A stretch of DNA of 42,232 nucleotides from Gemmatimonadota bacterium. GTDB lineage: Bacteria > Gemmatimonadota > Gemmatimonadetes > Gemmatimonadales > GWC2-71-9. Positions 1 to 42,232 of the stretch are shown here, in pieces; position 1 is the first letter of the stretch, and each line of letters begins with the position of its first letter. The notes below the pieces were generated by a model. It did no database searches. It saw only the letters and a program-made list of their open reading frames with translations, and was not told the DNA's origin. The stretch spans positions 1-42,232 of the forward strand of contig QHUB01000053.1 of the NCBI GenBank assembly GCA_003221035.1. Reading direction: 5' to 3'. The translations under genes and the position numbers were made by a program.

Positions 1-696
1 ATCGTCGACCGCCTGCCGGCTGGCACCGACCCGGAGCAGTTCGCCATCAGCGCGGATGGTCGCTGGGTCTATGCGTCGAATGAAGATGCCGGGATGACCA
101 CCGGCATCGACCTCGAGGCGCGCAAGATCGCGGCTCGGTACGCCGTCGGCATCGAGCCCGAAGGGGTGGCGATCAGCCCGGACGACCGCTGGGTATATGT
201 CACGGGCGAGACCAGCAACACCGTCTCGATGATCGACATCAAGGCACGGCGCGTTGTCGCCAACCTTCTCGTTCCGGCTCGGCCGCGCGCCGTGCGCTTC
301 TCCAGGGATGGCAGGCGCGCATTCGTGACATCGGAAATCGGCCGCGCGCTCACGGTCGTGGACGTCGCGCGGCATGCGACCCTGGCGACCATCGCGATCA
401 CGGATTCGGGCGCGAAGCCGGTTGGCGTCTCGCTCTCCCCCGATGAACAGCTCGCGTACGTTGCGACGGGTCGCGGAAACTCAGTGGCCGTCGTGGATCT
501 CGCCGCGCGCAAGCAGATCGCCAGCATCCCGGTCGGACGACGGCCGTGGGGCATCGCGATCTCGCCGGACGGCAGAACGCTGTACACGGCCAATGGACTG
601 TCCGGAGATGTCTCGGTCATCGACACCGCTACGCGTCAGGTCGTCGCGACGATCAAGGCCGGTGCGGGCGCATGGGGAGTGGCCGTCAGTCCCTGA
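1..696 (+). CDS. YVTN-family beta-propeller protein (5' end cut by window)
   Basis: The reading frame is open from base 1 and ends at TGA 694-696, so only the C-terminal 231 residues are visible. About five repeats of roughly 42 residues carry the phrase 'G..P.GVAISPDGR.lY..n' followed by 'n.VsviD..ar.vva.i', which is the YVTN/lactonase-like propeller blade. The last blade contains GDVSVIDTATRQVVATI. Such proteins are usually periplasmic; some belong to PQQ-dependent alcohol oxidation clusters, and the ending resembles that subfamily, but the partner genes would lie outside the window. Substrate or partner cannot be told. It converges on the DinB-like gene with 4 bp between the stops and no visible terminator. 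Confidence 0.85.
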   Translation: MVDRLPAGTDPEQFAISADGRWVYASNEDAGMTTGIDLEARKIAARYAVGIEPEGVAISPDDRWVYVTGETSNTVSMIDIKARRVVANLLVPARPRAVRFSRDGRRAFVTSEIGRALTVVDVARHATLATIAITDSGAKPVGVSLSPDEQLAYVATGRGNSVAVVDLAARKQIASIPVGRRPWGIAISPDGRTLYTANGLSGDVSVIDTATRQVVATIKAGAGAWGVAVSP

Positions 697-700
697 AGAA

Positions 701-1195
701 TTACTTGGGCGCCTCCGGCCAATGCTGGTCCGGCCGCGCCGGTGGCGGCTGGTCGGGATGCAATCGATCCGCGCGAATATCGGCGTAGAGGAAGTTCTCC
801 GGCGCCACAGGCGAATCGGCGAGCCGCCGCAACATCGCGAGCTGTCCCACGTGGGTCAGGGTGTCCGCGAACGGCCCCTGGAGCAACTGCTCGGTCGAGA
901 GCGAGCACGGTGCGCCGCGGTCGAGCAGTCCGCCGACGGCCTCCAGCATCTCGTGGAATCGTTCGACTTCTTCCCGGAAAGTCGGCAGCGGCTCCGGCCT
1001 GTAGGTGCCGCCCTCGAAAAATGTTCGCACATAACCCATCAGCGACGCCATGTGCCGGACCAGCTCGGCCGGAGTGCGCACGCGATTGCCGGCGCTGAAA
1101 CTCGCGTAGTGCTCCGGCGCGTCGCGCAACGCTTTCTGCGTGCGATACGCGATGGCGGCGAGAACGTGGCGCAGCAGTGCACGGTCACGATCCAT
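701..1195 (-). CDS. DinB-family protein (putative metal-binding four-helix bundle)
   Basis: 164 residues, mostly helical. Two family features are visible: 'ELVRHMASLMGYVRTFFEG' near residue 45 and 'DTLTHVGQLAMLRRLADSP' near residue 113. Their histidines match metal-ligand positions of the DinB/YfiT fold. Members are thiol S-transferases or damage-induced proteins of unknown role, so no substrate is proposed. The C-terminal tail (residues 140-164) is proline rich. The gene ends 4 bp from the convergent propeller gene and starts 13 bp before the stop-side end of the DUF486 gene lying upstream on the same strand, so the two may be co-transcribed. Confidence 0.78.
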   Translation of the reverse strand: MDRDRALLRHVLAAIAYRTQKALRDAPEHYASFSAGNRVRTPAELVRHMASLMGYVRTFFEGGTYRPEPLPTFREEVERFHEMLEAVGGLLDRGAPCSLSTEQLLQGPFADTLTHVGQLAMLRRLADSPVAPENFLYADIRADRLHPDQPPPARPDQHWPEAPK

Positions 1196-1208
1196 GAGCG
1201 AAACCCGG

Positions 1209-1550
1209 TTAGCGCCGAAACATGAAGTAGACCGCTCCGCACATGCACAGCGCGGCCCACAGATAGTTGAGCCGCACCGGCTCTTTCATGTACAGGGCGG
1301 CGAACGGCACGAACACGCTCAGCGTGATGACTTCCTGCATGATCTTCAGTTGGCCGAGCTGCAGCTGGGTGTGGCCGATGCGATTGGCGGGGACCTGGAG
1401 CAGGTACTCGAACAGCGCGATGCCCCAGCTCACCAGCGCCGCCACGATCCACGGTTTCTGGCTGAGATGTCGCAGGTGCGCATACCACGCAAACGTCATG
1501 AACACATTGGAGCAGACCAGCAGGATGATCGTCTTGGCGATCACCGGCAT
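1209..1550 (-). CDS. DUF486 / DMT-family small membrane protein
   Basis: 113 residues with four hydrophobic segments (about 5-24, 34-52, 70-88 and 95-111). It contains 'AWYAHLRHL' and 'FEYLLQVPANRIGH', typical of the DUF486 family, which is related to drug/metabolite transporters of the EmrE type. I start it at the ATG 1548-1550 because the family begins here with a membrane segment; the longer open frame upstream lies antisense to the amine oxidase and has no membrane character. A small inner-membrane protein of unknown substrate. It lies 25 bp downstream of the amine oxidase stop on the same strand. Confidence 0.85.
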   Translation of the reverse strand: MPVIAKTIILLVCSNVFMTFAWYAHLRHLSQKPWIVAALVSWGIALFEYLLQVPANRIGHTQLQLGQLKIMQEVITLSVFVPFAALYMKEPVRLNYLWAALCMCGAVYFMFRR

Positions 1551-1575
1551 GCGCGTGTCCTCAGGAAGGGTCACT

Positions 1576-2937
1576 CTATTGTAGCACTCGCAGGATCTCG
1601 CGTGCGGCACGGCGGCCGCTGGCGATCGCGCCGGCCACCGTCCCGATCTGCTCGCCGTTCGTCGCTTCGCCCGCGAAAAACAGCGTGCCATCGACCGGCC
1701 GCCCCAGTGCGCGCGGCGCCGCGGTTCCGTTGACGCCGATGTAACTGTACGCGCCGCGCGCGAACGGATCGGCGCGCCAGTCATGGCTCGTCCACGCTTC
1801 GAGCTGCGTCTCGAGCTCGCGCCGCGGGACGGCCAGCACTTCCGAGAGCGCGACGAGGCTGCGCTCGAGCCGGGACGCCGGCTCTTCCGCAAGCAGGTTC
1901 TCCGCAGCAACGCCGCCGACCCACCCAGTCAAGATCGGAGCATGCACGGGCGCGGCTGTCCACCAGGTGGGCAGCTCGGTTCCGGGCGCGTGCAGAAAAT
2001 TCACGCTCTTTCCCACCCCGTCACCGCGACTCGGCTCGCGACGCTCTTTCAGGAAATCGGCGTCTTCCCAGAACGCTTCGCGAAACCGCAGCACGATCTT
2101 GAAGATCTGGCCGGTCTCGAGCAGCGCGAGCGCACGCTGCTTCGCCGGCATGGCGGGATCGAACTTCAGGGTGCCTGCTTTGAGTACGGCGATGGGGAGC
2201 GTCGTCAGAGCCGTGCGGGCCGTCAGTCCCGGCAGCTCCGTGCCGTCCGCGCCCTGGCACGTCACGCTCACGCGCCCCCGCTTCCATCGTATGGACTGCG
2301 CCACCGTACTGAGGCGCACATCGCACCGCTCCGGATCGAGACCGTCGCGCAACCACTTCATCAAGGCATCGTTGCCGTTGCCGATGCGGAACTGCTTGCC
2401 TTCGATCTGGCTCTCGTCGTCCCCGTCTTCCGCTTCTTCGGCGAGGGACTTAGCGCTGATCCGCTCGGGAATCGCCGCGTAGAAACCTTCCACGAAAGAG
2501 CGCAGCATTCCCTTGCTCGGCCCGGACACACGTCCCGACTCAAGATACTCGCTGACCGGAAAGTCCTTGCCGCGTGCGCTGACGCGCTTGGCCAGGTCCT
2601 TGTTCATGCGCTCGATCATGTGCCAGAAATCACCCATGGGCCGGAAGCGCCCACGGGTCGCGACTTCGTGGACATCGGGAAGCTCGAGCACGGCAAGGCC
2701 CGCGGCGCGGGCGACCGCGAGCGTCTCCGGCGCCTCGCCATGAACGAACTCGGCGCCGAGCTCGATCGGCACGGGGGAGCGGGGATCGTGCACGGTGAGA
2801 ATGCGACCGCCCACGCGGGGCCGCGCTTCGATCACAGTCACACGCAGACCGGCCTGCGACAGATCGCGCGCGGCCGCGAGCCCGGCGGCGCCCGCGCCGA
2901 GCACCACGGCATCTACACGCTTGCGATCAGTGGGCAT
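1576..2937 (-). CDS. FAD-dependent amine oxidase (flavin monoamine oxidase family)
   Basis: 453 residues. The N-terminal dinucleotide-binding motif 'VVLGAGAAGLAAARDLSQ' at residues 11-28, followed by the acidic 'VIEARPRVGGRI', binds the ADP part of FAD. The C-terminal FAD motif 'GTLFFAGEATNGEQIGTV' is near residue 420. 'GAYSYIGVNG' before it is typical of the MAO/LSD1/polyamine oxidase superfamily. The reaction would be oxidative deamination of an amine with release of hydrogen peroxide; the substrate cannot be assigned. No signal peptide is seen. It starts 63 bp from the divergent UdgX gene, so promoters for both must lie in that short gap. Confidence 0.9.
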   Translation of the reverse strand: MPTDRKRVDAVVLGAGAAGLAAARDLSQAGLRVTVIEARPRVGGRILTVHDPRSPVPIELGAEFVHGEAPETLAVARAAGLAVLELPDVHEVATRGRFRPMGDFWHMIERMNKDLAKRVSARGKDFPVSEYLESGRVSGPSKGMLRSFVEGFYAAIPERISAKSLAEEAEDGDDESQIEGKQFRIGNGNDALMKWLRDGLDPERCDVRLSTVAQSIRWKRGRVSVTCQGADGTELPGLTARTALTTLPIAVLKAGTLKFDPAMPAKQRALALLETGQIFKIVLRFREAFWEDADFLKERREPSRGDGVGKSVNFLHAPGTELPTWWTAAPVHAPILTGWVGGVAAENLLAEEPASRLERSLVALSEVLAVPRRELETQLEAWTSHDWRADPFARGAYSYIGVNGTAAPRALGRPVDGTLFFAGEATNGEQIGTVAGAIASGRRAAREILRVLQ

Positions 2938-3000
2938 CCTTCGGGTACCGCTTCGGGGGGAGCCGGTTCCCCGACGCCGGGAATCCGGGGTATAGGTCGC

Positions 3001-3657
3001 ATGCCTCGTGTCCGCACCAAAACCGCCGGCGATGAAGTCTGGGCGAGCGCGGTGCCCTACCTGCCGCGCCGCCTGACGCTTCCCGCGTTACGGAAGGCAT
3101 CTGAGGATTGTCACGGTTGCCCGCTGTACCGCACCGCAACGCAGACCGTCTTCGGACAGGGTCAGACGGGCGCGCGGATCATGTTCGTCGGCGAGCAGCC
3201 CGGCGATATGGAAGACAAGCAGGGTGCCCCATTCGTCGGGCCGGCGGGTCGAGTGCTCAATGAAGCGCTCGCGGCAGCGGGGATCGACCGCGACGATGCC
3301 TACGTCACCAACGTCGTCAAACACTTCAAGTGGATCGCGGTGCACCGGCGCCGCATGCACAAGAAGCCGAACGCCCGCGAAGTCGCGGCATGCCTGCCGT
3401 GGCTCGAGAAAGAGCTGGAGGTCGTACAGCCCCGCATCCTCGTATGTCTGGGTGCGACTGCCGCGCAGGCGCTGCTCGGCCCGGACGTGCGTGTGACGCG
3501 CGACCGCGGACATCTTATCCCGAGTCGTCTCGCGCCACAGGTGATGGCCACTGTTCATCCCTCGTCCATCCTGCGGCAGCAAACGAGCGAGGACCGCCAC
3601 CGCGAGATGGAGCTGTTCACGCAGGACCTACGGGTCGTCGCACAGGCGCTGGCTTAA
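3001..3657 (+). CDS. udgX: UdgX-type uracil-DNA glycosylase (covalent-trapping class)
   Basis: 218 residues, starting at ATG 3001; the longer frame upstream is antisense to the amine oxidase. Motif A is 'GEQPGD' at 64-69 with 'FVGPAGRVLNEA' after it, and motif B is 'HPSSILR' at 186-192. Cys37, Cys40, Cys131 and Cys149 fit a 4Fe-4S site. The loop 'HRRRMHKKP' at 115-123 corresponds to the KRRIH insertion that distinguishes UdgX from ordinary family 4 enzymes. Its histidine (His120 here) is the residue that in characterised UdgX bonds covalently to the abasic sugar after uracil is removed. It therefore probably makes a stable protein-DNA adduct rather than turning over. It is a cytoplasmic DNA-repair enzyme and apparently monocistronic. 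Confidence 0.9.
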   Translation: MPRVRTKTAGDEVWASAVPYLPRRLTLPALRKASEDCHGCPLYRTATQTVFGQGQTGARIMFVGEQPGDMEDKQGAPFVGPAGRVLNEALAAAGIDRDDAYVTNVVKHFKWIAVHRRRMHKKPNAREVAACLPWLEKELEVVQPRILVCLGATAAQALLGPDVRVTRDRGHLIPSRLAPQVMATVHPSSILRQQTSEDRHREMELFTQDLRVVAQALA

Positions 3658-3732
3658 TTCCAAGCCCTAAACCAATCCAACGACGCATTGTGGCGGTTTG
3701 CGGTCCGTAGAGATACTGCGGCAGGAGGTTTC

Positions 3733-3966
3733 ATGCCTACACCTGACTTCAGCAACGTGCAGGGCGGCAGTGCTTCGACTGCACCGAGCGAGACCGGCAA
3801 CAACGGCGGGCGCACGTACGTCGTCGCCAAAGGGGATAGTCTCTCCGCCATCGCCAAACGCGAGTACGGCAACGCCAAGGAATGGCGCCGCATTTACGAC
3901 GCGAACAAGGACGTCATCAAGGACCCCGACCTCATTTACCCTGGCCAAACGCTGCGGCTGCCGTAA
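3733..3966 (+). CDS. Small LysM-domain protein
   Basis: 77 residues. The start ATG 3733 is preceded by a good ribosome binding site (AGGAGG, 5 nt spacing), which decides against the upstream in-frame ATG. Residues 1-28 are a low-complexity Ser/Gly/Thr/Asn segment. Residues 29-77 form one LysM domain, 'TYVVAKGDSLSAIAKREYG' through 'LIYPGQTLRLP', a peptidoglycan or K+-binding module as in the YgaU/Kbp family. No signal peptide is present, so like Kbp it may be cytoplasmic or reach the envelope another way. It is followed 24 bp later by a lipoprotein gene and likely shares its transcript. Confidence 0.85.
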   Translation: MPTPDFSNVQGGSASTAPSETGNNGGRTYVVAKGDSLSAIAKREYGNAKEWRRIYDANKDVIKDPDLIYPGQTLRLP

Positions 3967-3990
3967 CCCGCGCGCGCCAAGGAGATACCC

Positions 3991-4416
3991 ATGCGCACCC
4001 GATTGATGCCTCATCTGACACTGTTCGTGGCGGCGGCGCTTGCCGTGGCCGCGTGCGGCCCGAAGCGAGCCAGCGGCAGCACGTCGATGAAAGTCACGGA
4101 AATCGACCTCGGCCGTTCGCTCAAGCCCGATCTCAAGATCGACGACAATGCGACGACGTTTCACCCCACCGATGTGATCTACGCCTCGGTCGAAACGAAG
4201 GGGACCGGCCCGGCGACATTGGCGACGCGATGGACCTACCAGGACAACCAGGTCGTCAATGAAACGTCGCGCACGATCTCGCCCAACGGCGACGATCCCG
4301 TTCGCACCGAATTCCATATCTCCAAGCCGGACGGCTGGCCCGAAGGGACATACCACCTCGTCGTGATGATCAACGGGACCACGGCGGGAACGAAAGATTT
4401 CGAGGTGAAGAAATAA
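3991..4416 (+). CDS. Predicted lipoprotein of unknown function
   Basis: 141 residues. The N-terminus has a hydrophobic stretch ending in 'LAVAAC' (Cys22), a lipobox, so the mature protein should be lipid-anchored. The rest (about 23-141) looks like one all-beta, Ig-like sandwich: alternating hydrophobic strands with 'VIYASVETKGTG' and 'EGTYHLVVMINGTTAG'. I do not recognise a named family. 'AAGGAG' sits 8-13 nt upstream of the start. The stop TAA shares one base with the ATG of the next gene (TAATG), suggesting translational coupling within a LysM-lipoprotein-DUF6496 operon. Confidence 0.75.
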   Translation: MRTRLMPHLTLFVAAALAVAACGPKRASGSTSMKVTEIDLGRSLKPDLKIDDNATTFHPTDVIYASVETKGTGPATLATRWTYQDNQVVNETSRTISPNGDDPVRTEFHISKPDGWPEGTYHLVVMINGTTAGTKDFEVKK

Positions 4417-4640
4417 TGCCTGAAAAAGAGACACTCGAACGGGCGCGCAGGGACAAGCGGCAGGGGAAGCCGGCTACCACGCAGGCGGGCGAGTTCGTGC
4501 GCGAAGAGATGCATCATGCGTCCGAAGGCAAGCACCCGGTGAAATCGCGCAAGCAGGCGATCGCGATCGGACTGTCGAAGGCCCGGCGCGCCGGCATCAA
4601 ATTGCCGCCGCAATCGACGCGGCGGAAAAAGAAGTCGTAG
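4416..4640 (+). CDS. DUF6496-like small basic protein
   Basis: 74 residues, strongly basic. The central block 'EEMHHASEGKHPVKSRKQAIAIGLSKARRAG' region (about 29-59) is the pattern of the DUF6496 family: a helical segment and 'K.PVKSRKQAIAIGLS.AR'. The C-terminus ends in a run of Arg/Lys. Function is unknown; nucleic-acid binding is a guess from charge alone. Coupled to the lipoprotein gene by a one-base overlap. It ends 1 bp from the convergent receiver-like gene, and no terminator hairpin separates them. Confidence 0.7.
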   Translation: MPEKETLERARRDKRQGKPATTQAGEFVREEMHHASEGKHPVKSRKQAIAIGLSKARRAGIKLPPQSTRRKKKS

Positions 4641-4641
4641 G

Positions 4642-4932
4642 TTACAACAGCGCGCGCAGCGAGTTCTCTATTTCGGAATTCGGGACTGCGCGCGCACCGC
4701 AGTCCCGCGCGGCGCGCAATGCCGCCGCGTCGGTATGTGAGCCGAATGCCAGTACCGGGATTCCGCGCCGTACGAGTTCGCGGATCCTGGTCTCGGCATT
4801 CGGCTTTGTCAGTTCGATGACGGCGACGTCGGCGGGTTCGTCCCGGACAGGCTCTGATCCGCTGCGCCGCACGACCGCTTGCAGCTTGCCGCGGAAGAAC
4901 AGATCGCGGCACTCGATGAGGACGCGTTTCAC
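4642..4932 (-). CDS. Degenerate receiver-like (CheY-like) protein
   Basis: 96 residues with the alternating beta/alpha pattern of a response-regulator receiver: 'RVLIECRDLFF' (strand 1 and acidic residues), 'DVAVIELTKP' (strand 3), 'IPVLAFGSHTDAAALRAARDCGA' region (strand 4 and helix 4) and 'RAVPNSE' (strand 5). The expected phospho-acceptor Asp on strand 3 is replaced by Glu40, and the conserved Lys after strand 5 by Asn85. It should therefore not be regulated by phosphorylation in the normal way; Glu might mimic the active state. No output domain. Its start overlaps the glycyl-tRNA synthetase stop by 4 nt (ATGA), so it is the last gene of that operon. Confidence 0.7.
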   Translation of the reverse strand: MKRVLIECRDLFFRGKLQAVVRRSGSEPVRDEPADVAVIELTKPNAETRIRELVRRGIPVLAFGSHTDAAALRAARDCGARAVPNSEIENSLRALL

Positions 4933-6293
4933 CCCGCGAGCTTTTGCGTCAGATACCCGACCAGTTGACTCGTCGCCACGCGATCCTGCTTCAGGGTATC
5001 GCGGTCGCGGACGGTGACCGTCTGGTCCTGCGTGGACTGGCCGTCGATCGTGATGCCGAACGGCGTGCCTGCTTCATCCTGACGGCGGTACCGGCGGCCG
5101 ATCGACCCGCCGTCGTCGTAGAAGACGTTGAAATGGTGACGCAGGTCGTCGTGAATCCTGTGCGCCAGCTCGGGCATGCCGTCCTTGTTGACGAGCGGGA
5201 AGACCGCGGCTTTGAGCGGCGCGAGTGAGGGCTTGAGCTTCAACACGACGCGCTGCGCTCCGCCCTCGGCCGCTTCCTCGCCGCGCACCTCTTCCTCTCT
5301 ATACGCGTCGCACAGCACGACGAGCGTAGTGCGATCGGCGCCCGCCGAGGTCTCGACCACGTACGGAATGAATCGCTCGTTCGTTTTGGGATCGAGGTAG
5401 TCGAGTTTCTTGCCCGCGTGCTTCTGATGATTGGACAAATCGAAGTCGGTGCGGTTGTGGATCCCCTCGAACTCGTTCCAACCGAACGGGAACTCATACT
5501 GGATGTCGTATGCATCCTTGGCGTAATGCGCCAGCTCGTCCGCGCCGTGCTGATGCCAGCGCAGCTTCTCCGGCCGGATGCCCAGTCCCTCGACCCATTT
5601 CATCCGCTCGGCGCGCCAGAACTCGAACCATTCGTTCTCGCTGCCCGGCTTCACGAAAAACTGCATCTCCATCTGTTCGAATTCGCGCGTGCGAAAGATG
5701 AAGTTGCCGGGCGTGATCTCGTTGCGGAACGCTTTGCCGACCTGCGCGACGCCGAACGGAATCTTCTGGCGCGAGGACTGCAGCACGTTCAGGTAATTGA
5801 CGTAGATGCCCTGCGCCGTTTCGGGACGCATGTAGATCACCGCCGCCTGATCCTCGACCGGTCCCATGAACGTCCTGAACATGAGATTGAACTGGCGCGG
5901 CGCGGTGAGCGTGCCCTTGCTCCCGCACACCGGACACTGCGCGTCGGGCTGGCCGGGCGTTCCCTTGATCTTGGGATCGTCGGCGCGGAAGCGGTTCTTG
6001 CACTGCTTGCAGTCGACGAGCGGATCGGTGAAGCCCGAGACGTGTCCCGATGCTTCCCACACCTTGGGATGCATCAGAATCGCGGCGTCGAGGCCCTCGA
6101 TGTCGTGGCGTTCGTGGACCATCGACCGCCACCACCGCTCCTTGATGTTCTTCTTGAGCTCGACGCCGAGCGGGCCGTAGTCCCACACGGAGCCAAGGCC
6201 GCCGTAGATCTCGGAGGATTGGAAGACGAAGCCCCGTCGCTTGGCGAGCGACACGAGCTTGTCCATCGTCTTATCGACAGTTACTGGGGGCAT
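4929..6293 (-). CDS. glyQS: Glycyl-tRNA synthetase, alpha2 (eukaryote/Thermus-like) type
   Basis: 454 residues from ATG 6291-6293. A further upstream start at 6383 is open but overlaps the glycerate kinase and adds 30 residues unlike the family. The single-chain alpha2 form is recognisable from 'SEIYGGLGSVWDYGPLG' near residue 27. A zinc-binding insertion has Cys95, Cys98, Cys120 and Cys123. Class II motif 2 is 'FRNEITPGNFIFRTREFEQ' (189-207), and 'ETSAGADRTTLVVL' is motif 3. The C-terminal anticodon-binding domain includes 'YDDGGSIGRRYRRQDEAGTP'. It attaches glycine to tRNA-Gly in the cytoplasm. It lies 13 bp downstream of the glycerate kinase stop and overlaps the receiver-like gene by 4 nt, so it belongs to the riboswitch-headed operon. 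Confidence 0.95.
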   Translation of the reverse strand: MPPVTVDKTMDKLVSLAKRRGFVFQSSEIYGGLGSVWDYGPLGVELKKNIKERWWRSMVHERHDIEGLDAAILMHPKVWEASGHVSGFTDPLVDCKQCKNRFRADDPKIKGTPGQPDAQCPVCGSKGTLTAPRQFNLMFRTFMGPVEDQAAVIYMRPETAQGIYVNYLNVLQSSRQKIPFGVAQVGKAFRNEITPGNFIFRTREFEQMEMQFFVKPGSENEWFEFWRAERMKWVEGLGIRPEKLRWHQHGADELAHYAKDAYDIQYEFPFGWNEFEGIHNRTDFDLSNHQKHAGKKLDYLDPKTNERFIPYVVETSAGADRTTLVVLCDAYREEEVRGEEAAEGGAQRVVLKLKPSLAPLKAAVFPLVNKDGMPELAHRIHDDLRHHFNVFYDDGGSIGRRYRRQDEAGTPFGITIDGQSTQDQTVTVRDRDTLKQDRVATSQLVGYLTQKLAG

Positions 6294-6306
6294 AAGGAGC
6301 CGGAAG

Positions 6307-7386
6307 TTACAAACGCAGCGCCTCGCGCGCGACCTGCTCCGCCATGCGGGAAAGGGCGGCACCGTCCAGCATTCGACCGTCATCGTCTCCGCCCAGTGTG
6401 TGCACCCCAGTCAGCGCTTCGACCCGACCTGCCACCACGGCGATCTTCTTTCTGGCGGCGTGGGAGCGCCGGATGACCTCGCCCGGCGCCTTTCCAAGGA
6501 GCGACGTCCGGTCGAAGACGCCTTCGCCGGTGATCACAAGGTCAGCCTTGGCAAGCGCCGCATCGAAGCCGGCGCGCTCCAAGACCCATTCCGCTCCGCC
6601 CGTCAGATCGGCTTTGGCAAAGAAGGCCAGTCCGGCGCCGAGGCCCCCGGCGGCGCCACCCATGGGAAGGACACCGAGCTCAGGCCGCCCGGCATGAGCC
6701 CAGAGTGCCGCGAGGCGGATCAGACCAGCGGCCAGACGTGGAATCTCCTCGGGGCGCGCGCCTTTCTGCGGGCCGAAAACGGGCGCGGCACCCTCTGGTC
6801 CCAACACAGGTGTCTGCACGTCGGCCAAGGCCACGACTCGCGCACCCAAGGGCCAGCCGGAACCGAACGACGCGAGGTTTTCGAGCGCGCCGCCGCCGTC
6901 CGGGAGGGGTTCTCCTGCCGCGTTCTCGAACGTCCAACCAAATCCCCGCGCCGCACCGGTTCCGCCGTCGACGGTTGCCGTCCCGCCGAGGCCCACGACA
7001 ATCGTTTTGGCACCGCGGTCGGCAGCGGTCCAGATCAGCTCACCCACTCCTCGCGTCGTGGTACGCGTGGGGTCGCGATCCTCGGGCTCGACGAGTGCTA
7101 GTCCGCAGGCGGACGCACTCTCGATGAGTGCGGTCTCGGCATCGATCCAACCGAGCTCCGCGGATACCGACTCGCCGATCGGGCCGCTGACCTCCAGACG
7201 TTCGCGCAGCGCGCCGGTCGGGAGCACGACATCCAGCAGGCCGTTGCCGCCATCGGCGACGGGGCATTCGAGCACCGTCGCATCGGGGAAGGCACGGCGG
7301 ACGCCCAGCGCCAACGCCTCGGCGACCTGGCGCGGCCCGAGAGTTCCCTTGAAGGCGGCTGGCGCCACGAGGACCACTGGGGACAT
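6307..7386 (-). CDS. glxK: Glycerate kinase (GlxK/GarK family)
   Basis: 359 residues, the usual length for this family is about 380. It starts with 'VLVAPAAFKGTL', followed by 'CPVADGGNG' near residue 40. 'VGLGGTATVDGGTGAARGFG' is near 132, and 'TGEGVFDRTSLLGKAPGEV' near 290, the ATP/glycerate-binding signature. The reaction is ATP plus D-glycerate to phosphoglycerate (2-phosphoglycerate in most characterised members), linking glyoxylate or serine breakdown to lower glycolysis. A 'GGGAG' ribosome binding site sits 13 nt before the ATG. Immediately upstream are an intrinsic terminator (7407-7440) and a c-di-GMP-I aptamer (7525-7603), so expression is probably controlled by premature termination. 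It is the first gene of the operon with glyQS. Confidence 0.93.
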   Translation of the reverse strand: MSPVVLVAPAAFKGTLGPRQVAEALALGVRRAFPDATVLECPVADGGNGLLDVVLPTGALRERLEVSGPIGESVSAELGWIDAETALIESASACGLALVEPEDRDPTRTTTRGVGELIWTAADRGAKTIVVGLGGTATVDGGTGAARGFGWTFENAAGEPLPDGGGALENLASFGSGWPLGARVVALADVQTPVLGPEGAAPVFGPQKGARPEEIPRLAAGLIRLAALWAHAGRPELGVLPMGGAAGGLGAGLAFFAKADLTGGAEWVLERAGFDAALAKADLVITGEGVFDRTSLLGKAPGEVIRRSHAARKKIAVVAGRVEALTGVHTLGGDDDGRMLDGAALSRMAEQVAREALRL

Positions 7387-7406
7387 GGGGCGAACTTAAC
7401 TCCCAG

Positions 7407-7440
7407 AAAACGAGAAACCCTCTGGGTTTCCCCAGAGGGT
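7407..7440 (-). terminator. Intrinsic terminator in the glxK leader
   Basis: Reading the minus strand, a 10-bp perfect stem (ACCCTCTGGG/CCCAGAGGGT, 7431-7440 and 7417-7426) with a 4-nt loop is followed by TTTCTCGTTTT. It stops only about 20 nt before the glxK ATG and lies downstream of the c-di-GMP aptamer, so it reads as the expression platform of that riboswitch rather than as the end of an upstream gene. Confidence 0.75.
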
Positions 7441-7524
7441 GATCGCCTGCCGCACACCGTGCGCCCTAGAACCCGATGTGAGCGAAGCGAACGTCTTTCT
7501 CGCAAAATCGGGGCGGCGCATCGG

Positions 7525-7603
7525 ACTCTGGCAGCCGGGCTGTCTCCGAGAGACCCCTAGCTTTGCGCCCCGCCGTCACCGGCGGTTTGCCCTTATCGAG
7601 AGT
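7525..7603 (-). promoter_or_regulatory. Cyclic-di-GMP-I (GEMM-I) riboswitch aptamer
   Basis: On the minus strand the core (7592 down to 7530) follows the GEMM-I consensus element by element. It opens with GGGCAAACC. Next comes a hairpin with stem CCGCCG/CGGCGG closed by a GTGA (GNRA) tetraloop, and then the invariant GCGCAAAGC. A second helix GGGTCTC..GAGACAGCC follows, ending with CCCGGCTGCC. The 5' GGCA and 3' TGCC close P1, and ACTCT (7599-7603) can pair with AGAGT (7525-7529) just outside. The base equivalent to Vc2 G20 appears to be G, which fits c-di-GMP rather than cGAMP specificity. It is followed by a terminator and then glxK-glyQS. A glycine riboswitch was considered and does not fit. 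Confidence 0.9.
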
Positions 7604-7612
7604 TCTGCGCGT

Positions 7613-7642
7613 TTGATAAGCAAAAGGAATGCCGACTTGTAA
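7613..7642 (-). promoter_or_regulatory. Candidate sigma-70-like promoter of the riboswitch operon
   Basis: Minus strand: TTACAA (7637-7642), 18-nt spacer, TATCAA (7613-7618). The predicted start, about 7605-7607, would put the first transcribed bases directly at the 5' edge of the aptamer (7603), which is the expected arrangement. The boxes are imperfect and no other support is available. Confidence 0.4.
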
Positions 7643-7788
7643 GCGCTGTCACTACAACGACGAGTCGAATGACCTAGGTAAAGTACCTAACGGTAAACCG
7701 CACTGAATACTGCAAAATGCGGTCAGCAAAACAGTGCCGAGTAGACGCCCAGACGCCCAGACGCTGAGCGGTCGGGAGTGACGAGGTT
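7643..7788. other. Intergenic stretch between riboswitch promoter and four-helix gene
   Basis: No open frame of note. It holds two small hairpins: TAGGT/ACCTA (7675-7679 and 7685-7689) and ACCGCA/TGCGGT (7697-7702 and 7718-7723). The second, read on the minus strand, is followed by only three T residues. They could be weak 3' structures for the four-helix-bundle transcript. The tandem repeat at 7743-7764 is listed separately. Confidence 0.4.
7743..7764. repeat. Tandem AGACGCCC repeat, left arm of an inverted repeat pair
   Basis: Two and three-quarter copies of the 8-mer AGACGCCC. Its first 14 bases (AGACGCCCAGACGC, 7743-7756) are the exact reverse complement of 8244-8257, on the other side of the four-helix-bundle gene. 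Confidence 0.75.
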
Positions 7789-8145
7789 CTAGGCCGCAGC
7801 GCTCGAGAGCTTCCGTAGCAAACCGAAGACCGTTCGCGCGCATTCGTCGTGCGCTTTGATTACCTCATCAAGCTCGGCTGGCTTGAACAGGTCGAGGTGT
7901 CGGACGAGGTCGAGGACAGCCTCAACCTCAACCAACGATCCTCGAGCGACATCTGTGAAGCGACGGAATTCTTTGGCGCCCCGACGGCTGACGCCCTCGG
8001 CGAGGTTCAAAACGATGCTATTACAAGCACGGCGCCACTGATCCGCCAGGTCACGTTCGACAGTGGGCAGCCGATTGATGAGAGGCCGCGACACTACGGC
8101 AAGGCGTCGCGCGTGTTGGTAGGCCTTCAGGTCTTTGAAGATCAT
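7789..8145 (-). CDS. Four-helix-bundle protein (23S rRNA intervening-sequence protein family)
   Basis: 118 residues from ATG 8143-8145. The family begins 'MIFKDLKAYQHARRLA' (F.dL..wq.A..L), so the longer frame upstream is not used. Conserved blocks are 'RRACNSIVLNLAEGVSRRG' near 40-58 and 'FTDVARGSLVEVEAVLDL' near 64-81. The family is named after ORFs inside 23S rRNA intervening sequences and is related to the Avd protein of diversity-generating retroelements. Most members, like this one, stand alone, and their function is unknown. No reverse transcriptase or rRNA is nearby. Flanking 14-bp inverted repeats hint that gene plus flanks came in as a unit. Confidence 0.85.
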   Translation of the reverse strand: MIFKDLKAYQHARRLAVVSRPLINRLPTVERDLADQWRRACNSIVLNLAEGVSRRGAKEFRRFTDVARGSLVEVEAVLDLVRHLDLFKPAELDEVIKAHDECARTVFGLLRKLSSAAA

Positions 8146-8243
8146 GTTGGAAGGTAGCGACGAACGAGCAGACCTCGTCATCAAAATCATGCGTGGCGTA
8201 GCTTTTCTCGCCACATGCCGCTAGCAACCACTGTGCGCCTATT

Positions 8244-8257
8244 GCGTCTGGGCGTCT
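8244..8257. repeat. Right arm of inverted repeat flanking the four-helix gene
   Basis: GCGTCTGGGCGTCT, exact reverse complement of 7743-7756. The pair encloses 487 bp containing only the four-helix-bundle gene and part of the spacer downstream of it. Confidence 0.75.
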
Positions 8258-8275
8258 TCTCGAAACTGTTGTACT

Positions 8276-9562
8276 CTAGACCTCGATGATCTGATCTCTG
8301 CGAGTACCGACACTCACATAGCGCACCGGCGCGCCGGCCAGGTCCTGCAGTCTATCCACGTACGCTCGTGCCGCTGGGGGAAGATCAGCCAACCGGCGCA
8401 CATCGGTCAGCGGTTTTTGCCATCCGGGCACCATTTCATAAATCGGCTCGACACGCGCAATCGTTTCGACATCCGCCGGCATGCTGTCAATTATCTCGCC
8501 GTCCAGCTTGTACCCGACTCCAACCGGGATTTCCGCGAACGTATCCAGGACATCGAGCTTCGTCACCGCCAAGCCGGTCAGTCCGTTGATGCGGACCGCA
8601 TAGCGAACCACCACGGCATCAAACCACCCACAGCGCCGCGGCCTGCCGGTCGTCGCGCCGAACTCGCCGCCGAGCTGCCGAATCCGCTCCGCGACGTCGG
8701 GCTCGGCTTCCGTGGGCAAGGGCCCGTTTCCGACGCGCGTCGTGTACGCCTTCACCACGCCGATCACCGCATCGATCGCGGTTGGCCCGATCCCGACTCC
8801 GACCGCCGCGCCGCCCGCCGTGGTGTTCGAGGAGGTGACGTACGGATATGTCCCGTGATCGACGTCGAGCAGCGCTCCTTGCGCGCCTTCGAGCAGCACC
8901 GACTCCCCGCGCTGCAGCGCGTCCCAGACGACGCGTCCCGAGTCCACGGCGAGAGGCAGGAGGCGCGGCGCGAGCCGCTCGAGCAAATGCACGTGCTCCT
9001 CGGCGCCGGCCCGTTCGCCGCTCCCAGCGCCCAGCATCCCAAGCATGGTATTGGCCGCTTCCACGCGCGCGCGTACAAGCTCCTGGGCCCGCGCCATATT
9101 GCGAAGGTCTCCCACCCGCAGGCCACGCCGGCCGTACTTGTCCTCGTACGTGGGACCGATCCCCCGCCCCGTGGTCCCGATCTTGTCCTGCTTCTCGCGC
9201 GCGCGGTCGAGCAGTTTGTGATAGGGCAGCGTAAGATGCGCGCGGTCGGACACGTGCAGCTTGTGCTCGGTGCGCACCCCGCGCGCCTCGAGCGCATCCA
9301 ACTCGGCGAACAGCTGCTCGGGGTCGAGAACCACGCCGTTCCCCACCACGCAGACCGCGCCCTGAAGGATGCCGGACGGGATCTGATGCAGCACGAACGA
9401 CTTACCCTCGCCCGTGTCCACCGTGTGACCGGCATTCGCGCCGCCCTGGTAGCGCACCACGAGGTCGGCGCGCTCCGCGAGGACGTCGACCACTTTGCCC
9501 TTGCCCTCGTCGCCCCATTGGGCACCGACCACGACAACACATTGGATTTTTGGGCCGAACAC
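8276..9562 (-). CDS. purA: Adenylosuccinate synthetase
   Basis: 428 residues from GTG 9560-9562, chosen because AGGAG lies 7 nt upstream; the next ATG would remove the N-terminus. 'VVVGAQWGDEGKGKVVD' (10-26) is the GTP-binding loop with the catalytic Asp, and 'NAGHTV' the catalytic His region. 'TTGRGIGPTYEDKYGRRG' near 130 and 'GATTGRPRRCGWFDAV' near 300 (IMP and GTP sites) are also present. It couples GTP hydrolysis to IMP plus aspartate to adenylosuccinate, the first step from IMP to AMP. Only 16 nt separate its start from a strong intrinsic terminator, leaving no room for a promoter in between; this suggests attenuation or a promoter further upstream. Confidence 0.96.
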   Translation of the reverse strand: MFGPKIQCVVVVGAQWGDEGKGKVVDVLAERADLVVRYQGGANAGHTVDTGEGKSFVLHQIPSGILQGAVCVVGNGVVLDPEQLFAELDALEARGVRTEHKLHVSDRAHLTLPYHKLLDRAREKQDKIGTTGRGIGPTYEDKYGRRGLRVGDLRNMARAQELVRARVEAANTMLGMLGAGSGERAGAEEHVHLLERLAPRLLPLAVDSGRVVWDALQRGESVLLEGAQGALLDVDHGTYPYVTSSNTTAGGAAVGVGIGPTAIDAVIGVVKAYTTRVGNGPLPTEAEPDVAERIRQLGGEFGATTGRPRRCGWFDAVVVRYAVRINGLTGLAVTKLDVLDTFAEIPVGVGYKLDGEIIDSMPADVETIARVEPIYEMVPGWQKPLTDVRRLADLPPAARAYVDRLQDLAGAPVRYVSVGTRRDQIIEV

Positions 9563-9578
9563 TCGATCTCCTGGCAGG

Positions 9579-9603
9579 AAAAAGGGCCCCCGTTTGGGGG
9601 CCC
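9579..9603 (-). terminator. Intrinsic terminator between the M28 peptidase gene and purA
   Basis: Minus strand: GGGCCCCC, loop AAAC, GGGGGCCC, then TTTTT (stem arms 9596-9603 and 9584-9591). The U-tract is followed almost at once by the purA ribosome binding site. An upstream GGCCC (just before CGGGATC) could pair with the first bases of the 5' arm, so an alternative, terminator-breaking fold is possible. Confidence 0.75.
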
Positions 9604-9640
9604 GATCCCGGGGCCGCGCCCCAGGTTCCTCTGCGAGAAA

Positions 9641-10522
9641 CTATCCGGCGCGAAGTACCCGCGCTAGTCCTGCCGCCACCAGCGCCGCGCCGTCGAGTCG
9701 CACTCGCGCCGTCGTATCGCCGGGCCGGTGCACGATCGTCATGGTGCGCCAGCCGCCCTTCATGATCGTGACGCATTCGCGGGCCGCATCACACAACGCC
9801 AGGCCATCGACGATCACGGGCAGCCAGCGCCACCGTCGCGCTCGCAGTGCCTGGACCACGCCGATACCTATGGGACCGCGCCGATGCATGAACGCGGTCG
9901 CTCGTCCCGTGTCGTCCAAGCCGTCGAGATTGACGACGCTCGCCTCGGCAAGCAGATCCGCTCGGTCCCTGGCCAACGCCCGTGCGCCCACCAAGCCATA
10001 CTCCTCGGCGTCGGGAAAGATGACGCCGACGTTCGATGCCGGCGGAAGCTGATCGAGTGTCATGAAAACGGCGACGAGGGCTGTCGCGTTGTCGAGCGCA
10101 CCCGGTGAATCGTCGGTGACGCGATTCTGCGACACGATAATGAGCGCGACGGCGAGCAGCACGAGGCCCGCGAGCTTCGCCGCCAAAAACGCCAGTGGGG
10201 CGATGACGAGCAATCCGAATCCGATCAATCGGACGGCCATCGAGATCGGCTGGCCCTTCGAGTCGTAGTGCGCGACTAACCAGACCGGCGGTCGGCCGGT
10301 CGGACGGCCGGACGCTCGCGATGCGATGAGATTCACGCCGCGGACGATCGGAGGCGCACCGAAGAACGCGCGCGACGGCCGGCCCTCGAACGCATGCTCC
10401 GCAACGCCGAGGCCGCGCGTCGCGAGCTCGCGTTTTAGAATCTCGCGAACCCTTTGGTGATTAGGAGTTCCGACGCGCCGGGGGATCGCCAGCTCGCGGA
10501 ACAACTCGCCGTAGTCAGTCAC
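9641..10522 (-). CDS. M28-family zinc peptidase-like protein with internal membrane hairpin
   Basis: 293 residues, starting at GTG 10520-10522, which overlaps the end of the aldolase gene by 8 nt. Residues expected for the two-metal site are present: 'AHYDSKGQ' (His85, Asp87), 'GALDNATA' (Asp144), 'PDAEEYGLVGA' (Glu173, Glu174), 'NLDGLD' (Asp200) and 'IVHRPGDT' (His265). Between the first and second metal motifs (about 97-130) there is a very hydrophobic stretch long enough for one long or two short membrane helices. Ordinary M28 enzymes lack this. There is no signal peptide. It is probably a membrane-tethered aminopeptidase-like hydrolase; which face the active site is on cannot be told. Last gene of the trpS operon. 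Confidence 0.85.
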   Translation of the reverse strand: MTDYGELFRELAIPRRVGTPNHQRVREILKRELATRGLGVAEHAFEGRPSRAFFGAPPIVRGVNLIASRASGRPTGRPPVWLVAHYDSKGQPISMAVRLIGFGLLVIAPLAFLAAKLAGLVLLAVALIIVSQNRVTDDSPGALDNATALVAVFMTLDQLPPASNVGVIFPDAEEYGLVGARALARDRADLLAEASVVNLDGLDDTGRATAFMHRRGPIGIGVVQALRARRWRWLPVIVDGLALCDAARECVTIMKGGWRTMTIVHRPGDTTARVRLDGAALVAAGLARVLRAG

Positions 10523-11405
10523 CGCGCACGAGCGCGCTGACACGCTCGCGGTCGGCGTCCGACACTGGCGCGAGCGGTGCGCGCACGGGACCGCCGTACA
10601 ACCCGACTGCATCCATGGCGGCTTTCACGCCCCCGGGTCCGAGCTTGCCGACAATCTCTTTGTCGAGCGGCGTGATGCGCTCTTGCAGCGCGCCCGCCGC
10701 GGCGCGGTTGCCGCTCGTGTACTCGCGCACGAGCTGCACGCAGAGCGCCGGCGCGTAGCACGCGACACCGACGATGCCGCCCTGGCAACCGAGCTCGAGT
10801 GCGGTGAAGAGCAGCGACGCGCCGCCCACGAGCACCGCCCACTGCGGCACGATCGCGCGGTACGCGGCGACGCTCTTCGGATCACCCGACGAATCCTTGA
10901 CGCCGATGACCCGCTCGTGCTTCGACAGTTGTTCCAGCAGCCCGGGAGCGAGCGCGAGGTGCGTGTACTTGGGGATGTTGTAAATCAACACCGGCACGGG
11001 GCTCGCATCCGCGACGGCGCGGTAATGCACCAGCAACGATGCCGGCGTCGTGCCGGCGGCATAATAGGAGGGCGGGCGCACCAGCACCGCGTCAGCACCT
11101 TCCTCCGCCGCCGCCCGGCTGAGGGCGATCGTCTCGCGCGTGGACTCGCCACCCGTGCCGGCGATCAGCCAGGCACCGTCCGTCATGGTCTCGCGGGCTA
11201 TCGCGACCAGCTCGCGCTGTTCGTCCGCATCGAGCATCGCCGATTCGCCGGTCGACCCCGTGACGACGATGCCGTTCACGCCGGCTGCCAGCAGCCGCGT
11301 GATGTTGTCGCGGAAACGTTGTGCCGCGATGTCGCCCGTCGTCGGCTCGAACGGCGTGGTGATCGGCGGGAAGATTCCGGCGGGCCCGGGCTTCCTCTCG
11401 GTCAT
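10515..11405 (-). CDS. DapA-superfamily aldolase, 4-hydroxy-2-oxoglutarate aldolase-like
   Basis: 296 residues. Class I aldolase of the DHDPS/NAL superfamily: Schiff-base Lys170 in 'VIGVKDSSGD', Tyr142 in 'LIYNIP', and the 'GSTGE' loop (50-54). The C-terminal 'GLYGGPVRAPL' (268-278) and 'YNIPKYT' match, as I recall them, mammalian 4-hydroxy-2-oxoglutarate aldolase (HOGA1) better than lysine-pathway DapA. The likely reaction is then cleavage of a 4-hydroxy-2-oxo acid to pyruvate plus an aldehyde such as glyoxylate; true DapA activity cannot be ruled out. Overlaps pilT by 4 nt and the M28 gene by 8 nt. Confidence 0.88.
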   Translation of the reverse strand: MTERKPGPAGIFPPITTPFEPTTGDIAAQRFRDNITRLLAAGVNGIVVTGSTGESAMLDADEQRELVAIARETMTDGAWLIAGTGGESTRETIALSRAAAEEGADAVLVRPPSYYAAGTTPASLLVHYRAVADASPVPVLIYNIPKYTHLALAPGLLEQLSKHERVIGVKDSSGDPKSVAAYRAIVPQWAVLVGGASLLFTALELGCQGGIVGVACYAPALCVQLVREYTSGNRAAAGALQERITPLDKEIVGKLGPGGVKAAMDAVGLYGGPVRAPLAPVSDADRERVSALVRGD

Positions 11406-12562
11406 GACGGCAGCATGCTCGACAGATCGTCCGTGAATCCCGCCGGCTTGGCATCGCCTTGCGGCGCCTGCTGTGGTGAAGCCGCGACGCGCGAGCGGCG
11501 CCGCAGGGTCTTGAGCTGTAACTGGAAATCTGAAGGGTTCGACGAAGCGGCCAGCGCGGTCTCGTAGGTCACGATATCGTCTGCGACCAAATCCATGAGA
11601 TGCTGGTCGAACGTCTGCATTCCGTACTGCTCGCGCGATTCCTTGATGTAGTCGTGCAGCGAGGGTGTCCGCTCCTTGTCGCGGATCATGTCCCGCGCCG
11701 CACCCGTGGCGAGCAGAACCTCGAGCGCGGCCGCCCGACCGTGCCCATCCGCACGGGGCAGCAGGCGTTGGGACACGACGGCGTGCAGCGCCTCGGACAG
11801 CCGCAGCCGGGCGATTTCCTGCTCTTCCGGCGGAAACATCGACACGATGCGGCTGACCGTGGTCACCGCATCGGGCGTATGCAGCGTGGACACCAGCAGG
11901 TGGCCCGTTTCAGCGGCCTTCATCGCGGTGTCGATCGTCTCGGCATCGCGCATTTCACCGATCAGGATGACGTCCGGATCCTGGCGCAGCGCCGCGCGCA
12001 GGCCGGTGCGGAAATCGTCCGTGTCCACGCCGATCTCGCGCTGCGTCACGGAGCAGTTGATGTCGCGGTGCAGGAACTCGATCGGGTTCTCGAGCGTGAG
12101 GATGTGGCGGTGCTGGTTCTGGTTGATGTGATTCATGATCGCCGCCATGGTCGAGCTTTTCCCCGACCCCGTCACTCCCGTCACCAGGATCATCCCGCGC
12201 TCGGCGTTGCCGACTTCGGCGAGCACCGCAGGGAGCTTCAACGACTCGAACGTGGGCACGTCGAAGGGAATCACGCGCATCACGATCATGAAGGAAGAGC
12301 GCTGCCGCAGGATGTTGACGCGGAAGCGCCCGATGCCGGGCATGCCCCAGGAGCAGTCGTAGTCGCGGAGCTTGTCGATCCGGCCCCGGTCCTCGTCGTT
12401 GGAGATGAGGCGCTGGGCGATCGCCTTGGTCTGTTCCGGCGTCAAACGCTGCTTGGTGAGCGGCACCAGCTTGCCGTCGATGCGGGCGCGGAAGACGTCG
12501 CCCGCCTTGATGTGCAAATCGGACGCCCCGCGATCGACCGCGGCCTTGATGATTTTTTCCAT
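11402..12562 (-). CDS. pilT: Type IV pilus retraction ATPase PilT
   Basis: 386 residues. 'RGASDLHIKAG' (11-21) is the N-terminal PilT signature. Walker A is 'GVTGSGKSS' (129-137), the Asp box 'LTLENPIEFLH' (155-165), Walker B 'DVILIGEMRD' (197-206) and the His box 'ETGHLLVSTLHT' (218-229). The C-terminus carries 40-50 extra, poorly conserved residues. This cytoplasmic hexameric motor depolymerises pili, driving twitching and DNA uptake; no other pilus gene is in the window. It starts directly at the end of the dehydrogenase stop (no gap) and overlaps the aldolase start by 4 nt. Confidence 0.94.
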   Translation of the reverse strand: MEKIIKAAVDRGASDLHIKAGDVFRARIDGKLVPLTKQRLTPEQTKAIAQRLISNDEDRGRIDKLRDYDCSWGMPGIGRFRVNILRQRSSFMIVMRVIPFDVPTFESLKLPAVLAEVGNAERGMILVTGVTGSGKSSTMAAIMNHINQNQHRHILTLENPIEFLHRDINCSVTQREIGVDTDDFRTGLRAALRQDPDVILIGEMRDAETIDTAMKAAETGHLLVSTLHTPDAVTTVSRIVSMFPPEEQEIARLRLSEALHAVVSQRLLPRADGHGRAAALEVLLATGAARDMIRDKERTPSLHDYIKESREQYGMQTFDQHLMDLVADDIVTYETALAASSNPSDFQLQLKTLRRRSRVAASPQQAPQGDAKPAGFTDDLSSMLPS

Positions 12563-13603
12563 TCAGTACCCGGCTTCCAGGTCCACGAGGTTCGTGAGGG
12601 GCGCGCCTGCAAGATAGCTCCGGATATTGTCTACAACCAAAGCCGTCTCCCGCTCCCAGAAGCGGCCCGACACGGCGCTGACATGCGGCGATACCAGCAC
12701 GCGTGGATGGCTCCAGAATGGATGCCCCGCAGGGAGCGGCTCGGTCCCGAAGACGTCCAGCGCGGCGCCCCGCAGGCGTCGTTTTTCGAGCAGCTCGAGC
12801 AGCGCCTGCTCGTCGAGCAACGAGCCGCGCGACACGTTAACGACCACCGCCTGATGCGGGAGCCGCTCCAGCACGCGCGCGTCCACCGCGCCGGCGGTCG
12901 CGGTGGTGTGCGGCGCAGCGATGACGAGGACGTCGCTCGTGCTGGCGAGGCGCGCCAGGTCTTCGAGTTTCCCGACCCACTCCACGCCCTTCGGACCGCC
13001 GCGCTCGGGACGACGCCGCACGCCCGCCACCTTCATGCCGAGCGCCAGGGCGCGGCGCGCGACGGCAGTGCCGATGCCGCCCAGCCCGAATACGCCGAGC
13101 TTCAGGTCACGGAACTCGCGCATCGGAAGCGCGCCGTCGGTAAAGTCCTCCTTGGCCCACCGACCCTGCCGCTGCGCCGACACCATGCGGTCGAGGCCGC
13201 GGGTGAAATAGGCGATCGCCGCGATGACCCAGTCCGCCATCGGCTCGGCATGCACCCCCGCGGAATTGGTGAGGAGCACACCGGCGCCCAGCTGCGCGAG
13301 GCTTTGGCCCACACCGGCCGTGGCGGTGTGCGCCCAGCGCAGCGTCTCTTTGGCCGCGCCCGCGACGCCCGCCGGCACGCCGAAGCCGAAGTAAATCTCA
13401 GCGCCGCGCGCGGCATTGACCGATTCGGGCGAGCCGCTGCCGTACGCGCCGTCGCCGTCCGATACGGCAGGCGCCTGGATCTCGATGACGTCCCAGCCTG
13501 TCCCCACCGCGGTGCGGATCGCCGACACGCTCGACGGCGGGATCCGCCAGGCGGCGCGTGGCGAGGCCAAATCGATGACGAGCCGCCGCGGCGAAGCGCT
13601 CAC
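12563..13603 (-). CDS. D-2-hydroxyacid dehydrogenase (NAD(P)-dependent)
   Basis: 346 residues from GTG 13601-13603, which overlaps the MgtC stop by 4 nt (GTGA); the longer frame is antisense-like shadow of mgtC. The nucleotide-binding 'VFGLGGIGTAVARRAL' has GLGGIG at 173-178. The catalytic triad of the family is Arg259 ('NVSRGSLLDE'), Glu288 ('DVFGTEPLP') and His307 ('SPHVSAVSG'). It interconverts a 2-oxoacid and a D-2-hydroxyacid; glyoxylate/hydroxypyruvate reductase activity would fit the nearby aldolase and glycerate kinase but is inference. No Asp follows strand 2; 'GVRRRPERGG' is basic, so NADPH may be preferred. Confidence 0.9.
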   Translation of the reverse strand: MSASPRRLVIDLASPRAAWRIPPSSVSAIRTAVGTGWDVIEIQAPAVSDGDGAYGSGSPESVNAARGAEIYFGFGVPAGVAGAAKETLRWAHTATAGVGQSLAQLGAGVLLTNSAGVHAEPMADWVIAAIAYFTRGLDRMVSAQRQGRWAKEDFTDGALPMREFRDLKLGVFGLGGIGTAVARRALALGMKVAGVRRRPERGGPKGVEWVGKLEDLARLASTSDVLVIAAPHTTATAGAVDARVLERLPHQAVVVNVSRGSLLDEQALLELLEKRRLRGAALDVFGTEPLPAGHPFWSHPRVLVSPHVSAVSGRFWERETALVVDNIRSYLAGAPLTNLVDLEAGY

Positions 13604-14292
13604 TCCCCCGTCGACACCGTGCGGACGTGATCGTGATGCAGCAGCGTCACGACCGCCTGATCGTACAGCCGTTTGGACCCGCGGAGCTCGAACTCGATGA
13701 CGAGGTCGACATTCTCCTGCCGGTTCGACACGGTGAGCAAGTCGAGTCCGGTGCGGCGCACGAGCGTCTCCAGATCCTCCACCACAGTTGGTCCCGATCG
13801 CGCATGCACCGTGATTGTGGAGCGCATCGAATGACCCTGGACGATTTTCTCGACGCGACCCAACCCGGCGAGCACGATGATGACGGCGAGCGTCGTGCCG
13901 ACGCCTTCGAGGTAGTAGCCGCTGCCGAGCGCGATGCCGATGGCCGCGACGACCCAGATCGTGGCCGCACTCGTGAGACCGACGACGGCGCCGCGCGCGT
14001 GCAGAATCGTCCCCGCACCGATGAAGCCCACGCCGGTGACGATCTGCGCGGCCACCCGCGTCGTGTCGGTGCCGGCGGGAATCGAGCCCCCCGGTCCTCG
14101 GAGCATGGCGATCGAGAGATGGGTGTACAGCACCGATCCGACGCAAATCAGAATGTTCGTCCGCAGTCCCGCCGGCTTGCCACCGAGCTCGCGCTCCAGC
14201 CCGATCGCGCCGCCGAGCAGCGTGGCAAGGCCGAGCTGCAACATCAAATCGAGGCGGAAGATCTCAATCGCCCGATGGAACACGTCACTCAT
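13600..14292 (-). CDS. mgtC: MgtC/SapB-family membrane protein
   Basis: 230 residues from ATG 14290-14292, overlapping the trpS stop by 8 nt; the open frame goes 11 codons further but into trpS. The N-terminal 150 residues hold about four or five membrane segments with the MgtC signature 'GGAIGLERELGGKPAGLRTN' and 'VTGVGFIGAGTIL'. Residues 150-230 form a soluble C-terminal domain of ACT-like pattern. Family members modulate Mg2+ homeostasis and F1Fo ATPase in pathogens; in free-living bacteria the role is unclear. Inner membrane. Confidence 0.9.
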   Translation of the reverse strand: MSDVFHRAIEIFRLDLMLQLGLATLLGGAIGLERELGGKPAGLRTNILICVGSVLYTHLSIAMLRGPGGSIPAGTDTTRVAAQIVTGVGFIGAGTILHARGAVVGLTSAATIWVVAAIGIALGSGYYLEGVGTTLAVIIVLAGLGRVEKIVQGHSMRSTITVHARSGPTVVEDLETLVRRTGLDLLTVSNRQENVDLVIEFELRGSKRLYDQAVVTLLHHDHVRTVSTGE

Positions 14293-15271
14293 GGAGGAAT
14301 CCCATCCGTTCGCGGACCTCCACAATCGTCCGCTGCGCGAGCGTGCGCGCGCGCTGGGCCCCGGCGCGCAGCCGCTCGGTCACACCCGTGGGGTCGCGCT
14401 TCAGCGCGGCCGCGCGCTCGCGCATCGGCGTGAGCGTCGCGATCATGTGGTCCGCGAGCTTGCGCTTGCAGTCGATGCAACCCCACCCCGCGGTGCGACA
14501 CTTGTCCGCGACCTCCGCCACGACCTCCGGCGGCGAGAATCCCTGATGCAGCGTGTAGATGTTGCAGATCTCGGGAGTGCCTGGATCTTTCCGCGTCACG
14601 CGCGCAGGATCGGTGGCGGCGGGCCTCAGCTTCTCCCAGATCGCTTCGGGCGACTCGAACAGGCCGATCGTGTTGCCGAGGCTCTTCGACATCTTGGCTT
14701 TGCCGTCGAGACCCAGTACGCGCTTCGTCCTGGTCAACAGCGGCTGTGGCTCGGGGAAATAGCCCTGGCCAAAGCGCGCATTCCAGCGGCGCGCGATTTC
14801 GCGCATCAACTCCAGGTGTTGTACTTGGTCCTCTCCGACGGGCACCAGGCTAGCTTTATAGAGCAAAACGTCAGCCGCCTGCAGCACGGGGTAAGCCAAC
14901 AACCCCAGCAGCACGCTTTCCTGGCGCTGCGACTTGTCCTTGAACTGGGTCTGGCGCTCGAGCTCGCCGAGCGGGGCGACGGCCGAGAACAGCCAGTTGA
15001 GCTCGGTGTGCTCGGCGACGTGCGACTGTATGAAGACGATGCACCGCTCGGGATCGAGGCCGGCAGCGTACAAGCTGACCGCCATGTCCGTGGTGAGGGC
15101 CGGAAGATTGGCGGGGTCGTACGGCTGGGTAATCGCATGCAAATCGACCACGCAGAACAGGCAATCGTGCTGTGACTGCAGCGTGACCCAGTTCTGCACG
15201 GCACCGAGGTAATTGCCGATGTGCAACTCGCCGGAAGGCTGGATGCCGCTGAAAACACGCTGGGGGGCCAC
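14285..15271 (-). CDS. trpS: Tryptophanyl-tRNA synthetase
   Basis: 328 residues, normal length. The class I signature HIGN is at 17-20 in 'GIQPSGELHIGNYLGAVQ', KMSKS at 193-197, and 'AYPVLQAADVLLYKASLVPVG' region near 127 binds tryptophan and ATP. It charges tRNA-Trp. The start is GTG 15269-15271 with no clear Shine-Dalgarno, but alignment with the family N-terminus supports it. First gene of a six-gene minus-strand operon (trpS, mgtC, dehydrogenase, pilT, aldolase, M28). Only 11 bp separate it from the divergent inositol monophosphatase, so the two promoters must overlap each other or the coding regions. Confidence 0.95.
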   Translation of the reverse strand: MAPQRVFSGIQPSGELHIGNYLGAVQNWVTLQSQHDCLFCVVDLHAITQPYDPANLPALTTDMAVSLYAAGLDPERCIVFIQSHVAEHTELNWLFSAVAPLGELERQTQFKDKSQRQESVLLGLLAYPVLQAADVLLYKASLVPVGEDQVQHLELMREIARRWNARFGQGYFPEPQPLLTRTKRVLGLDGKAKMSKSLGNTIGLFESPEAIWEKLRPAATDPARVTRKDPGTPEICNIYTLHQGFSPPEVVAEVADKCRTAGWGCIDCKRKLADHMIATLTPMRERAAALKRDPTGVTERLRAGAQRARTLAQRTIVEVRERMGFLHE

Positions 15272-15282
15272 GGGCCAGCAAA

Positions 15283-16074
15283 GTGCGTGAATACAACGAC
15301 TTAGTCAAGCTGGCGGAGCGCGCGGCGCTGCGCGCCGCCGATTATGTGCGCGGAGCCGCCCGGCCGGCCGTCCATACCTGGACGGAGAAATCGCAGCACG
15401 ATTTCGTGACCGAGGTGGACCGCGCCGCCGAAGGGATGATCGCCGAAGAGATCGCCCGGGCCGAGCCCGACTCGGTGATCGTGGGCGAGGAGCTCTCGCC
15501 CAAGCGGGGGATCCGCGGCGAGCTGGTCTGGATCGTCGATCCCCTGGACGGGACGACGAATTTTCTTCACGGCTACCCGCAGTACGCCGTCAGCATCGCC
15601 TGTCTCGTCGAGGGCAAGCTGGCGGCGGGCGTGATTCACGATGTCTGTCGCAAGCGCACTTACCGGGCGATTCGTGGCGGCGGCGCATTCGAGGAGAGCA
15701 CGCGTCTCGGTGTTTCGGCGGTCATCGATCCGCGGCGCGCGCTGATCGGGACCGGCTTCCCCTTCAAGGCGCTCAACCTGCTGCACGTCTATCTCGCGCA
15801 GTTCGCCGCGGTCATCGGCGCCGCCAGCGGTATTCGCCGGGCGGGCGCCGCCGCGCTCGACCTCGCCGACGTGGCCGCGGGCCGGCTCGACGGTTTCTGG
15901 GAGCTTTCGCTCGCGCCCTGGGACGTCGGAGCCGGTGCATTGCTCATTCGCGAAGCAGGCGGCATCATCACGCGCCCCGAGGGCGCCACCGACGTGCTGA
16001 GCACCGACGGCCCCGTGGTCGCAGGCAATTCGGCGATACATAAGTGGCTCATGGACCTCCTGAGGAAGAGCTGA
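15283..16074 (+). CDS. suhB: Inositol monophosphatase family protein
   Basis: 263 residues from GTG 15283. Metal-binding motif 1 is 'GEE' (Glu70) with 'WIVDPLDGTTNFLHGYP' (Asp86, Asp89). Motif 2 is 'WELSLAPWDVGAGALLIREA' (Asp214). It is a Mg2+-dependent, Li+-sensitive type phosphatase acting on inositol-1-phosphate or related sugar phosphates; SuhB-like proteins also act in rRNA antitermination in E. coli, and which role applies here is unknown. The stop TGA shares one base with the ftcD ATG, so the two genes are coupled. Confidence 0.9.
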   Translation: MREYNDLVKLAERAALRAADYVRGAARPAVHTWTEKSQHDFVTEVDRAAEGMIAEEIARAEPDSVIVGEELSPKRGIRGELVWIVDPLDGTTNFLHGYPQYAVSIACLVEGKLAAGVIHDVCRKRTYRAIRGGGAFEESTRLGVSAVIDPRRALIGTGFPFKALNLLHVYLAQFAAVIGAASGIRRAGAAALDLADVAAGRLDGFWELSLAPWDVGAGALLIREAGGIITRPEGATDVLSTDGPVVAGNSAIHKWLMDLLRKS

Positions 16075-17516
16075 TGATCTCCGCCGCTCCGCTCGTGGAA
16101 TGTGTACCGAACTTTTCCGAGGGCCGCGATCAGCGGACGATCGACGCGTTGCGCGCGGCGGTGTCCGATATCCCGGGCGTACAGCTCCTGGACGTGCAGA
16201 CCGACGCCGCACACAACCGATCCGTCTTGACCATGGTGGGCGATCCCGAGGCGACCGGGAACGCCGCGTTCGCGGCGATGCGCGTCGCCAGGGAGCGGAT
16301 CGACCTCACGAAACATTCGGGCGAGCATCCGCGCATGGGCGCGACCGACGTCGTGCCGTTCGTCCCCGTCTCCGGCACCACGATGGACGACTGCATCGCG
16401 CTGGCGCGCACGCTCGGCGAGCGCGTGGGGAAGGAGCTGGAGATTCCGGTGTTTCTGTACGCGCGGGCCGCCACCCGGCCGGACCGCGTGCTGTTGCCCG
16501 AGGTGCGCAAAGGCGAATTCGAAGGGTTGCGCGGCCGCACGCTGGATCCCGATTTTGGACCCCCGCGCGTGCATCCGACGGCGGGCGCGACGGCGATCGG
16601 GGCCCGGCCCTTCCTGGTCGCATTCAATGTGTACCTCGACACTCAGGATATCGCGATCGCCAAGGAGATCGCGAAACAGATCCGCACCTCGAGCGGCGGG
16701 CTGCCGGGAGTTCAGGCGAGCGGCTTCATCGTCGATGGACTCGCGCAGGTCTCGATGAACCTCCTGGATATCGACATCACTTCGCCAGCCGTGGTCTTCA
16801 ATGCCATCAAGGCGCGCGCGGAAAAACGCGGCGTGGGAATACAGAAGAGCGAGATTGTCGGCCTCATTCCGGAGCGCGGGCTCATCGGCGCGGCGGAATC
16901 GTTGCTGCGGCTGTCGAATGCGGGAGATCACGTCCTGGAAACGAAGATCCGCGCATTCGCACCTTCCGGCACCGCTGCCGCCGGACCGTCACTGGATGGC
17001 TGGATCGACGAACTGGCGGGCGGCGCCCCAACACCGGGCGGCGGCAGCGCGGCGGCGCTGGCGGGGACGCTGAGTGCGGCGCTCGTGGCCATGGTGGCGC
17101 GGCTCACCATCGGCCGGAAAGCGTACGCCACGGTCGAAGCCCGGGCGCACGAGATCCTCGCGGAAGCCGAGCAGCTGCGTACCGAGCTGCGGCGCCTGGT
17201 GGATGAGGATGCCGCCGCCTACGAGGGAGTCACCCGCGCCTACAAGATTCCCAAGAGCGATCCTGGTCGCGCCGCGGCGATCGACGAGGCATTGCTGGCG
17301 GCGGCCCGGCCTCCCGCGGTGGTCGTCAAGCGCGGGCGCCGTCTCCTGGCACTCGCCCAAACCATCGAGCAGATCGGAAACAAGAATGCCATGAGCGATG
17401 CGCGCGTGGCGGGGATGCTGGCGAAGACGGCGATCGACGGTGCTTCGGAAAACGTGAATGCGAATCTGGCTGGGATGTCGGAGCCGGCGCGAGCAAAGGC
17501 ATCCGGGCTCGGCTAA
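16074..17516 (+). CDS. ftcD: Bifunctional glutamate formimidoyltransferase / formimidoyl-THF cyclodeaminase
   Basis: 480 residues. ATG 16074 is preceded by GAGGAAGAG and shares its A with the upstream stop. Residues 1 to about 300 are the formiminotransferase: 'ECVPNFSEGRD' (9-19) and 'GEHPRMGATDVVPF' (83-96) with the catalytic His85. Residues about 310-480 are the cyclodeaminase: 'GGAPTPGGGSAAALAGTLSA' followed by a four-helix pattern. Fused, as in vertebrate FTCD, it moves the formimino group from formiminoglutamate to tetrahydrofolate and releases ammonia, ending histidine breakdown and feeding the one-carbon pool. No other hut genes are in the window. Its end overlaps the convergent map gene by 4 nt. 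Confidence 0.93.
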   Translation: MISAAPLVECVPNFSEGRDQRTIDALRAAVSDIPGVQLLDVQTDAAHNRSVLTMVGDPEATGNAAFAAMRVARERIDLTKHSGEHPRMGATDVVPFVPVSGTTMDDCIALARTLGERVGKELEIPVFLYARAATRPDRVLLPEVRKGEFEGLRGRTLDPDFGPPRVHPTAGATAIGARPFLVAFNVYLDTQDIAIAKEIAKQIRTSSGGLPGVQASGFIVDGLAQVSMNLLDIDITSPAVVFNAIKARAEKRGVGIQKSEIVGLIPERGLIGAAESLLRLSNAGDHVLETKIRAFAPSGTAAAGPSLDGWIDELAGGAPTPGGGSAAALAGTLSAALVAMVARLTIGRKAYATVEARAHEILAEAEQLRTELRRLVDEDAAAYEGVTRAYKIPKSDPGRAAAIDEALLAAARPPAVVVKRGRRLLALAQTIEQIGNKNAMSDARVAGMLAKTAIDGASENVNANLAGMSEPARAKASGLG

Positions 17517-18265
17517 GCCGTCGTCAGGATCCTCGGGCCATTGTCCGTCACGGCCACGGTGTGCTCGAAGTGCGCCGACAGCGAGCCGTCCTGCGTCACC
17601 ACGGTCCACTTGTCGTCCAGCGTCCTGATTCCCGAGCCGCCGATGTTGATCATCGGCTCGATCGCGATCGTCATGCCGGGCACGAGCCGCGGGCCCCGCT
17701 TCGGCTTTCCGTAGTTCGGCACCTGGGGCTCTTCGTGGAACGACGCCCCGATGCCATGACCGACCAGCTCGCGCACCACGGAGAACCCCGCCGCCTCCGC
17801 CACCTGTTGCACCGCATGTCCGATGTCGCCCACATGATTGCCGGCCCGCGCCTGCGCGACACCGGCCGCCAGCGCCTGCTGGGTCACGTGCAGCAGCCGG
17901 GCAGTCTCCGGCTTGATGTCACCGACCGGAAACGTCGCCGCCGAGTCGGCATGCAGCCCTTCCACCCACACGCCGACATCGATGCTGACGATGTCGCCAT
18001 CGTGCAGCACGCGTTTGTGCGACGGAATGCCGTGCACGATTTCCTGATTGATGGAGGTACAGAGCGTGGCGGGAAAGTCGTAAAGTCCCTTGAACGACGG
18101 CTGCGCGCCGGGATGACTGCGAATGAAATCCTCGGCCAGCTGATCCAGCTCTTCCGTCGTGATGTCGGGGCGAACGTTCTGCTGCACCAGCGCCAGTGTG
18201 GCGGCGACGATGTGGCCGGCGGCGGCCATCGTCTCGATCTCGCGCGGCGACTTGATCGTGATCAT
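17513..18265 (-). CDS. map: Methionine aminopeptidase, type I
   Basis: 250 residues, no N-terminal extension. Visible active-site features are 'QEIVHGIPS' (substrate His), 'VSIDVGVWVEGLHADSA' with the two Asp metal ligands, 'ELVGHGIGASFHEEP' (His ligand), 'MTIAIEPMI' and 'SAHFEHTVAV' (Glu ligands). It removes the initiator methionine from nascent proteins. The start overlaps adk by 4 nt (ATGA). It is the last gene of the ribosomal protein/secY cluster here: infA, rpmJ and the alpha operon that often follow are replaced by the convergent ftcD gene. Confidence 0.96.
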   Translation of the reverse strand: MITIKSPREIETMAAAGHIVAATLALVQQNVRPDITTEELDQLAEDFIRSHPGAQPSFKGLYDFPATLCTSINQEIVHGIPSHKRVLHDGDIVSIDVGVWVEGLHADSAATFPVGDIKPETARLLHVTQQALAAGVAQARAGNHVGDIGHAVQQVAEAAGFSVVRELVGHGIGASFHEEPQVPNYGKPKRGPRLVPGMTIAIEPMINIGGSGIRTLDDKWTVVTQDGSLSAHFEHTVAVTDNGPRILTTA

Positions 18266-18825
18266 CGCCCGATGACGCGCTTGATCTCCCCGGCGATTGC
18301 GTCGACCGTCCCGATGCCGGGCACGCGTTTGATGATCCCACGCTGCGCATAATGCGCAATGAGCGGCGCGGTGTCGCGCTGGTAGATCTGCAGGCGGTTG
18401 CTGATCGCCTCGGGGGTATCGTCGGAGCGGCCTTCGACTCGGGCGCGCGCACGCATGCGGCGCACGAGCTCGTCTTCGGTGACGTCCAGGAGCAGGATGT
18501 GGTTCAACCGCTGCTGCCGCTGGGCCAGGGTCCGGTCGACCAGCTCGGCCTGGGCCGCGGTGCGCGGGAATCCGTCGAGGATCGCGCCGTCCTTGGCGTC
18601 GGGACGGTCCAGCTCGTCCTTGATCATCCCGAGAATGACACTGTCGGGGACCAGTTTCCCTTCATCATAGTACTTCTTGACCTCGAGCCCCAGCGGCGTC
18701 CCGTCCTGCATTGCCGACCGGATGAGGTCGCCGGTGGTGATCTTGGGCAGGCCCAGGCGTTCGGCGAGAATCTTTCCCTGCGTTCCCTTCCCCGAGCCGG
18801 GCGCCCCCAGAATGAGGATGAACAC
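18262..18825 (-). CDS. adk: Adenylate kinase (short-LID form)
   Basis: 187 residues. The P-loop 'GAPGSGKGTQ' is at 8-17, 'TTGDLIR' binds AMP, and 'DGFPRTAAQAE' is conserved. The LID is the short form: after 'RRMRARARVEGRSDDTPE' the chain goes straight to 'ISNRLQIY', without the 27-residue zinc/hydrogen-bonded LID of long bacterial Adk. It equilibrates ATP, ADP and AMP. Two bp downstream of secY, as in the classic spc order. Confidence 0.96.
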   Translation of the reverse strand: MFILILGAPGSGKGTQGKILAERLGLPKITTGDLIRSAMQDGTPLGLEVKKYYDEGKLVPDSVILGMIKDELDRPDAKDGAILDGFPRTAAQAELVDRTLAQRQQRLNHILLLDVTEDELVRRMRARARVEGRSDDTPEAISNRLQIYQRDTAPLIAHYAQRGIIKRVPGIGTVDAIAGEIKRVIGR

Positions 18826-18827
18826 AA

Positions 18828-20150
18828 CTACCGGCGGAAACGAACCCGCGAGGCGCCCCCACCGCTGCCGGTGCCACCACCCTTCATGAAGCCGTCGTAC
18901 TGGCGCAGCAGGAGATGCTGCTGCACCTGTTGCACCGTATCGAGCGCTACACCCACGACGATGAGCAGCGCCGTGCCGCCGAAGCCGAACGGCATGTTGA
19001 GCGTGTTCTGAATGATGATGGGCAGCAGCGCGACGAACGTGAGGAAGATCGCGCCCGGCAGCGTAATCCGGGACAGCACTTCATCGATGTAGTCGGCGGT
19101 GGAAGCGCCCGGCTTCACGCCGGGAATGAACGCCCCCTGCTTCTTCAGGTTCTCCGCGAGGTCGACCGGGTTGAAGATGATCGACGTGTAGAAGTAGGCG
19201 AAGAACACGATCAGCACCGCGCTGGACACGATGTACCACACCGACGTGGTGTTGAAGTACTCGGCGAAGTTCTTCAGCCACTGGACGCCGCTGAACGTGG
19301 CCACGGTGCCGGGCACGATGATGAGCGACTGTGCGAAAATGATCGGCATCACGCCCGCGCTGTTGATGCGGAGCGGGATGAACGTCTTCTGACCTTCGCG
19401 AATCCGGCCGCGGCCCATGACCTTGCGCGGGATTTGCACCGGAATGCGGCGCGCCGCGACCGTAATCGCCACCGTGCCGGCGACGACGAGCACGCACATG
19501 ATCAGCACGATGAGCAGCACCGGGAAGCTGAGCGTGCCGGTCTTCAACGCTTCGAAGGTGTTGACCGTTTCCGGCAGAATGCGTTCGACGATCGAGAAGA
19601 AGATCAGGAGACTCATGCCGTTGCCGATGCCTCGCTCCGTGATCTGCTCACCGAGCCACATCACGAAGACCCCGCCCGTCGTCAGCGTCAGGACGGTCGT
19701 CATGCGGAAGGCGAAACCCGGATGGGCGACGGCATTGGGCAACGACTCGGTGAACACCGCAAAGCCGTACGCCTGGAAGACGCACAGGACCACCGTCACG
19801 TAGCGGGTCCACTGCGTGAGCGTCTTCTTGCCTTCCTCATCGCGCTGCATCTTCTCGATGATCGGGAAGACCGGCCCGGCCAGCTGGAACACGATGCTGG
19901 CCGAGATGTACGGCATGATGCCGAGCGCGAACACGGTCGCGCGGCGCAGCGCGCCGCCCGAGAACAGGTCGTACAGCCCGAACAGGGTGCCCGAGCCCCG
20001 CGAGCCGATGAAGTCGGTGAGGGCGTCGACATTGACGCCCGGCGTCGCGATATGCGCCCCGATCCGGTAGATGACGAGGCACAGCAACGTGAACAGGAGC
20101 TTCTCTTTGAGCTCCGGGACCTTGAACAGATTGGGGACAGTCGACGTCAC
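18828..20150 (-). CDS. secY: Preprotein translocase subunit SecY
   Basis: 440 residues with ten predicted membrane helices. It begins 'LFKVPELKEKLLFTLLCLVI'. The plug region contains 'GGALRRATVFALGIMPYISA', and 'KVMGRGRIREGQKTFIPLRI' is the C-terminal-side cytoplasmic loop region that contacts SecA and the ribosome. It forms the protein-conducting channel with SecE and SecG in the inner membrane. The C-terminus ends in a Gly/Ser-rich, basic tail. The start overlaps the rplO stop by 4 nt. Confidence 0.97.
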   Translation of the reverse strand: MTSTVPNLFKVPELKEKLLFTLLCLVIYRIGAHIATPGVNVDALTDFIGSRGSGTLFGLYDLFSGGALRRATVFALGIMPYISASIVFQLAGPVFPIIEKMQRDEEGKKTLTQWTRYVTVVLCVFQAYGFAVFTESLPNAVAHPGFAFRMTTVLTLTTGGVFVMWLGEQITERGIGNGMSLLIFFSIVERILPETVNTFEALKTGTLSFPVLLIVLIMCVLVVAGTVAITVAARRIPVQIPRKVMGRGRIREGQKTFIPLRINSAGVMPIIFAQSLIIVPGTVATFSGVQWLKNFAEYFNTTSVWYIVSSAVLIVFFAYFYTSIIFNPVDLAENLKKQGAFIPGVKPGASTADYIDEVLSRITLPGAIFLTFVALLPIIIQNTLNMPFGFGGTALLIVVGVALDTVQQVQQHLLLRQYDGFMKGGGTGSGGGASRVRFRR

Positions 20151-20671
20151 GCGATCGTTCCGCCGGCCTGCTCGATCTTCTGTTTCGCGCTCGCGGACAC
20201 CGCCACGCCCTTCACCATGAACTTCCGCCCCTGGACCTCACCCGTGCCGAGCAGCTTGATCGGGTGATCGGGACGGCGCACGAGGCCGGCGCCGAACAGC
20301 GTCTCGGGCGTCACTTCGACGCCCTCGGCGAGCAGCCCCAGGTGCCGCACGTTCACGACCTGCGCGGGCTGTTTGAACGGATTCGTAAAGCCGCGCTTGG
20401 GAATGCGCCGAATGAGCGGCATCTGGCCGCCCTCGAACCCGGGCCGCACCTTGCCGCCCTGGCGGGCCGTCTGGCCCTTGCCGCCGCGTCCCGCGGTCTT
20501 GCCGATTCCCGATCCCGGACCGCGACCTTTGCGGATGCGCGCGCGGTGCGAGCCGCGCGGCGGCCGCAAGTCGTGCAGCGCCAGTCTAGGATACTGGATC
20601 TCGGAGCCGGAAGCCTGGGCTCTCTTCTTCGAGCGCGGCTTGCGTGTCGCTTTGGCTTTTGCCTTAGGCAT
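20147..20671 (-). CDS. rplO: Ribosomal protein uL15
   Basis: 174 residues. The conserved part begins with 'LHDLRPPRGSHRARIRKGRG' around 32, then the Gly/Arg-rich 'GKTAGRGGKGQTARQGG', typical of L15. About 25 basic residues ('[17 protein letters not shown]') precede it and are unusual. Large-subunit protein near the central protuberance base. The start overlaps rpmD by 8 nt and the stop overlaps secY by 4 nt. Confidence 0.95.
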   Translation of the reverse strand: MPKAKAKATRKPRSKKRAQASGSEIQYPRLALHDLRPPRGSHRARIRKGRGPGSGIGKTAGRGGKGQTARQGGKVRPGFEGGQMPLIRRIPKRGFTNPFKQPAQVVNVRHLGLLAEGVEVTPETLFGAGLVRRPDHPIKLLGTGEVQGRKFMVKGVAVSASAKQKIEQAGGTIA

Positions 20672-20981
20672 TTTGCTTCTTTCTCCCCCGCGGCTTGGCC
20701 GCGGGGCGTTGCGTTTCTTCGGATCCCGTCGCTGCCGTCACCTCGACGAGGTGACGCACCCGTTGCAGCATGCCGCGCAGCGCCGGATGATCGGCGTGCA
20801 CAACCACAGCCTGGTGATGCTTGAGGCCGAGCGCCGCGAGCGTCCGCTTCGTCCGCTCCGGTTTGCCGCTGCCCGACCGCACCTGCCTGATCTGCAGCTG
20901 CCCCGATCCCACCGGAGGAAGGACAGGATCGCGGCCCGGTTTACGCTTCCGATACTTCCGGGTCGGGGGCAGTCTACCCAT
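20664..20981 (-). CDS. rpmD: Ribosomal protein uL30, extended at both ends
   Basis: 105 residues from ATG 20979-20981, overlapping the rpsE stop by 8 nt. The typical ~55-60-residue L30 core is '[20 protein letters not shown]' through 'RVRHLVEV' (about 31-83). It is preceded by about 30 residues rich in Arg/Lys/Pro and followed by about 20 more, both absent from ordinary bacterial L30. The upstream in-frame start (21065) lies fully inside rpsE and is rejected. Confidence 0.92.
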
Positions 20982-21675
20982 GGCCGGCTCCGGTCGGCCC
21001 GGTCGCTTCCTGGCGCGCGCGATAGTGGATCGCTTCCAGCTCGACGCCGCGCTCGCGCGCGACACGGCGCGCCGTGGTCAACCGCTTCAACCCGTCCATC
21101 GTCGCCCGCACCATGTTGTGCGGGTTGGTCGAACCCAGGCTCTTGGTCAGAATGTCGCGGATGCCGGCGCACTCGAGCACGGCCCGGACCGGTCCGCCGG
21201 CGATCACGCCCGTTCCCGACGCGGCCGGCTTGAGCAGGACGCGGCCCGCGCCGTGCTCGCCGATGATCTCGTGCGGAATGGTGCCGCCTGTGAGCGGCAC
21301 CTCGTTCATGCGGCGCCGCGCGGCTTCCACGGCCTTGCGCACCGCTTCGCTGACTTCATTCGCCTTGCCGGTCGCGATACCGACCTGACCTTTTCCATCC
21401 CCCACCGCAACCAGTGCGTTGAAGGAGAAACGGCGACCACCCTTCACGACCTTCGCGACGCGATTGATCGCGACGACGTTCTCGACCATGCCGTCGCTTT
21501 CGCGACCGCCGCGGTCGCCGTCACGCCGGTCACCACGGCCGCGCCCACCCCGGCCGCCGCGGCCGCCCGGTCCCCCGCTGCGTGGCGGACGGCGCTCTTC
21601 TGTTGCCGCCGCCGGCGGGACGTCCGCAGCCGGAACGGTCGTCGACGCTTCCGTGCCTTCTTTCGGATCTGCCAT
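20974..21675 (-). CDS. rpsE: Ribosomal protein uS5 with RG-rich N-terminal extension
   Basis: 233 residues; bacterial S5 is usually about 165. The S5 core starts at about residue 64 ('[20 protein letters not shown]') and includes '[17 protein letters not shown]' and '[15 protein letters not shown]'. Residues 1-62 are disordered in character: an acidic/Ala/Pro part, then '[18 protein letters not shown]' (35-52), an RGG-type segment like those of RNA-binding proteins. The start shares one base with the rplR stop (TAATG). It contributes to decoding fidelity and mRNA entry on the small subunit. Confidence 0.95.
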
Positions 21676-22046
21676 TAGAACTCCAGTCCGCCTTTGCGCG
21701 CGCCGTCCGCGACGGCTTTGACGCGCCCGTGATACTGATAACCGCCGCGGTCGAATACGACTTTGGCGATGCCTTTTTCCTTGGCCTTGCTCGCGATGAG
21801 TTTCCCGACCGCGAAGCTGCGCGCGACCTTGCCCTTGCCTTCGATCTGCATGCCCTCGGACGTGTCCGTCACGCCGGCGAGAGTCACGCCGCGCTGGTCA
21901 TCCACCAGCTGGGCGTAGATGTGTTTGGACGAGCGGAACACCACGAGCCGCGGCCGCTCCGGCGTTCCGGCGATTTTCTTGCGGACGCGCAGATGCCGGC
22001 GATAGCGGCCGTGCTCAGCGGTTTTGATCTTGCGAACGGAGCGCAT
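21675..22046 (-). CDS. rplR: Ribosomal protein uL18
   Basis: 123 residues, normal length. '[19 protein letters not shown]' near 16 and '[14 protein letters not shown]' are family hallmarks; the C-terminal '[20 protein letters not shown]' binds 5S rRNA. Three bp after rplF, coupled to rpsE by a one-base overlap. Confidence 0.96.
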
Positions 22047-22049
22047 GGC

Positions 22050-22595
22050 TTATTTCGCCGCCTGGGCAGTCTTGCCCGCTTTGCGGCGGACCTGCTCGCC
22101 GGCGTAGCGGATACCTTTGCCCTTATAGGGCTCGGGCGGGCGGACATTGCGCAGCTCCGCGGCCACCTGGCCCACGAGTTCCTTGTCGATGCCCTCGATC
22201 TTCACATTGACGTTGTTCGTCACCGTGATCTTGATGCCCTTCGGTGCGTGGTAGGGGACGGGATGCGAGAACCCGACCACGAGCTGAACCCCGAACGGCT
22301 TGGGCTCGGCCTTGTAGCCGACGCCCTGGATCTCGAGCGACTTCGCGAAGCCGGTCGTCACGCCTTCGACCATGTTCGCGACGAGCGTGCGCGTGAGGCC
22401 GTGCAGCGCCTTGTGGCGCGCTTCATCGGACGGGCGCTTCACGACGACGGTCGAATCTTCGAGCGACAGCCCCATGTCTTCGTGCAGGGTCCGGGCGATT
22501 TCGCCCTTCGGTCCCTTCACCGTGATTTTGTGCCCGTCGATCTGCGCCGTTACACCATTGGGCAGAGCCACCGGTTTCCTTCCGATTCGTGACAT
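22050..22595 (-). CDS. rplF: Ribosomal protein uL6
   Basis: 181 residues. It starts 'MSRIGRKPVALPNGV', the usual L6 opening, and has the C-terminal signature 'PEPYKGKGIRYAGE' near 155. It lies beside the sarcin-ricin loop region of the large subunit. The 27-bp gap to rpsH is among the larger ones in this part of the cluster and has no hairpin. Confidence 0.96.
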   Translation of the reverse strand: MSRIGRKPVALPNGVTAQIDGHKITVKGPKGEIARTLHEDMGLSLEDSTVVVKRPSDEARHKALHGLTRTLVANMVEGVTTGFAKSLEIQGVGYKAEPKPFGVQLVVGFSHPVPYHAPKGIKITVTNNVNVKIEGIDKELVGQVAAELRNVRPPEPYKGKGIRYAGEQVRRKAGKTAQAAK

Positions 22596-22622
22596 CCCTG
22601 GCTCCTGACTCCAGATTCCCGT

Positions 22623-23018
22623 TTACCAGACCACGGCGAGCACTTCGCCGCCCACCCGGGCGGTGCGCGCTTCGCGGTCGGTCATCAGTCCTTGCGGCGT
22701 GCTGAGGATCGCCATCCCCAGGCCGTTCTTCACGCGCGGAATCTCGCGCGCCTTCACGTAGCGACGCAGCCCGGGCGACGACACGCGCTGCAGCTCCCGA
22801 ATCACCGGGGCATCGTTGTGGTACTTCAGGTACAGCCGCAGCAGGCCGTGCTGGCCGTCGTCCAGGACCTTATAGTCCTGGATGTAGTGGTTGTCGCGCA
22901 GAATCGCGGCGATCGCGACTTTCAACTTCGACACCGGCATGTCGACCCGGCGGTGGCCTGCGAGGCAGGCGTTCCGCACGCGGGTCAGCATATCGGCGAC
23001 GGGATCAATAACGCTCAT
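22623..23018 (-). CDS. rpsH: Ribosomal protein uS8
   Basis: 131 residues. It begins 'DPVADMLTRVRNA' and ends with 'GLGMAILSTPQGLMTDREAR', the S8 signature that binds helix 21 of 16S rRNA. In many bacteria S8 is the translational repressor of the spc operon; whether that holds here is not visible. Confidence 0.96.
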   Translation of the reverse strand: MSVIDPVADMLTRVRNACLAGHRRVDMPVSKLKVAIAAILRDNHYIQDYKVLDDGQHGLLRLYLKYHNDAPVIRELQRVSSPGLRRYVKAREIPRVKNGLGMAILSTPQGLMTDREARTARVGGEVLAVVW

Positions 23019-23033
23019 CTCGTGTCCCCCGTC

Positions 23034-23219
23034 CTACCAGCTGGCTTTGCGCACGCCGGGAATCTCCCCGCGCAACGCAAGCTCACGGAAACAGATGCGG
23101 CACAGCTTGAACTTCCGCAGCGTGCCCCGGCTGCGGCCGCAACGCTGGCAGCGGTAGTAGCCCCGCACCTTGAATTTCGGACCCCGCTTCACCCGCTCCA
23201 TCCACGCCTTCTTCGCCAT
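23034..23219 (-). CDS. rpsZ: Ribosomal protein uS14, zinc-binding (type Z)
   Basis: 61 residues. Cys24, Cys27, Cys40 and Cys43 ('CQRCGRS' and 'CRICF') form the zinc ribbon of the short S14 paralogue found in many Gram-positives, Thermus and other phyla, unlike the 100-residue zinc-free form. Binds the 30S head. Eight bp separate it from rplE. Confidence 0.96.
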
Positions 23220-23227
23220 GTGATCTC

Positions 23228-23920
23228 CTAAGCCGCTTCCACGCGGAACGGCATGCCCAGCCCTTTGAGCAGTGCCAGCGCCGCGTCGTCGCGGCCGGCA
23301 CTGGTCACGAACGTGATGTCCATCCCGTGAATGCGCTCGACTTTGTCGTAGTCGATCTCGGGGAAAATCATCTGCTCCTTGATGCCCAGCGTGTAGTTGC
23401 CGCGCCCATCGAAGCTCTTGGTGGGCAACCCGCGGAAGTCGCGCATGCGCGGCACCGCGATCGTAATGAACCGATCGAGGAACTCGTACATGCGGCCGCC
23501 GCGCAGCGTCACCGCGCAGCCGATCGGCTGGCCTTCGCGCAGGTTGAAATTCGCGATCGCTTTCTTGGCGCGCGTCACCACCGGATGCTGGCCGGTGATC
23601 GCCGCCAGCTCCGCCACCGCCGCGTCGAGCCCTTTGGGATTCTTGGACGCGTCGCCCATGCCCACGTTCAGCACGATCTTCTTGAGCCGCGGAACCTGGT
23701 GCGGGTTCTTGAAGGCAAACTGCTGCTGCAGCTTGCCGCGCACCTGCTGGTCATAGAACTCTCTCAGCCGGGCCGGCGGCGCCGGCTCGACCGGCTCCGC
23801 GGGCTCGGGCGCCTGTTCCGCCGCCGCCGCCTGCTGCTTGCCCTTCTTCTCCTGCTTGGGCTGCTTCGGCTGCTGCTGCGGTTTCGGCTTCTTCTCGTGC
23901 TTCTCTTTTTCGTCAGCCAT
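23228..23920 (-). CDS. rplE: Ribosomal protein uL5 with charged N-terminal extension
   Basis: 230 residues against about 180 normally. The L5 core begins near 51 ('[18 protein letters not shown]') and includes '[13 protein letters not shown]', '[18 protein letters not shown]' and '[17 protein letters not shown]'. Residues 1-50 are Lys/Gln-rich (about 1-32), then Ala/Pro/Glu-rich, with no expected fold. It binds 5S rRNA. Start codon ATG follows the rplX stop by 2 bp, so the long form is the natural one. Confidence 0.95.
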
Positions 23921-23922
23921 CG

Positions 23923-24309
23923 CTATCTCACTCTCGGAATCGGCTGGCCCGACTTCACGGCAATGCGCTCGAGCTTGCCTTCCTTGTCATGGCGCCGCCG
24001 CACCCGCGTCGGCTCCCCCGATTTCGGGTCGAGCAACATCACGTTCGAGGCCGCGATCGGCGCGGCGAACTCGATGATCCCGCTCTCGCCCTGCGACGTC
24101 GTGGCGCGCTTGTGCTTCTTGACGACGTTCACGCCCTCCACCACCACCCGGAACTTCTTCGGATAGACATGGAGGATCTTGCCTTCCTTGCCGCGATGCT
24201 CGCCGCTGATCACGCGCACGATGTCGCCCTTGGCGACATGCAGCTTGTGCCGCTCCGGCACCGGCTGCGTCCGCTCCCGCCGGGATTTCTTGTATACGAG
24301 CGGCTTCAT
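23923..24309 (-). CDS. rplX: Ribosomal protein uL24
   Basis: 128 residues. The KOW motif '[20 protein letters not shown]' lies near 24-43, with '[14 protein letters not shown]' after it. The N-terminus has about 22 basic residues before the KOW region. An assembly-initiating protein of the 50S subunit. One bp from the rplN stop. Confidence 0.95.
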
Positions 24310-24310
24310 G

Positions 24311-24679
24311 TCAGATCACCTCCGGCGCGAGCGACACGATCTTCATGAACTTTTTCTCGCGCAGCTCGCGGCCCACCGGGCCGAAGATGCGGGTCGCGCG
24401 CGGCTCGCCTTCGTCGTTGATCAGCACGGCGGCGTTCTCGTCGAACCGGATATAGGAGCCGTCCTTGCGCTTGGTCTCCTTGGCCGTCCGCACGATCACC
24501 GCTTTCGCCACTTCGCCCTTCTTGATCTGGCCCGTGGGGATCGCGTCCTTGATGGTCACGACCACGACGTCGCCCAGCCCGGCGTAGCGGCGCTTCGAGC
24601 CGCCGAGCACGCGGATCACGAGCGCGCGGCGCGCGCCCGAGTTGTCCGCGATCTTGATTTGCGATTCTTGCTGCACCAT
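24311..24679 (-). CDS. rplN: Ribosomal protein uL14
   Basis: 122 residues, exact family length. It starts '[20 protein letters not shown]' and contains '[20 protein letters not shown]', both hallmark segments. It sits at the subunit interface near the factor-binding site. Confidence 0.97.
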
Positions 24680-24691
24680 GGCGTTCTCCGC

Positions 24692-24964
24692 TTACTTCGC
24701 GCGTTCGATGATTTCCACCACGCGCCAGCGCTTGCGCTTGGATAGCGGCCGCGTCTCCACGATGCGCACCGTGTCACCCAGCTTGGCGCCCTGCTCGTCG
24801 TGCGCGGCGACGGTCTTCGTCCGATTGACCTGCTTGCCGTAGAACCCGTGGGCAAAGCGACGCTGCATCGAGACCGTGACGGTCTTCTGCATCTTGTCGC
24901 TCACGACTACGCCCGTCCGGATCTTGCGGCGTCCGCGTTGGACCTGCTCCTGCTCCTGCGTCAT
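24692..24964 (-). CDS. rpsQ: Ribosomal protein uS17
   Basis: 90 residues. '[20 protein letters not shown]' (17-36) and '[20 protein letters not shown]' near the end are the S17 signature. A 30S primary binding protein. The ATG overlaps the rpmC stop (ATGA). Confidence 0.96.
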
Positions 24965-25182
24965 GCCGAGGCTCCCTGTTGTGCCCGTTCCTTCAGAATG
25001 GTCTCGATCCGCGCGATATCCCGGCGGATCGTGCGCAGCTGGAGCGGATTCGGGAGCGACTCGGTCGCCCGGCGGAACTCCAGGCGAAAACGCTCCTCGG
25101 TCAGCACGGCCAGCTTCTGCGTCAGCTCTTCCGTCTTGAGCTCGCGCAGCCCCTCGGGCCGGTGTTCACGCTGCTGCGCCAT
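24961..25182 (-). CDS. rpmC: Ribosomal protein uL29
   Basis: 73 residues, two-helix pattern: '[20 protein letters not shown]' then '[18 protein letters not shown]'. It sits by the peptide exit tunnel and docks chaperones. Directly abuts rplP without a gap. Confidence 0.95.
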
Positions 25183-25596
25183 TTACCGCTCCTCCCGCTT
25201 CACGAACTTCGATTTCACCGGCAGCTTGGCCGACGCGAGCGCCAGCGCCTCGCGCGCCGACTTCTCGTCGATGCCTTCCACCTCGAACATGATCCGGCCC
25301 GGCTTCACGACCGCCACCCAGCCCTCCGGGTTTCCCTTGCCTTTTCCCATCCGGGTTTCGGCGGGCTTCTTGGTGATCGGCTTATCCGGGAACAACCGGA
25401 TCCACACCTTCCCGCCGCGCTTCATCTCGCGGGTGAGCGCGACGCGCGCCGCCTCGATCTGCCGGTTGGAAACCCAGCCGGGATCGAGCGACATGAGACC
25501 GTAGTGACCGAACGCGACGGTGTTGCCGCGCGTGGCCATCCCCGAGGTGCGGCCCTTGAACCGCTTGCGAAACTTGACGCGCTTCGGTGCGAGCAT
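25183..25596 (-). CDS. rplP: Ribosomal protein uL16
   Basis: 137 residues. '[16 protein letters not shown]' start, then '[20 protein letters not shown]' and '[20 protein letters not shown]'-type segment (here '[19 protein letters not shown]'), which contact tRNA at the A and P sites. Three bp from rpsC. Confidence 0.97.
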
Positions 25597-25599
25597 GGT

Positions 25600-26259
25600 C
25601 TAGACGCCCGTGGAATAGGTGCGGCCGTGGAGGTCTTCGGTCACTTCGCCCTTGAAGATCCACACCTTCACGCCGATCGTGCCGAACGTCGTCTTCGCCG
25701 TGGAGGTCGCGTAATCGATGTTGGCGCGCAGCGTGTGCAGCGGCACGCGCCCCTCGTGATAGCCTTCGGTGCGCGCGATTTCCGCGCCCCCCAGCCGGCC
25801 CGCCGTCTTGATCTTGATCCCCTGCGCGCCCATCCGCATCGCGCTCTGCACCGCGCGCTTCATCGCGCGCCGGAACGAGATGCGCTGCGTGAGCTGGTGC
25901 GCCACGCTGTCACCCACCAGCTGCGCGTCCAGCTCGGGCCGCTTGATCTCTTCGACGTTGATGCCGACTTCCTTCCCCGTGAGCTGCGCCAGCTCGTCGC
26001 GCAGCTTGTCGACTTCCGCGCCCCGCTTGCCGATGACGACGCCCGGCCGGCCGGTGTGCACCGTGACCGTCACTTTCCCCGGCTTGCGCTCGATGTGCAC
26101 GTCCGCGATCGCCGCGTGGCTCAGGCGCGTCCGCAGGTACTTCCGGATCAGCTCGTCTTCCTTGAGCAGCTCGGGGAAGTTGTGGCGCGCGAAATAGCGC
26201 GAGCGCCACTGCTTGACGATGCCCAGGCGGAACCCGTAGGGATGTGTTTTCTGTCCCAC
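25600..26259 (-). CDS. rpsC: Ribosomal protein uS3
   Basis: 219 residues. It begins '[20 protein letters not shown]'. The KH domain motif '[18 protein letters not shown]' is near 73-90, and the C-terminal domain ends with '[11 protein letters not shown]'. It forms part of the mRNA entry channel and helicase. Abuts rplV directly. Confidence 0.97.
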
Positions 26260-26727
26260 TTACTTGCTCGCTTTCTTTTTCTTGACGGCTGGCTTTTTCT
26301 TGGCCGGCGCTTTTTTCGCGCGGGGCTTCTTCTCTTCTTTTGCTTTCGCCTCGGACCTGGGAGCAGGCGCCGGCGGCGCCTGGACCCCGGCCACGCGGAT
26401 CTCGACGTGGCTGGTGCGCTTCAGGATCGGCGTGCCGCGGCCCATCGCCGCCGCCGTGAACCGCTTCAGCGTCTGGCCTTCGTTCACCACGGCGTAGCTC
26501 ACGCGCAGCGTGTCGGCATCGAACGGCGCGTTCTCCCGCTGCGCCGCCTGCTGCGCATTGGCGACCGCCGACCGCAGCACCTTATGGATCTGCCGCGCGG
26601 CCCGCTTCTTGGAAAAGCGCAGGATCGCGTCGGCCTCGGGCACCGCGCAGCCGCGGATCAGGTCGATCACGAGGCGCATCTTGCGCGCCGACTGCCGCAC
26701 GCCGCTCTGAATCGCTCGGGCTTCCAT
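26260..26727 (-). CDS. rplV: Ribosomal protein uL22 with Lys/Ala/Pro C-terminal tail
   Basis: 155 residues against about 110. The core (1-115) has 'RQSARKMRLVIDLIRG' and 'GRGTPILKRTSHVEIRV', the loop lining the exit tunnel. Residues 116-155 are a Pro/Ala then Lys-rich tail ('KKAPAKKKPAVKKKKASK'), resembling histone H1-like low-complexity sequence. Such tails occur in scattered phyla; function unknown. Confidence 0.95.
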   Translation of the reverse strand: MEARAIQSGVRQSARKMRLVIDLIRGCAVPEADAILRFSKKRAARQIHKVLRSAVANAQQAAQRENAPFDADTLRVSYAVVNEGQTLKRFTAAAMGRGTPILKRTSHVEIRVAGVQAPPAPAPRSEAKAKEEKKPRAKKAPAKKKPAVKKKKASK

Positions 26728-26730
26728 CGC

Positions 26731-27075
26731 TTACTCCTTGCCCTTCTTCTCGCCGGCGCCGGCAGCGGCTACGCCGCCCTCGGGCGCCGCTTCGGCTTCG
26801 CGCTCCGCCGCCGAGCCCTTGGCGCCATGGCCGCGGAACAGCCGCGTCGCGGCGAATTCGCCGAGCTTGTGGCCGACCATGTTCTCGGTGATGTAGACGG
26901 GAATGAACTTGTTCCCGTTGTGCACCGCGAGCGTGTGGCCCACGAAGTCGGGCGTGATCGTGCTGCGCCGCGACCAGGTCTTGAACACCTTTTTCTCGTT
27001 CCGGTCGTTGAGCGCCTGGATCTTCACCATCAGTGACGGCTCGACATACGGCCCCTTCTTGACGCTGCGTCCCAT
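26731..27075 (-). CDS. rpsS: Ribosomal protein uS19 with acidic/Gly tail
   Basis: 114 residues against about 92. '[19 protein letters not shown]' and '[17 protein letters not shown]' are typical. Residues from about 87 on are an Ala/Glu/Gly tail ending 'GEKKGKE'. Binds the 30S head with S13. The ATG follows rplB's stop immediately. Confidence 0.95.
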
Positions 27076-27915
27076 TTACGTCGTCGCCTTCCCGCGCTTG
27101 CGGCCGCGCACGATGAGTTTCGTCGAATGCTTCTTCTTGTGCCGCGTCTTCTTGCCCTCGACTTTGCCCCACGGATTCGTGGGCGGCCGGCCGCCCGAGC
27201 TCTTGCCCTCGCCGCCGCCGAGCGGATGGTCGACGGGATTCATGGCCACGCCGCGGACTCTGGGGCTGCGGCCGAGCCAGCGCGACTTCCCCGCCTTGCC
27301 GATCGACAACAGCTCGTGCTCGGCGAAGCCCACTTCACCGATCGTCGCGAGGCACTCGCCGCGCACCATCCGCATCTCGGTCGAGCGGAGACGCAGCGTG
27401 ACATAGTGGCCTTCTTTCGCGACGACTTGCACGCTCGTTCCTGCGCTGCGGCACAGCTGGCCGCCGCGACCGATCTTCAGCTCGACGTTGTGGACCGCGG
27501 TGCCCAGCGGGATTTCGAACAACGGCATCGCATTGCCGATGCGGATGTCCGAGCCCGGACCGGAGACGACGTGGTCGCCGACATTCAGTCCTTTCGGCGC
27601 CAGGATGTAGCGCTTCTCGCCGTCCGAGTAATGCAGCAGCGCGATGCGCGCGGTGCGGTTCGGATCGTACTCGATCGCGGCGACCCGCGCCGGAATCGCG
27701 AACTTGTTGCGCCGGAAGTCGATGCGCCGGTACTGCCGCTTGTGCCCGCCGCTCATATACCGGCTCGTGATATGACCCTTGTTGTTGCGCCCGCCGGTGC
27801 GCCGCAGCGGCTCGAGCAGCGTCTTCTCCGGCTCCGTCTTCGTGATTTCGGAGAAGTCGGAGACCGAACGGAAGCGCGTAGCCGGCGTCATCGGCCGAAA
27901 CTGTCGAATGCCCAT
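27076..27915 (-). CDS. rplB: Ribosomal protein uL2
   Basis: 279 residues. It carries '[20 protein letters not shown]' near 42 and '[20 protein letters not shown]' near 223, including the conserved His next to the peptidyl-transferase centre; the second His of the common HPHGGGEG motif is Leu here. Core protein of the 50S subunit. Abuts rplW. Confidence 0.97.
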
Positions 27916-28203
27916 TTAGCCCTCGAACACCTCGATCGCGTCGCCCTCTTTGAGGGTCACGATCGCTTTTTTCCAGGATGGCCGGCGGCCCTGGTAGCGC
28001 CCGTACGTGCGCCGCTTGGCCCGCATGATCAACGTGCGGACGCCGGTGACCGACACCTTGAACAGCGTCTCGATGGCCGCCTTGATCTGCGGCTTGGTTG
28101 CGTCGTTGTGCACGCGGAACGCGTACTCCTTGCGCGCGCCGTACGCCGCGGACGACTTCTCCGTCACGACCGGCCGGACGATGGTCTCGTGCAGGTCAGG
28201 CAT
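27916..28203 (-). CDS. rplW: Ribosomal protein uL23
   Basis: 95 residues from ATG 28201-28203, overlapping the rplD stop by 8 nt. The longer frame adds 35 Arg/Trp-rich residues that are the shifted frame of rplD. 'IVRPVVTEKSSAAY' and 'ALFKVSVTGVRTL'-type segment ('TLFKVSVTGVRTLIMRAKRR') mark the family. It lies at the exit tunnel, the docking site for trigger factor and SRP. Confidence 0.95.
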   Translation of the reverse strand: MPDLHETIVRPVVTEKSSAAYGARKEYAFRVHNDATKPQIKAAIETLFKVSVTGVRTLIMRAKRRTYGRYQGRRPSWKKAIVTLKEGDAIEVFEG

Positions 28204-28849
28204 CGTTCGCCTCCTTCTCCTTCGCCGGCTTCGTGGACGATCCTTCTTCCAGCGCGCCGATCTCCACCACCACCGTCTGCGCCCACAGAATCTCGTATGC
28301 GGTGGCATCCGCGAAGCGCATCACGCGCACGTCCGGGATGTTGCGGCCCGACAGATACACGTTGTGCGCGTCGTTGGCGGTCAGCACCAGCACCTTCTTT
28401 TCTTTCCCGCCCACTTTGCCCAGCAGCGCGGCGAGGTCCTTCGTCTTCGGCTTCTCGTACTCGAGCGCGTCCACGAGCACGAGCGCACCCTCACGCGCGC
28501 GCGCGTTCAGCGCCGACTTCTTGGCGAGCTGGCGCATCTTCTTCGGGATCGCGAGCCGGTAGCTGCGCGGGTGCGGGCCGTGCGCGATGCCGCCGTGCCG
28601 CCAGTGCGGCGCGCGCGTCGAGCCCTGCCGGGCGCGGCCGGTGCCCTTCTGCCGCCATGGCTTCTGATTGCCGCCCGACACTTCGCTGCGCGTCTTGGTA
28701 TCGCTCGTCCCCTGCCGCTGGTTCGACAGGAACGTGATGACCGCGCGGTGCAGCACGTCGTGGTTCACCGTGCCGTCGAACAGCGCTTCGGGCAGCGCGA
28801 CCGCCTTCTTGCTCGCGCCCGCCGCCGAGTAGTGGGGAGCCTCAATCAT
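28196..28849 (-). CDS. rplD: Ribosomal protein uL4
   Basis: 217 residues. The conserved extended loop '[19 protein letters not shown]' (59-77) reaches into the exit tunnel, followed by '[19 protein letters not shown]'. The C-terminal 12-15 residues are a charged tail. In E. coli L4 also represses the S10 operon; not testable here. Overlaps rplC by 8 nt. Confidence 0.96.
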
Positions 28850-29462
28850 GGCGACTCCGGCCTGCCTGCTTGCGGACGGTGACGAGGCCGTTCATCGGAC
28901 CCGGTACCGAGCCGCGCACAAACAAGAGATTGCGCTCGGCGTCGATCTTGACGACCCGCAGGCCGAGCTCGGTGGTGTTGCGGGCGCCCATGTGTCCGGG
29001 CATCCGCTTGCCTTTGATGATGCGCGACGGATCGGTACCCGGCGCGATCGAGCCGGGCTTCCGATGCCGCGTGTTGCCGTGCGTCTCGGGGCCACCATGG
29101 AAGTGATGACGGTGCACGACGCCCTGGAAACCGCGGCCCTTCGAGACGCCGCTGACCTTCACGCGATCGCCTTCCGCGAAGATCGACACCGTGACCGCGC
29201 TGCCCGCCGCGGGCGCGTCGCCGGTGACCGCGAAGCGGCGGATGATACGCGGCGTCGTTTCGACGCCTCCCTTCTTCACGTGTCCGGCAAGGGCCTTGGG
29301 CGCCCGCGTCGCCTTCTTCGCCCCGAAGCCGAGCTCCGCGCGACCATCGGCAACCGAAATGACGGGGCACGGCCCCGCCTCGATTACCGTGACCGGCACG
29401 TGCACGCCCTCGGCGTTGAACACGCGCGTCATTCCCAGTTTTTTACCGATCAGTCCGTTCAT
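28842..29462 (-). CDS. rplC: Ribosomal protein uL3
   Basis: 206 residues. It begins 'MNGLIGKKLGMTRVFNAEG' and contains 'GRGFQGVVHRHHFHGG' plus 'THGNTRHRKPGSIAPG', the loop approaching the peptidyl-transferase centre. AGGG precedes the ATG. Unlike its downstream neighbours it is separated from its upstream gene (rpsJ) by a 63-bp spacer holding a palindromic repeat. Confidence 0.97.
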   Translation of the reverse strand: MNGLIGKKLGMTRVFNAEGVHVPVTVIEAGPCPVISVADGRAELGFGAKKATRAPKALAGHVKKGGVETTPRIIRRFAVTGDAPAAGSAVTVSIFAEGDRVKVSGVSKGRGFQGVVHRHHFHGGPETHGNTRHRKPGSIAPGTDPSRIIKGKRMPGHMGARNTTELGLRVVKIDAERNLLFVRGSVPGPMNGLVTVRKQAGRSRHD

Positions 29463-29488
29463 GATGACCCTGTCGCCATGCGTATTTG

Positions 29489-29515
29489 GTAGGGCGCGGC
29501 ATGCTGCGCCCCTAC
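29489..29515. repeat. Palindromic repeat family A, copy 1 (rplC/rpsJ spacer)
   Basis: GTAGGGCGCGGCA joined to TGCTGCGCCCCTAC-like right arm; one-base imperfections relative to copy 2 at 33338. It forms a strong hairpin in RNA from either strand. It is followed on the plus strand by ACATCA, as is copy 2, so similarity extends past the palindrome. Confidence 0.85.
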
Positions 29516-29525
29516 ATCACGTTTC

Positions 29526-29834
29526 CTACTCGACTTTGATTTCTACGTCCACGCCGGCCGGCAGATCGAGCTTCGTCAGCGCGTCCACCGTCTGCGAGCG
29601 CGAATCGAGAATATCGATCAGGCGCTTGTGCGTCTTCAGCTCGAACTGCTCGCGGCTCTTCTTGTCGATGTGCGGGCTGCGCAGCACCGTCCACAGCTGC
29701 CGCTTCGTCGGCAACGGAATCGGACCCGAGACTTGCGCTCCCGTCTTTTCGGCGGTCCGCACGATATCCGCGGCTGCCTGATCGATCAGGGCGTGGTCGA
29801 ATGCTTTGAGGCGAATCCGGATCTTACTGGCCAT
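29526..29834 (-). CDS. rpsJ: Ribosomal protein uS10 / NusE
   Basis: 102 residues from ATG 29832-29834, supported by GGGAG six nt upstream. '[17 protein letters not shown]' and '[20 protein letters not shown]' are the family signature. S10 of the 30S head also pairs with NusB in transcription antitermination and links NusG to the ribosome. First gene of the S10 block, flanked on both sides by palindromic spacers. Confidence 0.97.
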
Positions 29835-29849
29835 TGGTGCTCCCAATGC

Positions 29850-29905
29850 GGAATTCGGAATGCGGAATGCGAAATCTCAATCCAAAATTCCGCATTCCGA
29901 ATTCC
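29850..29905. repeat. Inverted repeat family B (rpsJ/tuf spacer)
   Basis: An 18-bp perfect inverted repeat, GGAATTCGGAATGCGGAA (29850-29867) and its reverse complement (29888-29905), loop 20 nt. Both arms are built from the unit GGAATGC/GGAATTC. It fills almost the whole spacer between the tuf stop and the rpsJ ribosome binding site. It has no T-tract on the minus strand, so it is not a standard terminator. Confidence 0.88.
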
Positions 29906-29915
29906 ACATTCCGAG

Positions 29916-31115
<1,200 letters not shown>

Positions 31116-31127
31116 GTTCCAATTCCT

Positions 31128-31200
31128 CGTGCGTCGTGCGTCGTTCGTCGTGCGTGGGTCGTGCGCGGTGTTACGCACGACGTACGACGCACGACGTACG
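31128..31200. repeat. Inverted repeat family C (tuf/fusA spacer)
   Basis: Two 28-nt arms (31128-31155 and 31173-31200) that are reverse complements at 26 of 28 positions, separated by 17 nt. The arms consist of repeats of CGTGCGT/CGTCGTGCGT. The structure spans the whole spacer between the fusA stop and the tuf ribosome binding site. It has no U-tract on the minus strand. Confidence 0.88.
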
Positions 31201-31202
31201 GC

Positions 31203-33299
<2,097 letters not shown>

Positions 33300-33337
33300 A
33301 TCATCCTGTTCGTGTTTCGGGGGAGCGCCGTCCGTGT

Positions 33338-33365
33338 GTAGGGGCGCAGCATGCTGCGCCCCTAC
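33338..33365. repeat. Palindromic repeat family A, copy 2
   Basis: A perfect 28-bp palindrome: GTAGGGGCGCAGCA followed by its reverse complement. Shares the extension ACATCA on the plus strand with copy 1. Confidence 0.9.
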
Positions 33366-33559
33366 ATCAAAAACGGCATCGCCCTGTACAACAAACCATC
33401 ATCCCGAAAAAACGTCATCCAGCAAAAACGCGGGGCGACCAGGACGCCCCACTCGTGTGCCGGGGGCCGGTCTCGCTCCGCCGTCATCGGGCCCCCATCC
33501 GGGGCCTTCGATGCAGGATCCCTTAGATCAGGGTCCCGAAGTTGTCTGTTTAAGGTTCA
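33366..33559. other. Non-coding spacer between the two A palindromes (rpsG/fusA)
   Basis: 194 bp with no credible gene. It contains GGGGCG..CGCCCC-type and GGATCCCT..AGGGTCC hairpins. Together with copies 2 and 3 it forms a 250-bp module (33338-33587) bounded by the same palindrome on both sides, which looks like an inserted non-autonomous element or a duplicated repeat pair. No transposase and no clear target duplication is visible. Confidence 0.45.
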
Positions 33560-33587
33560 GTATGGGCGCAGCATGCTGCGCCCGTAC
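33560..33587. repeat. Palindromic repeat family A, copy 3
   Basis: GTATGGGCGCAGCA followed by TGCTGCGCCCGTAC; one T-G mismatch between arms and two changes from copy 2. It ends 7 bp from the rpsG stop codon, so in the mRNA it is a hairpin just after rpsG. Confidence 0.88.
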
Positions 33588-33594
33588 ATTCAGC

Positions 33595-34065
33595 CTACCA
33601 CCGGTAATGCGCGAAAGCCCTGTTGGCCTCCGCCATCCGGTGCGTGTCTTCCTTCTTCTTTATAGTCTCGCCTTCGCCCTTCGACGCGAGGATCAGCTCG
33701 GCGGCGAGGCGCTCGGCCATCGTCTTCTCTTTGCGCGCGCGGCTGTACAGAATCAGCCACCGCATCGCCAGCGCGGTGCGGCGCTCGGGCCGCACTTCGA
33801 CCGGCACCTGATACGTGGCGCCACCGACGCGCCGCGACTTCACTTCCAGCGCCGGCTTCACGTTCGAGAGCGCCTGCTTGAACACGTTCACGCCGGGCTG
33901 CCCGGTGCGCTGCTCGATCATGTCCATCGCCTGATAGAAGATCCGCTCCGACAGCGACTTCTTGCCGGCCGTCATCAGGTTGTTCAAGAACTTCGACACC
34001 GTCTGGCTATCGTAGCGCGGATCGGGAGGGACCGGCCGCTTGATCGCGGATTTGCGACGACTCAC
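33595..34065 (-). CDS. rpsG: Ribosomal protein uS7
   Basis: 156 residues. '[20 protein letters not shown]' start, '[21 protein letters not shown]' region near 80 and the C-terminal 'NRAFAHYRW' are typical. It nucleates 30S head assembly and touches the E-site tRNA. The ATG overlaps the rpsL stop by 4 nt. Confidence 0.97.
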
Positions 34066-34445
34066 TTCCCGGCCTCCTTGGGACGCTTCGCGCCATACTT
34101 GGAGCGCGATTGCTTGCGCTCGTTCACGCCCGCGGCGTCCAGCGTGCCGCGGATGATGTGATAGCGGACGCCCGGCAGATCCTTCACGCGGCCGCCGCGA
34201 ATCATCACGATCGAGTGCTCCTGGAGATTGTGCCCTTCACCGGGGATGTATGCCGTCACTTCGAATCCATTCGTCAACCGGACACGCGCCACTTTTCGCA
34301 GGGCCGAATTCGGCTTCTTCGGCGTGGTGGTGTAGACGCGCGTGCACACGCCGCGTTTTTGCGGGTTGCCACGCAGATGCGGCGCCTTTTCTTTCTTCTC
34401 CACGTCGCGGCGGCCGTGCCGGACGAGCTGGTTGATGGTCGGCAA
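34062..34445 (-). CDS. rpsL: Ribosomal protein uS12 (TTG start)
   Basis: 127 residues. The family opens '[12 protein letters not shown]', and the only start there is TTG 34443-34445, preceded by GAGGGG four nt upstream. ATG starts further up would add over 20 residues unlike S12 and would lie before the predicted transcription start. '[20 protein letters not shown]' with the unmodified streptomycin-site Lys and '[19 protein letters not shown]' are conserved. It monitors decoding. First gene of the str operon. Confidence 0.95.
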
Positions 34446-34492
34446 ATACCCCTCAGGTGTCAGACAACAAAAAGCTTGCTCCGAAGCCGGCG

Positions 34493-34522
34493 AAACTAAA
34501 CGCATTGTTTGAGTTAGGTCAA
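34493..34522 (-). promoter_or_regulatory. Candidate str-operon promoter
   Basis: Minus strand TTGACC (34517-34522), 18-nt spacer, TAGTTT (34493-34498). Transcription would start near 34486, giving a leader of about 40 nt ahead of the rpsL TTG. It is the best sigma-70-like match in the divergent gap (34446-34587) and fits the presence of a strong operon, but the -10 box is imperfect. Confidence 0.5.
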
Positions 34523-34587
34523 CCCCCCGGTTTCCCCTCCCCTCCTTCTTGAGGTCGGCTCGTCCGCAAGGTAGGATAGGGTGAATC

Positions 34588-35982
34588 ATGGCCGGTCGCT
34601 TTGCCTCACAACTAATCCTGTACACGGCTGTCAGCCTGTCGCTCGCTGCGCCCGCGTTCATTGGCGCGCAGACGGCGGACCGGCCGGGCGCCGTGCACGG
34701 CGTCGTGTTCGACTCACTGATCACGTCGCGGCTGCTCGAAGGCGCGGAAGTCTGGATCGAGAGCACGAACCGGATGGCGAAAAGCGATGCCGCCGGAAAC
34801 TTCGTGCTCTCTGACGTGCCGCCCGGCCGCTATCTCCTCACGCTCTACCATCCGATTCTCGACTCGGCCGGATTGTCGCTGCCGCCCGTGATGGTGGATG
34901 TCATCTCCGACAACACCACGGACGTCGCGCTCGCCACGCCGAGTCCCGCACAGGCGCATCATCTGCTGTGCCCGCAGGATCCGCTGCATCGCGTCGGAGC
35001 GATCCTCGCCGTCGTCCGCAGCGCGTCCGATGGCCAAGCGCTGGGCTCGGTCATGATCTCGGCGCACTGGACGACGTACGACATCGCCGAGTCGAGTGTC
35101 CGCACGACGCCGCGCTCCATGGAGGCGCGTTCCGACCCATCCGGCCATGTGCTGCTGTGCGGACTGCCGACCGATGTGGCGCTCGTCGTCCGCGGACGCG
35201 CCGAGGGTGGATCGGTGGCAATGATGGTCCTCGATATGGCGGGTCGTGCGTTCGCGCGCGCGGATCTGCATCTCGGGGTGAGCACCGCCACGGGTATGGT
35301 CCGCGGCATCGTGCGCAATCGCAACGGCTCGCTCATTCCAGGGGCGAGCGTCCTGGCGGTGGGCACGGACGCCACGGTGATCGCCGATGCCTTTGGCCGG
35401 TTCTCGCTGACCGGTGTGACCGCGGGCTCGGGAATCGTGGAGGCGCGCGCGGTGGGCTATATCCCGGGCCACACTCAGACGCTGGTCCGCCCCGACTCCG
35501 TGCAGGAGGTCGACATCATTCTCGGCGACTCGGTCACCATGCTCGATCCCGTGACCGTCGTCGGCGAGTACACGCCGTACCTTCAGCGGATCGGCTTCAT
35601 CAAGCGCCGCGAGACATCGCAGGGGCATTTCCTCGATACAGCAGACGTGCAACGCAGCGGCGCCGTGCGGTTCGAAGACATCTTCCGCATGGTACCGGGC
35701 GCGCGGATTCGGCCGAACGGGACCGGGTATCTGGTGGAGCTGCAGCGGGATCCGTCGAACTCGAACTCGTGTCCTCCGGCCTATTTCGTCGATGGCGTCT
35801 ACTATCCGCAGCCCCCGCTGCAGACGCCCAGTATTCCGATCGTGCCTACGGAGATCCTCGCCGTCGAAGTTTACTCCAACCTGTCGAGCGCCCCGGTGCA
35901 GTATCAGCGCAGAGAGGGGGTCTGTGGTGTGATCCTGGTGTGGACCAAGCGCGGAGTGCCCAAGCACCGGGCGTCCCATTGA
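34588..35982 (+). CDS. Secreted carboxypeptidase-regulatory-like protein with TonB-receptor plug-like domain, no barrel
   Basis: 464 residues. Signal peptide with likely cleavage after 'FIGAQ' (about 28). Residues 34-90 form a first Ig-like carboxypeptidase-regulatory module ('[20 protein letters not shown]', '[19 protein letters not shown]'), and 240-310 a second ('[20 protein letters not shown]', '[14 protein letters not shown]'). From about 320 it resembles the start of a SusC/TonB receptor plug: '[12 protein letters not shown]', '[14 protein letters not shown]', '[13 protein letters not shown]'. The protein ends where a beta-barrel would begin. It may be a periplasmic partner of the adjacent SusC-like receptor or an independent adaptor. 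AGGG lies 6 nt before the ATG; the start is 142 bp from the divergent rpsL. Confidence 0.82.
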
Positions 35983-36079
35983 ACAACACGTGTGGTTGTG
36001 GGCCGCCCCACGGGCCTCCATATTCTGCGGCCTGATGGATTCCAGGTTGCTCTTTCCATCCATGAAAGGCAGGGAACGC

Positions 36080-39000
36080 ATGCGTAGGACAGCAATGTTC
36101 GCATCCGCGTTACTGGCACTCGGCCTGTTGCCGGCGGCAGCCGGCGCGCAGGTGGCGGGGCGCCAGGTGTCGGGACGCGTTAGCCGCACGCTCGGTGACG
36201 TGCCGGTCGTCGGCGCCACCGTCGTCGAGGTCGGCGGTCCCGGCGTAGCGCAAACGGGAAATGACGGCACGTTCCGTATCATCGTCGCGAACGGCGACGC
36301 GAAGCTGCTCGTTCGCGCCATCGGCTTCCAGCGGAAGCAGATCAATGTGCCCGCCAGCGAGGCCAATGTCTCCATCACGCTCGAGGAGGATCCGTTCAAG
36401 CTCGACGCGGTGGTCGTGACGGGTCAGGCGACGTCGATCGAGAAGCGTAACGCGCCGACCACCGTCACGAGCGTGAACTCCCAGGACCTCAACCGGGCGC
36501 CCGCCCAATCGCTCGAGCAAGCGCTCCAGGGCAAGGTCCCCGGCGCGATGATCGCGATGAACAGCGGTGCTCCCGGCGGCGGCGCGCAGATGCAGATCCG
36601 CGGCGTCACGTCGATTCTCGGCGCGGGCCAGCCGCTGTTCGTCGTCGACGGCGTCATCATCTCCAACGACGCGCTTTCCGCCGGCGCCAACTCCGTGACC
36701 GGCGCCGGCTCGCGCACCACCGCGGGAGGCATCGGCGGGAGCCAGGACGCCCTGGTGAACCGCGTCGCGGATCTGAATCCGCAAGAGATCGAGTCGATCG
36801 AAGTGCTCAAGTCGGCGGCCGCGACCGCGATGTACGGCTCGCGCGCGACCAATGGCGTCGTCGTGATCAAGACCAAGCGCGGCTCGGCCGGGAGCAACGG
36901 GAATTTCACGCTGAACTCGCGCATCGGCCGCAGCGTGGCGTACCGGCTGCTCGGCACGCGGCAGTTCACGTCCGTGAGCGAAGTCCAGAGCCTGCCCTAC
37001 GGCAACGGCGGCGGCGCCGACTCGCTGCTCAACGCGCGCTATCCGAGCGGGACCATTGGGTCGACGCACGACTACGAGAAGGAGCTGTACAACAACGGCG
37101 CACCGTCGTACGAGGTGACCGGGAGCTACTCGGGCGGGACGAACAGCACCCAGTACTTCGTGAACATGACCAGCCGGAACGAGGAGGGCACCGCGCCCAA
37201 TACCAACGCGCGGCTCTTCGCGGCCCGGACGAACATCGACCAGTCGTGGCTCGATGGAAAGATCAAGCTGGGAATCGGGATCAACGTCACCCGCAACAGC
37301 TCGAACCGCGGCCTGTCGAACAACGACAACACCTGCACGTCGCCGATCTATTGCTTCGCGTACACGCCGGGCGTCCTGAACCTCGACTCGACGGACGCCA
37401 CCGGCACCTTCGTCCGCAACCCGTTCAACGGCGGCGGCTCGACGGTCTCAAATCCGTTCGAGACCTTCCAGTTCCTGCGACTGAACGAGCTGACGTTCCG
37501 CCAGATCGGGAACATCAACGGGACCTGGTCGGCGCTGAACAAGGACAAGCACGCGTTGTCGGTGAACGTGACCGGGGGCTTCGACCGCGCCCAGGTCTCG
37601 GGCGACCTCTTCTCGCCGTCGTTCATGCAGTACGAGTCGCCGGCCGCAACGGACGGCTTCTCGGGCCGCACGGTCCGGACCGAAGGCAACATCTTCAACT
37701 ACAACCTGCAGTTCGCCGGCAACTGGATGTTCACTCCGTCACAGGACATCTCGCTGACGACCAGCGCGGGCTATGACTGGGAGACGCAGTACCAGCGCGT
37801 CATCCGGACGCGCGCGCGCGGCCTGTTGCCGGGCGTCGAGACCACGAACAGCGGCACCATTCTGGACGCCTCGGACAACGTGCTCGGAGATTTCCACGAC
37901 GACGCGTGGTTCGCGACCGAGCAGTTCATCGGCATGGCCCAGAAGCTCACGCTCATCGGCGGATTCCGCGCCGACCGCTCCAGCGCGAACGGCGACCGCA
38001 GCAAGCGCTACGTCTATCCGCGCGCGGCCGGTTCGTACCGGTTCACCAACCTCGGCAATACGATCAACGAGGTGAAGGTCCGCGCCGGCTGGGCCAAGAC
38101 GGGCAATCGGCCGCGCTATGGCGACCGTGAGGCCGTCTTGAACGCGGGCACCACGATCGGCGGCCAGCCCAGCCTCGTGCAGGCGGGCGTGCGCGGCAAC
38201 GTGGACATCAAGCCTGAAACCCAACAGGAGCTCGAAGCCGGAACCGACATCCAGTTCCTGAACAACCGGATGCAGTTCGAGGGCACCTGGTACAACCGCA
38301 AGATCACGGACCTGCTGCTCCAGCCCGCCACGATCCCGTCGGGCGGCATCACGAACCTGATCATCAACGGCGGCGAGCTGAAGAACACGGGGATCGAGCT
38401 GGCGTTGACGGCGTTCCCGGTACAGCAGCGCGACATGGATTTCAGCATTCGCGCCACGTTCGCGACGAATCATCAGGACATCGCGAATCTGCCGCCGACG
38501 GTGCCGCGCTTCCCGGCGCCGGGCTCCTTCGGGGCCGCGTTCGGCCGGAACTTCATCAGCCCGGGCGGGCGGACGACGTGGATCTGGGGCAACGTGCCGC
38601 TCGATGCGAACAACAAGCCGCTCCCGATCGGCATCCTGGTCACGAATCCGGCTGCCGTCGCGCGGATCGCGGATACGGTCGCGGGTGATTTCAACCCCGA
38701 TTTCGTGATGGGATTCTCGCCATCGTTCCGCTACAAGCGGCTCACCCTGTCCGCCACGCTCGACTGGCAGAAGGGTGGCCAGGTCGCCGACATGACGCGC
38801 ACGCTGTGGGATGAGGGCGGCACGTCGCGTGACTATGACGCTGCGATCAACGCGAAGAACATGGGACCGGGTTGGACGGTCAGCGGCGTTCCCGCGAACT
38901 ACGTGACCGGCGCCGGGGACACCCTGGCCTATACGCAGGGCTCCTACCGGTACAACGCCTGGGGCGGCGGCAGCGACGTGCGCGCGTACATCGAGAGCGC

Positions 39001-39244
39001 CACGAGCCTCAGCGTGCGCGATCTCTCCATTGGATACGACGCGCCGGAGCAGTGGGCCTCGCGCGTGGGCGCGCGGACGATGCGGATCACGTTCCAGGCC
39101 CGCAACCTGTTCAAGGTGACCGATTACTGGAGCTTTGATCCGCAGTTCAACAACTTCGGAGCGACGAACCTCAACCGGTTCATCGACCTCGCGCCGTTCC
39201 CCTCGAACCGCCAGTTCTACCTGGCGGTGGATGTGGGGTGGTAA
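36080..39244 (+). CDS. SusC/RagA-like TonB-dependent outer membrane receptor
   Basis: 1054 residues from ATG 36080 (GGGAA upstream); earlier in-frame ATGs would spoil the signal peptide 'RRTAMFASALLALGLLPAAA', cleaved near 'AGAQ' (24). Residues 28-105 are the carboxypeptidase-regulatory-like domain that marks the SusC class. 'LDAVVVTGQA' (108-117) is TonB-box-like. The plug spans about 118-240 ('LEQALQGKVPGAMI', 'MQIRGVTSILGAGQPLFVVD'), with 'EIESIEVLKSAAATAMYGSR' following. The remainder is the 22-strand barrel, ending in the typical C-terminal aromatic (…AVDVGW). With the next gene it should take up an oligomeric nutrient (glycan or peptide) using TonB energy; the substrate is not evident because no hydrolase genes accompany it. 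Confidence 0.94.
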   Translation: MRRTAMFASALLALGLLPAAAGAQVAGRQVSGRVSRTLGDVPVVGATVVEVGGPGVAQTGNDGTFRIIVANGDAKLLVRAIGFQRKQINVPASEANVSITLEEDPFKLDAVVVTGQATSIEKRNAPTTVTSVNSQDLNRAPAQSLEQALQGKVPGAMIAMNSGAPGGGAQMQIRGVTSILGAGQPLFVVDGVIISNDALSAGANSVTGAGSRTTAGGIGGSQDALVNRVADLNPQEIESIEVLKSAAATAMYGSRATNGVVVIKTKRGSAGSNGNFTLNSRIGRSVAYRLLGTRQFTSVSEVQSLPYGNGGGADSLLNARYPSGTIGSTHDYEKELYNNGAPSYEVTGSYSGGTNSTQYFVNMTSRNEEGTAPNTNARLFAARTNIDQSWLDGKIKLGIGINVTRNSSNRGLSNNDNTCTSPIYCFAYTPGVLNLDSTDATGTFVRNPFNGGGSTVSNPFETFQFLRLNELTFRQIGNINGTWSALNKDKHALSVNVTGGFDRAQVSGDLFSPSFMQYESPAATDGFSGRTVRTEGNIFNYNLQFAGNWMFTPSQDISLTTSAGYDWETQYQRVIRTRARGLLPGVETTNSGTILDASDNVLGDFHDDAWFATEQFIGMAQKLTLIGGFRADRSSANGDRSKRYVYPRAAGSYRFTNLGNTINEVKVRAGWAKTGNRPRYGDREAVLNAGTTIGGQPSLVQAGVRGNVDIKPETQQELEAGTDIQFLNNRMQFEGTWYNRKITDLLLQPATIPSGGITNLIINGGELKNTGIELALTAFPVQQRDMDFSIRATFATNHQDIANLPPTVPRFPAPGSFGAAFGRNFISPGGRTTWIWGNVPLDANNKPLPIGILVTNPAAVARIADTVAGDFNPDFVMGFSPSFRYKRLTLSATLDWQKGGQVADMTRTLWDEGGTSRDYDAAINAKNMGPGWTVSGVPANYVTGAGDTLAYTQGSYRYNAWGGGSDVRAYIESATSLSVRDLSIGYDAPEQWASRVGARTMRITFQARNLFKVTDYWSFDPQFNNFGATNLNRFIDLAPFPSNRQFYLAVDVGW

Positions 39245-39273
39245 CCATGAGACACTTCGAGAGGATTTCGACC

Positions 39274-40740
39274 ATGCGTCGGACACTCGCGAGCCTCGCG
39301 ATGGCCTGCAGCCTCGCGCTCGCTGGCTGCAATATTGATTTGACGAACCCGAACAACCCGACCCCCGGGGGCGCGCTCAGCAACCCCCGTGCGGCAACCA
39401 GCCGGATGATCGTTGGAGTGTTAGCGACGTATCGCGACAACGAGGCCGTGCGTATCCGTGCCTTCGGCAGCTTTGGCCGCGAGACCTATTTCATGTTCAT
39501 CACGGATGGCCGCTTCATCACTGGCCCGTACCGCGACTGGAAACAGAACAACGCCTTCGAGGCGGGCACGCAGTGGGGCGCTCGGTACGGCAACTACCGG
39601 AATGCGTTTGAGGCGATGAAGATCATCGACGCCACCACGGCGCTTACCGATGCAGAGAAGTCCGGTGCCAGGGGTGTGCTGAAGACGTTCATCGCGCTCG
39701 ACATGCTCCACGTCATCGAGGCGCGCGGCGCGATCGGCGCGGTGGTCGATATGACCGACGACGCCAATGCGGTGCAGCCGGTTGTGAGTCAAGACTCGGT
39801 GTACGCCTGGATCTCGGCCAAGCTGGATGAGGCCGCCACCGACCTTGCTGCTGCCGGTACCTCGTTCTATTTCCCGCTGCACAGCGGCTTCTCTGCGTTC
39901 GGCGTTGCAGCCAACACACCGGCTGGCTTTACCCAGTTCAACCGTGCCATCAAGGCGCGAGTCGAAGTCGACCGCGGCTCCTTGGGGTGCGGCGCGACGT
40001 GCTATAACGCAGCGTTGACAGCGCTGACAGGTACTTGGATCGCCGATCTAACCGCGGGCAACCGTGATGCTGGCGTTTATACGGTGTACTCCACGGCGGC
40101 TGGCGACGCGTTGAATACGGCCTCGTTCACAGGGAGTCGTGACTTCTGGGTCCACCCCAGTATCGATTCGATAGCCGGTGTGGGAGCGGATGATCGGTAC
40201 CACCGCAAGGTGGATCAAGCGACCGAGTTCGGAGGGGCCGGCAACGACTTGTGCGTTACAACGGACACAGTACGGTCGGAATCAGGTGTTACCGCGAGGA
40301 ACCGTCCGTGCGTGTACGCGACGAATACCACTTCGATCCCGATCGTTCGCAACGAGGAGTTGATCCTACTCAGGGCCGAGGCTCGGTGGTTTGCGGGCAA
40401 CACGGCCGGCGCCATCACTGACCTTGGGTTGGTGCGGACGAACTCCGGTTCGACAAATGGCGGTACCTCGGCGGTGGCATTTGCCGCACCAGCGACTGCC
40501 GATGAGTTCACCACTGAGTTGTTGCTCCAGCGCACCCTCTCGCTGTTCGAGGAGGGGATGCGGTGGGTTGATTACCGGCGGTTCGGCCGGCTCGCGCAGC
40601 TGGGCACGCTACCGCAAGACGTCGCGGCAGGGTTCACGGTAGCCACGGCGAGTGTGCTGCCGAACCAGGAGTGCGATGCGCGCTCCCGCGTAGGCGCGAC
40701 GGCTCCGATGAGCTGTCCGAGCGGTCCGGCAGTTCCGTAA
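39274..40740 (+). CDS. SusD/RagB-like nutrient-binding outer membrane lipoprotein
   Basis: 488 residues from ATG 39274, where 'MRRTLASLAMACSLALAGC' gives a clean lipoprotein signal (Cys19) and GAGAGG precedes the start; an in-frame ATG at 39247 is possible. 'DLTNPNNPTPGGA' after the Cys, 'RNEELILLRAEARWFAGNT' near 360 (TPR-like helix) and 'LLLQRTLSLFEEGMRWVDYR' near 428 are SusD/RagB hallmarks. It caps the SusC barrel from outside. Genes are spaced for one transcript ending at the terminator at 40761. Confidence 0.92.
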   Translation: MRRTLASLAMACSLALAGCNIDLTNPNNPTPGGALSNPRAATSRMIVGVLATYRDNEAVRIRAFGSFGRETYFMFITDGRFITGPYRDWKQNNAFEAGTQWGARYGNYRNAFEAMKIIDATTALTDAEKSGARGVLKTFIALDMLHVIEARGAIGAVVDMTDDANAVQPVVSQDSVYAWISAKLDEAATDLAAAGTSFYFPLHSGFSAFGVAANTPAGFTQFNRAIKARVEVDRGSLGCGATCYNAALTALTGTWIADLTAGNRDAGVYTVYSTAAGDALNTASFTGSRDFWVHPSIDSIAGVGADDRYHRKVDQATEFGGAGNDLCVTTDTVRSESGVTARNRPCVYATNTTSIPIVRNEELILLRAEARWFAGNTAGAITDLGLVRTNSGSTNGGTSAVAFAAPATADEFTTELLLQRTLSLFEEGMRWVDYRRFGRLAQLGTLPQDVAAGFTVATASVLPNQECDARSRVGATAPMSCPSGPAVP

Positions 40741-40760
40741 CGGACGGTCTCAGGAAACAG

Positions 40761-40797
40761 CAGCGCCCGGGAGCAATCCCGGGCGCTGTTTGTTTGC
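40761..40797 (+). terminator. Intrinsic terminator of the SusC/SusD operon
   Basis: A 12-bp perfect stem (CAGCGCCCGGGA / TCCCGGGCGCTG) with a GCAA tetraloop, followed by TTTGTTTG. It begins 20 bp after the SusD stop. Confidence 0.9.
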
Positions 40798-40910
40798 CGT
40801 ACTACCGTTTCGAGGTCGCCATCTTCGCAAAACCGTCGCGCGTTTTTTTGCTCTATATACGGTCAGATTACCATCCCATATTCGCACCACCCACCACGTC
40901 CGAGGCTATC

Positions 40911-41168
40911 ATGGGAACGCCGGACCAATTACCGAATCCCGATCTCGACGGGCAACCAATCGACGGTGAGCAGTTCGGCGCCTTTACACCCGAGAAGTTC
41001 GAGTTGGTGAAGGGATATCTCTTCGACAGCCGCGAGCACCCAGAGTCACGTCGAAACCTCTTGAAACTCCTGCTCGTCAACCTTGGCCTGGTCGAGGTGG
41101 TGCGATCCGCACCCGAGGAACGCTGGCGAGAAGCGCTCCGGCACGCGTACAAACCGGGTGGAACTTAG
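40911..41168 (+). CDS. Small protein of unknown function
   Basis: 85 residues from ATG 40911 (GAGG six nt upstream); the open frame extends back through the terminator and is not used. No signal peptide or membrane segment. Most of it is a helical segment 'FTPEKFELVKGYLFDSREHP' through 'LLKLLLVNLGLVEVVR' and 'PEERWREALRHAY'. I do not recognise a named family. A TATATA box at 40854-40859 could be a -10 element, but no good -35 lies at the right distance. It stands alone between the SusC/SusD terminator and the toxin-antitoxin pair. Confidence 0.6.
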   Translation: MGTPDQLPNPDLDGQPIDGEQFGAFTPEKFELVKGYLFDSREHPESRRNLLKLLLVNLGLVEVVRSAPEERWREALRHAYKPGGT

Positions 41169-41311
41169 GCCTGGGGCGGACAAAACGGCTTCCGGGCACG
41201 GACTCGGCGCCAGCCCGATTATAGCCTCCCGTCCGCGTGCGAATGATGACGTACGCGCGAATCACCAACACCATGAGGCAACCATGCTGCTTCGTCCCCA
41301 CAACTGCCTCC

Positions 41312-41340
41312 TGGACGCGGTATATCTAAACGGATATATT
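41312..41340 (+). promoter_or_regulatory. Candidate promoter and operator of the toxin-antitoxin pair
   Basis: The inverted repeat TATATC-N6-GATATA (41321-41338) overlaps a -10-like TATATT (41335-41340), with TGGACG (41312-41317) 17 bp upstream. An operator covering the -10 box is the usual arrangement for autorepression by the antitoxin. Transcription would start about 41346-41348, that is, on the toxin GTG itself. Confidence 0.5.
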
Positions 41341-41345
41341 CTGCT

Positions 41346-41678
41346 GTGGCGCTGAAGCCACTTCGCTGGCTGGGAAGCTCCCGCGCCGCCGTGCGCGCCT
41401 TTCCTCCGAACGCGCGACGGGACGCCGGTTACCAGCTCTATCGCGTGCAGGCGGGCCACGAGCCAACTGACTGGAAGCCGATGCCGCGGGTCGGCGCCGG
41501 AGTGCGCGAGATCCGGATTCATGCGGACGGGCAGTATGGGGTGCTGTACGTCGCGACGCGCCCCGAAGCGGCGTACGTGCTCCACGCCTTCCGCAAGAAG
41601 CGCCAGCGCACGCCGCAGCTGGACCTGGATTTGGCCCGCACACGGTTGCAGGAGTTGCTCCGGCTCCGCCGGAGCTAG
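41346..41678 (+). CDS. higB: HigB/Gp49-type toxin (RelE/ParE superfamily)
   Basis: 110 residues from GTG 41346. 'PLRWLGSSRAAVRAFPPNAR', 'AGYQLYRVQAGHEPTDWKPM', 'GVREIRIHADGQYGVLYVA' and 'VLHAFRKKRQRTP' follow the phage-derived Gp49-like HigB pattern. These toxins cleave mRNA on the ribosome. The order toxin then antitoxin is that of HigBA. There is no Shine-Dalgarno upstream and a -10-like box ends 5 nt before the start, so the message may be leaderless. Confidence 0.88.
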   Translation: MALKPLRWLGSSRAAVRAFPPNARRDAGYQLYRVQAGHEPTDWKPMPRVGAGVREIRIHADGQYGVLYVATRPEAAYVLHAFRKKRQRTPQLDLDLARTRLQELLRLRRS

Positions 41679-41686
41679 GAGGCACT

Positions 41687-41968
41687 ATGGCGATCAAGAT
41701 CACGAAGGGCTCGGGCAACGTCTTCCGCGATCTCGGGTTTTCTCTCCGCATCCGCGCCGACCTAATGCTGGCCCTGGGGCGGCTGATTGCGCGCCGCCGG
41801 ATTACGCAGACCCAGGCCGCGAAGCTGCTGGGCGTGAGCCAGCCCCGTGTGAACGATCTCGTGCGTGGACGCCTCCATCGCTTCAGTATCGATGCCCTCG
41901 TCGAGATGCTCGCCCGGGCGGGTGTCAAAGTCCACTTCACAACCGAGCGCGGGACGCGCGTGGCTTGA
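41687..41968 (+). CDS. higA: HigA-type antitoxin, XRE-family HTH
   Basis: 93 residues. A strong AGGAGG overlaps the toxin stop region, 4 nt before the ATG. The HTH is 'QTQAAKLLGVSQPRVNDLVR' (about 42-61), and 'FSIDALVEMLARAGVKVHF' follows, as in HigA-like antitoxins of the Gp49 systems. It should neutralise the toxin and repress the shared promoter through the inverted repeat at 41321-41338. Confidence 0.9.
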   Translation: MAIKITKGSGNVFRDLGFSLRIRADLMLALGRLIARRRITQTQAAKLLGVSQPRVNDLVRGRLHRFSIDALVEMLARAGVKVHFTTERGTRVA

Positions 41969-41986
41969 TCCGCGTGCTTCAGTCGC

Positions 41987-42023
41987 AACAAAACAGCGCC
42001 CGAGAATCTCTCTCGGGCGCTGT
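41987..42023 (-). terminator. Intrinsic terminator downstream of rpoC
   Basis: A 13-bp perfect stem (ACAGCGCCCGAGA / TCTCGGGCGCTGT, 41993-42005 and 42011-42023) with a 5-nt loop. On the minus strand it is followed by a short TTTTGTTG tract, 22 bp beyond the rpoC stop. On the plus strand there is no T-tract, but the hairpin could still slow transcripts leaving higA. Confidence 0.8.
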
Positions 42024-42044
42024 CACTCTCAGACCGTCCGGCCC

Positions 42045-42232
42045 CTACTCCGCTTCCACTTCCTCCCGGAACGGACTCGGTGCAGCGCCCGGCGCCGGCA
42101 GCGCGGCCTCGAGCGGTGGCGGCGGAGGCGTGAAGCCCTCCGGCGGCTCGATCTCGATGTCGTGATACCGGTAAATCCCGGTCCCCGCCGGAATCAAGTG
42201 CCCGATGATGATGTTCTCCTTGAGACCCAGCA
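42045..42232 (-). CDS. rpoC: RNA polymerase beta' subunit, C-terminal end (cut by window)
   Basis: The last 61 residues, ending at TAG (42047-42045). '[20 protein letters not shown]' is the well-conserved C-terminal segment of beta'. It continues as an acidic, proline-rich tail ('[17 protein letters not shown]' and 'FREEVEAE'). The remainder lies beyond the window. The gene points toward rpsL, but 7.6 kb of plus-strand genes lie between them. Confidence 0.93.

What the first reader, a model, noticed from the sequence alone, without database searches (positions are those of the whole stretch)
7525..7603. A c-di-GMP-I riboswitch heads a glycerate kinase / glycyl-tRNA synthetase operon
The minus-strand sequence matches the GEMM-I aptamer in order and spacing: GGGCAAACC, GNRA-capped P1b hairpin, GCGCAAAGC, second helix, CCCGGCTGCC. 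The genes directly downstream are glxK and glyQS. Known GEMM-I targets are mostly motility, pili, chitin use, cytochromes and c-di-GMP enzymes. Control of a central-carbon kinase and an essential aminoacyl-tRNA synthetase would be unusual and would tie growth metabolism to the second messenger.
Basis: partly seen in the sequence, partly recalled or inferred. Interest (0 to 1): 0.82.

Follow-up and report, generated by a model that had tools for sequence, protein, structure and literature searches.

The report
Small RNA with a c-di-GMP sensor
In a family of uncultured soil Gemmatimonadetes, a c-di-GMP-binding riboswitch domain is fused to a highly conserved RNA module with its own promoter and terminator, so it is probably a free-standing, messenger-sensing regulatory RNA and not, as first read, the switch of the glycerate kinase / glycyl-tRNA synthetase genes beside it.

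Summary
The aptamer is real: window 7600-7526 (-) scores 65.0 bits against Rfam GEMM-I (cut-off 35) and 67.2 against the c-di-GMP-I-GGC model (cut-off 59), with canonical c-di-GMP pocket residues (G20, A47, C92). The operon-leader reading does not survive comparison. The aptamer is one module of a compact transcription unit: sigma-54-type promoter, aptamer, variable spacer, a ~53-nt structured tail with an invariant 14-nt loop (GGUUCUAGGGCGCA), intrinsic terminator. A covariance model of the tail finds it once per genome in 32 of 102 genomes of the family and nowhere else among 395 sampled genomes of the phylum. In every genome outside the window's genus it points away from glxK and runs into the 3' end of purA or trxB; the tree shows one inversion inside the window's genus, which put it in front of glxK. 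At least seven genomes keep the tail without the aptamer, four of them also keeping the sigma-54 box. Tail helices covary (8 of 15 pairs with changes on both sides). Best reading: a sigma-54-driven small RNA whose tail is the effector and whose display or synthesis is gated by c-di-GMP. Closest known are Listeria Rli55 and Bdellovibrio merRNA. Transcription, ligand binding and target are untested.

The parts
7712..7721 (-). possible upstream activating sequence (CGCATTTTGC, copy of TGCATTATGC), 88 nt upstream of the -24 GG
   Evidence: Copies of TGCATTATGC with at most 2 mismatches recur at about -68 and -87 from the sigma-54 box in most relatives; weak in the window itself
7620..7633 (-). sigma-54-type promoter box GGCATTCCTTTTGC (GG-N10-GC)
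   Evidence: GGCA[CT]N5TTGC found in all 27 members that have upstream sequence, 40-45 nt before GGGCAAACC; 85% mean pairwise identity against 54% in the 60 nt upstream; rpoN present in the genome
7526..7600 (-). GEMM-I (c-di-GMP-I) riboswitch aptamer with canonical G20/A47/C92 pocket
   Evidence: RF01051 65.0 bits, RF03167 67.2 bits
7494..7525 (-). variable spacer (GCGCC-GCCCCGAU) that can pair with the tail loop; candidate expression platform
   Evidence: 51% mean pairwise identity; alternative pairing in predicted folds; complementarity not significant for the window alone
7441..7493 (-). conserved tail: two stacked helices (UCGCUU-CGCU / GGC-AGGCGA; ACAUCG / CGGUGU), the putative effector module
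   Evidence: Models R1 and R2 find it in 32/102 family genomes and none outside the family; 8/15 pairs with compensatory changes, 95.5% of cells paired, 0/500 shuffles
7460..7473 (-). invariant 14-nt apical loop GGUUCUAGGGCGCA
   Evidence: Identical in all 21 rows of A3 including the distant members G038, G014, G050, G141
7407..7440 (-). intrinsic terminator (ACCCTCTGGGGAAACCCAGAGGGT TTCTCGTTTT)
   Evidence: conserved in all members
6307..7386 (-). glxK, glycerate kinase; neighbour, probably not the conserved target
   Evidence: TIGR00045 E 2.4e-88
4929..6266 (-). glyS, glycine--tRNA ligase (likely start at MDKLVSL); neighbour
   Evidence: NF003211 E 5.2e-197; start inferred from sequence
8276..9562 (-). 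purA; in the ancestral arrangement the small RNA converges on its 3' end (in several genera trxB lies between)
   Evidence: TIGR00184, synteny

Best explanation
The feature is a free-standing small RNA of roughly 200 nt that carries a c-di-GMP-I aptamer as its 5' domain. A sigma-54 promoter, with likely activator sites upstream, starts transcription at the 5' edge of the aptamer; an intrinsic terminator ends it. The conserved tail, a two-helix stem with an invariant 14-nt loop, is the effector: it acts in trans, either by loop-RNA pairing without Hfq or by binding a protein. c-di-GMP binding to the aptamer sets whether the tail is made (in genera that have a terminator-like hairpin between aptamer and tail) or is displayed (in the window's genus, where the spacer can pair with the loop). 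Predicted folds lean towards c-di-GMP switching the tail off. Shown here: aptamer, promoter box, terminator, tail structure by covariation, orientation independence, modular loss of the aptamer. Inferred: transcription, c-di-GMP binding, trans action, direction of control.
For: Aptamer score. Tail model finds a single copy in each of 32/102 family genomes and nothing outside the family in 395 phylum genomes. Sigma-54 box in 27/27 members with enough upstream sequence, at fixed distance; rpoN in 20/22 carriers searched, including the window's genome. Conservation is confined to box (85%), aptamer (86%), tail (86%) and terminator (79%), against 51-61% for spacer and flanks. Cassette orientation flips once while neighbours stay put. 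Aptamer absent with tail kept in at least 7 genomes, four of which also keep the sigma-54 box. Covariation in the tail. No Rfam family covers the tail. Terminator-like hairpin plus U-rich stretch between aptamer and tail in 11 long-spacer members and in G038. Spacer masks the loop in predicted folds when the aptamer is taken out of play, in about half the members.
Against: No RNA-seq was available, so the transcript is inferred. Ligand binding is untested. Spacer-loop complementarity is weak statistically (window z -0.23; only five members reach z about -1.7 or lower). The scan tool did not call the middle hairpin a terminator in L118. G038 has a sigma-70-like promoter instead (by inspection). 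Carriers searched have no detectable Hfq or CsrA, which removes the best-known routes for small-RNA action. No conserved target site was found.
Confidence: 0.78

Rival explanations
1. Ordinary cis-acting c-di-GMP riboswitch that controls the glxK-glyS operon by transcription termination.
For: In the window and six congeners the RNA is transcribed towards glxK and a terminator lies directly before it; only about 20-60 nt separate terminator and start codon, so glxK must be read through it or from a promoter overlapping it. In the window CCAGAG of the aptamer can pair with CUCUGG of the terminator.
Against: Opposite orientation in all other genera and in G004 of the same genus; the terminator and tail are equally conserved where no gene follows; the CCAGAG/CUCUGG pairing is absent in congeners such as L115, L123 and L112 (sequences).
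Confidence: 0.08
2. Antisense-acting riboswitch: the RNA, or transcription from its promoter, represses the converging gene (purA or trxB) in cis.
For: Ancestral arrangement is convergent with purA or trxB; antisense-acting c-di-GMP-I riboswitches have been proposed (PMC9943018).
Against: The RNA's own terminator sits beside the stop codon, so there is little overlap with the neighbour's coding region; the converging gene changes between genera (purA, trxB) and in the window's genus the RNA no longer converges on any gene, yet the tail loop stays invariant.
Confidence: 0.07
3. c-di-GMP sponge: an abundant RNA that stores or buffers c-di-GMP, as proposed for Bdellovibrio merRNA; the tail is only a stabilising end.
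For: Orphan c-di-GMP aptamer with own promoter and terminator, like merRNA (PMC3627812).
Against: Tail kept without aptamer in at least 7 genomes, with the sigma-54 box kept in four of them, so the tail is the essential part; an invariant 14-nt loop is not needed for a sponge.
Confidence: 0.07

Closest known systems
Rli55 (Listeria) / EutX (Enterococcus): AdoCbl-riboswitch-controlled small RNA
   Same: Stand-alone transcript: aptamer, then a switchable terminator, then an effector module that acts in trans (Rli55 described in PMC8079631; EutX from own knowledge)
   Different: Ligand is c-di-GMP not B12; effector is a new two-helix tail with an invariant 14-nt loop, not an ANTAR substrate; sigma-54 promoter; Gemmatimonadetes; aptamer gained and lost while the effector stays
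merRNA of Bdellovibrio bacteriovorus
   Same: Non-coding RNA that contains a c-di-GMP riboswitch and heads no gene (PMC3627812)
   Different: merRNA is 445 nt, not conserved outside Bdellovibrio, and was proposed as a c-di-GMP store; here a conserved effector tail exists with or without the aptamer across about ten genera
GEMM-I / c-di-GMP-I riboswitch, Rfam RF01051
   Same: Aptamer sequence, fold and pocket residues
   Different: No gene under conserved cis control; the other four aptamers of this genome do precede Ig-like repeat surface proteins, the ordinary use
c-di-GMP-I-GGC, Rfam RF03167
   Same: Best-scoring Rfam model (67.2 bits)
   Different: Position 47 is A here, G in the RF03167 consensus
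SreA (Listeria), trans-acting SAM riboswitch
   Same: Riboswitch RNA acting in trans (PMC8079631)
   Different: SreA is the terminated leader of a transporter operon; this RNA has no operon

Membership tests
GEMM-I / c-di-GMP-I aptamer (RF01051) | covariance score above the curated cut-off (35 bits) | tested here: met
   65.0 bits
GEMM-I / c-di-GMP-I aptamer (RF01051) | pocket nucleotides G20, A47, C92 for c-di-GMP | tested here: met
   GGGCAAACC, GCAAAGC and the CUGCC segment present in the window and in the 23 aptamer-bearing rows, apart from changes outside the triad; numbering from own knowledge of Vc2
GEMM-I / c-di-GMP-I aptamer (RF01051) | binds c-di-GMP with nanomolar affinity | not testable with these tools
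   needs in-line probing
c-di-GMP-I-GGC (RF03167) | score above cut-off (59 bits) | tested here: met
   67.2 bits
c-di-GMP-I-GGC (RF03167) | G at position 47 (consensus CGCGAAGC), which I take to give the class its name | tested here: not met
   window reads CGCAAAGC
cis-acting riboswitch leader of glxK | conserved position upstream of, and same strand as, the target gene | tested here: not met
   opposite strand in G004 and all other genera
riboswitch-controlled small RNA (Rli55-like) | own promoter and own terminator, no downstream gene required | tested here: met
   sigma-54 box in 27/27 and terminator in all; met at sequence level only
riboswitch-controlled small RNA (Rli55-like) | separate conserved effector module | tested here: met
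   tail; kept without aptamer
riboswitch-controlled small RNA (Rli55-like) | ligand-dependent synthesis or display of the effector | tested here: inconclusive
   terminator-like hairpins and alternative folds suggest it but statistics are weak
sigma-54 promoter | GG-N10-GC with TGGCAC-N5-TTGC consensus, rpoN present | tested here: met
   transcription start not testable
CsrA-sponge RNA | genome encodes CsrA | tested here: not met
   no csrA in 14 carriers
merRNA | massively expressed c-di-GMP aptamer RNA acting as a store | not testable with these tools
   expression cannot be measured; the tail conserved across about ten genera with or without aptamer argues against it

The most novel reading that the evidence does not exclude
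A new class of second-messenger-gated small RNA: c-di-GMP, read by a detachable aptamer, controls a Hfq-independent, sigma-54-driven regulatory RNA whose invariant loop acts on type IV pilus or surface functions, perhaps by mimicking an mRNA site such as the GGUUCUAGGGC at the pilW-pilX junction of three congeners.
Probability: 0.25. Interest if true: 0.88.

Novelty: new variant of a known kind. Interest (0 to 1): 0.72.

Why it matters
c-di-GMP riboswitches are known almost only as leaders of genes. Here the aptamer is a plug-in sensor on a conserved non-coding RNA, gained and lost while the rest of the RNA stays. That would let one second messenger act in trans on many genes, in a phylum whose gene regulation is almost unstudied and where the usual small-RNA proteins Hfq and CsrA were not found. 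It also corrects a misreading that would tie an essential tRNA synthetase to c-di-GMP, and gives a covariance model and an exact 14-nt loop with which to look for targets.

Tried and rejected
Operon-leader model: rejected by orientation and synteny. Altered-ligand variant (GGC): the pocket position is canonical A47, so not adopted. Target search by the loop: at most 3 mismatches over 16 nt gave 35 hits against 57 for the reversed control in the own genome; the 10-mer complement is nearly absent outside the RNA itself, so no antisense target could be named. CsrA sponge and Hfq-dependent pairing: no csrA or hfq found. Small peptide: no reading frame with a shared start crosses the tail. Spacer-loop switch as a proven mechanism: not significant per sequence, kept only as inference. 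CUGCC/GGCAG pairing between aptamer and tail in the window's genus: rejected as evidence because GGCAG is already in aptamer-less relatives. A first probability calculation for the tail helix used a wrong column offset and was replaced. RNA families in the tail: none in Rfam. The two original papers on variant GEMM classes were not in the library.

Full report
Observation. The minus strand of 7600-7526 is a GEMM-I aptamer. It scores 67.2 bits against RF03167 (cut-off 59) and 65.0 bits against RF01051 (cut-off 35). In the usual Vc2 numbering (own knowledge) the three ligand-contacting positions are G20, A47 and C92, the canonical c-di-GMP set; the RF03167 consensus shown has G at 47, the window has A. 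So the expected ligand is c-di-GMP, and the GGC label in Rfam reflects overall sequence similarity.

The genome and its other aptamers. The window is one contig of a 3.36-Mb, 98.7% complete assembly in 113 contigs; the relatives' records are named as soil Gemmatimonadetes MAGs. The genome holds five GEMM-I aptamers. The four others, including a tandem pair, stand before genes for Ig-like-repeat surface proteins (sequence and reading frames), an ordinary use for this riboswitch.

The neighbourhood across relatives. glxK was sought in 101 related genomes and RF01051 in the same genomes. An aptamer lies next to glxK in 17 of them, but the strand differs. It is the same as glxK in seven genomes of the window's genus (G000, G001, G002, G003, G006, G007, G008) and opposite in G004 of that genus and in all nine genomes of other genera (G019, G024, G028, G039, G048, G049, G053, G057, G059). 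Reading the sequences shows why: aptamer, spacer, tail and terminator form one cassette that is inverted as a unit.

Anatomy of the cassette. Upstream of the aptamer is GGCATTCCTTTTGC in the window and GGCA[CT]N5TTGC in all 27 members whose upstream sequence is present, 40-45 nt before GGGCAAACC. This is the -24/-12 pattern of sigma-54 promoters and would start transcription at the 5' edge of the aptamer. rpoN is found in 20 of 22 carriers searched, including this genome. Copies of TGCATTATGC near -68 and -87 from the box recur in most members and may be activator sites; they are weak in the window. After the aptamer comes a spacer of variable length, then a tail of about 53 nt, then an intrinsic terminator (7440-7417 plus a T-rich stretch). 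Among ten representatives of different lineages, mean pairwise identity is 85% in the box, 86% in the aptamer, 51% in the spacer, 86% in the tail, 79% in the terminator, and 54-61% in the flanks.

The tail. An exact search for CGGGTTCTAGGGCGCAC over the one-genome-per-species collection found it in 27 Gemmatimonadetes MAGs and four unrelated records, the latter without the rest of the tail. Because that search presupposes the loop, two less biased routes were used. All 18 cassettes found through glxK have the loop, and covariance models of the tail (R1, R2) find 32 of 102 genomes of the family, one copy each, and none outside the family among 395 genomes of the phylum. The distant members G038, G014, G050 and G141 have different stems but the same 14-nt loop GGUUCUAGGGCGCA. 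For the two-helix structure 95.5% of cells pair; 8 of 15 pairs have changes on both sides; none of 500 shuffles reaches this; sliding the partner by 1-3 columns drops pairing to 28-50%. For instance CAUCG/CGAUG in most members is CACUU/AAGUG in G038. Rfam has no family for it.

History. The gene order pilT-dapA-M28 peptidase-purA-(trxB)-cassette-glxK-glyS is conserved (trxB named from its translated 3' end, seen). On a tree of PurA, GlyS and GlxK the cassette is antiparallel to purA and glxK everywhere except in one clade inside the window's genus, where it was inverted once. The aptamer is missing in the outgroup genus g6 (G014, G050, G141) and was lost at least twice inside the group (G034/L098/L111, and L105), while the tail stayed; in these last four the sigma-54 box stayed too. 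G014 and G038 have sigma-70-like sequences instead of the sigma-54 box (by inspection). Thus the tail, not the aptamer and not the neighbouring gene, is what selection keeps.

How it most likely works. Shown at sequence level: a self-contained non-coding transcription unit with a c-di-GMP aptamer as optional sensor and a conserved structured tail. Inferred: the tail is an effector acting in trans, and c-di-GMP gates it. Two designs are visible. In eleven long-spacer members, and in G038, a G+C-rich hairpin followed in most by U-rich sequence (for example UUUUUUGUUGGG in L118, UUUUUUUCGUUU in L122) sits between aptamer and tail, as in riboswitch-controlled synthesis of Rli55; the simple scan did not count it as a terminator in L118, so this is tentative. 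In the window's genus the spacer is short and carries GCGCC-GCCCGAU, able to pair with AUCGGG....GGCGC of the tail; predicted folds of the RNA downstream of the aptamer put the loop into this pairing, whereas in the full RNA of the window the native tail has a probability of 0.56. That would make c-di-GMP an OFF signal for the tail, but in four congeners the loop is masked in both states, and the complementarity is not significant against shuffles for the window (z -0.23), reaching about z -2 to -3 only in L110, L112, L113 and L114. The direction of control is therefore an open question.

What the tail acts on. No Hfq and no CsrA were found in 14 carriers. The complement of the loop core (GCCCTAGAAC) is almost absent from ten genomes of the genus apart from the RNA itself, so no antisense target can be named. 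One lead: in G001, G002 and G005 the same-sense 11-mer GGTTCTAGGGC lies at the pilW stop codon just upstream of a pilX-like gene; it may be chance, since it codes for the pilW C-terminus.

Comparison. Riboswitch-controlled small RNAs are known: Rli55 (B12; PMC8079631) and the orphan c-di-GMP RNA merRNA of Bdellovibrio (PMC3627812). Antisense-acting c-di-GMP-I riboswitches have been proposed (PMC9943018). None of the papers read describes this RNA; searches for Gemmatimonadetes with riboswitch and for orphan c-di-GMP riboswitch RNAs returned nothing on it, although the library lacks many subscription papers. It works like Rli55 in layout, with a different ligand, promoter and effector. I rate it a new variant of a known kind.

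Limits. Everything rests on metagenome-assembled DNA and comparison. Transcription, ligand binding and trans action need experiments. In the window's own genus some read-through into glxK-glyS is likely, since only about 20-60 nt lie between terminator and start codon, so a secondary effect on these genes cannot be excluded.

Noticed in passing
G000:C17:53449-53698, C25:8241-8331, C62:7079-6993 (L010/L006, L007, L009): Four further GEMM-I aptamers in the same genome, two in tandem, precede genes for Ig-like-repeat surface proteins; the protein behind L007 has very long proline runs.
   Followed up: partly
L184, L181 (about 1500) and L187 (about 238), i.e. G002, G005, G001: The same-sense 11-mer GGTTCTAGGGC of the small-RNA loop sits at the pilW stop codon upstream of a pilX-like gene in a pilV-pilW-pilX-pilM cluster.
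   Followed up: partly
window 7789-8214 (-): A four-helix-bundle (TIGR02436, S23-type) gene lies between purA and the small RNA in G000, G006 and G008 but not in other congeners.
   Followed up: no
window 11402-12562 (-): pilT, the type IV pilus retraction ATPase, heads the conserved gene row (pilT-dapA-M28 peptidase-purA) next to the small RNA in nearly all relatives.
   Followed up: partly
G047 (L091, about 5830): purA and glxK are directly adjacent with no cassette between them, so the RNA was lost or never gained at this locus there.
   Followed up: no
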